Part shown: positions 1-64,000 of the stretch, piece by piece
Layout of the letters: each line of letters starts with the position of its first letter
Position numbering within the stretch: position 1 is the first letter of the stretch
Source of the DNA: a bacterium
Lineage (GTDB): Bacteria; Vulcanimicrobiota; Vulcanimicrobiia; Vulcanimicrobiales; SCRA01
Assembly (NCBI GenBank): GCA_004297985.1
Contig: SCRA01000080.1
Coordinates: forward strand, 1 to 64,000
Length of the DNA: 64,000 nucleotides
Direction of reading: 5' to 3'
Position numbers and translations under genes: made by a program
The notes under the pieces: model-generated
Databases searched by the model: none
What the model was told of the DNA's origin: nothing
The model's input: the letters and a program-made list of their open reading frames with translations, nothing else

Positions 1-93
1 AGGGGACCCCGAAGTTGGAAGCCCCTCCGGGAGCGCAACCCGCGCAAGACGCGGTTGCTCGTGCCTCGGGCCAGCTCGTGTTTGCGTACCCGT
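1..93. repeat. 93-bp direct repeat, copy 1
   Basis: This copy is nearly identical to positions 113-205, with one difference (C versus T at the ninth base). The two are separated by a 19-bp unique spacer, giving a period of 112 bp, which is not a multiple of three, so it is not a coding repeat. Inside each copy GCAAC-C-CGCG and CGCGGTTGC form an imperfect stem, and AGGGG pairs with CCCCT near the 5' side. Because the copy begins at base 1, the array may continue to the left of the window. Confidence 0.85.
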
Positions 94-112
94 GACAAAC
101 CGTGGCCCGATC

Positions 113-205
113 AGGGGACCTCGAAGTTGGAAGCCCCTCCGGGAGCGCAACCCGCGCAAGACGCGGTTGCTCGTGCCTCGGGCCAGCTCGTGTTTGCGTA
201 CCCGT
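113..205. repeat. 93-bp direct repeat, copy 2
   Basis: Second copy of the element at 1-93. It ends 11 bp from the stop codon of the minus-strand arginase gene, so it lies in that gene's 3' region and could help end its transcript. Unit length and the single long imperfect hairpin argue against a CRISPR repeat. I saw no further copy in the window by eye. Confidence 0.85.
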
Positions 206-216
206 AGCGCGCCTAG

Positions 217-1098
217 CTAGAGAATCGTCTTGCCGAGCGCGGAGAGGATCAGCTCGACGGCCAGTTTCGCCGTACGATTCTCGATGTCGAGGATAGGATT
301 GATCTCGGTGACTTCCAGCGAGCCCAGTCGCCCGCTCGCGGCCAGGAGCTCCATCGCCAAGTGGGACTCGCGGTACGAGAGGCCGCCGCGCACCGGCGTT
401 CCGGTACCCGGCGCCTCCGACGGGTCGATGGCATCCATGTCGAACGTGACGTGGATGGGATCCTCCGGATGCGCGGGGTCCACGATGCGCCCGATGGCGG
501 AGGAGACGATCGCCTCGATACCCATCCGATCGACATCGCTCATCGAGTACGCCTTCACGCCCGCGCGGCGGATCAGCTCTTTCTCCGGGGGGTCGACGTC
601 GCGCAAGCCGACCATCACGATGCGCGCGGGATCGATGATGCCGCGCTCGATCGCCAGACCCACCGGCATTCCGTGAACGTTGCCGCTGCCCGAGGTTGCG
701 GGCGTGTTGATGTCGGCGTGCGCGTCGATCCAGATGACGCCTGGTTGGCGGCCGCGTGCCTGCTTCAAGCCTTGTAGGGTACCGAGCGCGATGGAGTGGT
801 CCCCGCCGATGACGATCGGGAAGCCGTCGTACCGTACAACGGTGGCGACTTCCTCGGCTACCTGCCTGCAAACGCCTTCGATAACGGAGAGAAAGCGCGC
901 GTTCGGTGCCGCCTGCTCCACACTCTCCCGCACCGGCACGAAGACGTTACCGCGATCGACGACCGTCAATCCCAGGCTGCGCACGCGGTCGCCGAGCGAG
1001 GCGTAACGCACGGCGGAGGGACCCATGTCCACGCCGCGGCGGCTAGCGCCGAGATCCATGGGCACGCCGATGATCTCGATTCGCTTGGTTTCCAGCAT
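217..1098 (-). CDS. rocF: arginase
   Basis: Ureohydrolase that converts L-arginine to ornithine and urea. The 293-aa product has all manganese ligands of the family: GGDHS (His101), DAHAD (Asp125, His127, Asp129) and FDMD (Asp220, Asp222). The SGSGNVHGMP segment (about 136-145) and the GTGTPVRGG..SYRES segment (232-245) resemble arginases more than agmatinases. I chose ATG at 1098 because AAGGGGAG sits about 8 nt upstream; the reading frame stays open to 1131 but that start has no such site. It is divergent from the serine hydrolase at 1248. Ornithine made here could feed the cyclodeaminase-like enzyme at 6592-7848. Confidence 0.93.
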   Translation of the reverse strand: MLETKRIEIIGVPMDLGASRRGVDMGPSAVRYASLGDRVRSLGLTVVDRGNVFVPVRESVEQAAPNARFLSVIEGVCRQVAEEVATVVRYDGFPIVIGGDHSIALGTLQGLKQARGRQPGVIWIDAHADINTPATSGSGNVHGMPVGLAIERGIIDPARIVMVGLRDVDPPEKELIRRAGVKAYSMSDVDRMGIEAIVSSAIGRIVDPAHPEDPIHVTFDMDAIDPSEAPGTGTPVRGGLSYRESHLAMELLAASGRLGSLEVTEINPILDIENRTAKLAVELILSALGKTIL

Positions 1099-1247
1099 GG
1101 GCCACTCCCCTTTGGGACGCCGCGTTGCCATCCCTCCGAACCCCTGCCTAGCCGCTCGCCGGCTTCAGAAGCAGCGAGGGTTCGCCGCCTTCTTCGCGGT
1201 ACTTCCCATCCGCCATCCCTTCGCCCCCAAAGGGAGTATTGTAGCGC

Positions 1248-2264
1248 ATGATTCGCCGCGCACTCATCGCGTTGACCGTCACTCTCACGATGGTCGTCGC
1301 TCCCGCGTGTGCACTCGGCACGCGGAGCGAGGGGGCGGCGATCGCGCTGCCGCTCGCGCAGCTTCAGTCACACCTCGACAGCCTTGCGCGCCACGCACCC
1401 GGCGACGTCGCCGTCGCGGTGCGTGATCTACGCACGGGCGAAGTCGTCGGATACAACGCGCATGCGAGTTTGCCCGCGGCTTCGACGATCAAAGTACCCG
1501 TCATGGTCGAGGTCTTTCGCCAAATGGAGGCGGGAGCGTTTACGCTCGACCGTGACGTGACGCTCGCGAGCGCCGACCGCGACGGCGGCTGGGGCGATCT
1601 CGCGGATGCTCCCGCCGGCTCGCACTACACGGTGCGCCGCCTCCTCTGGCTGATGATTACGCAGAGCGACAACACGGCGGCGAACATGCTGATTCGCTTG
1701 GTGGGGCGCGCTCACGTGAACCAGACGATGCACGCGCTAGGGCTCGGCAACACCTCGCTCAGCGACTACATTCGCTCCTATGGCGACATCCGCAGCATCC
1801 GCACCACCGCCTCCGACATGGTGCGCCTGATGGCGATGATCGCGCACGGTACGCTGGTTGACGAATGGTCCTGCGGCGAGATGCTCGAGATCATGGCGGG
1901 GCAGCAGATCAACACGCTGCTGCCGCAGCCGCTCCCCGCCGACGTGCTGGTGGCGCACAAGACGGGGAGCCTCCACGATACGCTCAACGACGTCGGTGTG
2001 GTCTACCTTGCCGGCGCGCCCTATGCCATCGCCGTCATGACGACGCATCTCGCCAGCCTCGACTCGGGGCGCGCGTTCATCCACGCCGTCTCGAGTTTGA
2101 CGTTCAAGGAGATCTCTACGCTCGCCGCGCGGCGCGCCGACGGCACGGTCGCACTGCCGGAGCAGGCGGAGCCGATCGTCCGCCCCGCCGCGGCAGTGGG
2201 CAGCCCGGTCTGGCAGCAGACCTCACCCGAAGGCGCGCTGGACTGGCAGGACGTAGACGGTTAA
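1248..2264 (+). CDS. secreted class A beta-lactamase-fold serine hydrolase
   Basis: A 338-aa protein with a signal peptide (about residues 1-22, no lipobox) and the three serine beta-lactamase/DD-peptidase motifs: S79-T-I-K82, S140-D-N142 and K238-T-G240. Spacing fits class A enzymes. However, the omega-loop position of the deacylating Glu166 aligns with Ser170, and no ExxLN motif is present. It may therefore be a penicillin-binding or peptidoglycan-processing serine hydrolase rather than a true beta-lactamase. It acts outside the cytoplasmic membrane. AGGGAG lies 12 nt before the ATG. The C-terminal 60 residues are Ala/Pro rich and unassigned. Confidence 0.85.
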   Translation: MIRRALIALTVTLTMVVAPACALGTRSEGAAIALPLAQLQSHLDSLARHAPGDVAVAVRDLRTGEVVGYNAHASLPAASTIKVPVMVEVFRQMEAGAFTLDRDVTLASADRDGGWGDLADAPAGSHYTVRRLLWLMITQSDNTAANMLIRLVGRAHVNQTMHALGLGNTSLSDYIRSYGDIRSIRTTASDMVRLMAMIAHGTLVDEWSCGEMLEIMAGQQINTLLPQPLPADVLVAHKTGSLHDTLNDVGVVYLAGAPYAIAVMTTHLASLDSGRAFIHAVSSLTFKEISTLAARRADGTVALPEQAEPIVRPAAAVGSPVWQQTSPEGALDWQDVDG

Positions 2265-2273
2265 GCGGCGGGC

Positions 2274-3236
2274 TTATCCGGCTGCCGACACCTTGCGCCC
2301 GCTGGACGTGGGCGTGATCCACGAACGGTAGCGCGGATCGCGACCGCGCACGGCATTCTCGTAGGCGGCCATGATGCGCTGGGTGATCGGGCCGATCTTT
2401 CCGTTGCCGATCGCGCGGCGGTCGAGCGAGACGATCGGTGCGACGCCGGCCGCTGAGCCGCAGAGGAAGGCTTCCTGGCAGCCGTAGACTTCGGTGCGAT
2501 CGATCGAGCGCTCGCACACCTCGAGTCCCAACAGGTCGCGTGCGATCTCGATGATCGAGTTGCGCGTGATCCCCTCGAGGATGTTCTGGCTTGCGTCCGG
2601 CGTCACCAACGCATCGCGCTTGATCATGAAGAAGTTTTCGGCGGAGCCTTCGGAGACGTGGCCGTCGGCCGAGAGCATCAGCGCCTCGTCGAAGCCGTTC
2701 TGCTGGGCCTCGCTTTTGGCGAATGCGGAGTTGACGTAAGCGCCGGTGATCTTCCCGCGCGCGGGAATCGAGCAGTCGTCGACGCGCCGCCACGAGGAGG
2801 TGCAGACGTTGAGGCCGTCTTCGCTGTCGATGTAGCGGTTGAACGGGATCGCCACGATAGCGAAGGCGTCGGGAACGCCGTGGAGCCGCACGCCCACGTC
2901 CTGCCCCGCCTTGTAAGCCAGTGGACGGATGTAGACGTCGCTCTCGAAGCGGTTGCGTACGCAGAGCTCGATGGTTGTCTCCACCATCTCATCGACGCTC
3001 ATGCCCAGGTTGATGTCGAGAATCTTGGCCGATTGCGTGATGCGCTCGTAGTGTGGCGCCAAGTGGAGCAGGTAGAGCTCGCGCTCCTCCGCGTTCCAGA
3101 AGCCGCGGATGCCTTCGAAGCAGCCGGTGCCGTAGTTGAGGCCGTGCGTGAGCAGGCCGACCTTGGCATCGTCGTAGCGGACGTAGCCCAGGTCCTTGGT
3201 GTAGACGGTCAGATTCGCGAGCTGACTGAGTTCCAT
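2274..3236 (-). CDS. ilvE: branched-chain amino acid aminotransferase
   Basis: A fold-type IV PLP aminotransferase of 320 aa that makes or degrades Leu, Ile and Val using glutamate/2-oxoglutarate. The PLP lysine is Lys162 in RGKITGAYVNS, which matches the branched-chain family rather than D-amino acid transaminase. The cofactor Glu/Asn pair is in GSAENFF (Glu200, Asn201). The N-terminal GLNYGTGCFEGIRGF segment is also typical. ATG at 3236 is preceded by AGGAGGAGG, whereas the longer frame starting at 3281 lacks a ribosome site. It follows tatD by 68 bp on the same strand and may be the last gene of the rsmI-metG-tatD-ilvE run. Confidence 0.93.
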   Translation of the reverse strand: MELSQLANLTVYTKDLGYVRYDDAKVGLLTHGLNYGTGCFEGIRGFWNAEERELYLLHLAPHYERITQSAKILDINLGMSVDEMVETTIELCVRNRFESDVYIRPLAYKAGQDVGVRLHGVPDAFAIVAIPFNRYIDSEDGLNVCTSSWRRVDDCSIPARGKITGAYVNSAFAKSEAQQNGFDEALMLSADGHVSEGSAENFFMIKRDALVTPDASQNILEGITRNSIIEIARDLLGLEVCERSIDRTEVYGCQEAFLCGSAAGVAPIVSLDRRAIGNGKIGPITQRIMAAYENAVRGRDPRYRSWITPTSSGRKVSAAG

Positions 3237-3304
3237 TGGATGCCTCCTCCTGCGCCGCTCGTTCTCCCCGCTCCGGGGCACGGCCCTCCGTCTCTCGGCA
3301 AAAG

Positions 3305-4111
3305 CTACCTCCCAGAGGGAGATTGGACGTTGTCGGTCAGGTGGAAGAAGGCACGGGCGCGAACGCTGCTCTCCGCTGCGAGGCGCTCGAAGGGCATCCC
3401 CAGCAGTCGCGCGACGAAGGCGGCGATCTCCGTCACATATGCGGGTTCGTTGCGCGTGCCGCGGTGCGGTACGGGGGTCATGTAGGGACAGTCGGTTTCG
3501 AACACGAGGTGCTCGGAGCCTACGGCGGTGACCGCCTCCCGGATGCTCGCCGCAGTCTTGAACGTCACCGCACCGCCGATTGCCAGCAGCAGGCCGAACT
3601 CTTCCGTCCAGCGGAGCGCATCCTCTACGCCGCCGGTGAAGCAGTGGATCAGCCCAGGATAGCCCGCGGGAAGCTCCTCGCGCAGGATCTCGGCGAAGTC
3701 GCCCTCCGCTTCGCGCTGATGGAAGACCAGCGGCTTTGCCGCCGCCACGGCGGCGCGGATCTGGCGGCGCAGCACGCGCCGCTGCGTTTCGCGCGGACTG
3801 TGGTCGTAGTGGTAGTCGAGCCCGATCTCGCCCACGGCCACCACGTGCGGATCACTGCACGCGGCGGCTAGGCACGCTTCGAGGTCGCTCGGAGCGTCCT
3901 TCGCTTCGTGCGGGTGGATGCCGAACGTGGCGTAGAGCTCCGGGGCGCCGTCGAACGCGGTGTGCGCCAGTTCGATCGCAGCGCGACTGTCATCGGCGTC
4001 GCAGCCGATGGCGACGATTGCCTCCACTCCCGCTGCGCGCGCACGGCGGAGGACCTCGGCGCGATCGCTCTCGTATTCCGCACCGTGGACGTGGGCGTGG
4101 GTATCGATCAC
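3305..4111 (-). CDS. tatD: TatD family metal-dependent hydrolase
   Basis: A 268-aa TIM-barrel amidohydrolase-superfamily nuclease. Metal ligands are visible: HAH at residues 4-7 after the initial MIDT, VGEIGLDYH (Glu and nearby Asp), a His in VFHQREAEGDF, HCFTGG, and FETDCPY near the C-terminus. The family removes 3' nucleotides from single-stranded DNA or RNA and D-aminoacyl groups from tRNA. It starts 7 bp after the metG stop, an arrangement found in many bacteria, so the two are likely co-transcribed. Confidence 0.93.
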   Translation of the reverse strand: MIDTHAHVHGAEYESDRAEVLRRARAAGVEAIVAIGCDADDSRAAIELAHTAFDGAPELYATFGIHPHEAKDAPSDLEACLAAACSDPHVVAVGEIGLDYHYDHSPRETQRRVLRRQIRAAVAAAKPLVFHQREAEGDFAEILREELPAGYPGLIHCFTGGVEDALRWTEEFGLLLAIGGAVTFKTAASIREAVTAVGSEHLVFETDCPYMTPVPHRGTRNEPAYVTEIAAFVARLLGMPFERLAAESSVRARAFFHLTDNVQSPSGR

Positions 4112-4118
4112 CGCTGCG

Positions 4119-5660
4119 CTAGGCTCCCTCGACCGCCGTCTCCAAGCGCGGAAAGAGCGGGACGCCTTTGCTCACGCGCGTCCCTTCCTCGGCCAGGCCC
4201 CAGCGCAGCGCGCTGGTCCACGGCTGGGCAGGCGTCTGTGCGAAGCCGAGCTGGCGCCACATCTCCTGGCTCTTGGCGGGCATGAACGGATGGAGCAATA
4301 CCGCCAGCCACCGCAGCCCCTCGCAGAGGCGGTACATGCAGGCATCGAGCGCCGTGGTCTCGCCGCGCTTCCTCAGCTCCCACGGCTTCGACTCGTCGAT
4401 CATCTTGTTGAGTGCGGTGACCAACTGCCAGATGTCTTCGAGGGCATCGCGGAAGTCGCACGCGGGCACGCTCGCGGCCACGCGCTCGGCGAGCCCGTTG
4501 ATCGGGAGGTTGGCAGCGTCGACGGGTGCGGGGACGCGTCCGTCGCAGTACTTCTCCACCATCGTCAGCGTCCGGTTGAGCAGGTTGCCGAGATCGTTGC
4601 CGAGGTCCGCCTGATAGCGGCGAACGACGGCCTCCTCCGAGAAGTTGAAGTCTTGGCCGAAGGGGGCCTCGCGCAGCAAGAAGTAGCGTACGGCGTCTGA
4701 CGTGAAGCGTTGAGCGATCTCGAACGGATCGACCACGTTGCCTTTCGACTTGGACATCTTCTCTTCGTTGAAAGTCAGCCAGCCGTTGGCGATCACGCCC
4801 GCCGGCTCGGCCAGGCCCAGGCCCCAGAGCACGGCCGGCCAGATGATGGTGTGGAAGCGCGCGATCTCCTTGCCGATGAGGTGGACGTTGGCAGGCCAGA
4901 GCCGCTCGAAGAGCGCGCGCTGCGCGGCATCGGGAGACTCCCAGCCGATGGCGGTGATATAGTTGAGCAGCGCGTCGAACCAGACGTAGATCACGCCTTC
5001 GCCGCCTGGGACGGGGATGCCCCAGGAGAGCGTGGCGCGCGTGATCGAGATGTCGTCGAGCCCGCTCTCCAGGATCGCGAGCATCTCGTTGTAGACGCGA
5101 TGCGGGCGCACCCACTGCGGATGGGCCTTGAAGTGCGCCAGCAGGCGCTCGTTGTAAGCGGAGAGGCGGAAGAACCAGTCGTCCTCGGAGAGCCACTTTA
5201 CTTCGCGGCGACACTCCTGGTTCGGGCAACGGCCGTCGATCAGCTTCGACTCCGGCCAGAACGTCTCGTCGTTGGTACAGTACCAGCCTTCGTACTTGCC
5301 GGGGTAGATGTCGCCGCGCTCGCGCAGAATCTCGAAGGCGCGCTGAACGCCGCGCTCGTGGCGCTCGTCGGTCGTGCGGATGAAGTCGTCATTCGTGATC
5401 TGGTAGGCGTCGAGCAGCGCTTTCCAGCGCGGGATCAAGCTGTCGACGAAGGCCTGCGGCTCGAGACCGGCAATTCGCGCGTTCTCCGCAATCTTCTGGC
5501 CGTGCTCGTCGGTACCGGTGAGGAAGTGCGCCGTCTCGTGCGTGCAGCGCGTCGTGCGCGCCATCACGTCGGCGGCGACCGTAGTATAAGCGTGGCCGAT
5601 GTGCGGGTTGCCGCTGACGTAGTAGATGGGCGTGGTGACGTAGAAAGCGCGCTGGCTCAC
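4119..5660 (-). CDS. metG: methionyl-tRNA synthetase
   Basis: Class I synthetase of 513 aa that charges tRNA-Met. The HIGH-type motif is HIGH at 20-23 in SGNPHIGHAY and the KMSKS loop is at 301-305. LTGTDEHGQKI (47-57) is the methionine-pocket signature. A short zinc knuckle is suggested by Cys128, Cys145 and Cys150. Length matches the compact form that ends after the anticodon-binding helical bundle, without the C-terminal tRNA-binding or dimerisation domain. It sits between rsmI (39 bp upstream) and tatD (7 bp downstream). Confidence 0.97.
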   Translation of the reverse strand: MSQRAFYVTTPIYYVSGNPHIGHAYTTVAADVMARTTRCTHETAHFLTGTDEHGQKIAENARIAGLEPQAFVDSLIPRWKALLDAYQITNDDFIRTTDERHERGVQRAFEILRERGDIYPGKYEGWYCTNDETFWPESKLIDGRCPNQECRREVKWLSEDDWFFRLSAYNERLLAHFKAHPQWVRPHRVYNEMLAILESGLDDISITRATLSWGIPVPGGEGVIYVWFDALLNYITAIGWESPDAAQRALFERLWPANVHLIGKEIARFHTIIWPAVLWGLGLAEPAGVIANGWLTFNEEKMSKSKGNVVDPFEIAQRFTSDAVRYFLLREAPFGQDFNFSEEAVVRRYQADLGNDLGNLLNRTLTMVEKYCDGRVPAPVDAANLPINGLAERVAASVPACDFRDALEDIWQLVTALNKMIDESKPWELRKRGETTALDACMYRLCEGLRWLAVLLHPFMPAKSQEMWRQLGFAQTPAQPWTSALRWGLAEEGTRVSKGVPLFPRLETAVEGA

Positions 5661-5699
5661 CGTGTTCTCCTAGGGGGCGATCGTCCGGAAACCTCGTCG

Positions 5700-6593
5700 T
5701 TAGTCGCGCGAGGGCGAGGAGCCTTCCTTGCGCCGCGCGGCCCGGGCGTAGAGTGTACGGCGCTCGCCGAGTCCCGCCGCAGCCAGGGTGCGTGCAATCG
5801 CCGAGACGCCCTCCCCTGCGGCAAGGAGCGCGTCGATGCGAGCGTCCACCGCCTCGGAGTCCGGCGGCTCTTGAGCGGCGGCGGCGCCCCCTTCGATGAC
5901 CAGCACCAGCTCGCCCCGGACCGGGGTAGTCAGCCCGGCCAACACCTCGCGGGGACTGCCCCACAGCCGCTGCTCGTGGAACTTGGTGTACTCGCGCAGC
6001 AGGAAACAGCGCACCACCTTTGCATGCTCGGCGTCGCGCAGGGTCTGCTCGATGCGCCGAGGCGATTCGTACCACGCGCTGACTCCAGCGGTGCACGCGG
6101 CGGCTTGCAGCGCCGCGTGCCGCTCCCCGGCCGCCCGAGGCACAAAGCCGGCGAAGCGCAGGCCGATGATCGGGAAGCCTGAGATGACGGCTGCGGAGAC
6201 GAAGGCGCAGGGCCCCGGAAGTACGTCGAACGGGATGCCCGCCTCGCGTGCGGCGGCGATAAGGCCCGAACCGGGGTCGCTCACGCCGGGCATCCCCGCG
6301 TCGCTTACCATGGCGACCAGCTTCCCGGCGCCGGCCAAGGCGAGCAGCTTGGGGCCCGCCGTGCGGGCATTGTGCTCGTGATAGGGGTAGAGCGGCTTCC
6401 CCGCGATCTCGAAGCGCGTCAGCAGTTTGCGCGTAACACGTGTGTCTTCGCAGGCGATGGCGTCGGCGGCGCGCAGGGTCTCCAGCGCGCGCAACGTGAG
6501 GTCGCCGAGGTTGCCCAGCGGCGTTGGGACGAGCACGATGCGCCCGGACGGGGCGGAGGCCTCCACACCGTCTCGTTCGAACAGGCCGCCCAT
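5700..6593 (-). CDS. rsmI: 16S rRNA (cytidine1402-2'-O)-methyltransferase
   Basis: A tetrapyrrole-methylase-fold enzyme that 2'-O-methylates C1402 of 16S rRNA using SAM. Diagnostic segments are VPTPLGNLGDLTLRALE (about 22-38), CEDTRVTRKLL, MVSDAGMPGVSDPG and GPCAFVSA. The product is 297 aa. ATG at 6593 is preceded by GGAGG six bases away, so I prefer it to the longer frame from 6719. This ATG and the ATG of the plus-strand gene at 6592 share the same CATG tetranucleotide, so the genes start head to head with no intergenic space. It is followed by metG and tatD. Confidence 0.92.
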   Translation of the reverse strand: MGGLFERDGVEASAPSGRIVLVPTPLGNLGDLTLRALETLRAADAIACEDTRVTRKLLTRFEIAGKPLYPYHEHNARTAGPKLLALAGAGKLVAMVSDAGMPGVSDPGSGLIAAAREAGIPFDVLPGPCAFVSAAVISGFPIIGLRFAGFVPRAAGERHAALQAAACTAGVSAWYESPRRIEQTLRDAEHAKVVRCFLLREYTKFHEQRLWGSPREVLAGLTTPVRGELVLVIEGGAAAAQEPPDSEAVDARIDALLAAGEGVSAIARTLAAAGLGERRTLYARAARRKEGSSPSRD

Positions 6594-7848
6594 GCGCACC
6601 TCCGCGACCGTCGAGCTCCGCGGCCATCTCATCGACTCGGGCATCTTCCAGCGCGTGCTGGAGACGATGGCCGATGCCGACGCGGAGTACACGATCGACG
6701 TCTTCGACGTCGGACGCACGAAGACCGATCCAAGCTATGCGCGCGTGACCGTCTTCGGCTTGGATCCCGAACCGTTTGCCGCGTTGCTGGACGATCTGCG
6801 CGCCACCGGCGCCACGGTCCTAGAGGATGCCGACGCGCGCACCGAGCCGGCACCGGCCGGCGGCGTTCTGCCGGACGATTTCTATGCCACCACCAACCTG
6901 GAGACCGAGGTCCGTTTGCGCGGCGAGTGGGTGCCGGTGGCACTGCCCGAGATGGACTGCGCCATCGTGGTGCGCGACGGGCGGCCGATCACGCTCGCCG
7001 GTTACGACGTGCGCGCGGGCGAGGCCGTGGTGGTGGGCCACGAAGGGGTGCGCGTGAAGCCGCTCGAGCGCCCCCGCAATCGCGCCGTCTTCGAGTTCAT
7101 GTCGAGCGCCGTCTCCAGCGAGAAACCCAAGGAGTCGCTGGTGGTGGAGATCGCGCGCGAGCTGCGCGCCTGCCTCGACACCGGCAAGCGCGTGCTGGTG
7201 GTGGGGGGGCCGGCCGTCGTGCACACGGGGGCTGCACGTTATCTGGCGGCGCTGATCCGCGAGGGCTACGTCAACGCGCTCTTCGCGGGCAACGCACTTG
7301 CCGTGCACGACATCGAGTCGCAGTTCTTCGGCACGTCACTGGGCGTCGATCTCGACAACGCCTACCCGGTGGAGCACGGCCACGTGCACCACCTGCGCAC
7401 CGTCAACCGCGTCCGTACCGTTGGCGGTATCCAAGCCGCCATCGACTGCGGCGCGCTGCGCGGCGGGATCATGTACGAGGCCTATCGCGCGCGTATTCCC
7501 GTGGTGCTCGCGGGCTCCATCCGCGACGACGGCCCGCTCCCGGACGTCATCACCGACGTGGTGGAGGCGCAGAAGGCGATGCGCGCAGTAGTACCGGAGG
7601 TGGGCGTGGCGTTGATGATCTGCACGCTGCTGCACTCGATCGCCGTGGGCAACATGCTGCCTGCCAGCGTGCGCGTGGTCAACGTGGACATCAACCCTGC
7701 CAGCGTCACCAAACTCTCCGATCGCGGTTCCTTCCAGACCATCGGCTTGGTGACCGATGCGGCCGCCTTCCTGCGCGAGCTCTGTGCGGCGCTGAAAGTG
7801 GGCGTCGAGCCGCCCAGCCCCGCCTCCCCAGCGGGCAGACTGGCATAG
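6592..7848 (+). CDS. LOR/SDH domain protein, TIGR00300-type ornithine cyclodeaminase-like
   Basis: A 418-aa protein of the TIGR00300 family. Its N-terminus (TVELRGHLIDS, then FDVGRTKTDPSYARV) is the LOR/SDH conserved region. The C-terminal half carries a Rossmann-like GGPAVVHTGA segment and NVDINPASVTKL. Archaeal members act as ornithine cyclodeaminase (ornithine to proline plus ammonia), and related cyanobacterial domains act in arginine catabolism. That would link it to the arginase at 217-1098, although they are not adjacent. Its exact reaction is inferred. No good ribosome site precedes 6592; the start is set by family alignment, and the mRNA may be leaderless. Confidence 0.8.
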   Translation: MRTSATVELRGHLIDSGIFQRVLETMADADAEYTIDVFDVGRTKTDPSYARVTVFGLDPEPFAALLDDLRATGATVLEDADARTEPAPAGGVLPDDFYATTNLETEVRLRGEWVPVALPEMDCAIVVRDGRPITLAGYDVRAGEAVVVGHEGVRVKPLERPRNRAVFEFMSSAVSSEKPKESLVVEIARELRACLDTGKRVLVVGGPAVVHTGAARYLAALIREGYVNALFAGNALAVHDIESQFFGTSLGVDLDNAYPVEHGHVHHLRTVNRVRTVGGIQAAIDCGALRGGIMYEAYRARIPVVLAGSIRDDGPLPDVITDVVEAQKAMRAVVPEVGVALMICTLLHSIAVGNMLPASVRVVNVDINPASVTKLSDRGSFQTIGLVTDAAAFLRELCAALKVGVEPPSPASPAGRLA

Positions 7849-7858
7849 GCACAGGCTG

Positions 7859-9073
7859 ATGACGAAGGGCATGTCGTTGCGCGCCGCTGAGGCGAGACGT
7901 ATCGCTTTGGCGGCGCAGGGCTTTGGGTCTCGCCGTGCGGCGGGCGTGCGGCGAGGCACGCTGCTTTCGACGATCTCGCGGTTGGGATTGGTCCAGATCG
8001 ACTCCGTGAACGTCCTGGTTCGCTCGCACTTCATCCCCGGATTCTCGCGCCTGGGGCCGTACGATCGCACGGTGCTCGAACGTTTGGCGTACGGGCGCTC
8101 GCGCAGGCTCTTCGAATACTGGGCGCACGAGGCGTCGCTTCTGCCGTTGGAGATGTTCCCGCTCCTGCGCTGGCGCATGGACCGCGCGCGGCGGGCGATC
8201 GGCACGTACTCCGAGGTCGCGCGACTTGCGCGCGAGCAGCCGCGCTTCATCGCAAAGGTACGGAAGGCGATCGAGGAGCGCGGGCCGCTGAGCGCCTCCG
8301 ATTTCGACGGTGCCAGGGGCGAAGGGGGCTGGTGGGGGTGGAGCGACACGAAGCGTGCGCTCGAGTATCTCTTTTGGTCAGGCGCCGTGACGACGGCGAG
8401 CCGCCGCAACAGCTTCGAGCGCGTCTACGACCTCGTGGAGCGCGTGATCCCCGCCGGGATCCTGGCTGCTCCCGCGCTGAGGGAAGCCGATGCGCAGCGC
8501 GAGCTCGTGCTGGTTGCGGCACGAGCGCTCGGCGTGGCCACCGAGACCGATCTGCGCGACTATTTCCGCCTGGACACGAGTGACGCCAAGGCGCGCATCG
8601 CGGAGCTGGTCGAGGACGGCAAGCTGCTGGTGGCCTCGGTCGAAGGCTGGAGACACCCGGCCTACCTGGATCCAGAGCGGAGGCGGCCGCGCCGCAGAGA
8701 GATGAGCGCGCTCCTCTCGCCTTTCGACTCGCTGATCTGGCACCGCCCTCGTGCCAGCCGTCTCTTCGGCTTCGACTATCGGCTCGAGATCTACACGCCT
8801 TCGCACAAGCGCGTTTATGGCTACTACGTGCTCCCGTATCTGCTCGACGATGCGCTCGTCGCACGCGTCGACATGAAGGCCGATCGCGCCGCGGCGAACC
8901 TCCTGGTACACGCCGTCCATTTCGAAGATGGCGTCGCGCGAGATGAGGTCATGCCGCGCCTCGCGGCGGATCTTCAGGCGATGGCGGAGTGGTTGAGCCT
9001 AGGGAGCGTCTCGCTTCCATCGTCTATTGATTCTCGCCGATGTCGAGAGCCGCGTGCTCGAGCGCCTCGATAA
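7859..9073 (+). CDS. YcaQ-like winged-helix DNA glycosylase
   Basis: A 404-aa HTH_42 (YcaQ) family protein. Founding members unhook interstrand DNA crosslinks, and their catalytic Gln-hydrophobic-Asp motif is present as Q46-I-D48 in GLVQIDSVN. Other family blocks are FEYWAHEASLLP, FDSLIWHRPR and YTPSHKRVYGYYVLPYL. Winged-helix modules make up most of the length. It begins 11 bp after the LOR/SDH gene, so it may be co-transcribed with it. Its 3' end overlaps the convergent LysR gene by 50 bp; the last 20 residues are low-complexity and Arg-rich, probably a recent extension. Confidence 0.82.
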   Translation: MTKGMSLRAAEARRIALAAQGFGSRRAAGVRRGTLLSTISRLGLVQIDSVNVLVRSHFIPGFSRLGPYDRTVLERLAYGRSRRLFEYWAHEASLLPLEMFPLLRWRMDRARRAIGTYSEVARLAREQPRFIAKVRKAIEERGPLSASDFDGARGEGGWWGWSDTKRALEYLFWSGAVTTASRRNSFERVYDLVERVIPAGILAAPALREADAQRELVLVAARALGVATETDLRDYFRLDTSDAKARIAELVEDGKLLVASVEGWRHPAYLDPERRRPRRREMSALLSPFDSLIWHRPRASRLFGFDYRLEIYTPSHKRVYGYYVLPYLLDDALVARVDMKADRAAANLLVHAVHFEDGVARDEVMPRLAADLQAMAEWLSLGSVSLPSSIDSRRCREPRARAPR

Positions 9074-9929
9074 AGGCGCGCGCAGCGGGCGTGGGCTCAC
9101 GATCTCGGCGGCGGATCACACTCACCGCGCGCTCGATCGAGAGGTCGCTGATACTGATCACGGCGAGACCCTTCGCCTCCATCTGCGTCAGCGCTGAGAT
9201 CCACGTGATGCCTAACCCTACTCCGACCGCGGCCCGGGTCGCCTCCGCGCTGCCGATCTCGATCGTGTGTTCGAAGGTGAGACCGGCCTGTCCAAGCGCC
9301 GCGCTCACCGCCTCACGCATCCCCGAGCCGAGCTCGCGCAGGATCAGCGTCTCATCTTTCAGCGAGGCGGCGGTCACGGTGCGTCCGGCGAGCGGGTGGT
9401 CCGCCGAGACGATGCAGCGCAGTACGTCGCGATAGAATGGCGAGACCAAGAGCTCGGAACGTTGAACGGGCACCTCGATGATCCCCACATCGGCCAACTC
9501 GTCGATCACCGCTTCGACGATGTCGCCGCTGTAGCCGATCTGCAGGCTGACGACGAGCGCGGGATGGGTGCGCCGTAGATTCGCAAGCGCGAGTGGGGCG
9601 AGGAATGCTCCCGCGGTGAGGCTCGCGCCTACGGTAAGCCGGCCGCCGATCCCGGCGCGGTGGTCGGCTGCGATCTTCGCAGCGTGTTCGCTCTCCGTGC
9701 GAATGCGTCGCCCGACGCGTGCCAGCTCCTGCCCAAGCGGCGTTGGGGCGATCGTGCGTCCGTGCTTCGTCACGAGCGGAAGTCCGCATGCCTGCGTCAG
9801 CTCCTCGATCTGCTGTGAGATCTCCGGCTGGCTGAGGCCTAGGCGCTCCGCCGCCTTGCTGTAGCTCCCCGTCTCAACCACGTGCGAGAGCGAGATCAGG
9901 TGGTTGAGATTGAGCTGGTTCTCCGCCAT
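9024..9929 (-). CDS. LysR family transcriptional regulator
   Basis: A 301-aa LTTR. The N-terminal winged helix-turn-helix spans about residues 1-65 (LISLSHVVETGSYSKAAERL then LSQPEISQQIEEL), followed by the effector-binding domain starting near GGRLTVGASLTAGAF. ATG at 9929 is chosen because MAENQLNLNHL is the usual beginning of the domain; the frame runs open to 10223 without family similarity. No dedicated target is divergent from it except the ArsR-like gene at 10207. The 277-bp gap between them would hold both promoters. The effector cannot be told from sequence. Confidence 0.9.
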   Translation of the reverse strand: MAENQLNLNHLISLSHVVETGSYSKAAERLGLSQPEISQQIEELTQACGLPLVTKHGRTIAPTPLGQELARVGRRIRTESEHAAKIAADHRAGIGGRLTVGASLTAGAFLAPLALANLRRTHPALVVSLQIGYSGDIVEAVIDELADVGIIEVPVQRSELLVSPFYRDVLRCIVSADHPLAGRTVTAASLKDETLILRELGSGMREAVSAALGQAGLTFEHTIEIGSAEATRAAVGVGLGITWISALTQMEAKGLAVISISDLSIERAVSVIRRRDREPTPAARAFIEALEHAALDIGENQ

Positions 9930-10206
9930 TACGCGATCTCGAAGAGGACGATCGGGATCGTCAGATAGTGCGACATTGAGAGTTCGTACCCAGCCCGGTC
10001 GCCATAGTACCGCGGGCGGCGCCTGCTCGCTGGTTACGTTTCGCGAGACGGTCACGTGCCCTTCGTATGAGGGTCGCAGCATCGCCGTATGGACAGACGC
10101 GTCCTCCTCATCGACGGACATCCGGACCCGGCGGGCACGCACCTGGGGAACGATAGGCAGCGCGAAAGAGAGAAGCAAGGCTGTGGTATGATGGGCGGGA
10201 GACGCC

Positions 10207-10896
10207 ATGTCAAAGAGCCACATTGCCCGACGCTCATCCGGCCCGAACGTTGCCGAGGTCGCTGCACGTATCGGTGATCCAGGCCGCGCTGCGGTGCTCT
10301 TGTCCCTTCTCGACGGTCGCCGGCTCTCGGCGAGCGAGCTTGCGTATCGGGCTGGGATCTCGCCCAGCGGGGCGAGCGCCCACCTCGCGAAGCTTCTCGC
10401 GGACGGCTTGCTCGTCGTCGAGCGTTCGGGGCGGCAACGCCTCTACCATGCCGTCGAGGCGCTGGCCGTCATCGCCAAACCAGTGGAGATCGTGGGGCTG
10501 ACCCAAAAGAGAATCGCATCGGAGCTGCGCAGCGCGCGCACCTGCTACGACCACCTTGCCGGCCGGCTGGGAGTTGGATTGACCGAAGCCCTCGTCGCAC
10601 GACGCGTGATTCTGCCCGATGGTCCGCGGGAATACCGCGTAACTCGTGCCGGCAATCGTTTTCTCGCGGCGTTCGGCATCGATGTGGCCGAAGCGCGAAA
10701 GAAGCATCGCCAGTTCGCCCGCCAGTGCATCGATTGGACTGAGCACCGTCCGCATCTCGCGGGTTCGCTCGGAGCGGCGATCCTCGATGGCCTTTTCGAC
10801 AGAGCATGGATTCAACGGACTGAGGCGAGCCGCGCGATCCGTATGAGCGCGGCCGGGCGCAAGGCGCTCGCGGAACGCTTCTCTCTCGATCTGTGA
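10207..10896 (+). CDS. ArsR-type winged-helix regulator with C-terminal extension
   Basis: A 229-aa regulator. Residues about 15-85 form an ArsR-like wHTH (DPGRAAVLLSLLDG, LSASELAYRAGISPSGASAHLAKLLADGLL, SGRQRLYHAV). The remaining 140 residues form a second domain with another predicted wing (REYRVTRAGNRFLAAFGID). No CxC or metal-binding cysteine cluster is visible, so metal sensing is not suggested. It is convergent with comEC (16 bp apart) and divergent from LysR. The ligand and target are unknown. Confidence 0.85.
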   Translation: MSKSHIARRSSGPNVAEVAARIGDPGRAAVLLSLLDGRRLSASELAYRAGISPSGASAHLAKLLADGLLVVERSGRQRLYHAVEALAVIAKPVEIVGLTQKRIASELRSARTCYDHLAGRLGVGLTEALVARRVILPDGPREYRVTRAGNRFLAAFGIDVAEARKKHRQFARQCIDWTEHRPHLAGSLGAAILDGLFDRAWIQRTEASRAIRMSAAGRKALAERFSLDL

Positions 10897-10912
10897 TCGG
10901 GGAGCCGCCTGC

Positions 10913-13051
10913 TCAGGTTACCGGCGAGGTGCGCGCAGCACAAGCGCGCGCAGCGTCGAGGGTGATCGTCCCGTCGCGCGAGGTGAGAAGTACGCGCGCA
11001 CCGGCGGCGCGCAGCCTTGTCAGCGCCTGCGGCGACGGAAGGCCGTAAGGGTTGTGAATTCCGACGGAGGCGATGGCGACGCGCGGGCGCACCACCGCCA
11101 GAAAGGCGGCGCTCGACGAGTAGCCGCTGCCATGGTGCCCAACCACCAGTACGTCGGCGCGCAGCTCGTCGGCCCGATAGGCGTCGATGAGGGCGCGTTC
11201 CTCCTCGCTCTCGGCATCGCCCATGACGAGCGCCGTGCAGCCGGCGGTGCGCACGCGTACGATCAGTGAGTCGTTGTCCACGTCGTCGTGAGTGTCTCGC
11301 AACGGCTGCGCGAACGGTGCGAGGATCGTTACCTCGGCGTCGCCCGTGCGCCACGCCGCGCCGGCGCGTAGGTGCGCTATCGGCACGCGCGCGGACTCGG
11401 TATCTCGCAGTAATGCGGCGAAGGCACCATGCGAAGGCCAGCCGCCGTCGATGAGGTCATCGACGCGCAGCGCATCCATCACCGCGGAGAAGCCGGCGAA
11501 GTGATCCTGGTGCGGGTGAGAGACCACCAGGGCGTCGACGCGGTGGATGCCCGCGCGTACGAGGAAGGGCACGAGCGTGCGCGCTCCCTGCTGCGCCGGC
11601 GCGCCGTCCACCATCGTGGCGTGGCCGCGCGAGAGCACGACGATCGCCTGCCCCTGCCCCACATCGAGCGCGACGATGTGCGTGCCCGTCTCGCCGAACC
11701 GCGGCGGCCACAGGCAGAGGGCAGCGGCCGCAATGACGCAGGCGAGCGCCGCACGCGTACCCCGTAGGCCCAGCCAGAGAGCAGCCCCGTCGTACGCGGC
11801 GATCGCCCACCAGGGCGGCGGCGTGGCCACGAGGTGGGCATACGGCAGGGCGGAGATCGCCCGCACGGCGCCGAGGATCCAGCCGCACGCCAGCGCCGCG
11901 AGCGGTGCAAAGAGCGGGTTCGCCAGCGTCAGCATTCCGAAGCCCAAGGCCGGTGCGACCATCGGTACCACCAGTGCGTTGGCCAGCGGAGCATACGGCG
12001 CGAGTTGCAGGAAAAATGCGGCTTGCAGCGGCCAGACGCCGATCTGCGTTGCCAGCGTCAAGGAGATCCCTTCGCGCAGCAGGTGCGGCAGCTGCAGACG
12101 TTCGAGCCTGCGCGCGATCGGCGACGCGAAGAGAGCGATTGCGCCGACGCACGAGAACGAGAGCAGGAACGAGGCGCCGCCCACGCTCCATGGCTCCCAG
12201 AGCGTCACCGCGATGGCCGCCACGGCGATCGCCTCCGGACCCAGCGCGGCGCGTCCACTGGCGCGCGCGATCAGCGCGCACGCGGACATGATGCCTGCGC
12301 GTACCGCGGGAAGATGAACGCCGGAGAGCACCACGAAGAGCGCCACGCCGCACAGCGCAAGCAAGGACGCGGCGATACGTCCAGCGCCGAACGCCTCGCA
12401 CGTCACCAGCAGCAGCGCAGCGAACGCGCCCAAATGCAAGCCGGCGGTGACCAGCACGTGCGTGGTTCCCGTTTCGGAGAAAGCAGTGGCCATGCCGCCG
12501 TCGAGCGCGCCCCGCTCGCCTACCAGTGCGCCGTCGAGCAGTGCGGCCGCCGGCTGGGGCAGGACCGCCAGACGCGTACGTGCCCACGCGCGGATGCGAG
12601 CCGCAGTCGCTGTCGCACCCCGCCCTTGCTCGCGCGCCACGACGCGCCCGTCGAGCAGCGCCGTGATGCCCCGCGTCCGCATCCGCGCCGAGCGAAGCAA
12701 GCGTCCGCGTACCGTGACGCGTTCGGCCGCTCGCACCTCGCCGCGCGCTCGCACTTCCAAGGTGCCGTACGCGGTTCGCGCAAGCGTGAACGTTGTGTGC
12801 TCGCCCTCCGGCGCTTCGACGGCGATGCCGCTTACCGTGACGAGCCCCTGCGGCAGCGTACGCGCCGCGGGATCGCGCCATGCGGTATCGAAGGCGGAAA
12901 CCGCCAGGGCAATCGCGAGTGCGAAGAGAATCGTTCGCCGGCCGCAGCGGGCGGCGGCCGCCAGGGCGAGGGCGCATCCCAGCGCCCACGGCGGCGGCAT
13001 CAACGAGCCCGCGATGCACGCAGCGGCGAGGGCTGGTAACCAAAGACGCAC
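10913..13051 (-). CDS. comEC: ComEC/Rec2 DNA uptake channel
   Basis: A 712-aa membrane protein with N-terminal membrane segments and a DUF4131-like beta domain, the Competence core (many hydrophobic helices, GLHLGAFAALLL, LSGVHLPAVRAGIMS), and a C-terminal metallo-beta-lactamase nuclease domain with SHPHQDH near residues 511-518 and GHHGS near 639. It is the channel for single-stranded DNA entry during transformation. The frame is open back to 13585, but that part is antisense to the epimerase. GTG at 13051 with AGAGGG upstream gives a normal start, 51 bp from the divergent epimerase. comEA lies at 18786. Confidence 0.93.
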   Translation of the reverse strand: MRLWLPALAAACIAGSLMPPPWALGCALALAAAARCGRRTILFALAIALAVSAFDTAWRDPAARTLPQGLVTVSGIAVEAPEGEHTTFTLARTAYGTLEVRARGEVRAAERVTVRGRLLRSARMRTRGITALLDGRVVAREQGRGATATAARIRAWARTRLAVLPQPAAALLDGALVGERGALDGGMATAFSETGTTHVLVTAGLHLGAFAALLLVTCEAFGAGRIAASLLALCGVALFVVLSGVHLPAVRAGIMSACALIARASGRAALGPEAIAVAAIAVTLWEPWSVGGASFLLSFSCVGAIALFASPIARRLERLQLPHLLREGISLTLATQIGVWPLQAAFFLQLAPYAPLANALVVPMVAPALGFGMLTLANPLFAPLAALACGWILGAVRAISALPYAHLVATPPPWWAIAAYDGAALWLGLRGTRAALACVIAAAALCLWPPRFGETGTHIVALDVGQGQAIVVLSRGHATMVDGAPAQQGARTLVPFLVRAGIHRVDALVVSHPHQDHFAGFSAVMDALRVDDLIDGGWPSHGAFAALLRDTESARVPIAHLRAGAAWRTGDAEVTILAPFAQPLRDTHDDVDNDSLIVRVRTAGCTALVMGDAESEEERALIDAYRADELRADVLVVGHHGSGYSSSAAFLAVVRPRVAIASVGIHNPYGLPSPQALTRLRAAGARVLLTSRDGTITLDAARACAARTSPVT

Positions 13052-13102
13052 AGAGGCCCTCTGCGCGGTGCAAGCCGGCGTCAAGACGACAGGAGCGAAT
13101 GT

Positions 13103-14026
13103 TTGCGGATCATCGTCACCGGTGGAGCCGGTTTTATCGGGTCGCACATCGTCGACCGATATATCGTGGAGGGTCACGACGTGGTGGTCGTGGACAACCT
13201 CTGGGATCACGGCGGGGGCCGCCGCGAGAACGTCAACGGGCGCGCGAGCTTCGTGCACATGGACATCCGCGACCAAGAGCTCACGCGCGTCTTTCAGGAC
13301 TTCAAGCCCGAGGTCGTCTCGCACCACGCCGCACAGCACAGCGTGGCGATCTCCTCGCGCGATCCCGTCTTCGACGCTCAGGTCAACGTCGTGGGCCTGC
13401 TCAATGTCCTCGTCAATGCCGCGAAAACCGGCACGCGCAAAGTGATCTTCGCCTCCAGCGGGGCCACCTTCGGCACGCCCGACCGCCTGCCGATCGACGA
13501 GACGACGCCCCAGCGCCCGGAGTCGCCATACGGCATCACCAAGATGGTCGCCGAGCACTACCTGCGCTTCTTCAAAGCGCAACACGGGCTCGACTTCACC
13601 GCGCTGCGCTACGGCAACGTTTTCGGCCCGCGCCAGGATCCCAACGGCGAGGCGGGGGTCATCTCCATCTTCATCGGTAAGTTCTTGGCCAAGGAAGGGG
13701 TGCGCATCGACTGGGACGGGGAGCAGACGCGCGACTACGTCTACGTGCGCGACGTGGCCGAGGCCAACGTCTTGGCGCTCGACCGGGCGAGCGGCGAATG
13801 CCTCTGCATCGGAACCGGGAAGCGCACCAGCGTGAACCAGATCTATCTCTCACTGGCGAACATCACGGGCTTCCAGGCACCGATCACCCATGCGCCCCAG
13901 CGCCCCGGCGACGCCCGCGACGCTCAGTTCAACGCGGCGCGCGCGCGCGACATCCTTGGCTGGACGCCGCAGACCAAACTGCTGGACGGGATGCGGGAGA
14001 CGGTGGAGTATTTCCGCAAGGCATAG
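13103..14026 (+). CDS. NAD-dependent epimerase/dehydratase (UDP-glucose 4-epimerase type)
   Basis: An extended short-chain dehydrogenase/reductase of 307 aa acting on nucleotide sugars. The Rossmann motif is TGGAGFIG (6-13), the catalytic pair is Tyr143/Lys147 in SPYGITK, and the catalytic Ser lies in FASSGATFG (116-123). The start is TTG with AGGAG seven bases upstream. It likely supplies sugars for cell-surface polysaccharides; the substrate (glucose/galactose, or another) cannot be decided. Confidence 0.88.
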   Translation: MRIIVTGGAGFIGSHIVDRYIVEGHDVVVVDNLWDHGGGRRENVNGRASFVHMDIRDQELTRVFQDFKPEVVSHHAAQHSVAISSRDPVFDAQVNVVGLLNVLVNAAKTGTRKVIFASSGATFGTPDRLPIDETTPQRPESPYGITKMVAEHYLRFFKAQHGLDFTALRYGNVFGPRQDPNGEAGVISIFIGKFLAKEGVRIDWDGEQTRDYVYVRDVAEANVLALDRASGECLCIGTGKRTSVNQIYLSLANITGFQAPITHAPQRPGDARDAQFNAARARDILGWTPQTKLLDGMRETVEYFRKA

Positions 14027-14108
14027 TCACCGGCGGCGCGCGTCGATGCGCACGAGCGCAATGCGCGCCGATCTGCGCAGCAAGGTGATTCCCCTACGCG
14101 TCATCGGC

Positions 14109-14480
14109 CTAGCCGGCCTCCGTCTCGCTGCGCTCCAACGCGGCGATCTTCGCGATCAGGGCCTTGGCGGTTGCCGCGGAGATGCCGTCGTGGACGAGTT
14201 CGCGCGCCCCGAAAGCAACCGCCCCCGCGAGGATTACGCGCCAGCTGCCGTGTACCCGCTCCACGAGTGACTCGCCGTTGATCGTACCGGACGACCAATC
14301 GGCGATTGCGTAATTGCCCACCACGGCCACGTGGTCGACGGCGGGAATGAGCTGATGGTGCTGCGCGTCGATCGCGTAGCGAACCACCGCTTTCGCGATC
14401 TGATCATCCGTCGCCGGTGCAGCCCGGGCGCGCCCCGCTAGGGCCAACGCCAGCAGCAGGGCCAACAGCAAGGCTCTCAT
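14109..14480 (-). CDS. small secreted hypothetical protein
   Basis: A 123-aa protein with a clear signal peptide (MRALLLALLLALALAGRARA), then a mature part of about 100 residues containing VDHVAVVGNYAIADW and a C-terminal Ala/Glu-rich helix. The middle resembles proteins that measure or modify a periplasmic substrate, but I recognise no family. ATG at 14480 gives the best signal peptide; ATG at 14528 would add 16 residues. It is divergent from the AidB-like gene at 14580. The frame continues far upstream, but that part is antisense to the acyl-CoA dehydrogenase. Confidence 0.7.
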   Translation of the reverse strand: MRALLLALLLALALAGRARAAPATDDQIAKAVVRYAIDAQHHQLIPAVDHVAVVGNYAIADWSSGTINGESLVERVHGSWRVILAGAVAFGARELVHDGISAATAKALIAKIAALERSETEAG

Positions 14481-14579
14481 TCCCGCCTGCTTGCCGATGG
14501 CGGACGTGTTGGCCTGCGCGTCTCCCATGCAGCCGATCCGTGAAAGGAGCGGTGGTCCCGGCGTCGGGAAGCCTCGCCT

Positions 14580-16229
14580 ATGACGCACGAGGTCTTCAAC
14601 CAGCCGCCGCCGCTGGTGAACTACGACCTCTTCGGCGAGGATGCGGCGCTCGTCGAGGGCGTCGAGCGCTTCGACGCCGGCTGGGCGCGCGAGACCCTGC
14701 ACGAGCTGGGCCGCCTCGCGGGCACGGAGGAGGCGATTCGCTGGGGCTGCGAGGCCAATGCCAACGCCCCCGTGTTGCGCACGCACGATCGGTTCGGCCA
14801 TCGCATCGACGAAGTCGAGTTCCACCCGTCGTGGCACCGGTTGATGGAGACGGCCGTGGCCTACGGCCTCCATGCCTCGCCGTGGCGTGAGCCCGGCCCA
14901 GGGGCACATGTGGCGCGCGCCGCCGCCTTCGCGGTGTGGTCGCAAGTGGAATCGGGGCACGGCTGTCCGATCTCCATGACGCACGCCGCCCTCCCCGCGC
15001 TGCGGGTTCAGCCCAGCCTGGCGGAGATCTGGGAGCCGCGCTTCACTTCGCTGACCTACGATCCGGACTTGCGCGCGCCGCAAGAGAAGGACGGCGCGCT
15101 CTGTGGGATGGCGATGACGGAGAAGCAAGGCGGCTCCGACGTGCGCGCCAACACGACCAAGGCGCAGCCGGCGGCGCGCGGTGGCCCCGGCGCGGAGTAC
15201 CGCCTCACCGGCCACAAGTGGTTCTGCTCGGCGCCCATGTGCGACGCGTTTCTGGTGTTGGCGCAGGCCCCGGGCGGGCTCTCGTGCTTTCTGTTGCCGC
15301 GCGTTCTCCCCGACGGAACGCATAACGCCTTTCTCATCCAGCGGCTCAAGGAGAAGCTGGGTAACCGTTCTAACGCCTCGAGCGAAGTGGAGTTCGAGGG
15401 TGCCGCGGCCTGGCTGATCGGCGAGGAGGGGCGCGGCGTCCAGACGATCATAGAGATGGTCAATCACACGCGCCTAGACTGCATCATCGGCAGCGCGGCG
15501 CTGATGCGTCAAGCGGTGGCGCAGGCGGCGCACCACGCCGCCCATCGCTCGGCGTTCGGCAAGCGCCTGATCGAGCAGCCGCTGATGCGCGACGTATTGG
15601 CCGATCTCGCGCTGGAGAGCGAGGCTGCGACGTGGCTGATGCTGCGGCTTGCCGCCTCCTGCGACCGCGCGGCCAACGACGCGCGTGAGGCGGCGTTCAA
15701 GCGCGTCGCCACGGCGGTTGGCAAGTTCTGGATCTGTAAGCGCGCGCCTGCGCACGTCTACGAAGCTCTGGAGTGTTTGGGCGGCAACGGTTATGTGGAG
15801 GAGTCGATTCTCCCGCGCCTCTATCGCGAGGCTCCCGTCAACGCCGTCTGGGAAGGCTCGGGAAACGTCATCGCGCTCGACGTCCTGCGCGCACTGAACA
15901 AGGAGCCGGAGACGCTGGCCGCATTCTCCGCGGAGCTCCGCGAGGCCGCCGGCGCCAACGGATGCCTCGATGCGGCGATCGCGCGCCTCGAGCACGAGTT
16001 GGTCGAACGCCACGACATGGAGACGCGCGCGCGGCGGATCATCGAGCAGATGGCGCTGACGCTCCAAGCGTCGTTGCTGGTGCGCCACGCGCCGGCGGCG
16101 GTCGCCGATGCCTTCTGCGCCAGCCGCCTGGGCGGCGACTGGGGGCGCACCTTCGGCACGCTGCCGCATGGTTTGGGCTATGAAACGATCCTCGAGCGCG
16201 CGCGCCCCCGGGCTAGTTCAGGACACTAG
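14580..16229 (+). CDS. AidB-like acyl-CoA dehydrogenase
   Basis: A 549-aa flavoprotein of the acyl-CoA dehydrogenase superfamily. The long N-terminal extension and MAMTEKQGGSDVRANTT (about 178-194) place it with AidB, the adaptive-response protein that protects DNA from alkylation and has weak isovaleryl-CoA dehydrogenase activity. LECLGGNGYVEES and REAPVNAVWEGSGNV in the C-terminal domain are also characteristic. Its stop overlaps that of convergent leuS by 4 bp. Whether it acts in DNA protection or catabolism is not settled by sequence. Confidence 0.85.
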   Translation: MTHEVFNQPPPLVNYDLFGEDAALVEGVERFDAGWARETLHELGRLAGTEEAIRWGCEANANAPVLRTHDRFGHRIDEVEFHPSWHRLMETAVAYGLHASPWREPGPGAHVARAAAFAVWSQVESGHGCPISMTHAALPALRVQPSLAEIWEPRFTSLTYDPDLRAPQEKDGALCGMAMTEKQGGSDVRANTTKAQPAARGGPGAEYRLTGHKWFCSAPMCDAFLVLAQAPGGLSCFLLPRVLPDGTHNAFLIQRLKEKLGNRSNASSEVEFEGAAAWLIGEEGRGVQTIIEMVNHTRLDCIIGSAALMRQAVAQAAHHAAHRSAFGKRLIEQPLMRDVLADLALESEAATWLMLRLAASCDRAANDAREAAFKRVATAVGKFWICKRAPAHVYEALECLGGNGYVEESILPRLYREAPVNAVWEGSGNVIALDVLRALNKEPETLAAFSAELREAAGANGCLDAAIARLEHELVERHDMETRARRIIEQMALTLQASLLVRHAPAAVADAFCASRLGGDWGRTFGTLPHGLGYETILERARPRASSGH

Positions 16230-18715
16230 CTCACGACCAAGTTGAGCAGCTTGTCCGGCACGTAGATACGCTTGCGGACCGACTTGCCGTTGATCTGCGT
16301 CTGCACGGTCGACTCTTGGAGCGCCAGTGCCGCAACCGTGTCCTCATCGGTCTGTGGAGCCACCTGGAGGCGCGCACGCACCTTTCCGTTGACCTGTACT
16401 ACCACCGTGACTTCGTCGAGCGCCAGCACGTCGGTGCAGGGCTGCGGGAAAGTCCGCAGGTGGATGCTCTCCTCGTCGCCCATGCGCTGCCATAACTCCT
16501 CGGCGATGTGCGGCGCGAAGGGTGCCAGAACCAGCATCGTGCCGCGCAGTACCTGCAGGTAGACGACGTTCTCCGCGCCGCCGGGCGTGCGCGAGAGATC
16601 GGTGAGCGCGTTGAGCACTTCGTCGAGTCTGGCGACGGTGGTGTTGAAATGGAAGCGCCGTGAGTTCGTTTCGTCCAGCGCGTTCTTGAAGGCCACGTGG
16701 AGCGTGCGCAGCAGTGCCTTCTCCTCGGGCGTCGTGGCGCTCGGGACGAGATCGACGGGCAGCTCGCGTATGCGCGGCGCCGCCGCGTCGGCCAAGCGCC
16801 AGAGACGGTTCAGGAAGCGCACGCGTCCTTGGATACCCGTGTCCGTCCAGTCGGTGACGTCCTCGGGCGGCCCCGCGGCGAGCAGGAAGAGGCGCATCGC
16901 GTCGACGCCGTGCTTCTCTACCGTGGCGTCGATGCCCACCACGTTGCCGCGGCTTTTCGACATCTTCTCGCCGCCGTAGATCAACGTGCCCTGATTGAAC
17001 AAGCGCGTGAAGGGTTCGTTGCCGTCCACCAGGCCCAAGTCGCGGCAGACGCGGTAGAAGAAGCGCGCATACAGCAAGTGGAGAACGGCATGCTCGGCGC
17101 CGCCGATATACTGGTCCACCGGCATCCAGTGCTTGGCCAGCGCCGCCGAGAACGGCTCATTGGCGTTGTGCGGATCGAGATAGCGCAAGTAGTACCACGA
17201 CGAGTCCATGAATGTGTCCATGGTGTCGCTCTCGCGGCGCGCCGGCTTTCCGCAGACGGGGCAGGTCGTGCGCACGAAGGCCTCGTCCCGCGCCAGTGGT
17301 GAGCCTTCGCCGGTAATCGGGATGTTGATGGGCAGCACCACGGGCAACTGATCGTACGGCACAGGCTGCTCGCCGTGCTCCTCGCAGTAGACGATGGGGA
17401 TCGGCGTTCCCCAGTAGCGCTGGCGAGAGAGCAGCCAATCGCGGAAGCGATAGTTGACCGTTCGCTCGCCGATGCCCATCTGCGTCAGGCGATCGCCGAT
17501 GGCGCGCAGCCCGCGCTTTGAGGACATGCCCGTGAAGTCGCCGCTGGCGATCATCCGCCCCTCGCCCACGTAGGCTTCGTGCAGAGTCTCGGCCTCCGTC
17601 TTGCCGGGCGGCATGATCACTTGGGCCACGGGGAGCCCGTGCTTGTGCGCGAACTCGAAGTCGCGCTCGTCGTGTGCGGGAACGCCCATGACGGCCCCCG
17701 TGCCATACTCCGCCAGCACGTAGTTGGTGACCCAGATCGGCACGCGCTCGTGGGAGAGCGGGTTTACGGCGTAGATCCCGGTGAAGACGCCGTCTTTCTC
17801 CATGAGCGAGGTACGCTCGAGCTCGCTCTTGTTCTTGACGCCTTCGATAAAGCGCTCGATCTCGCTGCGCCGCTTGCTTACCTCGAGGAGTCTGGCCACC
17901 AGAGGGTGCTCGGCGGCGATGGCCAGGAACGTGACGCCGAACGTCGTGTCGGGGCGCGTGGTGAAGACGCGGATGCGCTCCTCCAGGCGCTCCACCTCGA
18001 AGGAGAACGTAACGCCCTCGCTGCGCCCGATCCAGTTGCGCTGCATGGTCTTGATGCGCTCGGGCCAGCCGGGGAGATCGTCGAGGCCGGCCAGCAGCTC
18101 GTCGGCATAGGCGGTGATCTTCAAGAACCACTGCGAGAGGTTGCGGCGCTCCACTTGGCTGCCGCACCGCCAACAGACGCCGCCTTCGGCCTGCTCGTTG
18201 GCCAGCACCGTCTGGTCCTTGGGGCACCAGTTGACGGGCGCCTCGCGCTTGTAGGCCAGACCCCGCTCGTACATCTTGAGAAAGAACCACTGGTTCCAGC
18301 GATAGTACTCGGGCTCGCAGGTCGCGATCTCGCGCGACCAGTCGTACGATGTGCCCAACAGCCGGAGCTGGCGCTGCATGTTGGCGATGTTCTGGTGCGT
18401 CCAGTGGGAGGGATCGATGCCGCGCTGGATGGCGGCGTTCTCCGCGGGGAGCCCGAAGGCGTCCCAGCCCATCGGGTGAACCACGTTGTAGCCTTGCATG
18501 CGCATCATGCGCGCCACGGCGTCGCCCAGCGTGTAGTTCTTGGCATGGCCGACGTGCAGATCGCCTGAGGGATACGGCAGCATCTCGAGCGTGTAGTACG
18601 TGGGCTTCGGCGAGTCGTCGGGGGCGCGATAGAGCGCGCGCTCCTCCCAGCGCCTCTGCCAATGGCGCTCGATCGATGCGTGGTCGTACGTCTGGGACGG
18701 GGTCGTCTCGGTCAT
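16226..18715 (-). CDS. leuS: leucyl-tRNA synthetase
   Basis: Class I synthetase of 829 aa that charges tRNA-Leu. The HIGH motif appears as HVGH (54-57) in PYPSGDLHVGHAKN and the KMSKS loop as GEKMSKSRGNVVG. The inserted CP1 editing domain is present (TTRPDTTFGVTF and GTGAVMGVPAHDERD). Cysteine pairs in CWRCGS and CPVCGK suggest zinc sites. ATG at 18715 is chosen by family alignment; the frame upstream to 18844 has no similarity. It is divergent from comEA, with 70 bp between. Confidence 0.97.
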   Translation of the reverse strand: MTETTPSQTYDHASIERHWQRRWEERALYRAPDDSPKPTYYTLEMLPYPSGDLHVGHAKNYTLGDAVARMMRMQGYNVVHPMGWDAFGLPAENAAIQRGIDPSHWTHQNIANMQRQLRLLGTSYDWSREIATCEPEYYRWNQWFFLKMYERGLAYKREAPVNWCPKDQTVLANEQAEGGVCWRCGSQVERRNLSQWFLKITAYADELLAGLDDLPGWPERIKTMQRNWIGRSEGVTFSFEVERLEERIRVFTTRPDTTFGVTFLAIAAEHPLVARLLEVSKRRSEIERFIEGVKNKSELERTSLMEKDGVFTGIYAVNPLSHERVPIWVTNYVLAEYGTGAVMGVPAHDERDFEFAHKHGLPVAQVIMPPGKTEAETLHEAYVGEGRMIASGDFTGMSSKRGLRAIGDRLTQMGIGERTVNYRFRDWLLSRQRYWGTPIPIVYCEEHGEQPVPYDQLPVVLPINIPITGEGSPLARDEAFVRTTCPVCGKPARRESDTMDTFMDSSWYYLRYLDPHNANEPFSAALAKHWMPVDQYIGGAEHAVLHLLYARFFYRVCRDLGLVDGNEPFTRLFNQGTLIYGGEKMSKSRGNVVGIDATVEKHGVDAMRLFLLAAGPPEDVTDWTDTGIQGRVRFLNRLWRLADAAAPRIRELPVDLVPSATTPEEKALLRTLHVAFKNALDETNSRRFHFNTTVARLDEVLNALTDLSRTPGGAENVVYLQVLRGTMLVLAPFAPHIAEELWQRMGDEESIHLRTFPQPCTDVLALDEVTVVVQVNGKVRARLQVAPQTDEDTVAALALQESTVQTQINGKSVRKRIYVPDKLLNLVVS

Positions 18716-18785
18716 AGCGAGCCCGTTTCGCCTCCGACGCCCCGAGTGCTTGCCGATCGCCGCAACCTGCGCAGAGGAGAGGCGT

Positions 18786-19409
18786 ATGCGCTCTCTTGCC
18801 CCCGTGCTCCGCGTCGCCGGCGTGCTCCTCATTCTCCCCGTCATCCTCCTGGCGGCGCGCTTCGGCCTGGCCTGGCCGCCCGCGCCGCAGACGAGGGTCC
18901 GCCTCGCATCACCGGCGCGTCCGCTGGAGCATCGCAGCGCGGTGCCTGTCGCAGTGGCCGTCGTCTACGTGGCCGGTGCGGTGGCGCGGCCGGGGCTGAT
19001 TACCCTACCGGCCGGGTCGCGCGTCGCCGCCGCCGTCGCCCGGGCCAGGCCGCGCCCGGAGGGCGACCTCGTGGCCGTCAACCTCGCGGCGCGCGTCGAG
19101 GACGGAGAGGAGATCGTCGTGCCGGTGCACGGTGCGCAAGCCGCCGTCCCACGCCCCGCTAAGCGCGGGCGGCGGGCCCCCGGCAGGAGCAGCCAGCGCC
19201 GCAGCGTCCCGCCTTCAGAACCCGTCTCGCTCAACCGCGCCGACGCCCGCGCGCTGGCCACGGTGCCTGGGATCGATGCGCGGGTGGCTGGCCGCATTAT
19301 TGCCTATCGTGAAACCTATGGCCCCTTCGCGGCCGTCGACGACCTGCTCGACGTAGCCGGGATCACCGAGGGCTCGCTCGCGCGCGCGGCACCATACCTG
19401 CAACCGTGA
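18786..19409 (+). CDS. comEA: ComEA-type competence DNA receptor
   Basis: A 207-aa protein with one N-terminal membrane anchor (about residues 8-26), an SLBB domain (VYVAGAVARPGLITLPAGSR), a basic linker, and a C-terminal helix-hairpin-helix pair (LNRADARALATVPGIDARVAGRIIAYRE is split over two hairpins). This is the ComEA order, a surface receptor that passes double-stranded DNA to ComEC. GGAGAGG precedes the ATG at 18786. comEC is 5.7 kb away on the other strand, so the two are not one operon. Confidence 0.88.
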   Translation: MRSLAPVLRVAGVLLILPVILLAARFGLAWPPAPQTRVRLASPARPLEHRSAVPVAVAVVYVAGAVARPGLITLPAGSRVAAAVARARPRPEGDLVAVNLAARVEDGEEIVVPVHGAQAAVPRPAKRGRRAPGRSSQRRSVPPSEPVSLNRADARALATVPGIDARVAGRIIAYRETYGPFAAVDDLLDVAGITEGSLARAAPYLQP

Positions 19410-19457
19410 CGCGTTTTGCAAAATGTCTCGTAGAGATACTCCGAGAAACCCGCTCGC

Positions 19458-21275
19458 ATGGTTACCTCCACGAGCATTGCGGCGGGGGCGGAGACGCGCT
19501 CCCTACCGGAGTTGCTGTTACCTGCGTTGCGCGCCGACGTCCCCGAGTTGCTCTGTGAGCGCGTCTCTCGGGGTGGCCCCTTCCGCAAGGTAGGCTCGGG
19601 AGAGGTGCTGCGGCGCGTCCAGCACATCGCGCTGGGGCTGCGCGAGCTGGGCCTGCAGCCAGGGGACCGCGTCGCGCTGCTCTCGACCAACTGCATCGAC
19701 TGGATCGTCGCCGACTTGGGCGTGCAGTTCGCCGGCATGGTCACGGTGCCGATCTTCGCCACCCAGGCGGCCGATCAGGTCGCGTATATCATCCGGCATG
19801 CCGGGGCGCGCGCGCTCTTCCTGCACGACGAGGCTCAACGCGCGAATCTGCTCGCAGCGGGTGCCGAACTTCCGCCAACCTATGTTTTCGGCGGAAACGG
19901 CGCGGAAGGCATCGCCGCGCTCGAGGCGCGCGGGGAGCAACGTGCTGACGCCAACCCCGGCGAACTGCTCCACCTAGGCGAGGGCATCTCCGGCGATGCG
20001 CTCTGCACGCTGATCTATACGTCGGGGACCACGGGCGATCCCAAGGGGGTGATGCTCACACACAGCAACTTCACCAGCAACGTGGTCGATGCGTTCAACG
20101 CGGGGATGAGCGGCATGCAGGCGCAGGACGTGGTGCTCTCGGTGCTGCCGGTCGCGCACATCTACGAGCGCATGATCACCTATGGCTACCTCTACATTCA
20201 GTGTTCGGTCTATGTCTGCCACAGCCCCGATGAGCTTATCGACGATCTGCGGGACGTCCATCCGACGGTGATGACGGCCGTGCCGCGCCTCTTCGAGCGC
20301 ATGCTTTCGGGGATCGTCGGCAAGGCCCGCGAGGAAGGTGGCCTCAAGGCGCGCCTGGTGCCGTGGGCGCTGGCCGTGGGTTGCGCGTACGCCCGCGCCA
20401 CTCTGGTGGAGCATCGCCGGCCACCGCTGGGGCTGGCCTTGGCGCACGCCGTTGCACGGGCTCTCGTGTTGAAGAGGATTCCCCCGCTGATGGGGCTCGA
20501 TCGCCTGCACTTCTTCGTCTCGGGGAGCGCTCCGCTGCACCTCGATACGGCGCTCACCTTTGCAGGACTGGGTCTGACGATCTTGCAGGGGTACGGCCTC
20601 ACGGAGACCTCGCCCGTGGTCTCCGTCAACCCGCTCTCGGAGAATCGCCTCGGCAGCGTGGGGCGAGTGATCCCGCACGTCGAGGTCAAGATTGCGGAGG
20701 ACGGCGAGATCCTCGTGCGCGGCGCGAACGTGATGAGCGGCTATTACTTGAACGATGCGGCGAACGCCGCCGCCTTCGCGGACGGCTGGTTCCGCACGGG
20801 TGACATCGGCCGCTTCGACGACGACGGCTATCTCTACGTCACGGATCGCAAGAAGGAGCTGCTGAAGACCTCGGGCGGCAAGTACCTCTCGCCCGCACGC
20901 ATCGAGACGGCACTCAAACGCTCGATCTACATCGCGCAAGTGATGGTGGTCGGCGAGGGGCGTCCCCATCCCGCTGCGTTGATCGCGCCGGACTGGAAGC
21001 TGGTGCGGGAGCGCGTCGGAGCCTCGCCGAGTGCGCGCACGGAGGACCTAGCCCTCGATGAGCGCGTCATCCGCCTCTTTGCGCACGAAGTCCACGAGCA
21101 GAGCGAGGGGCTCTCGCCCTTCGAGCAAATTCGTCGTTTCACGGTGCTGCCGCGCGATCTGACCGTGGAGGGCGGGGAGCTCTCGCCGACGCTCAAACTC
21201 AAGCGGCGCATCATCGAGCACCGCTACGCGGCGCAGATCGAGCACGTTTACGCCGAGGCAGTGCCCACGGAGTAG
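19458..21275 (+). CDS. long-chain acyl-CoA synthetase (AMP-binding)
   Basis: A 605-aa ANL-superfamily ligase that activates fatty acids with ATP and CoA. The AMP-binding signature IYTSGTTGDPKGVMLTH is at about 186-202. YGLTETSP, WFRTGDIGRFDDDGYLYVTDRKKELLKTSGGK and a C-terminal Lys region fit the FadD15/FAA type, which also has LPVAHIYER. It feeds the beta-oxidation genes that follow. Its 3' end overlaps the convergent MarR gene by 28 bp. Confidence 0.92.
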   Translation: MVTSTSIAAGAETRSLPELLLPALRADVPELLCERVSRGGPFRKVGSGEVLRRVQHIALGLRELGLQPGDRVALLSTNCIDWIVADLGVQFAGMVTVPIFATQAADQVAYIIRHAGARALFLHDEAQRANLLAAGAELPPTYVFGGNGAEGIAALEARGEQRADANPGELLHLGEGISGDALCTLIYTSGTTGDPKGVMLTHSNFTSNVVDAFNAGMSGMQAQDVVLSVLPVAHIYERMITYGYLYIQCSVYVCHSPDELIDDLRDVHPTVMTAVPRLFERMLSGIVGKAREEGGLKARLVPWALAVGCAYARATLVEHRRPPLGLALAHAVARALVLKRIPPLMGLDRLHFFVSGSAPLHLDTALTFAGLGLTILQGYGLTETSPVVSVNPLSENRLGSVGRVIPHVEVKIAEDGEILVRGANVMSGYYLNDAANAAAFADGWFRTGDIGRFDDDGYLYVTDRKKELLKTSGGKYLSPARIETALKRSIYIAQVMVVGEGRPHPAALIAPDWKLVRERVGASPSARTEDLALDERVIRLFAHEVHEQSEGLSPFEQIRRFTVLPRDLTVEGGELSPTLKLKRRIIEHRYAAQIEHVYAEAVPTE

Positions 21276-21724
21276 CCGCTCTCCTGCCGGACGTCGAGTG
21301 CTACGTGCAGCGTACGAACGGCGCGCTCGATGGTGGCCAGGGGCTCCGTGCCCGCGGGACCGATCAACTGATCGAGCTCCCGTTCGATGCGCATCGAACG
21401 GTCGGCAAGCAGCAGGCGCCCCGTCGGGGTGAGGGCGAGCTGGATCGTGCGGCGGTCGCTAAGATCGCGCTCTCGGGAGACGGCGTCCATCGAGGATAGA
21501 CGCTCCAGGATTTCGCTCATCGTCGCGCCGCTCACGCGAGCGCGCTGGGCAAGGTCGACGGGGCGCGTCGTCCCTTCTGCGATGTGCTTCATCACGGAGA
21601 GTTGAGTCAGCGAGAGGGCCGGCTCGAGGCTCTCGAGGCGGCTGGCGAGGAAGTTCGCCAGCCTAGGGACCAGGGCGGCAAGCGATGAGGAGACGCCTGC
21701 CGAGGGGACCATGGTGGGGGACAT
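21248..21724 (-). CDS. MarR family transcriptional regulator
   Basis: A 158-aa winged-helix repressor. The recognition region is ARVSGATMSEILERLSS and the wing is RERDLSDRRTIQLALTPTGR, both characteristic of MarR. It lies between the acyl-CoA ligase (convergent) and the beta-oxidation operon (divergent). A promoter and a 24-bp palindrome stand in the 255-bp gap, so it probably represses that operon and its own gene, with a fatty acid or acyl-CoA as likely effector (inferred from neighbours). Confidence 0.9.
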   Translation of the reverse strand: MSPTMVPSAGVSSSLAALVPRLANFLASRLESLEPALSLTQLSVMKHIAEGTTRPVDLAQRARVSGATMSEILERLSSMDAVSRERDLSDRRTIQLALTPTGRLLLADRSMRIERELDQLIGPAGTEPLATIERAVRTLHVALDVRQESGYSVGTASA

Positions 21725-21779
21725 GATCCTAGCCTAGCGATCGTTGGCCCGACGATGAAATGAGTCCGGTCACAGGCTC

Positions 21780-21809
21780 TTGACGGACGCGGCGCCCCGG
21801 CGGTACTAT
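21780..21809 (+). promoter_or_regulatory. sigma-70-type promoter of the beta-oxidation operon
   Basis: TTGACG (21780-21785) and TACTAT (21804-21809) are separated by 18 bp, a good match to housekeeping -35/-10 boxes in an otherwise GC-rich region. Predicted transcription starts near 21816, just before the palindrome at 21820. Confidence 0.65.
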
Positions 21810-21819
21810 GCTAAGTAGA

Positions 21820-21843
21820 GCTATTGATAATTTTATCAGTAGC
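21820..21843. promoter_or_regulatory. palindromic operator, probable MarR site
   Basis: GCTATTGATAA and TTATCAGTAGC form 11-bp arms with one mismatch around a 2-bp centre. The site is markedly AT-rich for this genome and overlaps the predicted transcription start of the operon beginning at 21980, as a repressor site would. Length and symmetry fit MarR dimers; assignment to the adjacent regulator is inferred. Confidence 0.65.
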
Positions 21844-21979
21844 ACCGTCGAACGGGGTGCACCGCATGCCGGCCGTACGCAGGAAGAGAGTCGACTCCGC
21901 CGCACGCACCGCGCTCTAGAGTTCGGTGCGCGCTTGCTATTCCGTCCGTCTGCAGAACGCGAGAGAGTGTAGAGATATC

Positions 21980-23800
21980 ATGAGCACCTACCAAGCACCA
22001 ATACGAGACATGCAGTTCGTCCTGCGCGAGCTCGCAGGCGCCGAGGAGATCGCGAAGCTCCCGGGGTGCGAGGATACCCTCGACGTCCTCGACTCGATCC
22101 TCGAAGAGGCGGCTGCATTCGCTACCGGTGTGCTCGACCCGCTCAACGTAAAGTCAGACCGCGAGGGCTGCACGTGGAAAGACGGCGAGGTCACCACTCC
22201 CAGCGGGTTCAAGGATGCCTACCGGCAGTTCGCACAGGCGGGCTGGATTGGGCTCCTCGTCCCAGTGGAGTACGGCGGTCAGGGCCTGCCCTCGCTGCTG
22301 CATGGGCCCACGCTCGAAATGTGGAACGGCGCCAACGTCGGATTTGCCAACGGCCCGCTGCTGAACCAGGGTGCGATCGAGGCGATCGAGCTGAAGGGTT
22401 CGGAGGAGCAGAAGAAGCTCTACATACCCAAGTTGGTCTCCGGCGAGTGGACCGGCACGATGTGCCTTACCGAGCCGCAGGCCGGCTCGGACCTTGCGCA
22501 AGTACGCACCAAGGCGGTGCCCGAAGGTGACCACTACCGCATCAGCGGTCAGAAGATCTTCATCACCTTCGGAGAGCACGACATGGCGCAGAACATCGTG
22601 CACTTGGTGCTGGCCCGCCTGCCCGATGCCCCCGAGGGCACCAAGGGCATCTCGCTCTTCATCGTGCCCAAGTTTCTGGTGAAGTCGGACGGCTCGCTCG
22701 GCGAGCGTAACGACGTCCACTGCGCCGGCATCGAGCACAAGCTCGGTATCAACGGCAATCCCACCTGCACGATGAACTACGGCGAGAAGGAAGGCGCGAT
22801 CGGCTATCTCGTGGGCGAGCTCAATCGCGGCCTCGAGTACATGTTCATCATGATGAATGCGGCGCGTTTCAGCGTCGGCGTGCAGGGGTTGGCGATCGCC
22901 GATCGTGCCTATCAGAGCGCCCTGCAGTACGCCAAGGAGCGCGTCCAGAGCCGCGACGTGGCCGCGCGCTCGCCCAAACCGCAAGAGATCATCAAGCACC
23001 CAGACGTGCGACGCATGCTCATGTGGATGAAGTCGCAGCTCGAGGCTATGCGTGCGCTGGCCTACGTTACCGCTATGTCGCTGGACTTCGCGCACAAGCA
23101 CCCCGACGAGAAGGTGCGTAGAGAGCACAAAGCCTTCGTTGAATTGATGATCCCGGTCGTCAAGGGCTGGTGCACGGAGACGGCGGTGGATCTCTGCTCG
23201 ACGGCCGTGCAAGTGTTCGGCGGCATGGGCTACATCGAGGAGACGGGCATCGCGCAGCAGTACCGCGATGTGCGCATCACGACGATCTACGAAGGTACGA
23301 CCGGCATTCAGGCGCTCGACCTGGTGGGGCGCAAGCTGATCCGCGACATGGGCGCGACGGCCACCGCCGTCATCACGCAGATGAAGAAGTTCACCAAGGG
23401 GCTGGAAGCCGAGGAGAACGCTGACGTCAAGGTGATTGCCCAGGCGCTCGCGCGCGGCGTCGATGCGCTGGCCGATGCTTCGCAGTGGATCGGCATGAAC
23501 GCGATGGGCGATCTGCACAAAGCCTTCGCCTGTTCGGTGCCGTACCTCAAATTGTGGGGCGTGGTGGCCGGAGGCTGGCAGATGGCGCGCGCGGCACAGA
23601 TTGCGGCGCACAAGATCGCTGCGAACGATCGCGAGGGAGATTTCTACAAAGCCAAGCTTGCCACGGCGCGCTTCTACGCGACCAACGTGCTTAGCCAGGA
23701 CATCTGGCTGCAACGGCAGATCAAGGAGAGCTCAGCCGACGTGCTGGCGCTCTCGGAGGAGCAGTTCGACCTCGATCGTAAGCCGACGGTGGTGGCGTAA
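21980..23800 (+). CDS. acyl-CoA dehydrogenase, FadE-like with C-terminal extension
   Basis: A 606-aa FAD enzyme for the first step of beta-oxidation. Recognisable blocks are CLTEPQAGSDLAQVRTKA, SGQKIFITFGEHD, VQVFGGMGYIEETGIAQQYRDVRI and IYEGTTGIQALDLVGRKL, with the presumed catalytic Glu438. The extra C-terminal domain of about 130 residues is that of the longer AcdA/DUF5991-type dehydrogenases for long-chain substrates. ATG at 21980 is chosen by family start. It is the first gene of the operon, 1 bp before the next gene. Confidence 0.92.
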   Translation: MSTYQAPIRDMQFVLRELAGAEEIAKLPGCEDTLDVLDSILEEAAAFATGVLDPLNVKSDREGCTWKDGEVTTPSGFKDAYRQFAQAGWIGLLVPVEYGGQGLPSLLHGPTLEMWNGANVGFANGPLLNQGAIEAIELKGSEEQKKLYIPKLVSGEWTGTMCLTEPQAGSDLAQVRTKAVPEGDHYRISGQKIFITFGEHDMAQNIVHLVLARLPDAPEGTKGISLFIVPKFLVKSDGSLGERNDVHCAGIEHKLGINGNPTCTMNYGEKEGAIGYLVGELNRGLEYMFIMMNAARFSVGVQGLAIADRAYQSALQYAKERVQSRDVAARSPKPQEIIKHPDVRRMLMWMKSQLEAMRALAYVTAMSLDFAHKHPDEKVRREHKAFVELMIPVVKGWCTETAVDLCSTAVQVFGGMGYIEETGIAQQYRDVRITTIYEGTTGIQALDLVGRKLIRDMGATATAVITQMKKFTKGLEAEENADVKVIAQALARGVDALADASQWIGMNAMGDLHKAFACSVPYLKLWGVVAGGWQMARAAQIAAHKIAANDREGDFYKAKLATARFYATNVLSQDIWLQRQIKESSADVLALSEEQFDLDRKPTVVA

Positions 23801-23801
23801 G

Positions 23802-25916
23802 ATGATGATTCACACGCAAGATCGCGACGGCGTGCGCGTCATCACGCACGACAGCCCGCCGGTCAACGCGCTCTCCTTCGCGCTCTCCAAAGAGCTTCTG
23901 GAAGCGGTGACGGCCGCTGAGGGCGATCCCGCGATCCGCGCGGTGGTCTTCACGGGCGCCAACCGTATCTTCAGCGCCGGGGCCGACGTCAACGACTTCC
24001 GCGGTGATCCCCAGCCTGACGCCAAAACCATCCGCGACGTGATCGCCGCCGTCGAGCGCGGCTCCAAGACCTACGTCGCCGCTATCGACGGTAACGCCAT
24101 GGGCGGCGGCTTCGAGCTCTCGCTCACCTGCGACTACCGCGTTGCCACGCCGCGCTCCAAAGTCGGTCTGCCGGAGATTCGCCTGGGCTTGATTCCCGGC
24201 GCCGGCGGGACGCAGCGCTTGCCGCGTTTGATCGGTGCGCAAGCGGCCTTGGACATGATGCTCAAAGGCAAGACCGTCTCCGCGGACGAGGCCAAGAAGA
24301 AGGGCATCCTCGACGAGGTCGCCGAGGGTGACGTGGTGGAGGCGGCGCTGGCGCTGATCGCGCGCGTCGCCGCCAGCGAGCCAAAGCGCCGCGTCTCGCA
24401 GCGGAAGGTAGAGATCGGCGGCGGCATCCAAGCCTTCGCGCTCCCGTATGTCGTCGCGCAGGCGCACAAGATGTGCCCGCCCGAGGAGAACGGCGGGTTC
24501 GCTGCCCACAAGCTGGTCGATGCCGTGCAGGCCGCGTTCGAGTTGCCGTTTCCCCGCGGCTTGGCTCGCGAGTTCCGCCTCTTCGACGAGCTCGTGCGCT
24601 CCGCACCGGCGCAGGCGCTCATGCACCTCTTCTTCGCCGAGCGCGAGCTGGCGAAGGTTCCCGGACTGCCGGCCGCGGAGCCGCTGGCCATCAAGAAGGC
24701 GGGCGTCATCGGCGCAGGTACGATGGGCGCCGGTATCGCGATCACTTTCGCCAATGCCGGCATCCCAGTGACGGTGATCGAGCCAAAAGACGAGCAGATC
24801 GGGAAGGCCAAGCAGATGGTCTTCGGCATGTTCATGCATCAGGTGAAGCGCGGCCGCCTGACACAGGAAGAGGCCTGGAAGCTGGGTCAGTCGATCGTCT
24901 TCACCGACGACTACGCCGAGTTGAGTGACGCCGACCTTGTGGTCGAGGCGGTCTTCGAGAGCATGGACGTCAAGCGGCAGGTCTTCCAGAAGCTCGACCA
25001 GGTGACCAAGCCCGAGACGGTTCTCGCCTCGAACACCTCAACGCTGGACATCGACGCGATGGCGTCGCAAACCACGCGTCCCGAGAAGGTGCTCGGTCTC
25101 CACTTCTTCGCCCCGGCCAACATCATGCAGCTGCTCGAGATCGTGCGCGGCTCGCGGACCTCACCGCAGACGCTCGCGACAGCCTTCAAGTTGGCCAAGG
25201 ATCTGCGCAAGAGCGGCGTGCTCTCCGCCAATGCCTTCGGTTTCATCGGCAACCGCATGCTCTTCGACTACGCGCGCGAGGTCGTCTCGCTGGCCGAAGA
25301 GGGCGTGCCGCCGCATCGCGTGGACGCGGTGCTGAAGGGCTTCGGCATGGCGATGGGGCCGTTCGCGATGTTCGATCTGAGCGGCGTGGACGTCTTCTGG
25401 CACATCCAGCAGGCTCGCCCGGAGATGGGCTCCGCGCGTACCAAGATCGTCGACCGGATGTACGAGCTCAAGCGGCTCGGCCAGAAGACGGGCGCAGGCT
25501 TCTACACCTACGAGAAGGGCAGCCGTGACCCGATTCCCGATCCCGAGATCGAGCGGCTCTTCGCGGAGGAGGCCGCTAGAGCGGGTATCGCGCGGCGTAC
25601 CGGCGTCACGGACGACGAGATCGTCAAGCGTGCCATCTACGCGCTGATCAACGCGGGCGCGAACTTGCTCAAAGATGGCGTCGCGCTGCGTCCCGGCGAT
25701 ATCGACATCGTCTACATCTACGGCTACGGCTTCCCGCCGCACCATGGCGGCCCGATGTGGTATGCCGACGAGATCGGCGTGGCCCAGGTCTACGCCGACG
25801 TCATGAGCTTTCGCGAGCGCTTGGGCGCGCAGTGGGAGCCTTCGCCGCTGCTCGCCGAGATCGCGCGGAGCGGCAAGAAGTTCGCTGGCTATACGAAGGA
25901 GTTGACACATGCGTGA
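23802..25916 (+). CDS. fadJ: enoyl-CoA hydratase / 3-hydroxyacyl-CoA dehydrogenase fusion
   Basis: A 704-aa bifunctional beta-oxidation enzyme. The N-terminal crotonase domain (1 to about 190) has the oxyanion-hole segment [15 protein letters not shown] and [18 protein letters not shown] with the catalytic Glu. The NAD-binding domain begins at about residue 304 ([17 protein letters not shown]), followed by the dehydrogenase C-terminal domains ([33 protein letters not shown]). It starts 1 bp after the dehydrogenase stop and overlaps the thiolase by 8 bp, so translation is likely coupled. The choice of fadJ over fadB is by arrangement only. Confidence 0.93.
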
Positions 25917-27090
25917 GGCGGTGATCGTCTCGGCGGCGCGCACGCCGATCGGCAAGGCCTTTCGCGGCGCGTACAATCAGACCCACGGCGCAACTCTGGC
26001 CGGTCACGTGGTGAAGCACGCAATCGAGCGTGCGAAGGTGGATCCCGCCGAAGTCGAGGACGTGGTGATGGGCGTCGGCCTTCCCGAAGGCGCCACCGGC
26101 AACAATCTCGGCCGCGTCGCCGCCTTGCGCGCAGGCCTGCCTGTATCGGTTCCGGGCACCACGGTCAGTCGCTACTGCGCCTCTGGCTTGCAGGCCATCT
26201 CCGTCGCCGCGCAGCGCGTTGTGGTGGACGGCGCCGGAGTTGTGGTCGCGGGCGGGTGCGAGTCGATCAGCATGGTGCAGAACGGCATGAACACGCACGA
26301 CTTCACCGAGGAGTGGATCTTGCGCCACGTGCCGGACACCTACACGCCGATGCTCTACACGGCCGACTTCGTAGCCAAGAAGTACGAGATCTCGCGCGAG
26401 CGCCAGGACGAGTACGCGCTGCAGAGCCAGCAGCGCACCGCCGCCGCCCAGGCCGCTCACAAGTTCGACGACGAGATCGTTCCTCTGAGCACCTGGAAGT
26501 TCATCGAGAGCAAGGAGACCGGCGAGGCCCGCGAGGAGCAGGTCACGTTGAAGGCCGATGAGGGCAATCGTCCCGATACGACGCTCCAGGGCCTCTCCTC
26601 ACTCAAAGGCGTGACCGATCCTGCCTCGACGATTACCGCCGGCAACTCTTCGCAACTCTCCGACGGCGCCGCGGCGGTCGTGGTGATGGACGCGCGGCTT
26701 GCGCAGCAGCGAAACCTCGAGCCGCTGGGCTTCTATCGCGGCATGGTGGTCGTGGGCTGCGAGCCGGGCGAGATGGGCATCGGTCCCGTCTTTGCCGTTC
26801 CGGCGCTCCTCAAGCGCCACAACCTCACCGTCGGCGACATCGGCTTGTGGGAGCTCAACGAGGCCTTCGCGGTTCAAACTGTGTATTGCCGCGACACGCT
26901 GGGGATCTCCAACGAGATTTTCAACGTCGACGGGGGAGCCGTCTCGATCGGCCATCCTTACGGCATGAGCGGAGCGCGCATGGTCATGCACGCGTTGATC
27001 GAGGGCAAACGGCGGAAGGTCAAGCACGTGGTTGTCACCATGTGCATCGGCGGCGGCATGGGCGCCGCGGGATTGTTCGAAGTCGCCTGA
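25909..27090 (+). CDS. fadA: acetyl-CoA C-acyltransferase (thiolase)
   Basis: A 393-aa thiolase that cleaves 3-ketoacyl-CoA at the end of each beta-oxidation round. The acylated cysteine is Cys90 in [13 protein letters not shown]. The NEAFAVQ motif, the His in [10 protein letters not shown] and the second Cys in [11 protein letters not shown] are all present. It completes the pathway with the two preceding genes. GHPYGMSG in place of the usual GHPIGASG is a minor variation. Confidence 0.94.
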
Positions 27091-27119
27091 AGGCGATGCC
27101 AGACGAAGAGGGAGAATGC

Positions 27120-27587
27120 ATGCCGACCGTACGCACGCGCGAAGGCAAGCTCACGCGGATCTCCGCCGCCGAGGTTTTGCGCGGCCCGATCAAGAGCAAG
27201 ACCGTCTTTCCTGCCCTGCTGCTGCATATGCTCTCGCAGGCTCCCGATCACGGCTACGGCTTGATGCAGCGCATCGAGCGGCTCACCGGCGATCTGTTGC
27301 CGGTCAACACCAACACGATCTACCCATTGCTGCGCCGCCTCGAGGAACGGGGCTTCGTCAAAGGCAGTTGGGATCATCCCAGCAAGCGCGCGCGCCGCAT
27401 CTACGAGATCACCGGAAGCGGCCGCGAGCGCCTGGCCTTGATCAAGGGCAACATGCTCCCGTATCTGGATATGATTCTCGGTGCGGTCGTCAAGCTGAAG
27501 AGCGAGCTCTACGGCGAGGCCTCGGTGCAGGCGCCCGCCAAGCCTGTGCCGGCGGCGCCTGCACGCGCTACGCTGCTAACCCGCTGA
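27120..27587 (+). CDS. PadR family transcriptional regulator
   Basis: A 155-aa winged-helix regulator. HGYGLMQRIERLTGDLLPVNTNTIYPLLRRLEERGFV is the PadR recognition region (roughly residues 42-80), followed by the wing and a dimerising helix. GGGAG stands 6 nt before the ATG at 27120. It sits inside the beta-oxidation run between thiolase and enoyl-CoA hydratase, on the same strand, which suggests a local regulatory role, perhaps responding to an acyl-CoA or aromatic acid. Its tail is Ala/Pro rich. Confidence 0.88.
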   Translation: MPTVRTREGKLTRISAAEVLRGPIKSKTVFPALLLHMLSQAPDHGYGLMQRIERLTGDLLPVNTNTIYPLLRRLEERGFVKGSWDHPSKRARRIYEITGSGRERLALIKGNMLPYLDMILGAVVKLKSELYGEASVQAPAKPVPAAPARATLLTR

Positions 27588-27600
27588 GGTATCGCCGACG

Positions 27601-28383
27601 TTGACGTTCGAAAATGTGCTCCTCGCGACCGAGGCCGGCGTTGCGACCATGACGGTCAACACGCCGCCGACGAATACGCTCTCCGCGAAGACCGTCGGCG
27701 AGCTGAGCCGTGCCTTCGAAGCGATCGAGCGCGATGACGGTGTGCATGCCGTTGTCGTCACCGGAGCCGGAGACCATGTGTTTGTCGGCGGCGCGGACGT
27801 CAACGAGTTCACACGGATCACCTCGCCCGAAGATGCCCGCGCCAAGATGCGCAGCGGAGCCGACCTCTTCCGTCGCATCGAGCTCTTCCCCAAGCCGGTG
27901 ATCGCGGCGATCAACGGGGTCTGCGCCGGCGGCGGCTGCGAGTTCGCGCTCGCCTGCGATCTGCGCATCATGGCGGAGCCGGCGACGATTGGTCAACCGG
28001 AGATCAATCTCGGCATCATTCCCGGTTGGGGCGGAACGCAGCGCCTGCCTCGACTGGTGGGGCCCGGCAACGCGCTCATGCTGATGATGTCGGGGGAGAC
28101 GATCTCTGCGGCGCAAGCCGCGCGCATCGGCTTGGTCAATGAAGTCGTGCCCGCTGGCAGGGCGCGGGCCAGGGCCATGGAGATCGCGCGTACGTTAGCG
28201 GCACGGGCGCCGCTGGCGCTAGCCGCCATCAAGCGCGCCGTGGCCACAGGTCTCGGCGAAGGCTACGAAGCGGGCATCGTGTGCGAGCAGGACGAGATGG
28301 CAGGCCTCTTTGCGAGCGCCGATACACGGGAAGGCATCGCGGCGTTTCTCGGCAAGCGGCGCCCCGTCTTCCGGGGCGTTTAG
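27601..28383 (+). CDS. enoyl-CoA hydratase/isomerase family protein
   Basis: A 260-aa stand-alone crotonase. GVCAGGGCEFALACDLRI is the oxyanion-hole segment and [23 protein letters not shown] carries the catalytic Glu. The start is TTG at 27601; it lies 13 bp after the PadR stop, and TGAGGT overlaps that stop. It probably supports hydration of substrates not handled by the fusion enzyme. The N-terminal FVGGADVNEF block is also typical. Confidence 0.9.
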   Translation: MTFENVLLATEAGVATMTVNTPPTNTLSAKTVGELSRAFEAIERDDGVHAVVVTGAGDHVFVGGADVNEFTRITSPEDARAKMRSGADLFRRIELFPKPVIAAINGVCAGGGCEFALACDLRIMAEPATIGQPEINLGIIPGWGGTQRLPRLVGPGNALMLMMSGETISAAQAARIGLVNEVVPAGRARARAMEIARTLAARAPLALAAIKRAVATGLGEGYEAGIVCEQDEMAGLFASADTREGIAAFLGKRRPVFRGV

Positions 28384-28588
28384 ATGAACGTGTGATCTAT
28401 TGCACAATTCTTTACTTGGCCTTGACAGGAAGGGATAGTAGTTTCCCGCCATCCGCAGAACGAGACAGAAGAGTCGCCGGTGACTCGAGCGCGACAGCCC
28501 TTCCCCCCACGCTCAGCCTCGGCATCCTACGGGATCGCCACATACGCGACACGGCCATCAGGAATGGGCGGCAATAGGGGAAGCCACG

Positions 28589-29227
28589 ATGCTCTGCGCA
28601 CATAAGTTCGGCCAGCTCCAGGAGAGATCCACACCGTTGGCGGGCACCATCTTCGGTTCCGCCGGTCTCGACGTGCATTGTTCCGTGCACCTCCCGGAGA
28701 GCGGTGCGCTCGTCAGCATCGCCATCAGCGCCTTTACCAGCGTAGCCGAGCGCGGTGAGCTGCTGGGCATCGATCTCTCTACCGCGCTGCTGATCTTGCC
28801 CAGCAACTTCGAGTCGGCGAATTCGCGCTCGGAACTCGCGCAGGACAGCTCGACGTCATGGCTGAGCGACGAGCTCACCGAGGCGCGCATCCCGCACACC
28901 GTCCTGGTCCCGGATCGTGAGGCGCGGCGCCGCCCGGTGAACCAGGCCGATCATTTCCGCAGCCGAATGGCGGGGACGGCGGAGTTGCCGTTGATCTGCG
29001 CGACGCCGCGCTTCGTGCTGCAGACGTTCGACATGTTCTCGCTGGTCGTCGAGCGGTTGTTCAAGGCCGCTCAGATGGCCCGAGGCAACGCCGCCGACGC
29101 AGCGCACGCTGACCTCGTCATCGGCCCCTGCAACGGACGCTACGTGCGCGTCTCCTACCAGGGGCCGACGACCGCGGCAGAGCCCGTGGCCGCGACAATT
29201 CGCAAGCTGCTCCAGGAGCAGGAGTAG
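28589..29227 (+). CDS. hypothetical protein
   Basis: A 212-aa protein with no motif I recognise. It has no signal peptide and no membrane segment. The C-terminal 50 residues (ADLVIGPCNGRYVRVSYQG, then a Lys/Leu/Glu helix) look like a small folded domain. Codon use fits the genome. It stands alone between the beta-oxidation run and a convergent TPM-domain gene. A weak TTTACT/GATAGT pair at 28411-28439 (17-bp spacing) could be its promoter. Confidence 0.6.
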   Translation: MLCAHKFGQLQERSTPLAGTIFGSAGLDVHCSVHLPESGALVSIAISAFTSVAERGELLGIDLSTALLILPSNFESANSRSELAQDSSTSWLSDELTEARIPHTVLVPDREARRRPVNQADHFRSRMAGTAELPLICATPRFVLQTFDMFSLVVERLFKAAQMARGNAADAAHADLVIGPCNGRYVRVSYQGPTTAAEPVAATIRKLLQEQE

Positions 29228-29233
29228 CGGAGG

Positions 29234-30235
29234 CTACCAGCCCCCGCCGCCGGAGTCGCCTCCGCCCCAACCGCCGCCGGCGTCACCGCCGCCCCAGCCG
29301 CCGCCGGGATCGCCGCCGCCCCAACCGCCTCCCGGGTCACCCCAACTTCCACCCGAGGCGCCTCCCATATCGGGCTGACCCGCGTCCGGCTGGTAGGCGC
29401 CGGAGTCTGTATTTCCGGCACCCGGCTCGCCGAAGGTGCCTGCGGTGCCGATCGTGCCTTGATTGTGCTGGCCGAAGAGCTCGTTGCCCAGAAACGCGCC
29501 GCCCAGCCCGCCCAGGAGGCCGCTCCAGAAGCCGCCGCCGCCCCAGCCCATGCCGGATCCGTAACCGGGGCCGCCTCCTCCGTGAGCTCCGTAGCCGGGG
29601 CCGGAACCTGGATTAGCATAGCCGCCGGCGCTGCGCAGCACGGAGCGCACGACCCAGAAGATCGCGATGATGATGAGGATCCACCAAAGGAATCCCACGT
29701 GCAGGCCTCCCTGTGTTCCCGTGTTTGCCGCTGGTACGCTAGGCGCACCGTAGGGGGCGGAGCGCGCCCCCGATCCCGACGCGGGATGGCTGCGATAGGT
29801 ATCCAGAATGAGGTTGATCGCGCTGGTCGCGCCGCCGTCGAAGTCACCCTGGCGAAACGAGGCGTTCATGGCATCGCGAACGTGCGCGATCGCCCCAGGC
29901 GGAAAGATACCGTGTGCGGCGCGGTCGCCCACGATGTAGTCGCTGTGCTCCGCCTTGGCGATGAAGATCAGAACGCCGTTCACGCTTTGCTGGGCGAACG
30001 TGCTCTCGGCCGCCGCGGAGAGGGCGGTGCCGTTTAACGACGGAACCGTCACCACCACCACCTCCTTGCCGGTGGCGGCGGAGAAGTTGCCGATCTCCGC
30101 GTTGAGGCTCGAGACCGTGGCGCTCGAGAAGATCCCGGCTCCGTCCTGCACGTAGGACGCTCGTGCAAGCGCCGGCGCTGCTAGACCAGCCAGCAGCATT
30201 GCGCACACGGCGGCCAGCGCTGCGATTCGTTTCAT
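29234..30235 (-). CDS. TPM-domain membrane protein with Gly-rich tail
   Basis: A 333-aa exported protein. A signal peptide (MKRIAALAAVCAMLLAGLAA) is followed by a TPM_phosphatase domain (about 30-160: VQDGAGIFSS, GKEVVVVTVPSL, YIVGDRAAHGIFP), then one membrane helix (about 185-205), then a tail of Gly-rich sequence with a 9-residue unit PGGGWGGGD repeated near the end. TPM proteins assist photosystem repair in plants and have acid phosphatase activity in vitro; in bacteria the role is not firm. ATG at 30235 has GGAGG six bases upstream. Confidence 0.85.
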   Translation of the reverse strand: MKRIAALAAVCAMLLAGLAAPALARASYVQDGAGIFSSATVSSLNAEIGNFSAATGKEVVVVTVPSLNGTALSAAAESTFAQQSVNGVLIFIAKAEHSDYIVGDRAAHGIFPPGAIAHVRDAMNASFRQGDFDGGATSAINLILDTYRSHPASGSGARSAPYGAPSVPAANTGTQGGLHVGFLWWILIIIAIFWVVRSVLRSAGGYANPGSGPGYGAHGGGGPGYGSGMGWGGGGFWSGLLGGLGGAFLGNELFGQHNQGTIGTAGTFGEPGAGNTDSGAYQPDAGQPDMGGASGGSWGDPGGGWGGGDPGGGWGGGDAGGGWGGGDSGGGGW

Positions 30236-30292
30236 GAGTTCCTCCATCAGCCCGCAATACTCAGGCCGTACTGGAAAAGTTTCCCAGGGCTG

Positions 30293-30442
30293 TTAGCGGC
30301 CTATCGAGGTGCCGATGACCACGATGCCGCCCACGATGCTCAGCGAGAAGAGGATGATGATCGCCCAGATCACGATGCGCTGGAGATCGATGCGGCGATG
30401 CCGCTTACTGGGCTTGGCAACCCCTTTTGGTTGCGTGCTCAT
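30293..30442 (-). CDS. 49-aa single-pass membrane protein
   Basis: Short gene starting with ATG at 30442, whose first bases overlap the rsfS stop (ATGA), and ending with TAA at 30293-30295. The product has a basic N-terminus (several Lys/Arg in residues 6-17) and one hydrophobic helix at about residues 23-45. The perfect stop/start overlap and the coding frame support it being the last gene of the tsaE-rsfS operon. The positive-inside rule puts the N-terminus in the cytoplasm. Function unknown. Confidence 0.65.
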   Translation of the reverse strand: MSTQPKGVAKPSKRHRRIDLQRIVIWAIIILFSLSIVGGIVVIGTSIGR

Positions 30443-30792
30443 CGGGCTGCCTCGCTGCGATCGGCCGCCGTTGCCGCGCCCCAGAGGCGCTCGAGGTTAT
30501 AGAACGTGCGCTGCTCAGGGGTGAAGACGTGGGCGACTACCGCCCCCAAGTCGACGAGGATCCATCCTCCGTCTGTGTAGCCCTCCACGCGATGGACTCT
30601 CATCCCCTCGCTCTCGGCGGCCTCGACGATCGCGTCGGCGATCGCGCGCGTCTGAATCTTCGAGCGCCCGGTTGCCAGGACGAAGGCATCGGCGATGATC
30701 GTGCGCCCCTCCAAGTCTATGGTGGCCACGTCCTCGGCCTTCTTGTCCAACGCGGCATTGCTCACGATAGCGGCGAGCGGGGTTTCAGGCAT
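30439..30792 (-). CDS. rsfS: ribosome silencing factor
   Basis: A 117-aa RsfS/Iojap protein that binds ribosomal protein uL14 and blocks subunit joining when nutrients are low. Family blocks are DKKAEDVATIDLEG, ADAFVLATGRSKIQTRAIADAI, DGGWILVDLGAVVAHVF and the C-terminal RTFYNLERLWG. It overlaps yqeK by 8 bp and the 49-aa membrane gene by 4 bp. The yqeK-rsfS pairing is conserved in many bacteria. Confidence 0.95.
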   Translation of the reverse strand: MPETPLAAIVSNAALDKKAEDVATIDLEGRTIIADAFVLATGRSKIQTRAIADAIVEAAESEGMRVHRVEGYTDGGWILVDLGAVVAHVFTPEQRTFYNLERLWGAATAADRSEAAR

Positions 30793-31375
30793 GCAGAAGC
30801 TCCTCGGGGATGGCGATGCCGTAGGCGCGTGCGCAGGCTAGCGTCTTCGGCGATGGAGTGAGGCCGCGCGCGGCATGGTGCGCCAGGGTGCTTTCCAGCA
30901 CCGCGCGCATGCCGGCGCCCAGGTCACGTAGCGCCGTTTCGAGCATCGCGGCGCGTCCGTCGTAGGCACGCCACGGCTCGAGGGCGTCGGCGAGGTAGAT
31001 CACGACGTCGAGCGGGGTCATGTGCGCGTCGCCCAGCGTATGCTTGCGAATCGCATCGAGCACGCCCTCGTCGCGAATGTCGAAACGCTCGCGTGCCAGC
31101 TCGGCGCCCAGCGGCGCGTGGATGACCACGGGATAGACCAATGCGAAGGCATCGAGCGTGAGATGGCGGCGACGTGCCTCCGCTACTAAGCGGTCCCTCG
31201 ACCACAGGCGGGCGAGGTCGTGGAAGAGCCCCGCCAGGCGTGCGCGCCGCGTGTCGAGGCCGTGTGCCATCGCCAAACGCTCCGCGGTGCGCGCGACGCC
31301 AATGCTGTGGCGATAGCGCGCCTCTTGTCCGATCTCCTCACGCACACGGCGAGTCGTCGATCTCCACGTTCTCAC
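30785..31375 (-). CDS. yqeK: HD-domain Ap4A hydrolase, YqeK family
   Basis: A 196-aa HD phosphohydrolase; the family cleaves diadenosine tetraphosphate symmetrically. His23 in RYRHSIGV, the HD pair His52-Asp53 in LFHDLAR, and VIHAPLGA supply the metal ligands. The start is GTG at 31375, formed by the GTGA overlap with the rimI stop. The frame open up to 31573 is antisense-like noise inside rimI. It sits in the order rimI-yqeK-rsfS. Confidence 0.92.
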   Translation of the reverse strand: MRTWRSTTRRVREEIGQEARYRHSIGVARTAERLAMAHGLDTRRARLAGLFHDLARLWSRDRLVAEARRRHLTLDAFALVYPVVIHAPLGAELARERFDIRDEGVLDAIRKHTLGDAHMTPLDVVIYLADALEPWRAYDGRAAMLETALRDLGAGMRAVLESTLAHHAARGLTPSPKTLACARAYGIAIPEELLHA

Positions 31376-31914
31376 CGTTCGAGCAGCGCCCCCTTGAGGG
31401 CGCGCAGCCGGTTGCGGTAGATCTCGCCCTTGAGGTTGCCGGCCCACATCACGAGCGCATTTTCGTTGTTGTCGCTGTAGTAGCCGCGCCGCGTGGAGAC
31501 TGCCGTGAAGCCGTACTTCGTGTAGAGGTTCTGTGCGGTGTGGTTGCTCTCGCGAACCTCCAGCGTAATCCACGACGCGCCGCGCTCGATCGCCTCGTCG
31601 ATCAAGTGCGCTAGGATGCGCTCTCCCAAGCGCCGCCCGCGCATCTCGGGATGGACGGCAATGGTGGTGACGTGGGAGTCCTCCAAGATGACCCAGAGGC
31701 CGCCGTACGCCACGACGCGCGGGCCGACGCGTCCTACGTAGTAATGCGCGAGCTTATTGTCCTTGACTTCATTGTAGAAGGCGTTAGGAGGCCAGACCGC
31801 GCTGAACGAGAGCTGCTCGATCTGCGTTACCTCCGGGATGTCGGAGACGAGCATCGGCGCGATCTGGAGATCCCCCGGTTGTGGGGCGCCGGGGCGCCCG
31901 AGTTCAGCCTTCAT
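31372..31914 (-). CDS. rimI: ribosomal protein S18 alanine N-acetyltransferase-like GNAT
   Basis: A 180-aa GNAT acetyltransferase. The acetyl-CoA loop is RGRRLGERIL and the C-terminal block NLYTKYGFTAVSTRRGYYSDNNENALVMW is the RimI signature, with Tyr acting as general acid. RimI acetylates the N-terminal Ala of S18. ATG at 31914 overlaps the tsaB stop (ATGA). The tsaB-rimI neighbourhood is widely conserved. Confidence 0.92.
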   Translation of the reverse strand: MKAELGRPGAPQPGDLQIAPMLVSDIPEVTQIEQLSFSAVWPPNAFYNEVKDNKLAHYYVGRVGPRVVAYGGLWVILEDSHVTTIAVHPEMRGRRLGERILAHLIDEAIERGASWITLEVRESNHTAQNLYTKYGFTAVSTRRGYYSDNNENALVMWAGNLKGEIYRNRLRALKGALLER

Positions 31915-32561
31915 CGCGGTACGGTCGTATGCGGCCGTTCGCCGTAGTCTGGTCGGACTCCGTGTGCGCCCTCGTGCAGCGCGGCCGTGGCGGCCACGTG
32001 TGCCGCTCGCAGGGCCGGCGGCTCCCCTTGCACCAGGCGCCGAATCGGGACGCCTGCGCGTACGAGCGCGGGGGCCAGCTCGTCGAGAGCGCCCGCAACT
32101 GCCAGCTCCGCGCCCGAGGCGCGGCTGCCCACCCACTCGGCGACCTCATCGATCGCACCGCAGAACCTCTCCTCACTGCCGCCCACCAGGCGTAGGCGAA
32201 CGCAGGCGGCACCGGCCCGGCCGCGCACGGCGACGAGCGCCGGTTCTCCGAGCCCCCGCGGAGCCAACGCGTCGTAGGAGGATACGCCGACCAGCGGGAG
32301 GTTGAGTGCGAACGCGAGCGACTTGGCGTAGGCCAGCGCGATGCGCAGGCCCGTGAAGCCGCCCGGGCCGACGGTGACGGCCAGCCGATGAAGGTCGTCC
32401 AGAGCGTACCCGGAGGAACGCAGCGCGGCATCGGCCGCCCGCAGGCCCCCTTCTAGGGCATCACGCTGCGCGGCCGCCTCGATCCACGCTTTTCCCGTCT
32501 CGCTCTCGAGAACCGCCGCGGTAAACGGCCCGAGCGCGCCATCGATGGCGAGAATCAGCAT
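31911..32561 (-). CDS. tsaB: tRNA threonylcarbamoyladenosine biosynthesis protein TsaB
   Basis: A 216-aa ASKHA-fold scaffold subunit of the t6A37 synthase; it pairs with TsaD and TsaE. LAIDGA at the N-terminus and VGPGGFTGLRIALAYAKSLA (about 64-83) are the family marks. The C-terminal half is short, as in TsaB compared with TsaD. It overlaps tsaE by 7 bp and rimI by 4 bp. TsaD is not in this window. Confidence 0.93.
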   Translation of the reverse strand: MLILAIDGALGPFTAAVLESETGKAWIEAAAQRDALEGGLRAADAALRSSGYALDDLHRLAVTVGPGGFTGLRIALAYAKSLAFALNLPLVGVSSYDALAPRGLGEPALVAVRGRAGAACVRLRLVGGSEERFCGAIDEVAEWVGSRASGAELAVAGALDELAPALVRAGVPIRRLVQGEPPALRAAHVAATAALHEGAHGVRPDYGERPHTTVPR

Positions 32562-33019
32562 GCCGCCTCCGCGGACTCCAACAGGTGGGCCGAGCCGGGG
32601 CCGGTGGCTCGCAGAACGATCGCGCGGGGCTGGTCACCCATGCCTTCGATGGAGACGGCGAGGTGGTCGGGCGGCAGGAGATCGGGGGCGCGCTCGGGCC
32701 ACTCCACCAGCACGGCGGCATCGGGGGTGAAGGCCTCATCGAGGCCTAGCTCTTCTAGTTCCGCCTGGCTCTCGATCCGGTAGAGATCCAGATGGTGGAG
32801 CGGGGGCTCCTTGCGGTAGCGGTGCCAGAAGACGAAGGTGGGGCTGGCGACCGGATCGCTTCCCAGGGCGCCGCGGACGACGCCGCGGATGATCGTGGTC
32901 TTTCCGCTGCCTAGGCCCCCCGCGAAGGCAACGACGTCTCCGGGACGCAGGCTGCGCCCGATGCGCTCGCCGAGTGCGATGGTCTCGCCCGGGGTACTGG
33001 TGGTGGTACGGTAGAGCAC
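32555..33019 (-). CDS. tsaE: tRNA threonylcarbamoyladenosine biosynthesis ATPase TsaE
   Basis: A 154-aa P-loop ATPase that supports turnover of the TsaBD complex in t6A formation. The Walker A motif is GGLGSGKTT (34-42); SPTFVFWHRY, HHLDLYRI and VLVEWPER follow in the usual order. It is the first gene of the minus-strand operon tsaE-tsaB-rimI-yqeK-rsfS and 49-aa membrane protein. The upstream 74 bp separate it from the divergent membrane gene at 33094. Confidence 0.94.
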   Translation of the reverse strand: MLYRTTTSTPGETIALGERIGRSLRPGDVVAFAGGLGSGKTTIIRGVVRGALGSDPVASPTFVFWHRYRKEPPLHHLDLYRIESQAELEELGLDEAFTPDAAVLVEWPERAPDLLPPDHLAVSIEGMGDQPRAIVLRATGPGSAHLLESAEAAC

Positions 33020-33093
33020 GTCGCGTCGCGCTTCGCCGCACCAGGCGCGTCGGCCCTCCGCGACGAAAGGAGGGCGGCGTTCCGTACCGGTTC

Positions 33094-33333
33094 GTGGAGG
33101 GTCGTCTACTGCTGCTGAGGGTCAACGATATCGCGCTCGGCTTGATCGTCGGGATCATCTCGGCCTTGATCGGCGCGGGCATCGAGGCGGGGGTGATCTT
33201 CACCCGCTTCATGAGCGCGGGACACACGCCGGGGGGCTCACGGCTCGGCTTGATTGCCGTCATCGGCGCCATTATCGGTGCGATCATCGGCTGGGTCTTC
33301 GGGGCGATCACCCGCTCGCGCAAGCGCGTGTGA
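33094..33333 (+). CDS. small two-helix membrane protein
   Basis: About 79 aa with two hydrophobic helices (ALGLIVGIISALIGAGIEAG and LIAVIGAIIGAIIGWVFGA) joined by a polar loop, and a basic C-terminus. The Gly/Ala-rich spacing resembles glycine-zipper membrane proteins. The start is uncertain: GTG at 33094 is my choice, but an AAAGGAGGG sequence sits about 20 nt upstream and other starts are possible. The following gene begins within its stop codon (GTGA). Confidence 0.6.
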   Translation: MEGRLLLLRVNDIALGLIVGIISALIGAGIEAGVIFTRFMSAGHTPGGSRLGLIAVIGAIIGAIIGWVFGAITRSRKRV

Positions 33334-33572
33334 CCGAGAGCGAGGTCGCTGCTGCTGCGGCCCAGGCCAAGGCCCGTGTTCGGGAGTCGGCCGATCGCGC
33401 GTTGAGCGCTATCGAGGCGGCCGCAGCGCAGAGCGAAGAGGCGATCCGCAGACGGACCTCCACGCCGGCGCAACCTTCGCCACCGCCGCTCGATACGGCC
33501 GGATTCGAGATCGAGGGGCTCAGCGAGCCGCTCTTCGACGAGAGCGAGCCGTTTGGTCAGGTTGAGGAATAG
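33330..33572 (+). CDS. small acidic hypothetical protein
   Basis: An 80-aa protein starting at GTG 33330, overlapping the preceding stop by 4 nt. Residues 1-42 form a predicted amphipathic, Ala/Glu/Arg-rich helix; residues 43-80 are Pro-rich then acidic and probably disordered. It looks like a partner of the small membrane protein before it. It ends 67 bp before gyrA. Function unknown. Confidence 0.55.
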   Translation: MTESEVAAAAAQAKARVRESADRALSAIEAAAAQSEEAIRRRTSTPAQPSPPPLDTAGFEIEGLSEPLFDESEPFGQVEE

Positions 33573-33639
33573 TCGTCAACGTTGCGCGAGGCCGCGGCCT
33601 CGCGAGCGCGTTCGTTCATGAAGGGTTGACACCACATCA

Positions 33640-36159
33640 ATGGCATCACATAAGATCGTCCCGGTAGCCGTCGAGCAGGAGATGCAGACGTCGTACCTCT
33701 CGTACGCGATGTCCGTCATCGTCTCGCGTGCGCTGCCGGATGTGCGCGATGGCCTCAAGCCCGTACAGCGGCGCATCCTCTATGCGATGCACGACATGGC
33801 GTACGGCCCGGAGAAGCAGCACCGCAAGAGCGCCGGCGTGGTCGGCGAGGTGCTGAAGAACTTCCACCCTCACGGCGACGCCTCGGTCTACGACGCCCTC
33901 GTGCGCATGGCGCAGGACTTCACGCTGCGTTATCCTCTGATCGACGGTCACGGGAACTTCGGTTCCGTCGACGGCGACTCGGCCGCGGCCATGCGCTACA
34001 CGGAGGTCCGTCTTGCGCGCATCGCCTCCGAGATGCTGGTGGACATCGACAAAGAGACCGTCGACTTCGTTCCTAACTACGACAACCAAGGAACGGAGCC
34101 CGCCGTCCTCCCCGCGCGCATTCCGCAGCTCCTGGTCAACGGCTCCTCCGGCATCGCCGTGGGCATGGCCACGAACATCCCGCCGCACAACTTGCGCGAG
34201 ATCTGCGCGGCGCTCAAGCTGCTGATCGCCAAGCCCAATGCCGACCACGACGAGGTGATCGATCTCGTCAAGGGGCCCGACTTCCCCACACGCGGTGCCG
34301 TCCTTGGACAGGAGGCGATCCGCAACGCGTACAGGACGGGGCGCGGCTCGGTCATCATGCGCGGCAAGGCCGAGATCGAGGAGGAGAAAGGCCACTACTC
34401 GATCGTCATCACCGAGATCCCCTTCCAAGTCACCAAGACGCGCGTCGTCGAGTCGATCGCGGAAGCCGTGACCGAGAAGCGCATCCAAGGCGTCTCGCGC
34501 CTCGACGACGAGTCGAACCGTAAGGGCATGCGCATCGTGCTCGAGCTGGCGCGCAATGCCACGCCGCAAGTCGTCCTCAACCAGCTCTACAAACACACGC
34601 CGCTGCAGAGCACTTTCGGCTTCAACATGCTGGCGCTGGTGCCGCACAAGGAAGGGAAGCTGGAACCGGGCGTGGCGGGGGCGTCCACGCCGCTGGAACC
34701 GCGCGTCCTCTCGCTCAAGGAGATGCTGCTCCACTACCTGGCGCACCGCGTCGACGTCGTCTATCGCCGCACCGTCTTCGACCTGCGCAAGGCGCGCGAG
34801 CGCGCGCACGTGCTCGAGGGCTACCGCATCGCTCTCGACAACATCGACGAGGTGATCAGGCTCGTCCGCGGCAGCGAGACCACGGAGGCTGCGCGCACGG
34901 GCCTGATGCAGCGCTTCGCGCTCTCGGAGATCCAGGCCAATGCCATCCTCGACATGCGCCTCCAGCGCCTGGTAGGGCTGGAGCGCGCGAAGATCGAGGA
35001 GGAGTACCGCGCGCTCCTCAAGCTCATCGACGAATTGGAGCTGATCCGCCACGGCGGCGCGGTCTTCGAGAACACGGCGCTGATGGCGGTGGTCAAGCGC
35101 GAAATCGACGAAGTCGAGAAGAAGTACGGTGACGGGCGCCGCACCCTCGTCCTCCCCGCCGAGGAGGAGATGGTGATGGAGGACCTGATCCCCGACACGG
35201 AAGTCGTGGTCACCAGCACCTCCGGCGGATACATCAAGCGCGTCTCGGTGGACACCTTCCGCTCGCAGAACCGCGGCGGACGCGGCGTCGCCGGGATCAA
35301 TATGAAGAAGGAAGACGTCGTCAAGCACCTGTTCGTCGCGACGACGCATCAGTACGTCCTCTTCTTTACGAACACGGGGCGCGTTTATCGTCTCAAGGCT
35401 TACGAAATCCCCGACTCCACGCGCACGGCGCGCGGCACCAACCTCGTCAACCTGTTGACGCTGGGGCCCGGCGAGGCGGTGACGGCGATCTTCCCCATCC
35501 GCGACTTCGAGGCCGACCAGTACTTGGTGATGGGGACCAAGCGCGGCGTGATCAAGAAGTCGAAGATCGGCGATTTTGCCAACGTGCGCCGCAACGGTCT
35601 GGTCGCCGTCAACCTCGACGAGGGCGACGAACTGTTGGCCGTAGACATCTCCGACGGCAAGAGCGATATCATCATGGCCACCCGCAAGGGCATGGCGGTT
35701 CACTTCAGCGAGACCGACGTGCGCTCGATGGGGCGCACGGCGCGCGGCGTCCGGGCGATCACGCTGGGGACGGGCGATACGGTGGCTGCAATGGACGTGG
35801 TCGAGGCCGATCGCCAAGAGGTGCTGCTCGTGACCTCGCAGGGCTACGGTAAGCGCACGCCGATCGACGAATATCGCCACACCAGCCGTGGCGGCAAGGG
35901 CGTCAAGGCCTTCGCGCGTGCGGAGAAACTGGGCGTGGTGGTCGATCAGATCCTGGTCAACGAGCACGACGAACTGATGCTCATCACCAACGAAGGCACG
36001 ACGATCCGCATGTTCGTCAACATGATCCGCAAGAGCGGGCGCACCTCACAGGGCGTCATCCTGCAGCGCCTTGGTAAGCACGAAGAGGTGATCGCTATCG
36101 CCAACCTCGAGCGCTTGGCCAAGGGCGTGCGCGACATCACGGGCGAGACCGCGGAGTAA
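33640..36159 (+). CDS. gyrA: DNA gyrase subunit A
   Basis: An 839-aa type II topoisomerase subunit that cuts and rejoins DNA during supercoiling. The catalytic Tyr is Tyr120 in AAMRYTE. The quinolone-resistance region is HPHGDASVYDALVRMAQ (76-92): the position equal to E. coli Ser83 is Ala81, while Asp85 equals Asp87. The C-terminal beta-pinwheel carries the GyrA box as QNRGGRG (about 542-548), supporting gyrase rather than topoisomerase IV. gyrB is not in the window. Confidence 0.96.
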   Translation: MASHKIVPVAVEQEMQTSYLSYAMSVIVSRALPDVRDGLKPVQRRILYAMHDMAYGPEKQHRKSAGVVGEVLKNFHPHGDASVYDALVRMAQDFTLRYPLIDGHGNFGSVDGDSAAAMRYTEVRLARIASEMLVDIDKETVDFVPNYDNQGTEPAVLPARIPQLLVNGSSGIAVGMATNIPPHNLREICAALKLLIAKPNADHDEVIDLVKGPDFPTRGAVLGQEAIRNAYRTGRGSVIMRGKAEIEEEKGHYSIVITEIPFQVTKTRVVESIAEAVTEKRIQGVSRLDDESNRKGMRIVLELARNATPQVVLNQLYKHTPLQSTFGFNMLALVPHKEGKLEPGVAGASTPLEPRVLSLKEMLLHYLAHRVDVVYRRTVFDLRKARERAHVLEGYRIALDNIDEVIRLVRGSETTEAARTGLMQRFALSEIQANAILDMRLQRLVGLERAKIEEEYRALLKLIDELELIRHGGAVFENTALMAVVKREIDEVEKKYGDGRRTLVLPAEEEMVMEDLIPDTEVVVTSTSGGYIKRVSVDTFRSQNRGGRGVAGINMKKEDVVKHLFVATTHQYVLFFTNTGRVYRLKAYEIPDSTRTARGTNLVNLLTLGPGEAVTAIFPIRDFEADQYLVMGTKRGVIKKSKIGDFANVRRNGLVAVNLDEGDELLAVDISDGKSDIIMATRKGMAVHFSETDVRSMGRTARGVRAITLGTGDTVAAMDVVEADRQEVLLVTSQGYGKRTPIDEYRHTSRGGKGVKAFARAEKLGVVVDQILVNEHDELMLITNEGTTIRMFVNMIRKSGRTSQGVILQRLGKHEEVIAIANLERLAKGVRDITGETAE

Positions 36160-36173
36160 CTCCCAAAGCAGAA

Positions 36174-36193
36174 GGGCGCGATCTCTCGCGCCC
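36174..36193 (+). terminator. hairpin after gyrA
   Basis: GGGCGCGA and TCGCGCCC form a perfect 8-bp stem with a TCTC loop, 15 bp after the gyrA stop. No U-run follows, so it may be a Rho-independent terminator of weak type or an RNA-stabilising hairpin. Confidence 0.5.
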
Positions 36194-36232
36194 AACGGCT
36201 TCAACGATTCTAGCCCAAGGGAGGAATCCTCC

Positions 36233-36331
36233 GTGGCCCTATTCTACTACGGCGCGTGCCGCCGCGGAAGTCCCTTCGTGAACTTTTGCATGGCGCGCGC
36301 GCTTGCTTGGCAGCAGGGAGGCCCCGTCTAG
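36233..36331 (+). CDS. candidate 32-codon leader ORF
   Basis: GTG at 36233 preceded by AAGGGAGG at good spacing, ending with TAG at 36329-36331, 22 bp before the sugar nucleotidyltransferase gene. The GGAGG is the 5' arm of a hairpin GGAGG-AAT-CCTCC (36220-36232), so the ribosome site would be masked when folded. The peptide has no recognisable similarity and could be chance. Confidence 0.25.
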   Translation: MALFYYGACRRGSPFVNFCMARALAWQQGGPV

Positions 36332-36353
36332 CTCACAGAACGCTGATCTCACG

Positions 36354-38855
36354 ATGAGAGCGGTGGTGATGGCCGGGGGTGAGGGCACCAGACTTCGTCC
36401 GCTCACCTCCACCAGACCCAAGCCTTTGACTCCCGTGGCCAACAAGCCGGTGATGCACCACATCGTCGACCTCTTGCGCACTCATGGGCTGAGGCGCATC
36501 ATCGCGACGATCCACTACTTGGCAGACGAGATCGAGAGCTACTTCGGCGACGGCGCGGAGTACGGCGTCGAGATGGTCTACGTGGTGGAGGATTCACCGC
36601 TAGGCACGGCCGGCGCCGTCAAGCTGGGCGAGGAGCAGCTCCGCGGAGAGCCATTCGTGGTGATCAGCGGCGACGCGCTCACCGATCTCGATCTCACCGC
36701 CGTCATCGAACAGCACAAGCGCTGGGGTTCGAAGGCGACGATCGTGCTCCAACGGGTGGAGAATCCGCTGGAGTTCGGCGTGGTCATCACGGATGAGTCG
36801 TCACGCATCACGCGCTTCCTCGAGAAGCCGACCTGGAGCGAAGTCTTCTCCGATACGATCAACACCGGCATCTACGTCCTGGAGCCGGAGGTGCTGGGCT
36901 ACATGGAGCCCGGCCGCGTCTACGACTTTTCCAAAGACATCTTTCCGCGCATGCTTGCGGAGGGCGTGCCGATGTACGGCTTCGTCACCTCCGACTACTG
37001 GACGGACATCGGGAACCTGCAGCAGTACCGCCAAGCCAACTATGACGCCTTGGCAGGTAAGGTACGCCTGCAGATTCCCGGCACGCAGATTCGCCCCGGT
37101 ATCTGGGTGGACGAGGGCAGCGAGATCAGCCCCGCCGCGCGTCTTCACGGTCCACTGGCTATCGGGCGCAACTGCGCCATCGCTGCCGGCGCCGTGATCG
37201 AGGAGTACACGGCTATCGGCGACGCGACGATCGTCGAGGAGGATGCCAGCGTTCACCGTGCGATCATCTGGGACGACGTCTACATCGGCAAGGGCGCGAA
37301 GCTGACGGCCTGCACCATCTGCGATCGCAACATCATCAAGGAGAACGCCAGCGTCCAAGAAGGTGCGGTGATCGGGCGCGGCTGCTCGATCAATGCCGGC
37401 GCCACCATCGCTCCGCAGGTGAAGATCTGGCCCGATAAGGCGGTGGCCGCCGGTGCGATGGTCTCGATGTCGCTGATTTGGGGCATCAAGTGGCCCGGCT
37501 CGCTCTTCGGCGGTGACGGCGTGCGGGGTCTGGCCAACATCGAGATCACGCCCGAGTTCGCCATCAAGTTGGGGCAGGCGTTCGGCACGTTTCTCAAGCC
37601 GGGCCAGACGGTGATGACCAGCCGCGACACGCACCATGCCTCGCGCCTGGTCAACCGCTGCATCATCTCGGGGCTGCTCGCCGTCGGCGTGAACGTCGCC
37701 GATCTGCGTTCCTACCCCATTCCGCTCTCCCGTTACGCGGTGCGGCAGTCGGGCGACGGCGGCGTCCATGTGCGTGTCTCGCCGGACGACCCTAACTCGT
37801 TCCTGATCGAGTTCTTCGCGCCCAGCGGCATCAACGTCGACAAGAATGTGGAGCGGAAGATCGAGAACCTCTTCTTTCGCGAGGACTTCCGCCGCACGTC
37901 GATGGACGACGTGGGCCTGCTCGACTTCCCGGGGCGCGCGCTCGAGCGCTACGCCAGCGGCTTCACGCAGAGCTTAGCCTCGACGGCGCTCCCAGAGGCG
38001 GGCCTCAGAGTGGTGGTCGACTTCGCCTACGGCAGCTCGGCGGCTATTCTTCCGCGCCTGCTGGGGCAGCTAGGCATCGAGATGGTCTCGCTCAACGCGT
38101 ACTTCGACGATACGAAGGTCCGCACGTTCGTCGATGAGCGCCCGCGCTACATCCAACAGCTCGCGACCATCGTGCGCACGCTCGAGGCCAATGCCGGCAT
38201 CCTGGTGGACCCGGGCGGAGAGAAGTTGATCGTCGTCGACGACCGCGGCCGCGCCATCCGCGCCAACGAGCTATTGGCGCTCGCCGTACTGCTGGTCGTG
38301 CGCGCCAAGCGCGGTGCGCGCGTGGCCGTACCCGTGACGGCGCCCTCCGTCATCGAGCGTATCGCGCGCGAACACGGCGCCACGGTCGTCCGTACCAAGA
38401 GCGACCGGCGCACGATGATGGAGCTTGCGCAGGCGGAGGGCGGCGGGCTCGACTTCGTGGGCGGAGCCCGCGAGGGCGTGATCTTTCCCGAATTCCAGCC
38501 CGGCTTCGATGCGATCTTCGGCACCGCCAAGCTGATGGAGCTCTTGGCGCGCGAGCAGCGCTCCATCTCACAGCTCCTGGAGGCCGTGCCGGCGTTCCAC
38601 ATGTCGCGGGTGGTGGTGCCTTGCCCCTGGGAGCGCAAGGGGCGGGTCATGCGCACCCTTATCGCGGACCATCCCTCGGGTCAGGTGGAGCTTCTGGACG
38701 GCGTCCGCGTGACGGTGGACGGGGGCTGGGTGCTGATGCTCCCGGACCCCTCGGATCCGCAGTTCAATGTCTTTGCGGAGGCGGGGAGCGAGGGTGAGGC
38801 CCAGGTTCTGGCCGACCGCTTTGCCGCCCGGATCAGCGAGCTAGCAGCAAGCTAA
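36354..38855 (+). CDS. mannose-1-phosphate guanylyltransferase / phosphomannomutase-like fusion
   Basis: An 834-aa protein of three parts. Residues 1 to about 235 form a nucleotidyltransferase (MAGGEGTRLRPLTSTRPKPLTPVANKP; VVISGDALTDLDL). Residues about 245-375 form hexapeptide left-handed beta-helix repeats. The rest resembles a phosphoglucomutase/phosphomannomutase fold, but the usual TASHNP phosphoserine loop is replaced by TSRDTHHASR. Comparable fusions are annotated as GDP-mannose or glucose-1-phosphate nucleotidyltransferases in cyanobacteria and actinobacteria. It likely makes NDP-sugars for surface glycans; whether the mutase part is active is doubtful. Confidence 0.85.
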   Translation: MRAVVMAGGEGTRLRPLTSTRPKPLTPVANKPVMHHIVDLLRTHGLRRIIATIHYLADEIESYFGDGAEYGVEMVYVVEDSPLGTAGAVKLGEEQLRGEPFVVISGDALTDLDLTAVIEQHKRWGSKATIVLQRVENPLEFGVVITDESSRITRFLEKPTWSEVFSDTINTGIYVLEPEVLGYMEPGRVYDFSKDIFPRMLAEGVPMYGFVTSDYWTDIGNLQQYRQANYDALAGKVRLQIPGTQIRPGIWVDEGSEISPAARLHGPLAIGRNCAIAAGAVIEEYTAIGDATIVEEDASVHRAIIWDDVYIGKGAKLTACTICDRNIIKENASVQEGAVIGRGCSINAGATIAPQVKIWPDKAVAAGAMVSMSLIWGIKWPGSLFGGDGVRGLANIEITPEFAIKLGQAFGTFLKPGQTVMTSRDTHHASRLVNRCIISGLLAVGVNVADLRSYPIPLSRYAVRQSGDGGVHVRVSPDDPNSFLIEFFAPSGINVDKNVERKIENLFFREDFRRTSMDDVGLLDFPGRALERYASGFTQSLASTALPEAGLRVVVDFAYGSSAAILPRLLGQLGIEMVSLNAYFDDTKVRTFVDERPRYIQQLATIVRTLEANAGILVDPGGEKLIVVDDRGRAIRANELLALAVLLVVRAKRGARVAVPVTAPSVIERIAREHGATVVRTKSDRRTMMELAQAEGGGLDFVGGAREGVIFPEFQPGFDAIFGTAKLMELLAREQRSISQLLEAVPAFHMSRVVVPCPWERKGRVMRTLIADHPSGQVELLDGVRVTVDGGWVLMLPDPSDPQFNVFAEAGSEGEAQVLADRFAARISELAAS

Positions 38856-38873
38856 CCTCCAAGCTAGGGATGC

Positions 38874-38900
38874 AACCGCGGTACCGGGTACCAGGGTTGT
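38874..38900 (+). terminator. hairpin between the NDP-sugar gene and trxA
   Basis: Outer arms CAACC/GGTTG (38874-38878, 38896-38900) and inner arms GGTAC/GTACC (38881-38885, 38889-38893) fold around a CGG loop with a 2x2 internal loop. No U-run follows. It could end the upstream transcript or be part of the trxA leader. Confidence 0.4.
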
Positions 38901-38962
38901 GAGCCCCGGCGCGCCTGCGTGCCCAAGCAACCGAAATTTCTAGAGTAAGGACGGAACGAGAA

Positions 38963-39295
38963 ATGAGCGCACTACCCGACGTCGGCACCGCGACTTTCAA
39001 GCAGGAGGTGCTGGAGTCGAGCCAGCCGGTGCTGGTGGATTTCTGGGCCCCGTGGTGTGGGCCATGTAAGATGTTGTCTCCGATCGTCGAGAAGGTGGCC
39101 GGACACTACGCCGGACGCGTCAAAATGCTCAAGCTGAACACCGACGAGAACCCCAGCCTCGCCGGTGAGTACCAGGTCAGCGGCATACCTTCGTTGATCC
39201 TCTACAAGAACGGTGTAGTCGTCGACCGCGTCGTGGGCTACGTCCCCGAGAACGCGATCACTTCGATGATCGATAAACACCTCACCGCCGCGTAG
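38963..39295 (+). CDS. trxA: thioredoxin
   Basis: A 110-aa thioredoxin with the WCGPC active site (Cys32, Cys35), the conserved DFWAPWCGPC context, the cis-Pro in SGIPSLILYKNG, and no signal peptide. It reduces cytoplasmic disulfides at the expense of thioredoxin reductase. It lies 17 bp before selA on the same strand; thioredoxin can also reduce selenium compounds, so co-expression would make sense (inference). Confidence 0.95.
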   Translation: MSALPDVGTATFKQEVLESSQPVLVDFWAPWCGPCKMLSPIVEKVAGHYAGRVKMLKLNTDENPSLAGEYQVSGIPSLILYKNGVVVDRVVGYVPENAITSMIDKHLTAA

Positions 39296-39312
39296 GGACC
39301 GCTGCCGCTCTC

Positions 39313-40689
39313 GTGTCGTCGACCATGCGTGGCCTACCAGCCGTGCATCGCCTACTCGGTGAACCCGCCGTCGCCGCCTATGGAGCTCTCCTAGGCGGCG
39401 TCGCCCTCACGCGTCTGGCGCGCGAGGTGCTCGACGCCGAGCGCGCGCGCATCCGCGACGAGGGCGGAGCGCCCGCACCGCATGCAGAGCTGGTCGCCCG
39501 CTTGCTCACGCGCTTAGCCGACGAGGAGAGCGCTGGACTCGTGGCCGTGGTCAACGCGGCAGGCGTGCTCGTTCACACGAACCTCGGGCGTGCTCCGTTA
39601 GCGGCGGAGGCACTCGAAGAGATCACACGCATCGGCGCCGGTTACTCCAACGTGGAGTTCGACTTGCGTGAAGGCGTGCGCGGCTCACGCTACGAGCGCG
39701 TCAACGCGCTGCTGCGTGAGATCACGGGCGCCGAGGACGCCGTGGTGGTGAACAACAACGCCGCCGCCGTGCTCTTGGTGCTCGACACCTTCGCCAAGGG
39801 GCGCGAGGTGGTAGTGGCCCGCTCACAGTTGGTGGAGATCGGCGGCGGCTTTCGCATCCCCGACGTCCTGCGCAAGAGCGGCTGCGCGCTCGTGGAGGTC
39901 GGTGCCACCAACAAGACCTACCTCGCGGACTACGCCCGCGCGCTGACGCCGGAGACGGCGCTGCTGTTGCGCTGCCACACCTCCAACTACCGCATCGAAG
40001 GCTTTACGCATGAGGTCGGGGCAGGTGAGTTGTCCGCGCTAGGGTGTCGCGTCGGCATTCCCGTGGTTGAGGACCTCGGCAGCGGGACGCTGGTTGACCT
40101 CACGCGTTACGGGTTGCCGGGCGAGCCCACGGTGCAGCAGGTGGTCGAGGCCGGCGTCGATCTCGTGACGTTCAGCGGTGACAAACTGCTGGGTGGGCCG
40201 CAGGCGGGCATCGTGGTGGGGCGGCGTGCGCTGGTTTCGCGGTTGCGCGCCAACCCGCTGCTGCGCGCGCTACGCGTCGACAAACTGACGCTGGCGGCGC
40301 TCGCGGCGACGCTGCGCCTCTACGCTCAGCCGGATGCCCTGGAGCGCATCCCTCTCTACCACCTTCTTGCGCGCCCCGTCGAGCGTATCGAAGCCCTGCT
40401 CGAGAGCGTGCGCGCGCGCCTAGCGGGGCGCATCGCCGCCGATCTACGCGTGGAGGAGTCGTTGGCGTTCGTTGGCGGCGGCTCGCTTCCCACCACAACG
40501 ATCCGCTCGCGCGCCCTGGCGGTCCACCCGCACCACGGAGACGCCGAGACGCTGGCGCTTCGCTTGCGCGAGAATCGGCCGGCGATCGTGGGGCGTCTGG
40601 AAGGGAACGAAGTGCTGCTCGACGGGCGCGCGCTGCGCGACGATGACGTCGAGGCTGTCCACGACGCGCTCGCACGCATCCTCGGCTAG
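39313..40689 (+). CDS. selA: L-seryl-tRNA(Sec) selenium transferase
   Basis: A 458-aa PLP enzyme that converts Ser-tRNA-Sec to Sec-tRNA-Sec with selenophosphate. The PLP lysine is Lys291 in VTFSGDKLLGGPQAG, equal to Lys295 of E. coli. Other family blocks are VVNAAGVLVHTNLGRAPL, YSNVEFDLREG, and RCHTSNYRIEGF. The start is GTG at 39313; ATG at 39325 is an alternative. selB follows after 17 bp, the usual selAB order. A tRNA-Sec gene (50956) and a probable selenoprotein (44828) lie in the same window. Confidence 0.97.
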   Translation: MSSTMRGLPAVHRLLGEPAVAAYGALLGGVALTRLAREVLDAERARIRDEGGAPAPHAELVARLLTRLADEESAGLVAVVNAAGVLVHTNLGRAPLAAEALEEITRIGAGYSNVEFDLREGVRGSRYERVNALLREITGAEDAVVVNNNAAAVLLVLDTFAKGREVVVARSQLVEIGGGFRIPDVLRKSGCALVEVGATNKTYLADYARALTPETALLLRCHTSNYRIEGFTHEVGAGELSALGCRVGIPVVEDLGSGTLVDLTRYGLPGEPTVQQVVEAGVDLVTFSGDKLLGGPQAGIVVGRRALVSRLRANPLLRALRVDKLTLAALAATLRLYAQPDALERIPLYHLLARPVERIEALLESVRARLAGRIAADLRVEESLAFVGGGSLPTTTIRSRALAVHPHHGDAETLALRLRENRPAIVGRLEGNEVLLDGRALRDDDVEAVHDALARILG

Positions 40690-40706
40690 GAGCCTCTCGG
40701 CAAGCA

Positions 40707-42572
40707 ATGCACATCATCGGAACGGCCGGTCACGTCGACCACGGGAAGTCGTCGCTGGTACTCGCACTGACTGGAACCAATCCCGACCGCTGGCTCGAGG
40801 AGCAGGTGCGCGGGATGACGCTCGATCTGGGCTTCGCGCGCCTGGACCTCGGCGACGGCGTGGAGGCAGGGATCGTCGACGTTCCCGGTCACGAGCGCTT
40901 CCTCCACAACATGCTGGCGGGCGCCGCGGGGATGGAGTTGCTGCTGCTGGTCGTGGCGGCGAACGAAGGGCCACGTCCGCAGACGCGCGAGCACTTGGCG
41001 ATCGTAAGTTATCTCAACGTGCGCCGCGCGCTGATCGTGCTCACCAAGGCCGATCTCGTCGGTGACGAGGAGTTGGCGCTGGCTGAGGAGGCTGTGCGCG
41101 AGGCGGCGCAGGGAACGGTGGCCGAGCACGCGCGCGCCGTCGCTACCTCCAGCGTCAGCGGCCGCGGCCTCGACGAATTGCGCGCGGCCATCCGCGAGGA
41201 GCTGCTGGCGCTCCCGCCCCGGCCGCTCGACGCGCCTGCCTACCTGCCCATCGATCGCTCCTTCGCGTTGCAGGGGCACGGCACGATCGTTACCGGCACG
41301 CTGATGCAAGGGCGCATGCGCGTCGGCGAGGAGCTGATGCTCCAGCCGGGCGAGCGGCGCGTGCGCGTACGCGGTCTGCACGTCTTCAACCGCGCTTTCG
41401 AGGACGTGAGCGCGGGCTCGCGCGTCGCCGTCAACCTCCCGGGCATCGATTATCGAGAGATCCGCCGCGGCATGACGCTGGGAGCTCCGGAGCTTGCGCC
41501 GCGCGATACGCTGACCGTGTGCTTTCGCCCGCCGCAAGAAGCGCTCTCGATGCTGCGCCGGCGCACGAAAGTGCGGGCTCATCTCGGGTCGGCGGAGATT
41601 CTCGGCACGCTCGTCTTCGAGCACGTGCCCGAACGCGCGGAGGAGGTGGAGGCCACGCTCCATCTGCGCGAACCGGCGCTGGCCTTTCCCGGCTCCACGT
41701 TCGTCGTGCGCCGGATGTCACCAAAGGATCTGCTGGGCGGGGGAACGGTGGCCGGCGTCGGCGTGCGCATTCAAGGCGCTGAGGAAGGTGAGGAGTCGCC
41801 CGAGGCGGCGGCGCTTGCCGATGCGCTCGCCGCCTCCGGTCGCGCCCCCCTCTCATTGAACGAGCTGGCCGCGCGCGCGAACGTGCGCGCCGAGCGTGCT
41901 GCGCGGGAGATTGCTGCGCTGGTCGAGGATGGGCGCGTCCTGGAGCTGGCCAAGCCCCTTGCCTATCTCGACGGGGTTGTCGGAACGCGTCTGCTGGCAG
42001 CGGCAAGCGAGACGCTCGCCGCGCGCCACGAGCGCGCGCCATGGGCGCTTGGGCTGCAGGTGCCGGCGCTAGCCCGCGCGATGGCTGTCGAGGAACCGCT
42101 CGGCGTGCGGCTCTTGGCTGTCTTCGCCCACGCAGGAAGCCTGGCGCAGCGTGGGGTCTGGTGGTCCCTGCCGTCGTTCACGCCGCAGTTGAGTAAGGAG
42201 CAGCAGCGATTCTTCGGTGGGGTGCTGGCGGTCGCTCCGCAGACGCCGCTCGTCCCAGTTGCGCTCGCGCTCGTGCTCGAGCGCATCGCGGCTTCAAAGG
42301 TCGAGGGCCTTGCCGATGCGCTGGAGACGCTGTTCGTGGGCGGCGCGCTGGTGAAGGTCAGCGATGAGGTCTATCGCCGCTCACAGATCCAGCAGATTCG
42401 TGCGCATCTCGAGGAGATGCTGCGTGCCAAGGGCGAGTTGACGATGGCCGAGTTTCGGAACATCGTCGGGACCTCACGGAAGTACTGCGTTCCCCTGCTC
42501 GAGTGGTTCGATGCCACGGGCGTAACGGTGCGCGCCGGCGACGTGCGCCGGCTACGCCAGGCTGTTCGCTGA
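40707..42572 (+). CDS. selB: selenocysteine-specific elongation factor
   Basis: A 621-aa GTPase that carries Sec-tRNA-Sec to UGA codons and binds the SECIS hairpin. The G1 motif is [10 protein letters not shown] (8-17), G3 is DVPGHERF and G4 is TKAD. The EF-Tu-like domains fill about 1-350, and the C-terminal 250 residues form the winged-helix repeats that hold the mRNA hairpin (LSKEQQRFF and [23 protein letters not shown]). It overlaps the convergent ABC ATPase gene by 21 bp. Confidence 0.97.
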
Positions 42573-43562
42573 GAGGCTGCGCACGTCGTTGTCATACACC
42601 ACGGCATAGACCGTCTCGTCGAGCGTGAACGGCTCGCTCTGCCACGACTCGAGCGGAAGCTCCACAGCGATCGCGATCTCCCCTTCCAAGCGCAGGCGTA
42701 CGATGCCGCCGCTGCGCGCGATGTCGACGAGGTGCAGGCGCCAGGCGCAGCGCTGGTTGACGGGCTCGCGCGAGAGGCGTACCCGCCAGGGATCGAAGGC
42801 GATCCGCTGCGTGACCGTGCCGTCCGCGGCGGGGAGATCGACGAGGTTGACCCCCACGAACTCGGCCACGAAGCGTGTGGCTGGGTAGGCCGCCAGCTCC
42901 TCGGCCGTGCCGCACTGCACGATGCGTCCCGCGTCCATCACCGCGATGCGGTCGCCTAAGAAGCGCGCGTCATCGATGTCGTGGCTGACCACGATGGTAG
43001 GGATGGTGAGCGAGCGGAGGATACGCCCCAGCTCGCTGCGGACGTAAGCGCGGCTCTGTACGTCGAGCGCCGAGAGCGGCTCGTCCAAGAGCAGGGCGCG
43101 CGGCTCGGTGACCAGCGCCCGTGCCAGCGCCACGCGTTGCCGCTCGCCGCCGGAGAGCGTGCGCGTCGGCATGTCGCGAAGGTGGGAGATGCCGAGACGT
43201 GCGAGCATCGCCTCCACGCGTTGTGCGCGCTGTACTGAGGAGAGCGCGAAGAGGCCGTAGCCGACGTTGGCAGCCACGTCGAGGTGCGGAAAGAGCGCGT
43301 AATTCTGGAAGAGATAGCCGATGCCGCGCTGTTCTGGGGGAACGGAGTACTGCGCCGCATGATCGTGGAGCGTACGTCCTTCGAGTGAGATCCTTCCACC
43401 GTCGAGCGGAATCAAGCCCGTCAGGGCGTTGAGCGTCGTCGTCTTGCCGCAGCCCGAGCGCCCCGCGAGCACCAGTACTTCGCAGCCCATGTCGAGCGCC
43501 ACGTCGATGTCGAAGTCCGGGAGCTGACGGCGGATACGCAGGGAGAGTACGGCGTCGGTCAA
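42552..43562 (-). CDS. ABC transporter ATP-binding protein, ModC-like
   Basis: A 336-aa import ATPase. The Walker A motif is GRSGCGKTT (about 33-41), the signature LSGGERQRVAL and the Walker B LLLDEPLSALD. A C-terminal TOBE-like segment of about 100 residues suggests molybdate, sulfate or iron import, with ModC the closest style. No permease or binding protein is adjacent, so the substrate is inferred. The start is TTG at 43562, overlapping the RNase D stop (TTGA). Molybdate would fit a selenoprotein formate dehydrogenase, but none is seen here. Confidence 0.82.
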   Translation of the reverse strand: MTDAVLSLRIRRQLPDFDIDVALDMGCEVLVLAGRSGCGKTTTLNALTGLIPLDGGRISLEGRTLHDHAAQYSVPPEQRGIGYLFQNYALFPHLDVAANVGYGLFALSSVQRAQRVEAMLARLGISHLRDMPTRTLSGGERQRVALARALVTEPRALLLDEPLSALDVQSRAYVRSELGRILRSLTIPTIVVSHDIDDARFLGDRIAVMDAGRIVQCGTAEELAAYPATRFVAEFVGVNLVDLPAADGTVTQRIAFDPWRVRLSREPVNQRCAWRLHLVDIARSGGIVRLRLEGEIAIAVELPLESWQSEPFTLDETVYAVVYDNDVRSLSANSLA

Positions 43563-44731
43563 GGATCGATCGCCAGGTGCGGATCACCGTCGAGGTAGTT
43601 GCTCACGGTGACCTTGCGCTCGCCGCTGAGCAGACGCCAGAGCGGCTCGCCCACTAGGCCGACGCGCCAATCGGAGAGGCCAAGCGTGGCGGTGAAGGCT
43701 GCGAAGTCACGGGGAAGCTCGCGGACGACGCGCTCGAGCGAGGAGCGCGGCGTCAACAGCGAAGGCGGGAGATCCTCGCGCGCGGCGATGGCGCCCGCCA
43801 CCACGCTCATCAGCGTCACCAGCGCCTCGCGCCCTCCGTCGAGCCCGCGTGAGTGCTTGGGCGGCAGACGATCCTCCGGCCAAGCCTCGCCCGCGGCGAC
43901 GGCCTCGATCAAGCGCGTGCCCAGCGTGCGCTTCGTCTGCTCGCTGATGCGCCGCAGGTTGTCGAGATCGCGCACGCTCTTCGGCCGAAGCGAAGCGATC
44001 GCCACCAGAACGTCGTCGGAGGCCACGAAACGTAGCGGGGTGTCGCGCTCGCGCGCGATGCGCTCGCGGAGCTGCGCCAGCTCGGAGAGGATGGCCAGCT
44101 CGCGCCGGCCGAGCCGCTGACCGCCGGAGACCTTGAGATAGAGGCGCTCGCCCTCCACGCGGTAACGCGAGGGATTGCTCATGTCGGCGCACTCCGCCGC
44201 TGCCCACTCCAAGCGCCCGCGCTCGATCAACATCGCGCGGATGCGCTCGTAGAGCGGAATGAGGTGGACGACGTCGTCGACCAGATACTCGGTCTGCGCC
44301 GGCGAGAGCGGGCGCGTGCTCCAGTCGCTCACCGTGTGCGCCTTCTTCAGGCGCACGTGGACCAGTTCGCGCACGGCGTCGGCCAACGAGATCGAGGCGC
44401 CGAAGCCGCAGAACGCTGCGGCGATCTGCGTGTCGAAGACGTGCGGAGGGAGGCTATCGAAGCGCTCGAGGAAGATGCGCAGATCGGCCGAGAGCGCGTG
44501 GCCGATGATCTGCCGCCCTTCGAGGGCACGAGCCAGCGGCGTAAGGTCCGGTACGGCTAACGGATCCACCAGCGCCACGCCGTCGTCGAACGCGAGTTGA
44601 AGAAGCATCAGGCGCGGTATGTACGAATTCTCGCCGTGGAACTCCGTATCCAGCGCCACGCGTTGCGCGCTTTCCACGCGCGCGCACAGCGTAAGGAGAG
44701 CGGGGCGGTCCGTTACGGAGATCACGTCCAT
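43559..44731 (-). CDS. rnd: ribonuclease D
   Basis: A 390-aa 3'-5' exoribonuclease for tRNA 3' maturation. The DEDDy residues are visible: LDTEFHGEN near the N-terminus, HALSADLRIF, and YLVDDVVHLIPLY. An HRDC domain follows (RRELAILSELAQLRERIARE and RDLDNLRRISEQTKR). ATG at 44731 fits the family start; the frame continues to 45703 but crosses the selenoprotein gene and has no similarity there. It is divergent from the selenoprotein gene, with 96 bp between. Confidence 0.92.
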   Translation of the reverse strand: MDVISVTDRPALLTLCARVESAQRVALDTEFHGENSYIPRLMLLQLAFDDGVALVDPLAVPDLTPLARALEGRQIIGHALSADLRIFLERFDSLPPHVFDTQIAAAFCGFGASISLADAVRELVHVRLKKAHTVSDWSTRPLSPAQTEYLVDDVVHLIPLYERIRAMLIERGRLEWAAAECADMSNPSRYRVEGERLYLKVSGGQRLGRRELAILSELAQLRERIARERDTPLRFVASDDVLVAIASLRPKSVRDLDNLRRISEQTKRTLGTRLIEAVAAGEAWPEDRLPPKHSRGLDGGREALVTLMSVVAGAIAAREDLPPSLLTPRSSLERVVRELPRDFAAFTATLGLSDWRVGLVGEPLWRLLSGERKVTVSNYLDGDPHLAIDP

Positions 44732-44804
44732 GGGTGCGTCTTCGCCGCGCGGCGCCGGGCGTCCGCCCCCGCCACGGAAGGGGATCGTCCAGGCGGCGCG
44801 TACC

Positions 44805-44821
44805 CTCGCCGTATCGGCGAG
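44805..44821 (+). promoter_or_regulatory. hairpin overlapping the ribosome site of the selenoprotein gene
   Basis: CTCGCCG and CGGCGAG make a perfect 7-bp stem with a TAT loop, ending 6 nt before the ATG at 44828. Its 3' arm overlaps the first bases of the purine-rich GAGAGGAG stretch, so folding could limit translation. Confidence 0.4.
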
Positions 44822-44827
44822 AGGAGC

Positions 44828-45262
44828 ATGGACGAGTTGAAGAACGAGACGCGCATCGGGCGCTTCACCGTAGCGGGGCAGCCCACCGACGAGGAGCTGG
44901 AGCACCTGTCTGAGCGAGGCTATGGGCTGGTCGTGAACGTCCGGCCGAGCGAGGAGCTGGAGGAAGCCGAGGAGCCCAAAGTGGTCCATGCGGGATGTGC
45001 GTACGAAAACGTGCCGATCACGCGACAGACGATCTCGCGAGAGCACGTGCTGCGGGTGCGCGAGGCGGCCGATCAAGCCTTGGGACTCGACGTCCTCATC
45101 CACTGAGCGGGTGGGACACGGGCCGCGGTCGTGGCCGCCATCATCGAGTCGGAGACTGACGGGAGCGGGGTGAGGGGGAGTCTCGCCAAGCTCACTCAGG
45201 CCGACTTCGACGTCACCGGAACCCCCTACGAGCGCTTCATCGAGGAGTACTTTACGCACTAA
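44828..45262 (+). CDS. DUF442-family phosphatase-like selenoprotein (Sec at residue 93)
   Basis: A 144-codon gene read through the in-frame TGA at 45104-45106 and ending at TAA 45260-45262. The N-terminal half (FTVAGQPTDEELEHL at 13-27; GYGLVVNVRP at 31-40) matches DUF442, the beta-lactamase-hydrolase-like/dual-specificity phosphatase family. The family's active site is (H/Y)C-R-S-G-T-R; here it reads H92-U93-A-G-G-T-R98, with TGA exactly at the nucleophilic Cys. The 51 codons after TGA keep the genome's bias (44 end in G or C) and complete the domain. A SECIS-like hairpin follows, and selA, selB and tRNA-Sec are in the window. Substrate unknown: phosphate esters, or a persulfide/selenide group, are both possible. 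A TGC-to-TGA error or pseudogene is the alternative. Confidence 0.85.
45107..45142 (+). promoter_or_regulatory. bacterial SECIS element
   Basis: Directly after the TGA, GGCCGC (45121-45126) pairs with GTGGCC (45131-45136, one G-U) around a GGTC loop. A lower helix, GGTGG (45110-45114) with CCATC (45138-45142), is separated by an internal loop. The GG of the loop begins 21 nt after the TGA. A short upper helix with an apical GGUC is what SelB recognises in E. coli fdhF, at nearly the same distance. Confidence 0.8.
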
Positions 45263-45280
45263 GCGCGTACTACGGGTGCG

Positions 45281-46807
45281 ATGACGGGGCTTGCGCTCGC
45301 GCTCTTCACCTTCGTCCTGCACGTTACGACGAGCGGGCGCTACGGCTACTTCCGAGACGAGCTCTACTTCATCGCCTGTGCCCACCATCTGGCGTGGGGC
45401 TACGTCGATCAGCCGCCGCTGGTTGCGCTGGCGGCGTGGCTCTCCGGCATCTTCGCGTATCACCTGGTCGCGCTGCGCATCCTTCCGGCGATCGCCGCGG
45501 CCGCCACCGTGTGGGTGGCGTGCCGCATCGTGCGGGAGTTGGGCGGCGGACGCTTCGCGGAGCGCCTCGCGGGGATCGGCGTCGCGCTGATGCCCGCCTA
45601 CCTGCTGCTGGGGAACACGCTGACCACCACGTCGTTCGAGCCGCTCTCGTGGGCGCTCGTGGCGTGGCTGACCGTGCGCATGATCCGCACGGGGGAGCGG
45701 CAACTGTGGCTTGCGATCGGCCTCGCCGTTGCCTTCGGTCTCTACGGGAAGTACTCGATGGCGCTGTTGGTGGCGGCGCTGTTGATCGGGCTTGCCGTTA
45801 CCCGCGAACGACGGCTGCTAGCGACGTGGTGGCTCCCCGCGGGAGTGGTGCTGGCCCTCCTCTTGCTGGCGCCGAATATGCTGTGGCAGGCGCAGCACGA
45901 GTGGCCGATGCTGACCGTTCTCCACGGCGACGTGCTCAATCGTCACGCCTTCAACAACGGTCTGGAGCTGGAATACCGGAACGTCGCCGGCAACGCCGTG
46001 GCCTTCCTCGTGGAGCAGGCGCTCTTCACCGATCCAATCCTCGTGCCGCTCTGGCTCTATGGTGTGGGGAGCCTGCTCTTCGGGCGCGCATTGCGCCCCT
46101 ATCGCGCGCTGGCCATTGCCTACATCGTGCTCCTCGCGCTGGCCGTGCTCTTGATGGCGAAGGGCTACTACATCATCGGCATCTACGGCGCGCTCGTCGC
46201 CGCCGGTGCCGTTGCCCTCGAGCGCGCTTGGACCTCGCGCACGGCACTGCGCACCGGCGCGCTCGCTACCGTCGTGGCGGTCTCTCTGCCGCTGGTGCCG
46301 TTGTCGCTCCCCGTGTTGCCCATCGATCGCCTGATCTCGTACAGCGCGGCGTTGGGACTCACCGGGGGCAACGGTACGCCGCCGCGGCTGATCCAACCGC
46401 TCTTCGCCGAGGAGTTCGGCTGGGAGGAACTGGCGGCGCAGGTGGCGCGCGTCTACCGGTCGCTGCCGCCGGAAGTGCGCGCGCACACGGGGCTCTTCGC
46501 CGATACCTACGGCGATGCGGGTGCGCTGGCGTTCTACGGCCCACGCTACGGCCTGCCGCCGGTCATCAGCGGACAGAACACGTTCTACCTCTGGGGGACC
46601 AACAGCTATAGCGGTCAGACGATGATCGCCGTCGGCGCGATGCAGGTGGAGATCCTCAAGAGCGCGTTCGAGGACGTGCGCCTGGTGGCGACCTACGGAA
46701 ACTCCTACAAGTGGGTGGTGGAGGGGCCGGCGCCGATCTATCTCTGCACGCATCCGCGCGCCCCGCTCTCGCAGCTCTGGCCGCGCTTCAAGTGGTACGG
46801 CGCATGA
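45281..46807 (+). CDS. glycosyltransferase family 39 membrane protein
   Basis: A 508-aa polytopic protein with about 10-12 hydrophobic helices. RDELYFIA (25-32), with the acidic pair, and HLAWGYVDQPPLVALAAWL are the PMT/ArnT-type catalytic block on the first outer loop. Such enzymes move sugars from polyprenyl phosphate donors to lipids or proteins on the outer face of the membrane. The C-terminal 150 residues are a soluble domain. It starts 18 bp after the selenoprotein stop and may share its transcript, without an obvious functional link. Its stop abuts the convergent oxidoreductase. Confidence 0.85.
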   Translation: MTGLALALFTFVLHVTTSGRYGYFRDELYFIACAHHLAWGYVDQPPLVALAAWLSGIFAYHLVALRILPAIAAAATVWVACRIVRELGGGRFAERLAGIGVALMPAYLLLGNTLTTTSFEPLSWALVAWLTVRMIRTGERQLWLAIGLAVAFGLYGKYSMALLVAALLIGLAVTRERRLLATWWLPAGVVLALLLLAPNMLWQAQHEWPMLTVLHGDVLNRHAFNNGLELEYRNVAGNAVAFLVEQALFTDPILVPLWLYGVGSLLFGRALRPYRALAIAYIVLLALAVLLMAKGYYIIGIYGALVAAGAVALERAWTSRTALRTGALATVVAVSLPLVPLSLPVLPIDRLISYSAALGLTGGNGTPPRLIQPLFAEEFGWEELAAQVARVYRSLPPEVRAHTGLFADTYGDAGALAFYGPRYGLPPVISGQNTFYLWGTNSYSGQTMIAVGAMQVEILKSAFEDVRLVATYGNSYKWVVEGPAPIYLCTHPRAPLSQLWPRFKWYGA

Positions 46808-47941
46808 TCAGATCACGTTGATCTCGACGATCGGCTCGCGGCGGAGTACGCGCTCGAACGAGAGTGCCGTCAGGTCAAGCGTGCGGTACGCACCATGGAC
46901 GATCAGCTCGGTGATGCCGCGACCGACGGCCGGCGAGTGCTGCAGCCCATGGCCGCTGAAGCCGTTGGCGAAGTAGGCGTTCGTCAGGGTGGGATGGGCT
47001 CCCACGATGCCGTTGTGGTCGAAGACGTTGTACTCGTAGTAGCCCGCCCACGAGTTGCGTAGCTTGACACGCTCGAAGAGCGGGACGCGTTGCGCGAGCG
47101 CCGGCCAGATGATCTCCTCGAAGGTGGCGCGCCCCGCCTCCAGCGGCAGGTCGTCGGGATCGCTCTCCTCCGGCGGCGAGATGCCGGCGATGAACCCTTC
47201 GCCGTCCGGGCGGAAGTAGACGCCGCTGGTATCGATCACCAGCGGACAGCGCGCGAGGCTACCCGGTGCCGTGAAGACGTAGACGCAGCGGCGGCGCGCG
47301 CGCACGGGGAGATCGACGTTCAGCATCGCTCCAACGGAAGCGGCCCAAGGGCCAGCGGCGTTGATCACCACGTCGAGCGGGATGACCGAGTCATCGGCCA
47401 GGCGCACCGCCCGCGCGCGGCTGCCGTCGATCTCCACGCCGGTAACCTCGCCGTGATGGTAGACAACCCCTTGCGCCAGCGCCCTCGAGCGGAAGAGCTG
47501 CAGTAGGAGATAGCCGTCGAACCAGCCCTCGCCGCGCAGCCCCAGGCTTCCCATCGCCACGCCGTCCGTGGAGAGCCAGGGGAAGCGCTCGCGCAGCGCC
47601 GCCGGATCGAGCAGCGCCACGTCCACGCCGTGCTCGCATTGGATAGCGTGGTTCGACTGCATCCTCCCGACGCCACGGTCGCTCGCGAGGAAGAGATAAC
47701 CCTGCTCCGCCAAGCCGATCTCGCGCACGAAGTCGACGCCGAACTGCGACATCGCGATGTTGATCGGCGTGGAGAACTGCTGACGAATGGAGCTGGCGCT
47801 CAGCGCCGAGGAAGCCATGCGATACGTCGGATCGCGCTCGATGACCGTGACGTTGCCGTGGAAGGCGGGGTCGCGGGTAAGAAAGTAGGCGATCGCGCTG
47901 CCGATCGCGCCTCCGCCGACGATGACGACCGCTGGTGCCAT
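46808..47941 (-). CDS. FAD-dependent oxidoreductase, DAO family
   Basis: A 377-aa flavoenzyme. The dinucleotide fold is VVIVGGGAIGSAIAYFL (5-21), and SIRQQFS and the C-terminal GFSGHGLQHSPAVGRGI block (near the FAD) place it with D-amino acid/sarcosine/dimethylglycine-type oxidases and dehydrogenases. The substrate is probably an amine or amino acid. ATG at 47941 is set by the family start; the frame to 48121 is noise. It is divergent from the tryptophanase gene, which also handles amino acids, with 115 bp between. Confidence 0.85.
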   Translation of the reverse strand: MAPAVVIVGGGAIGSAIAYFLTRDPAFHGNVTVIERDPTYRMASSALSASSIRQQFSTPINIAMSQFGVDFVREIGLAEQGYLFLASDRGVGRMQSNHAIQCEHGVDVALLDPAALRERFPWLSTDGVAMGSLGLRGEGWFDGYLLLQLFRSRALAQGVVYHHGEVTGVEIDGSRARAVRLADDSVIPLDVVINAAGPWAASVGAMLNVDLPVRARRRCVYVFTAPGSLARCPLVIDTSGVYFRPDGEGFIAGISPPEESDPDDLPLEAGRATFEEIIWPALAQRVPLFERVKLRNSWAGYYEYNVFDHNGIVGAHPTLTNAYFANGFSGHGLQHSPAVGRGITELIVHGAYRTLDLTALSFERVLRREPIVEINVI

Positions 47942-48056
47942 GGGGCGTGTTTGCGGAGGTGCGGCGCCGGGCTCCTGCAGGCGCCGGAGGAAGTGCGCGC
48001 TATGCCGCGATATGAAGCGCTTGAGCCTTCCACGGTAGCCGGATTCCGGAGGAATC

Positions 48057-49451
48057 ATGCCCGTCACGACCATTATCGAGCCGTTTCGCATCAAGTCCGT
48101 CGAGCCGATCCGCATGACCACGCGACCCGAGCGAGAGCGATTCCTCCGCGAGGCCGGCTACAACGGGTTCCTGCTGCGCGCGGAGGACGTGCTGATCGAC
48201 CTGCTCACCGACAGCGGGACGGGGGCGATGAGCGCCGAGCAGTGGGCCTCGATCATGCGCGGCGACGAATCGTACGCGGGGGCCAAGTCGTACTACCGCT
48301 TCGCCGACGCCATCCACGAGATCTTCGGCTTCAAGCACGTTCTGCCGACGCACCAAGGAAGAGCCGCGGAACGCATCCTGTTCACGACGATGTGTAAGCC
48401 CGGCGACGTGGTGCCGAACAACACGCACTTCGACACGACGCGCGCCAACATCGAGCACGTTGGAGCGCAGGCCGTCGACTTGCCGATTCCCGAGGGGCGC
48501 CAGCCGGCGACCATCCACCCGTTCAAAGGCAACATGGACGTCGCCGCACTGGAAGCGCTGATCGGCGAAGTGGGGCGGGAGCGGATTCCGCTGGTGATGC
48601 TGACCATCACCAACAACTCCGGCGGCGGTCAGCCCGTCTCGATGGCCAACGTGCGCGCCGTGCGCGCCGTCTGCCAGCGTTACGGCATTCCGCTCTACAT
48701 CGATGCCTGCCGCTTCGCGGAGAACTGCTGGTTCATCCGCGAGCGCGAGGAGGGCTACGCCGAGAAGCCGGTCGCCGAGATCGCGCGTGAGCTGTTCTCC
48801 TACGCCGACGGCTGCACGATGTCGGCAAAGAAGGACGGCCTGGTCAACATCGGCGGCTTCCTAGCCACCAACGATGAGGCGTTGGCACGCCAGGAGTCGC
48901 GCCTGCTGATTTTGACCGAGGGCTTTCCCACGTACGGCGGCCTTGCCGGCCGCGATCTGGAGGCGATGGCGACGGGCCTGCACGAGGTCCTACACGAGGA
49001 CTACCTGCGCTACCGCATCGCCTCGACGGCGTATCTCGGGCGCCACCTCGCGGAGATCGGCATCCCCATCGTTCAGCCGCCCGGCGGCCACGCCGTCTAC
49101 ATCGACGCGGCGGCGCTGCTGCCGCACGTTGCGCCGCGGATGTTCCCGGGACAGGCGCTCTTGGCGGAGATGTATCTCGAAGGGGGGATCCGCGCGGTGG
49201 AGATCGGCTCCGTGATGTTCGGCGGCACCGATCCCCAGACCGGCGAGGAGACGACGGCGCCCATGGAGCTGGTGCGCCTGGCGATTCCGCGCCGCGTCTA
49301 TACGCAGAGCCACATCGACTACGTCATCGAGGTGATGGCCGACGTCTATGCGGCGCGCGAGCGGATCGGCGGGCTGAAGATCGTCTGGCAGGCACCGCCG
49401 CTGCGCCACTTCACGGCACGCTTCGAGCCCGTCGCCGCGGCGCACGCCTAG
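48057..49451 (+). CDS. tnaA: tryptophanase
   Basis: A 464-aa PLP beta-eliminating lyase. The cofactor lysine is Lys259 in MSAKKDGLVNIGG. Two positions separate tryptophanase from tyrosine phenol-lyase: the Asp in HFDTTRANIE, where the lyase has Thr, and the Ile in AVEIGS, where the lyase has Arg. Both indicate tryptophanase, giving indole, pyruvate and ammonia from tryptophan. GGAGG precedes the ATG. No tnaC-like leader peptide and no tnaB permease are adjacent, so regulation differs from E. coli. Confidence 0.88.
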   Translation: MPVTTIIEPFRIKSVEPIRMTTRPERERFLREAGYNGFLLRAEDVLIDLLTDSGTGAMSAEQWASIMRGDESYAGAKSYYRFADAIHEIFGFKHVLPTHQGRAAERILFTTMCKPGDVVPNNTHFDTTRANIEHVGAQAVDLPIPEGRQPATIHPFKGNMDVAALEALIGEVGRERIPLVMLTITNNSGGGQPVSMANVRAVRAVCQRYGIPLYIDACRFAENCWFIREREEGYAEKPVAEIARELFSYADGCTMSAKKDGLVNIGGFLATNDEALARQESRLLILTEGFPTYGGLAGRDLEAMATGLHEVLHEDYLRYRIASTAYLGRHLAEIGIPIVQPPGGHAVYIDAAALLPHVAPRMFPGQALLAEMYLEGGIRAVEIGSVMFGGTDPQTGEETTAPMELVRLAIPRRVYTQSHIDYVIEVMADVYAARERIGGLKIVWQAPPLRHFTARFEPVAAAHA

Positions 49452-49466
49452 CGGCGCGCGTCTGCG

Positions 49467-49961
49467 TTACGCGGAGGCGTCTCTGCAGCGCAAGAGGTTC
49501 ATCGGCTTGAGCGTCATGACGATCTCGCCGTCTTGATTCAAGACCTCGATCAGCGAGCGCACCATCCCGCGGTCCGGCTTCGAGCTCGAGCGCTTTGCTT
49601 CCAGGACGGTCAGGCGTACCTGCAGGCGATCACCGGGGCGAACGGGCTTGGTCCAGCGCAGCTCGTCGATCCCCGGAGAGGCGATGCTGGCCACGTGCGA
49701 GAGGTAGTGGTCGACGAAAAGGCGCATCACGATGGCCGCCGTCTGCCAGCCGCTGGCGATCAGGCCACCGAATGGGCCGGCCGCCGCGGCCGCGGGGTCG
49801 GTGTGGATGTACTGCGGGTCGTAGCGCTTGGCGAAGTCGACGATCTCGGTTTCCGAGATCTCGACCGGCCCGTACTCAAAGGTCGATCCGGGCACGTAGT
49901 CTTCGAAGTAGCGCTGCTCGATGGGGGTGGAGAAGTCGCCCCCCGTCGCCTGGCGTTGCAT
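49467..49961 (-). CDS. MaoC-like hot-dog dehydratase
   Basis: A 164-aa MaoC family protein. The hydratase motif appears as FAKRYDPQYIHTDP (about 43-56, with Asp and His in the usual positions), followed by FGGLIASGWQTAAIVMRL. Family members hydrate enoyl-CoA or act as (R)-specific hydratases or mesaconyl-type enzymes. ATG at 49961 is chosen because the domain begins there; the longer frame is antisense to higA. It faces convergently to tnaA. Confidence 0.87.
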   Translation of the reverse strand: MQRQATGGDFSTPIEQRYFEDYVPGSTFEYGPVEISETEIVDFAKRYDPQYIHTDPAAAAAGPFGGLIASGWQTAAIVMRLFVDHYLSHVASIASPGIDELRWTKPVRPGDRLQVRLTVLEAKRSSSKPDRGMVRSLIEVLNQDGEIVMTLKPMNLLRCRDASA

Positions 49962-50034
49962 GGAGTCAGCCCTTTCCCATCTCACATGGTCTGCTCGACG
50001 GCCGATGTTCCCTTTGGTCGAGGATGCAGGACGC

Positions 50035-50334
50035 TTAGGCAATGACGCGCGCACGCACTTCACGCTCGATCGTCTTGCTGAGCTCACTCTTGGCCTTCCG
50101 CAGCTCGTAATCGGCCTGCAGGCCGATCCAGACCTCGGCCGACGTCCCGAAGTAGCGCGCAACACGCAATGCCGTATCAGCTGTAATTGCGCGCTCGCCT
50201 CTGACGATCGCCTGGATACGATTCGCCGGTACGTGCAATTCAAGCGCCAAACGATTCGCGCTCAGACCGAGCGGTTTCATGAAGTCTTCGAGCAGAATCT
50301 CGCCGGGGTGAATTGGCGCTAACTTCGTGGTCAT
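50035..50334 (-). CDS. higA: HigA-type antitoxin
   Basis: A 99-aa XRE-type DNA-binding antitoxin. It opens with IHPGEILLEDFMKPLGLSANRLALEL, the HigA/VapI signature, with the helix-turn-helix at about 25-60 and a C-terminal helix that neutralises the toxin. It follows higB by 9 bp; toxin-first order is usual for higBA. It likely represses the promoter at 50620-50654 through the palindrome there. Confidence 0.93.
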   Translation of the reverse strand: MTTKLAPIHPGEILLEDFMKPLGLSANRLALELHVPANRIQAIVRGERAITADTALRVARYFGTSAEVWIGLQADYELRKAKSELSKTIEREVRARVIA

Positions 50335-50343
50335 GTAGATCTC

Positions 50344-50619
50344 CTAGTGGTAGTCGGTGATCTCAACGTCATGCGCATCGCCGTCTTTCCAGGCGAAGCA
50401 AACGCGGTATCGGTTGTTAATGCGGATCGCGTGTTGTCCGGCTCGCTCTTTCTTCAGGGCTTCTAGTGGGTGTCCCGGTCCCCTCAGATCATGCAACGAG
50501 GCCGCGCGATGAAGGAACAGCAACCTACGTAGGGCGGTCCTCTCGAAGCCCTGGAACCGTCGCACGCGTTCCTGGTTGAAGAGACGCTCCGTGTCCTTGT
50601 CCGCGAAGCTCCTTATCAC
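50344..50619 (-). CDS. higB: HigB-type mRNA interferase toxin
   Basis: A 91-aa RelE-superfamily toxin that cleaves mRNA on the ribosome. IRSFADKDTERLF, HDLRGPGHPLEALKKERAGQHAIRINNRYRVCFAW and the C-terminal DVEITDYH are characteristic. The start is GTG at 50619, which falls at the predicted transcription start of its promoter, so the mRNA would be leaderless. It is the first gene of higBA. Confidence 0.93.
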   Translation of the reverse strand: MIRSFADKDTERLFNQERVRRFQGFERTALRRLLFLHRAASLHDLRGPGHPLEALKKERAGQHAIRINNRYRVCFAWKDGDAHDVEITDYH

Positions 50620-50654
50620 CCGTGTAATATACTACACGGAGCGTACAACGTAAA
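50620..50654 (-). promoter_or_regulatory. higBA promoter with overlapping operator
   Basis: On the minus strand TTTACG (50654-50649) and TATATT (50631-50626) are 17 bp apart. CCGTGTA and TACACGG (50620-50626, 50633-50639) form a palindrome over the -10 box, a natural HigA site. The predicted start of transcription is at the GTG of higB. Confidence 0.65.
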
Positions 50655-50955
50655 GCCGTTAGAGCGCCGCCGCTCAGCTTGCTTCATCAGCGCCAGCTGG
50701 ATGCACGAATTGACTTTCAATTGCCTGGTCGCAGGCTCTACGGCAACGCTTCGCAGGCCATTCCTCTCTCTATACGTGAATTGATTAATGGCCCGGGGAC
50801 CATCTATGAATATCGAGCGGACGAGAAATGCATTCCGCGCCACAGGGACCTAAGCTCACGCGGGCCAAATGTGGGCCACTCCCTATGTACGGCCTGTGAA
50901 GCGGACCGAGCAGGCGCAACGCAAACGCTTGTAGCATAAGGGATTCGCACGACAT
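50640..50955. other. stretch without recognisable genes before tRNA-Sec
   Basis: Apart from the higBA promoter end, I see no convincing gene here. Short open frames exist on both strands (for example 50679-50939 plus, 50616-50843 minus), but their products resemble nothing known and base composition is less GC-rich than the neighbours. It may be eroded accessory DNA. Confidence 0.5.
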
Positions 50956-51049
50956 GGGAGAGTATGGGCCTGGTGGCTCACCCGGTCTTCAAAACCGCGG
51001 AGGCCTTCGCAAGGGGGCTGGTCGGTTCGATTCCGACACTTTCCCGCCA
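50956..51049 (+). tRNA. selC: tRNA-Sec (anticodon UCA)
   Basis: A 94-nt tRNA with the features of bacterial selenocysteine tRNA: an 8-bp acceptor stem (GGGAGAGT 50956-50963 with ACTTTCCC 51038-51045), a D arm with a 4-base loop (TGGT), anticodon loop CTTCAAA with TCA at 50989-50991, a long variable arm (about 50999-51020), a T arm GTCGG-TTCGATT-CCGAC (51021-51037), a G discriminator and an encoded CCA. It serves SelA and SelB encoded 8-11 kb away and reads the TGA at 45104. The anticodon stem has one C-C mismatch. Confidence 0.95.
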
Positions 51050-51061
51050 CGACGGCGGGAA
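51041..51061 (+). terminator. hairpin overlapping the tRNA-Sec 3' end
   Basis: TTCCCGCC (51041-51048, the last acceptor bases, discriminator and CC of the CCA end) pairs perfectly with GGCGGGAA (51054-51061) around ACGAC. It could end transcription or guide 3' processing, but no U-run follows and it would compete with the acceptor stem. Confidence 0.45.
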
Positions 51062-51660
51062 GCCTTACGACGCAAGAGATTCCCGAACCTGGGGCTACCA
51101 GGACAGCCACTACCGCGCCACCACGTGCGCGGATCGCCGCCGACCGCGCCGGCGAGGTAGGCAAAGACGGCGGCGGGCCTTTCCGTGCTTCCGGTCAACG
51201 AGCACGTGCGCGAATGCGAAGGTCGCGAACGCGCGGAGTTGCCTTTGGACAGGGGACCGTGCGCCGCGCCGTATGCGCGGCCTTTGCTTCAACGAGAAGC
51301 ACTTTCGCTTGCGTCGGCGGGATCGGCCATCCGAGGGTTGCAGTATTGCCTTCTGGGTTCGGGGTGCAGCCGCTGCTACAATCGTCCGAGGCTTCACGCG
51401 GCGGGGGTCAGGGCGCGACCGTATCCATATCGGAGAACTGACCAACCGCGCCGATAGTGCCGGGCAAACAGCTCGAGGCGTCAAGACGTCGCAATTCTGG
51501 CGTCCCCAGTCGACGTCGACCAGGGCATGCGAGCGGTCGCAGGAGGAACAGGCCAAGCGTGCAGAGACGGCCTGGCAAAACTAGAGTACCTCAGCCCAGG
51601 ATTAAAGTTTAACCGCCACAAACTTTAACACACAGAGCGGAGACTGGAGGAGACTATATC
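51050..51660. other. stretch without recognisable genes between tRNA-Sec and fic
   Basis: About 0.6 kb with no credible protein gene on either strand; open frames present are Arg-rich shadows. Apart from the hairpin next to the tRNA and the inverted repeat at 51602-51628, I see no structured element. No copy of the tRNA 3' end (an att repeat) was found downstream in this window. Confidence 0.5.
51602..51628. promoter_or_regulatory. perfect 9-bp inverted repeat before fic
   Basis: TTAAAGTTT (51602-51610) and AAACTTTAA (51620-51628) are perfect inverted arms with a 9-bp spacer, AT-rich in a GC-rich genome, 32 bp before the fic start. It is likely an operator; the binding protein is unknown. 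Confidence 0.55.
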
Positions 51661-52788
51661 GTGCGCCGAGAGGACTTTGGTGCTCACGCGACCGTCCACC
51701 TGGTTTCGGTCGAAGGAGATGCCCTGGCCTTCGTCCCCGATAAGCTCCCTCCACGGCGTTCCATTGACGCGTCGCGGCTCTTGAGCCCCCTCGATGCCGC
51801 AACGGGGGCTGTTGCGCGGCTTGATGGGATCTCGCGCCAGATCGAACACCCCGAGCATCTCTTCCGGAACTACCTCCGCCGGGAGGCCGTCCTGTCAAGC
51901 GCGATCGAGGGGACCCACACGACCGTCGCTGGCCTGGTCCTCTACGAGGTCAGCGCGCGTGGGAATCGCGACGCGCGAGAAGTCTCGAACTACGTTGCGG
52001 CTCTGGACTATGGTCTCGCTGCACTAAAAGAGCGGCCGATCACGAAGCAGCTATTCAACGAGATCCATCAGAAGCTGATGGAAGGCATGGACCCAATGAA
52101 GACGACGCCGGGCATGACGCGAACGTGCCTCGTCCAGCTCGGTAGTGGCGCGCTAAAGGACACCCGGTTTGTCCCGCCACCCGACGTCTTCGTCGACGAG
52201 CTCCTTGACGACCTCGTTGCATACCTAAACACCAATGACATGCCACCACTAATCAAGGTAGCAATCGCTCACTACCAGTTCGAAGCGATCCATCCTTATC
52301 GAGACGGCAACGGTCGCATCGGACGGCTATTATTCATGCTGTATCTGGCGCAGCAAAAGATCCTCTCAACGCCAATGCTATATGTCAGCGCCTATCTTGA
52401 GAGCAACCGGCAGCAATACTACGATTACCTCCTGGCAATCAGTCAACGTGGTACATGGGACGACTGGATCGTCTTCCTACTGGAAGGAGTAGCGCAACAG
52501 GCGCGCGACGCTGTAGAACGGACCGGACGAATTTCCGCATTAAACGATGACTACCGCAAGAGAGTATTGGGACCCAAGAAGGCCGCGAACCTCGGACTGC
52601 TGGTCGATGAGTTGTTCACGATCCCGGCGATTTCCGTACCGATGGCGAAGCGCCTTACCGGGGTAACCTACCCGGCGGCTCGCGCCAATATCGACACCCT
52701 ACGCGCTCTGTCTGTCCTCAGTGCTGAGCCTGTAATCGTGGATGGGACGCAGTACTGGACGGCCGACGGCATTCTTGAGCTCGTATAA
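51661..52788 (+). CDS. Fic family protein (AMPylase-like)
   Basis: A 375-aa Fic protein. The catalytic motif is HPYRDGNGRIGR, starting at His211, which holds the catalytic His and the phosphate-binding loop. The inhibitory helix motif (S/T)xxxE(G/N) is S79-S-A-I-E83-G84, N-terminal to the Fic core, so this is a self-inhibited class II member. A C-terminal winged helix (MAKRLTGVTYPAARANIDTL) suggests DNA or partner binding. It transfers AMP to target proteins. GTG at 51661 has GGAGGAG upstream. Codon use is less biased than in neighbours, suggesting acquisition. Confidence 0.92.
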   Translation: MRREDFGAHATVHLVSVEGDALAFVPDKLPPRRSIDASRLLSPLDAATGAVARLDGISRQIEHPEHLFRNYLRREAVLSSAIEGTHTTVAGLVLYEVSARGNRDAREVSNYVAALDYGLAALKERPITKQLFNEIHQKLMEGMDPMKTTPGMTRTCLVQLGSGALKDTRFVPPPDVFVDELLDDLVAYLNTNDMPPLIKVAIAHYQFEAIHPYRDGNGRIGRLLFMLYLAQQKILSTPMLYVSAYLESNRQQYYDYLLAISQRGTWDDWIVFLLEGVAQQARDAVERTGRISALNDDYRKRVLGPKKAANLGLLVDELFTIPAISVPMAKRLTGVTYPAARANIDTLRALSVLSAEPVIVDGTQYWTADGILELV

Positions 52789-52899
52789 CGAGTGACTTAC
52801 CGCCAGCGATTCAACGCGGGGTGCGTGTTCTTCTGAATCTCGACGCGCCGTTGGTGGGAGAGGAATCTCCATTCGGTCGACAGTAGCCGCCGTGGGTAC

Positions 52900-54246
52900 A
52901 TGCTCGCCATGGCTGTTCCTCCGCCCGTAACGGAACGTACCAAGCTCCTGTTTCTCATCCTCGGCGGGCTGGTGACGCTTGCCGGGTTCAGCGTGAGCGC
53001 CTCCGCCGTCGCGCTCGGCGTAGCCTTCGTGACGCAGCGCGATGCAGGCGGCTACTTCACGACGCCCGTCGAGCGCTACCATACGTCGACGTATGCGTTG
53101 GTCTCGAAGAGTCTCGCGCTCGCCACGCAACTCGGCCCTGGCGACTGGGCCGTTCGTGAGGGGCCGCCCGTCCAGCTCCACGTGCAGGCAACGAGCGGCC
53201 GTTCGGACGTCTCCGTCTTCATCGGCATTGCGCGCACGCAAGACGTGAGGGCGTACCTCTCCGGAGTAGCCTACGACGAAGTCGCGCGCGTCGAGGCCGA
53301 GCCCTCGAAAGTCGAATATCGCACCCAGTCCGGCGTAGCAACGCCGGCGCGCCCGGCCGCGCAGTCGATGTGGAGTGCGTCGGCGAGCGGCGTTGGCACG
53401 CGGACGATCGATTGGAATGCGCGGCCCGGCCAATGGACCCTCGTGGCGATGAACGCGGATGGTAGTCCCGGTGTCAACGTGGACCTCCAAGTGTCCATGA
53501 AGGCCGACTGGCTTGGCGCGTTCGCGCAACGCCTGGCCGTCGGCGGATTCTTCACTTTGGTCATCGGCGTGGCGGCAGTCATCTTCGGCGGTTTCCTTCC
53601 GCCGGAGACTCCGCGCTTACCGGTTCCCTCAGCCGAGCCGATCACTCTGGAAGCCAGCCTCGACACGCCGCTCGGCCGCTGGCTGTGGCTCGTGAAATGG
53701 CTCCTCGCGATCCCCCACTTCGTCGTTCTGCTCTTCTTGCTGGTCGCGTTCGTCGTGCTGACCGTTGTGGCGTTCTTTGCCATTCTCTTCACGGAGCGCT
53801 ATCCGATGGCGCTCTTCGAGACTAACGTCGGGATCCTGCGCTGGGGCTGGCGCGTGGGTTACTATGCGTATAGCACGCTCGGCACCGATCGCTACCCGCC
53901 GTTCACCTTACAGCAGGCCGAGTATCCCGCCACGTTCACCGTCGCATATCCGGAGCGGCTCTCGCGCGGGCTCGCGCTCGTGAAGTGGTGGCTCTTGGCG
54001 ATCCCGCACTACATCATTGTCGGGGTCTTCGTCGCGAGCGGGCCTGGGCGCGCCGGTCTCGTGACGATTCTCGTATTCTTCGCGGCCATCGCCCTCTTGT
54101 TCAGCGGCCGCTATCCGCAGGGAATCTTCGACTTGGCCGTTGGACTGAACCGCTGGATTTACCGCGTGATCGCGTATGCCGCCTTGATGCGGGACGAGTA
54201 CCCGCCATTCCGGCTCGACCTCGGTGGCAAGTCTGGGCAAGACTGA
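52900..54246 (+). CDS. DUF4389 membrane protein
   Basis: A 448-aa protein. An N-terminal membrane helix is followed by an extracytoplasmic domain of about 180 residues, a second helix, and two DUF4389 units each with paired helices (LVKWLLAIPHFVVL..ERYPMALFETNVGILRW and LVKWWLLAIPHYIIV..GRYPQGIFDLAVGLNRW). The internal repeat suggests duplication. Function of DUF4389 is not established. The start may be ATG 52900 or 52909. It ends 4 bp before the TonB receptor, so they are probably co-transcribed. Confidence 0.82.
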   Translation: MLAMAVPPPVTERTKLLFLILGGLVTLAGFSVSASAVALGVAFVTQRDAGGYFTTPVERYHTSTYALVSKSLALATQLGPGDWAVREGPPVQLHVQATSGRSDVSVFIGIARTQDVRAYLSGVAYDEVARVEAEPSKVEYRTQSGVATPARPAAQSMWSASASGVGTRTIDWNARPGQWTLVAMNADGSPGVNVDLQVSMKADWLGAFAQRLAVGGFFTLVIGVAAVIFGGFLPPETPRLPVPSAEPITLEASLDTPLGRWLWLVKWLLAIPHFVVLLFLLVAFVVLTVVAFFAILFTERYPMALFETNVGILRWGWRVGYYAYSTLGTDRYPPFTLQQAEYPATFTVAYPERLSRGLALVKWWLLAIPHYIIVGVFVASGPGRAGLVTILVFFAAIALLFSGRYPQGIFDLAVGLNRWIYRVIAYAALMRDEYPPFRLDLGGKSGQD

Positions 54247-54250
54247 GTTC

Positions 54251-56422
54251 ATGGTACGGCATCTCATCGTTCTGACCGCGTTCGCGCTGTCGCCCATGGC
54301 GGCCAGGGCCGGCGATATCGCGCCCGCGAGCGTGATCGTCGAGACGGAGGCCGGCGAAGCCATCGCTGATGCCAGTGTCATCTTCACCGCCAGAGGACAG
54401 ACGGCAGTCGCGCGCAGCGATTCGCGTGGGCATGCGCAGTCGCCCCTTCCCGGCTCCGCTCATGCTGCGATCGGCGCACCCGGCTACCGCACCATTACCG
54501 TGACGGTGAACCCGGGAGCGCCCGTCGTCGTCCGTCTCGTGACGGACGCGAAGGTCATCGGGCGAGTCACTGTTGCTACGGGAACCTCGCACGATCTCCA
54601 TACGCTTCCGATGACGGCGCTCTCGCTCGATCCTTCGATGATTCGCGCAACGGCGCCGATGACTTCCGATGGCCTCCTCAGCCTGATGCCGGGCTTCGAC
54701 GAGGCGCGCAGCAACAGCCAGGTGACCAACCCCACGCAGCTACGCGCGTCGATTGGCGGAGCGGGGCAGGATCGCGGCTTGGTCCTCGTCGACGGCTTGC
54801 CGGCGGAGAACGGTTTCGGCGGCTGGATCGAGTGGCCGGCCATCTCGCCCCTCGACATCTCGCGCGTGGAATTCATGCGCGATGCGGCCTCGGCGCTCTA
54901 CGGCTCCGGAGCCATCGGCGGCGTGGTCGACATCCACACGCTCGCCCCCACGACGTTGCCGAAAGGCTTCGTGGATCTCTCCGCGGGCGCGAACGGCGGC
55001 GGCTCCCAAGTGCTCTCGCTCGGCGGTGGTATCGGAAGGGCGGCCACGCGCCTCTTCGTCTCGCACGCGTTCGACGGCGGCTACTCCGCCGCGCCGCCGG
55101 GCTACCGTAGCGGTGTCGATGGTCTGAGCACCGCGCGGACCGACGATCTCGGGTTCGCGGTACGCCTGCCGGCGGCAAGAAAGGATCGCTCGCTCGAGCT
55201 CTCGGTGAAAACCTTCGATACGTTTCAAGCCACGGGGCGTCCAAACTACAATGACGAGGAGTCCGGATGGCAGGAGGCTCTGGCTTATCGCGCGTCCGCC
55301 GGGGGCTCCACCTGGCAGCTCTCGGGCTTCGCGCGCTCGGGGCTGCTGATCAATTCGGCGGATATGTTTCCCCAGAAGCCCGGCGTCCCGCTCTACCGGC
55401 AGACGATTCCCAATCAGGACGACGGCGTGATCGCGGCGTGGTCTCATGCAACGGGCCACGATGCGTTGCGCGCGCAGACGGCCATGCGCGTCGTCAACGG
55501 AAGTTACACGCAAGTCAATCCGACGTCCGGCGCCTTGCAGAGCCAGGGCGGCGGCCGGCAGGCCCACGCATCGTTCTCCGTCTCCGATGAGCTGGTGAGC
55601 GGACGCTTCGACGTCATCGCCGATCTCCACGCCGAGAGCGTCTCTACCACGGGCTACACCACCAGTGCCGCGGCCTCCGCGCAGCGCTTTGGCGCCGCCT
55701 CCCCGCTGCTCGCCGTGCGCTATACGCTGTCCCCCGCACTGACCGTGCATGCCTCCGAAGGCGCCGGCTTCCGCACGCCGTTCCTCAACGAGCTCTATCG
55801 CCGATTCCGTATCGGCGCCCAACAGTTTCTCGGCAACCCGCTGCTCGGGCCGGAGCGCAGCACCACGCGCAACCTCGGTGCGGACCTCGCCGTTCCCGCC
55901 GGTCGCCTCTTCGTGGAGCTGACCGGTACGCGCGTAAGCAATGCGATCTCGTTCGTCACCACGGCCCCCGATGTCTCGACGCGCGAGAACATCGAGCGCA
56001 CGGCCACCGACGGATACGAGGCCGGATGGCAGGGCGATCTCGGCTCGCGCTGGTCGCTGCGCGCCACGTATGCCGAGCAGTACGCCCGCGTGGTGAGCGG
56101 GCCGGCGTCCGATCTCGGGCAGCGTCTCCCGTTCATCCCGGCGCACGAAGGGAGCCTTACGGCGATCGCGCACTGGCCGTCAGGCGTGAGCCTCGCCCTT
56201 TCGGGCACGCTCTTGGGACAGACGTATGCCGACGACCTCAACCTACAGCCGTTGGGCTCGGCGTTCGTCGTAGGCGCGACGTTGAACGTCCCGCTCTCGC
56301 CGCGCACGGCGCTGGCGCTGCGCGCCGCCAACCTGACGAACCAGACCTATCTCACGAGCGTCGATCGCCAGGCCGAGCCGGCGAGGCTCTGGCTCGACCT
56401 GCGTACGGATTTCGGACGCTAA
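54251..56422 (+). CDS. TonB-dependent outer membrane receptor
   Basis: A 723-aa outer membrane protein with a signal peptide (about 1-20), a carboxypeptidase-like regulatory fold (VIVETEAGEAIADASVIF), a plug domain (about 115-235; GLVLVDGLPAE and YGSGAIGGVVDI), and a beta-barrel ending in aromatic Leu/Asp residues near the C-terminus. It imports a siderophore, vitamin or other scarce ligand with TonB energy; the ligand is unknown. Its presence implies an outer membrane. The DUF4389 gene precedes it. Confidence 0.9.
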   Translation: MVRHLIVLTAFALSPMAARAGDIAPASVIVETEAGEAIADASVIFTARGQTAVARSDSRGHAQSPLPGSAHAAIGAPGYRTITVTVNPGAPVVVRLVTDAKVIGRVTVATGTSHDLHTLPMTALSLDPSMIRATAPMTSDGLLSLMPGFDEARSNSQVTNPTQLRASIGGAGQDRGLVLVDGLPAENGFGGWIEWPAISPLDISRVEFMRDAASALYGSGAIGGVVDIHTLAPTTLPKGFVDLSAGANGGGSQVLSLGGGIGRAATRLFVSHAFDGGYSAAPPGYRSGVDGLSTARTDDLGFAVRLPAARKDRSLELSVKTFDTFQATGRPNYNDEESGWQEALAYRASAGGSTWQLSGFARSGLLINSADMFPQKPGVPLYRQTIPNQDDGVIAAWSHATGHDALRAQTAMRVVNGSYTQVNPTSGALQSQGGGRQAHASFSVSDELVSGRFDVIADLHAESVSTTGYTTSAAASAQRFGAASPLLAVRYTLSPALTVHASEGAGFRTPFLNELYRRFRIGAQQFLGNPLLGPERSTTRNLGADLAVPAGRLFVELTGTRVSNAISFVTTAPDVSTRENIERTATDGYEAGWQGDLGSRWSLRATYAEQYARVVSGPASDLGQRLPFIPAHEGSLTAIAHWPSGVSLALSGTLLGQTYADDLNLQPLGSAFVVGATLNVPLSPRTALALRAANLTNQTYLTSVDRQAEPARLWLDLRTDFGR

Positions 56423-56463
56423 GGGGCCACCGCGGGTCGTTCGCGCTCTGCAAACGTCGCAGC

Positions 56464-56487
56464 GGCGGGCGGTTCCGTTAACCCGCC
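56464..56487 (+). terminator. hairpin between the TonB receptor and amt
   Basis: GGCGGG(CGG)TT and AACCCGCC form an 8-bp stem with a 3-nt bulge and a CCGTT loop, 41 bp after the receptor stop. It probably separates the two transcripts; no U-run follows. Confidence 0.4.
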
Positions 56488-56541
56488 GTCGAGTGCATCG
56501 TGCCGGGAATCTTGGTAGCATCATCGTTCAGGGAGGATGAG

Positions 56542-57792
56542 ATGCATCCCAAGATCGTTCCCGGAGATACAGCGTGGCTGCTCTTCTCGGCGGCCCTCAT
56601 GATGATCATGACGCCCGCGCTCGGCTTCTTCTACGGCGGCCTCGTGCGGCGCAAGAACGTCCTCTCCACGATCATGCACAGCTTCCTCATTCTCTGCCTG
56701 ATCAGCGTGCAATGGGTGCTCTGGGGTTACTCGCTGGCCTTCGGGCCAGACGTCCGCGGCTGGGGCATCATCGGCGACCTCTCGTGGGCGGGTCTCAACG
56801 GCGTGGGCTTGGCGCCCAATCCCGCGTACGGCGCCACCGTTCCGCAGCTCGCGTTCGTCGCGTTTCAGATGATGTTCGCCGTCATCACTCCCGCGCTGAT
56901 CACCGGTGCATTTGCCGAGCGCAAACGCTTCAAGGCCTTCGTCATCTTCACGCTGCTCTGGGCAACATTCGTCTACGATCCGCTCACGCACTGGGTGTGG
57001 GGTCACGGCGGCTGGCTGAGCCGGCTGGGCACGCTGGATTTCGCGGGCGGAACGGTCGTCGAGATCGCCAGCGGCATCTCGGCGCTGGTGGCGGCGATAG
57101 TGCTGGGCCGGCGCATCGAGTTCCAGCGCGGAGAAGGCTACCCCGAGGATCCGTACAACGCGGCCATGACGATGTTGGGTGCCGGATTGCTGTGGTTCGG
57201 CTGGTTCGGCTTCAACGCCGGCAGCGCGATCGTGTCGGGCGGACTCGCCGCGAACGCGTTCGTCGTCACCAACACGGCGGGCGCGATGGCCGCGCTCACC
57301 TGGATGACGGTCTCTTGGATGCACCGCGGAACGCCCAGCGTTGTCGGCGCGACGATCGGCGCCATCGCCGGACTCGTGGCGATCACCCCCGCGGCGGGCT
57401 ACGTGACCATGCCGGCATCCGTGCTCATCGGCATGGGTGCCGGCATCGCCTGTTACCTCTGCGTGCATTTCATGAAGCGCAGCGGCGTCGACGACGTCCT
57501 CGACGTCTTCGCGATTCACGGCATCGGCGGTCTCTGGGGCACGCTGGCTACGGGCATCTTCGCCACGCTGGCCATCAATCCGGGGGCGGCCAATGGTCTG
57601 CTCTACGGTAATCCGCGCCAATTGCTGATCCAAGCGTTCGCCGCCGCCGTCGCATTCGTCTACTGCGGGCTCATGACGTTCGTGATCCTCAAGGTCGTCA
57701 ATGCGTTCGTGCCGCTGCGCGTCAGCGAGCAAGAGGAGGTCATGGGCCTGGATGCTACGCAGCACCGGGAAGTCGTCGCCGGCGCGCCGTAA
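56542..57792 (+). CDS. amt: ammonium transporter
   Basis: A 416-aa Amt/Rh channel with 11 hydrophobic helices. DTAWLLFSAALMMIMTPALGFFYGGLV is the first helix; FVYDPLTHWVWGHGGWL and the paired-His region (FAIHGIGGLWGTL) line the pore. It moves ammonium into the cell. GGGAGG precedes the ATG at 56542. No glnK gene is adjacent, which is unusual but not rare. Confidence 0.95.
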   Translation: MHPKIVPGDTAWLLFSAALMMIMTPALGFFYGGLVRRKNVLSTIMHSFLILCLISVQWVLWGYSLAFGPDVRGWGIIGDLSWAGLNGVGLAPNPAYGATVPQLAFVAFQMMFAVITPALITGAFAERKRFKAFVIFTLLWATFVYDPLTHWVWGHGGWLSRLGTLDFAGGTVVEIASGISALVAAIVLGRRIEFQRGEGYPEDPYNAAMTMLGAGLLWFGWFGFNAGSAIVSGGLAANAFVVTNTAGAMAALTWMTVSWMHRGTPSVVGATIGAIAGLVAITPAAGYVTMPASVLIGMGAGIACYLCVHFMKRSGVDDVLDVFAIHGIGGLWGTLATGIFATLAINPGAANGLLYGNPRQLLIQAFAAAVAFVYCGLMTFVILKVVNAFVPLRVSEQEEVMGLDATQHREVVAGAP

Positions 57793-57832
57793 CGGTCCTT
57801 TCGGAAGCTCTCGAGCGGAGCAGAAGGAACGT

Positions 57833-59392
57833 ATGGACTCTCGAAGCGTCGGAGAGGAACGCCTCACCGACGAGCAGTGCGCTATTGTCGACGCGGCCCG
57901 CAGAGGGGAGAGCTTCAAAGTCGCCGCGTTCGCGGGAACGGGCAAAACCACGTCGCTGACGGAGGCGGCCCGTGCGCTGGTGGGGAAACGCGTGCTCTAC
58001 CTCGTCTTCAACAAGGCGCAGCAGCGCGCGGCCCAGCGGCGCTTCACCGTGCTCAAGAAGCGGCAGCCGCAGCTCACGATCGAGTCGCGGACGGCTCACA
58101 GCATCGCGTGGAGGCTTTTCGGGAGCCGCCGCTATCGCAACCGGCTGGCGCGCGACACGCACGGAGCGTCACGCGCGTGGGTAGCCTATCTGCTGGACCG
58201 CAATCTCGTTTGGGGCGCCAGCGGCGAGGCGCGAAGCACCGCGGCGTGGGCGGTGGTCGATACGGTGAGCGCGTTTCTGGCATCCGCTGCGGAGGCCATA
58301 GGATCGGAACACCTTCCCACCCGTGCAGCGGAGCGTGCCGACTCCGTGCTCAATGCGGCGCGCACCCTTTGGGGCGAGCTCGACGGCTCCAACTCCTGCG
58401 TGCTTCCCGTCACGCACGACGTCTATCTCAAAGCATGGCAGCTCTCGCACCCCGTGCTGCCGTGGTGCGACGTCGTCTTGTATGACGAAGCGCAGGATGC
58501 CACGCCGGCCATGCTCGACGTGGTAAAGCGACAACGCGATCTGCAGACGATCTATGTAGGAGACGAGCATCAGCAGATCTACGAGTTCCGAGGCGCGGTA
58601 AACGCCCTGCGCAGTCTTCGGCTTCCGGAGTATCCCTTGACCCAGACCTGGCGCTTCGGCGAACGCATCGCCGCTTTGGCCAACGGCATCCTGCAGGCCA
58701 AGGGCGAGGCGCGCCGCCTGCGGCCCAGCGAGCCGCGCGCCGATGCCGTCCAAGCGGGCTTCCCCGAAATTTGCGATCTCGTGCTCGCCCGCACCAACGT
58801 GGGCCTCGTGGAGCAGGCGTTGCGCTTCACCGATCGCAAGGCGAGCTTCTTCATTCGCGGCGCGACGGATCCAGAGACGGGTTGTGCCGCCAACGGCTTC
58901 GGGGAGCTGCGCGGCCGGCTGCTGGCCGCCCATAGTCTGTGGAAAGGCAGAGAGACGCACCATCCCGCCTTCGCGGCCTTCGAGTCGTGGGGGGCACTGA
59001 AGCGGGCCGCGGATGCGGACGGCGGCGAGGCGTTTCGCCCGTACGTGCGGCTAGTCGAGCAGTACGAGGCGCGTACGCCGGCCGTGGTCGCGACGTTGCG
59101 CAAGAGCAGCGTAGAGAGCGAGTCCGAAGCGGACGTCGTTCTCTCGACCGTCCATCGCTTCAAAGGCGAGGAGGCCCGGCGCGTTGCGTTAGCCGACGAC
59201 TACTGGGAGTTCGCCTCGCGCCGCAAGGAGGCTGAGCATGCCTCGCTCGATGAGGGCGAGGCTAACATCGCCTACGTCGCCGTCACGCGCGCGATGGAGG
59301 AGCTGTGGATGGGCGGTGCGCGGACAACGCTCGAGAGCTCGCTGGAGCGCCTGGGCGTCTCGTTTCCGCTAGGTCAGACGAAGCGACGGTAG
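57833..59392 (+). CDS. UvrD-like superfamily I DNA helicase
   Basis: A 519-aa compact helicase. The motifs are in order: Walker A AGTGKTT (about 34-40), Walker B with YDEAQD, motif III GDEHQQIYEFRGA, motif IV region LARTNVGLVE, motif V STVHRFKGEEA and motif VI IAYVAVTRAMEELW. It lacks the large insertions of UvrD/Rep, so it resembles the short F-box-helicase-like group. Probable role: unwinding in recombination or repair. AGAAGGAA precedes the ATG. Its 3' end overlaps the GNAT gene by 24 bp. Confidence 0.88.
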   Translation: MDSRSVGEERLTDEQCAIVDAARRGESFKVAAFAGTGKTTSLTEAARALVGKRVLYLVFNKAQQRAAQRRFTVLKKRQPQLTIESRTAHSIAWRLFGSRRYRNRLARDTHGASRAWVAYLLDRNLVWGASGEARSTAAWAVVDTVSAFLASAAEAIGSEHLPTRAAERADSVLNAARTLWGELDGSNSCVLPVTHDVYLKAWQLSHPVLPWCDVVLYDEAQDATPAMLDVVKRQRDLQTIYVGDEHQQIYEFRGAVNALRSLRLPEYPLTQTWRFGERIAALANGILQAKGEARRLRPSEPRADAVQAGFPEICDLVLARTNVGLVEQALRFTDRKASFFIRGATDPETGCAANGFGELRGRLLAAHSLWKGRETHHPAFAAFESWGALKRAADADGGEAFRPYVRLVEQYEARTPAVVATLRKSSVESESEADVVLSTVHRFKGEEARRVALADDYWEFASRRKEAEHASLDEGEANIAYVAVTRAMEELWMGGARTTLESSLERLGVSFPLGQTKRR

Positions 59393-60229
59393 GCGCCGCG
59401 CGTTCTGCGGCAAGTAGATGAAGGTGCGCAATGCCCCGACCTCCATAAACCCTAGACGTTCGTAGAGTCGGCGCGCCGTGCGGTTGAAATCATTGACGCA
59501 GAGCGAGAGCGTGGCGTGCCCTTCGTGGAACAGCGCATTGCAGACGGCGTGGAGTCCGGCGGAAGCGTAGCCGCGGCCGCGGTACTCGGGGGGCGTGTAC
59601 ACCCCTTGGAGCTGGATGGTGCGCGCCGTTACGGCGCCCACGCTGACTTTGAAGCGCAGTTGGCCATCCTCTGTCCAGATCCAGCTCCAGCCGCGCTCGA
59701 TGCTCCGGCGCGTTCCTTCGCGGAATGCGGAGAAATCGCCGCGGCGAGGATCGAAGCCCAGCTCGTCGGCGGTCATCGCCGCGGCGTGATAGGCCACCAT
59801 CTCCAAATCGGGGAGTTCGGAGCGGCGCACTCGCGCATGGGGCGCGGGGCGGAGCTGCTCGGGGGTGAGCGCATAGACGGGCTGCCGTGTGCGCACCGCC
59901 GCGGGTTCGCCGAAGGCCTCGCGTACCGCGGGCTCGATACTCTCCACGTCGGCGACCGTACCCACCAGCAGACTGGGCCTGCGGGCGTGCACGAGGCAGG
60001 CGGCCAGCGCCTTGCGCGCCTCATCGGATGCGCCGGCGACGACGATCTGCGGGCCAAGGTACAGCGTGCCGACCACGGCGTTGCCGTCCCATGCGGCGAA
60101 AAGCGGTGCGTGGACGGTCGATGTATCGCTTCCCAGCATCCACGAGAGAAAGGCATTCTCGTAGGGGGCGTGCTCGAGATAAGCGAGCACCGCCTTGCGG
60201 TCGCCGTTATCGATGCGTCGAACGTTCAT
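59369..60229 (-). CDS. GNAT N-acetyltransferase with N-terminal DUF4081-like domain
   Basis: A 286-aa protein. The C-terminal 110 residues form a GNAT domain with GVYTPPEYRGRGYASAGLHAVC (acetyl-CoA loop) and SLCVNDFNRTARRLYERLGF. The N-terminal half (ENAFLSWML, VLAYLEHAPYE) resembles DUF4081. Substrate unknown. It is convergent with the helicase, and 1 bp separates it from the cyclase-like gene upstream, so it may be the last gene of the minus-strand run. Confidence 0.85.
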   Translation of the reverse strand: MNVRRIDNGDRKAVLAYLEHAPYENAFLSWMLGSDTSTVHAPLFAAWDGNAVVGTLYLGPQIVVAGASDEARKALAACLVHARRPSLLVGTVADVESIEPAVREAFGEPAAVRTRQPVYALTPEQLRPAPHARVRRSELPDLEMVAYHAAAMTADELGFDPRRGDFSAFREGTRRSIERGWSWIWTEDGQLRFKVSVGAVTARTIQLQGVYTPPEYRGRGYASAGLHAVCNALFHEGHATLSLCVNDFNRTARRLYERLGFMEVGALRTFIYLPQNARRLPSLRLT

Positions 60230-60230
60230 G

Positions 60231-61256
60231 TTAGAATCCCGGGGGAAGCTGGATCGGTGGCCCCTCGTCGTCCTCATAGGTGATCGAGGCGGGGAGTTCC
60301 GGGAGCTCCGCCACGCCGGAGTCGGTTCTCGAGAATCCTTGTGCAGCCTCGACTCCCGGCTTACTGCGCGCGCGCCGCGAGTCCTCCGTCGCCTGCGGCG
60401 TGGGCGAAGTTGCGGGCGGTGGTATCAGCGGCTCGGGTTCGTGCACGAACGTCGAGCGGAACGCGTGCGGTGGTGGGAGCAGCAGCTCTCTTGCGCCGGC
60501 GTGGCGCGCTAGGCCGCGGATCACGTAGGCACGCGCCACGCGCTTGAGGCCGCGTAGCGGGAGATCGGATGTAGCAACGGCAGTGAAGATCTCGCGGATC
60601 GGCTCGAACGTGGACTCGCTGACCAGCACCAGTGCGTTGATGTTCTCCGTGACTTCCTGCAAGCGTTCGGTGAACGTCACTTCGGGGCCCACGGCCGTGT
60701 AGGCGCGGCGCTCTTGGAAGCCGGTGTCGCCGGTGATCACCTTCCCTGTGCTGACGGCGCAGCTCGCCTTCAGCGGGCGGCGCCGCTGCTCGTTCCAGCG
60801 GGCGCTCATCGCCGAGACGAAGCGCACGATGTCGATCGCGGCCCGCACGGCGTGCTCCTCTTGATGCGGATCGTCGATCGGAGCGCCGAAGATGGCCACG
60901 ATGCCGTCGGGCAGGAAGCGGTCGATCGTGCCGCGATGGCGCTGGATCGCCTCGCCTGCCAACGTATAGAACTCGTTGAGGTACCGCAGTGCCTGCTCGG
61001 GTGCCCACTGCTCCTGCTGCAGCGTGAAGTTCCAGATGCGCGCGTAGAGGATGGTGGCGGTGAGCGAATGCCCCTCGAGGGCTCGCGCGTCCTTGCGCGC
61101 CAGCAGCTCGTCGACCACCGCGGGCGAGAGGTAGCGCGCGAAGAGCGTGCGGATACGCTCGCGTTCGCTCTCCGCCACGTGGGCGCGCTTGTTCGCCGCC
61201 AACGCCACGGCGATCCCTGCCGCTAGGACGAACAGGGAGGCGATCAACATGGTCAC
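60231..61256 (-). CDS. class III nucleotidyl cyclase homologue, probably inactive
   Basis: A 341-aa protein with one N-terminal membrane helix (about 3-20), a cyclase-homology domain (about 60-225), and a Pro/Glu-rich tail. The usual LFADIxGFT is LYARIWNFT, so the first metal-binding Asp is Arg. FLPDGIVAIFG keeps the second Asp, but the substrate Lys is Arg, and VNxAxRL is VTFTERL, losing the conserved Asn. It is therefore likely a degenerate, perhaps regulatory, cyclase. The start is GTG at 61256 or ATG at 61250. Confidence 0.85.
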   Translation of the reverse strand: MTMLIASLFVLAAGIAVALAANKRAHVAESERERIRTLFARYLSPAVVDELLARKDARALEGHSLTATILYARIWNFTLQQEQWAPEQALRYLNEFYTLAGEAIQRHRGTIDRFLPDGIVAIFGAPIDDPHQEEHAVRAAIDIVRFVSAMSARWNEQRRRPLKASCAVSTGKVITGDTGFQERRAYTAVGPEVTFTERLQEVTENINALVLVSESTFEPIREIFTAVATSDLPLRGLKRVARAYVIRGLARHAGARELLLPPPHAFRSTFVHEPEPLIPPPATSPTPQATEDSRRARSKPGVEAAQGFSRTDSGVAELPELPASITYEDDEGPPIQLPPGF

Positions 61257-61263
61257 GTGTCTT

Positions 61264-62436
61264 TCATCGGCTGCGACGCGGCGCTTCCAGACCCAGGGCC
61301 ACCATCATCTGCACTCCCGTCTCGAGGGCCCGCTCGTCGATAGTGAAGGCGGCATTGTGATGCGGCTTGGCGGTATCGGGGCCCCCTGCGGCTCCCACCA
61401 GAAAGTACGAGCCGGGCACTCGCTCCATGAAGAAGGAGAAGTCCTCGGCGCCCATCGTTCGCTCGCCTTCGATGGAGCGGCCTGCGTTGAAGAGTTCACG
61501 GGCGAGCTCGTCCACCAGACGCGTCTCCGCGGCGTCGTTCACCGTGACGGGATAGCGCCAGATGTAGGTATAGTCGTAGGTCGCACCCGTGCCCGCGCAC
61601 GCCGCAGAGAGCACGCGCTCGATGCGCTCGGGCATCGCTGCGCGCACGTCGCTGTCGAAGGCTCGCACCGTACCGAGCAGCGTCACTGTGTCGGGGATCA
61701 CGTTGTGCGTCGTTCCGCCGTGGACTGCTCCGATCGTCACCACGCCGGGCTCCAGAGGCGAGATGTTTCGGCTGACGATCTGCTGCACGCTGGTGATGAA
61801 CTGCGCCGCGGTAAAGATGGGGTCGACGCTCTCGTGCGGCGAGGCGCCGTGACCGCCGCGTCCGCGGATCGTGATCTCGATCGAGTCGCTCGAGGCGAAG
61901 AACGGCCCCGGACGCCAGGCGACCACGCCCGTCGGATAGTTGCTGGAGATATGGAGGCCGAACACGGCATCGACCTTGGGATCGTCGAGCACGCCCTCGT
62001 TGACCATCTCGCGGCCGCCGCCCTTGCCTTCCTCGGCAGGCTGGAAGCAGAACAGCAGCGTGCCGGCGAGCTCGTCGCGCCGCGCCATCAGGATGCGCGC
62101 TGCGCCCAAGAGCATCGCCACGTGCGCATCGTGGCCACAGGCGTGCATCTTCCCCGGTACAGTGGAGCGGAACGGCAGGTCGTTCTCCTCCTCGATGGGC
62201 AAGGCGTCCATGTCGGCGCGCAGCAGAATCGTTCGCCCCGGCCTGCCGGTGCGTAAGACGCCCACCACGCCCGTCTTGGCGATCCCCGCGCGTACGTCGT
62301 AACCTAGTGCGCGAAGCCGAGCCTCGACGAGTGCGGAGGTGCACACCTCCTCGAAGGCTAGCTCCGGGTGGGCATGGAGGTCGCGGCGCGTGGCCACGAC
62401 TTCGTCGAGCACGTCACGAGGAATGGCGATCGTCAT
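61264..62436 (-). CDS. M20 family amidohydrolase/peptidase
   Basis: A 390-aa zinc amidohydrolase of the M20D (IAA-amino acid hydrolase/hippuricase/N-acetyl-diaminopimelate deacetylase) type. Ligands are in RRDLHAHPELAFEE, MDALP, HACGHDAHVAMLLG, and FQPAEEG, with the lid-domain segment HGASPHESVDP and MGAEDFSFFM near the end. It removes acyl groups from amino acids. It overlaps the preceding alpha/beta hydrolase by 4 bp. Confidence 0.93.
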   Translation of the reverse strand: MTIAIPRDVLDEVVATRRDLHAHPELAFEEVCTSALVEARLRALGYDVRAGIAKTGVVGVLRTGRPGRTILLRADMDALPIEEENDLPFRSTVPGKMHACGHDAHVAMLLGAARILMARRDELAGTLLFCFQPAEEGKGGGREMVNEGVLDDPKVDAVFGLHISSNYPTGVVAWRPGPFFASSDSIEITIRGRGGHGASPHESVDPIFTAAQFITSVQQIVSRNISPLEPGVVTIGAVHGGTTHNVIPDTVTLLGTVRAFDSDVRAAMPERIERVLSAACAGTGATYDYTYIWRYPVTVNDAAETRLVDELARELFNAGRSIEGERTMGAEDFSFFMERVPGSYFLVGAAGGPDTAKPHHNAAFTIDERALETGVQMMVALGLEAPRRSR

Positions 62437-63263
62437 GCCCGGAGGTTCGGGATGGCGCCGATAAACGCTTCCAGCGCCGCGCCGACGAACGAGGGGGTAT
62501 CGGCATGGGAGTGGTGGCCGGCGTCAGGCACGGTCACCAAGTGTGCCCCGGGGATTCCCACGGCCAGCTCTTCGCAGAGTGCGCGCGGCACGATCGCGTC
62601 GTGCGCGCCCCAGAGCACTAACGTGGGAACGGTGATGCCAGCCAAGAACGGACGGTAGTCGCCCGTCCAGGTCGCCAGCGTGAAGCGTGTGAAGGCGCGT
62701 CGATCCTTGCTCGACATCTGGCGCACGGAGTCGGTGCGCCGGTATGCGGGGGCGCGCGGAGGCAGCACCAGGTTGGCCCGCCCCTCCGAATACGTGACGA
62801 GCGAGGGTGCCGCCAGTACGTCGTCGATGATGCATGCCGCCACGGCCTCGCCGTCCGGGTAGGCCGCGAAACTATCCAGCAGGCAGAGGCTGGCGATGCG
62901 TTCCGGCGCCAAGCGCCAGAGCTCTAAGCCGACGATCCCGCCGAGGCCGCAGCCAACGAGATGGAAGCGATCCACGCCGAGTGCGTCGGCGACGGCCAGA
63001 GCATCGCGCGCGAAGCCGGTGCGCGTGATCGAAGAGAGATTGGAGGGAACGGGCGCAACGCCGTTGCCGCGCAGCTCCACGGCTGCGCAGCGAAAGTATC
63101 GCGAGAGGGAAGAGAGCTGTGGCGCCCAGATCTCCGCCGTCGAGCCGACGCCGTGGACGAAGATCACGGGCTCACCGGTGCGCCCGGCCACCCGTGCCAC
63201 ACAGCGCACACCGTCGCTCGCCGTGCATACCAGCGCATCCATGACGGGTTCCGTCTTCGGCAC
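62433..63263 (-). CDS. alpha/beta hydrolase with altered nucleophile elbow
   Basis: A 276-aa alpha/beta-hydrolase. The oxyanion segment VIFVHGVGST and the acid and base (WGAHDAIVP and DAGHHSHAD) are normal. The nucleophile elbow, usually GHSxGG, reads V-G-C-G-L-G-G: Ser is replaced by Gly, with Cys one residue earlier. The DNA there is clear. Catalysis as a serine hydrolase is unlikely; a cofactor-free or non-hydrolytic role is possible. It lies between the EamA transporter and the M20 enzyme on one transcript. The start may be 63263 or 63242. Confidence 0.85.
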   Translation of the reverse strand: MPKTEPVMDALVCTASDGVRCVARVAGRTGEPVIFVHGVGSTAEIWAPQLSSLSRYFRCAAVELRGNGVAPVPSNLSSITRTGFARDALAVADALGVDRFHLVGCGLGGIVGLELWRLAPERIASLCLLDSFAAYPDGEAVAACIIDDVLAAPSLVTYSEGRANLVLPPRAPAYRRTDSVRQMSSKDRRAFTRFTLATWTGDYRPFLAGITVPTLVLWGAHDAIVPRALCEELAVGIPGAHLVTVPDAGHHSHADTPSFVGAALEAFIGAIPNLRA

Positions 63264-63275
63264 CCCGCGGCGACG

Positions 63276-64000
63276 TTACTGCGGGGACTCCTCCGCGTGG
63301 CCGTACTCCTCGTGCAGGACCTTCGCCAGCGAGAGGATGAGCGCGGCGCCACCCACGATCTGCCCCGGCGCGAGCGGATTGTGGAGGAAGATCACGGCCA
63401 GCACCGCGGTGATTGCCGGCTCGAGAATCACGGCGAACGAGACCGTGCTCGCCGAAAAGTGCCGCAGTGAGACGTTGAGCCCCGTGTGGCCGAGGAGCTG
63501 AGGGATGAGGGCCATGCCGATGATGCCCAGCCACGCCTGGCGCGGGAAACCCCATGCCGGTTGACGCGAGAGCAGCAGGGCCAGCAGCATCGTCAGCGCC
63601 GCGGCGGGATAGGTCCACGTGACCACCGCGCGTGCGTCGACGCGCGTGCGTATGGGGCGCACGATGAGGAAGTAGGTGCCGATCGCCATCGCGCCGCCCA
63701 CCGCCATCAGCCAGCCCAGCGCTTCGTGACCTGGGTGCGGAACGAGCGTGCGGTCGCTGTGAACGACGAGCCAGACGCCGACGGCCGCCACGCTCAACCA
63801 CCCCCAGAACGAGCGGCGCGGACGATCGACTCCGGTGATCGCGCCGTAGAGCCCCGTCCACACGGGCGTCGTCGAGACCAGCAGCGTGGAGGTGACGACG
63901 CTGACGAACTCGATGCTGCCGACCCACAGTGCAAAATGGACGGCTAGCGCCGCGCCGGCGACGGCGAGTCGCGCGCGATCCAACGGCTCCACGCGCACCG
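63276..64000 (-). CDS. EamA family transporter (5' end outside the window)
   Basis: At least 241 residues of a DMT-superfamily permease, cut by the window edge. Hydrophobic helices pair into two EamA repeats (WVGSIEFVSVVTSTLLVSTTPVW and HFSASTVSFAVILEPAITAVLAVIFL). Such proteins export metabolites or amino acids. It is upstream of the hydrolase and M20 genes, in the same orientation, which suggests a catabolite or amino acid role. The first part of repeat one is missing, so the start is beyond base 64000. Confidence 0.85.
   Translation of the reverse strand, partial: VRVEPLDRARLAVAGAALAVHFALWVGSIEFVSVVTSTLLVSTTPVWTGLYGAITGVDRPRRSFWGWLSVAAVGVWLVVHSDRTLVPHPGHEALGWLMAVGGAMAIGTYFLIVRPIRTRVDARAVVTWTYPAAALTMLLALLLSRQPAWGFPRQAWLGIIGMALIPQLLGHTGLNVSLRHFSASTVSFAVILEPAITAVLAVIFLHNPLAPGQIVGGAALILSLAKVLHEEYGHAEESPQ

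Follow-up and report, generated by a model that had tools for sequence, protein, structure and literature searches.

A candidate selenoprotein of the DUF442 family, probably a sulfur transferase, in Candidatus Eremiobacterota

The DUF442 domain of the SQR of Cupriavidus pinatubonensis carries the active-site loop CRTGTR, in which C94 forms a persulfide and the substitution R99I costs about 95% of the activity (PMC6441731, PMC8533005). The DUF442 domain of Blh is likewise a sulfur transferase (PMC5823870). In the related rhodanese/Cdc25 superfamily, loops of seven residues bind phosphate or arsenate, whereas loops of six residues handle sulfur or selenium (PMC6272796). Here, we describe a DUF442 gene in which an in-frame TGA takes the place of the codon for the catalytic cysteine. 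It lies in a 64,000-nucleotide stretch of DNA, hereafter the window (Table 1). Comparative sequence evidence lends good support to a genuine selenoprotein in which selenocysteine (Sec) takes over from the catalytic Cys: the conservation of the codon, the covariation of the SECIS, the Sec machinery in the window and the presence of Sec-containing FdhA and SelD in the same genome.

Table 1. Position of the DUF442 gene, its signals and the Sec decoding genes in the window.
Feature	Position	Strand	Evidence
selA, L-seryl-tRNA(Sec) selenium transferase	39313..40689	+	TIGR00474, E 5.4e-166
selB, Sec-specific elongation factor	40707..42572	+	TIGR00475, 303.7 bits, over cut-off
AGGAG, probable ribosome binding site	44822..44826	+	1 nt to ATG 44828, 10 nt to TTG 44837
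DUF442 (PF04273) gene, predicted selenoprotein	44828..45262	+	144 aa via TGA readthrough
In-frame TGA, predicted Sec93, catalytic Cys site of the loop H-U-A-G-G-T-R	45104..45106	+	TGA in 16, Cys codon in 5 same-order orthologues
Predicted bacterial SECIS hairpin, stem GGCCGC/GTGGCC	45121..45136	+	loop GGTC (45127-45130), 20 nt past TGA
tRNA-Sec, anticodon TCA	50956..51045	+	Rfam RF01852, 71.7 bits; ARAGORN

The locus was first picked out by a sequence-only reading, which described a frame with a single in-frame TGA followed by 51 codons up to a TAA, 44 of them with G or C at the third position. All of these figures, and the coordinates of frame and TGA, were reproduced. The TGA falls, as had been claimed, on the nucleophile position of DUF442, where it matches the catalytic Cys in H-U-A-G-G-T-R. 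The family assignment also stands, since the readthrough product scores above the gathering threshold of PF04273 (BLH_phosphatase, DUF442; E 9.5e-7, 29.6 against 26.1 bits). Among NCBIfam models the lowest E-values belong to Blh, a bifunctional sulfur transferase/dioxygenase (E 3.5e-13), and to the sulfur transferase TIGR01244 (E 3.4e-9), but the scores of both lie below the curated cut-offs (49.2 against 625 bits for NF040641, the model of a two-domain protein, and 36.8 against 85.85 bits for TIGR01244). The true start of the gene may be the TTG instead of the ATG, because 'MKNE' is where the proteins of relatives begin and because only 1 nt separates the AGGAG from the ATG.

The sequence-only reading had proposed a search for homologues with Cys at residue 93 and for other genomes with TGA at the same place, and both exist. 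We analysed 101 genomes, the window's own and its relatives. A clear orthologue is present in 21 of them, 88% to 40% identical to the window protein, with TGA at codon 93 in 16 and TGC or TGT in the other five; these 21 genomes belong to one order of Ca. Eremiobacterota/Vulcanimicrobiota (alias candidate division WPS-2). Fifteen columns are invariant in these orthologues, including His92, Sec/Cys93 and Arg98. In seven pairs, dN/dS on the 3' side of the TGA is 0.07-0.34, and in most pairs it is no higher there than on the 5' side. A truncated gene would not show such low values past its stop. TGA forms are confined to this order in a phylum-wide search of 149 genomes, and the readable homologues outside the phylum are Cys forms (Methylobacteriaceae, CRSGTR). 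Sixty-three pattern matches in viral contigs included no relative of the gene. The tree, in which roughly every second inner branch is weak, gives no clean split between Sec and Cys forms.

Two further observations came out of these searches. Genome G037 carries a second DUF442 copy (L023:1498-1770) whose frame is interrupted near its beginning by a TAG. This copy retains the His-TGA and diverges right after it, and it resembles a paralogue in decay that was disrupted directly past the Sec codon. Two public contigs titled 'Rhodospirillales' (L034 and L038) also carry the gene. Since they seem identical to contigs of two genomes of our order (G057 and G005), these MAGs were apparently given the wrong taxon in their titles.

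Published rules for bacterial SECIS elements give a loop of 3-9 nt, a stem of 4-16 bp, a G in the first two loop positions and a spacing from the UGA of 16-37 nt (PMC13188914); a further criterion is a minimum free energy of at most -7.5 kcal/mol. The predicted hairpin of the window, 16 nt with a 6-bp stem and -9.8 kcal/mol, falls within all these limits. A hairpin of this kind follows the DUF442 TGA and no other among the 1373 TGA triplets of the window. At the same position, a GGTC loop is found in all 16 TGA genes and in none of the five Cys genes, whose loops are AGTC, CACC, GGTG, AGTC and GACC and whose pairing does not exceed that obtained with a shifted partner. Every TGA gene has GCG as codon 100 and GTC as codon 101, whereas both vary among the Cys genes. 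The stem is made of six standard pairs in 14 TGA genes and of five in the other two. Variants include GGCTGC-GGTC-GTAGCC (L006) and AATCGC-GGTC-GCGATT (L009), the latter with -5.6 kcal/mol alone and -10.5 kcal/mol over 57 nt. Over the 16 genes, 97.9% of the cells are paired, both sides have changed at four of the six pairs, and 12 cells are compensatory. This covariation score was matched by none of 500 shuffles, and the signal was lost when the partner was slid by 1-3 columns.

The segment is rich in GC and Ala, and when the protein and the codon usage of the region are kept constant, a 6-bp stem arises by chance about 20% of the time and a stem with GGTC about 4% of the time per gene. Hence, the hairpin of a single genome is weak evidence and the weight is carried by the 16 genomes. 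One of the Cys (TGC) orthologues, in the Sec-decoding genome G057 (L014:1756-1803), has a stable stem with the loop GACC (-9.5 kcal/mol). It groups with the Sec forms in the tree, at a fork slightly below the starring threshold. The persistence of such a stem in a Cys gene suggests a remnant SECIS, left by a change from Sec to Cys in that lineage.

The host has a complete set of Sec genes (selA, selB, selC and selD). In the window's genus, the DUF442 gene lies about 2.3 kb downstream of selAB, and tRNA-Sec about 6 kb beyond it. Elsewhere in the genome, selD (380.6 bits) and fdhA (1102.7 bits) have one in-frame TGA each (L026:1532-1534 and L094; contigs C7 and C38). The fdhA hairpin, GGTGCCT-GGTCT-AGGCACC, lies 18 nt past its TGA and has the GGTC loop in common with the DUF442 gene; that of selD, GTCGGC-TCC-GCCGAC, lacks this loop. 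SelB scores over the cut-off in 80 of the 101 genomes. Relatives keeping the TGA without selA, selB or selC, which would have spoken against the selenoprotein, did not turn up: tRNA-Sec was found in 13 of the 16 TGA genomes and selB over the cut-off in 14, and the rest are partial genes, contig breaks and incomplete assemblies. Thus, selB is partial in G005 and G037, and the assembly of G079 is 74% complete. In G003, where tRNA-Sec was not found, the contig with selAB and the DUF442 gene stops shortly after the latter. Genome G013, which keeps the TGA gene as well as selB, is the last of these exceptions. At G013:C55, near 73171-73209 (L093:1500-1540), the 5' half of tRNA-Sec through the anticodon loop (GGTCTTCAAA) is joined to unrelated DNA, and the 3' half was not found within 1.5 kb. 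This may reflect the insertion of a mobile element at the anticodon loop or a break in the assembly.

What might a Sec-containing DUF442 protein do? The AlphaFold model (pLDDT 94.3, pTM 0.89) has the PTP/DSP-like alpha/beta fold of the solved DUF442 structures. Foldseek ranks crystal structures of DUF442 proteins first, 3gxh/3gxg (TMq 0.76-0.82) and 2f46, and places protein tyrosine and dual-specificity phosphatases after them. The loop U-A-G-G-T-R has six residues and follows the H-C-x4-R pattern of DUF442 with Sec for Cys; its second residue is Ala, against the usual Arg of CRTGTR. CX4R is found in all 21 orthologues, none of which has the seven-residue HCX5R signature of phosphatases, while a true CX5R is present in other PTP-like matches of the phylum (e.g. 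L063-L065). Given this loop and the published biochemistry of DUF442, the protein most probably transfers a sulfur (or selenium) atom rather than removing phosphate. We give a probability of about 0.7 to the joint reading, i.e. a genuine selenoprotein that transfers sulfane sulfur, or possibly selenium. The comparative evidence covers the Sec codon, the SECIS, the family and the predicted fold, and we infer the chemistry, the substrate and the physiological role. The initial proposal of a selenoenzyme of this family is supported by conservation, SECIS covariation, the Sec machinery and the in-frame TGA of fdhA and selD. Of the two functions it had suggested, sulfane-sulfur chemistry is favoured over phosphate chemistry by the loop and the family biochemistry.

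Under the sulfane-sulfur transferase reading, SelB, tRNA-Sec and the GGTC-loop hairpin would together place Sec, in response to the UGA, at the nucleophile position of a DUF442 domain that stands alone. The selenolate of Sec93 would then attack a donor of sulfane sulfur, which may be thiosulfate, polysulfide or a persulfide such as GSSH, with Arg98 assisting the cleavage of the donor. An Se-S(H) intermediate would form, and its sulfur would be handed to an acceptor thiol or to sulfite. The gene neighbourhood was considered as a further clue to function and rejected, since it is not conserved outside the genus. Nearby genes encode an ABC-transporter ATPase, an exonuclease resembling RNase D and a mannosyltransferase-like protein, or, in some relatives, transporters of branched-chain amino acids. 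SQR, persulfide dioxygenase and TauE are not among the annotated neighbour genes; this counts against the transferase reading, as does the Ala at the second loop position.

Sec is easily reduced and resists over-oxidation, which counts for another role of the selenoprotein, as a redox enzyme or sensor reducing peroxide, polysulfide or disulfides. The majority of known selenoproteins are indeed redox enzymes (review). Yet, the protein has no second Cys or Ser in a U-x-x-C type motif and no other Cys among the 15 invariant columns, and we hold this role to be unlikely. One might also think of a phosphatase, or of an enzyme of arsenate or other oxyanions, using Sec as a PTP-type nucleophile. The predicted PTP/DSP-like fold, the phosphatase structures among the Foldseek matches and the Pfam label of the family ('phosphatase-like') go in this direction. 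The loop does not: it is CX4R instead of CX5R, and seven-residue loops are the ones that go with phosphate and arsenate (PMC6272796). Nor is there an invariant general-acid Asp in the stretch preceding the loop among the 21 orthologues, and the characterised DUF442 domains transfer sulfur. Such an activity is rather improbable. There is a slimmer chance that the enzyme handles selenium, with the Sec carrying a perselenide or selenosulfide and delivering selenium to SelD; if so, a selenoprotein would be supplying the synthesis of selenoproteins. Finally, that TGA is normally a stop and that G037 has a decayed paralogue with TGA and TAG might suggest a pseudogene, a sequencing error or an ordinary truncated protein of 92 residues, but these highly improbable readings are contradicted by the conservation of the exact TGA in 16 separate assemblies, the purifying selection past it and the compensatory changes in the SECIS, and they sit badly with full Sec machinery and two more genes with in-frame TGA.

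A 2026 inventory of prokaryotic selenoproteins, with 119 families and subfamilies, has no entry for DUF442, PF04273 or TIGR01244, in agreement with the initial remark that no described selenoprotein of this family was known; the nearest entries are the Sec rhodaneses (PF00581) and the arsenate reductases. DUF442 is also absent from the nine new families of the deep-Sep paper, and no paper was found naming DUF442, or Eremiobacterota, together with selenoproteins. This appears to be a real new selenoprotein family inside a known protein family, with a function assigned by homology. Calling it the first is provisional, because subscription papers and unpublished annotations lie outside the scope of our literature search. 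The family would add one more to the prokaryotic selenoproteome, with Sec as the nucleophile of a DUF442 domain of PTP-like type. Cys orthologues occur naturally within the order, and a comparison with them could tell what advantage Sec brings to sulfur transfer. Across these genomes, the gene would be cut to 92 residues by annotation pipelines that end it at the TGA.

The closest known systems are the DUF442 (BLH_phosphatase; PF04273, TIGR01244) domains of the SQR of C. pinatubonensis and of the Blh proteins of Xylella and Agrobacterium. They are of the same family, predicted fold and size (~130-140 aa), and the spacing between the nucleophile and the Arg at the end of the loop is the same (CRTGTR against UAGGTR). 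In contrast, the present protein would have Sec for Cys and has Ala for Arg after the nucleophile, and its gene stands alone, not fused to a partner domain of SQR or ETHE1 type; its scores are under the NCBIfam sulfur-transferase cut-offs. The rhodanese-like selenoproteins of the 2026 inventory (UxxS and UxxG forms) likewise have Sec for the Cys of a sulfurtransferase and a UxxG-type motif, but they belong to another Pfam family (PF00581) than the PTP-like PF04273. Arsenate reductase and arsenate reductase-like selenoproteins (TIGR00014, NF041106) also place Sec at an oxyanion/thiol nucleophile, and they differ in having UxxS or UxxC motifs where DUF442 has its CX4R loop.
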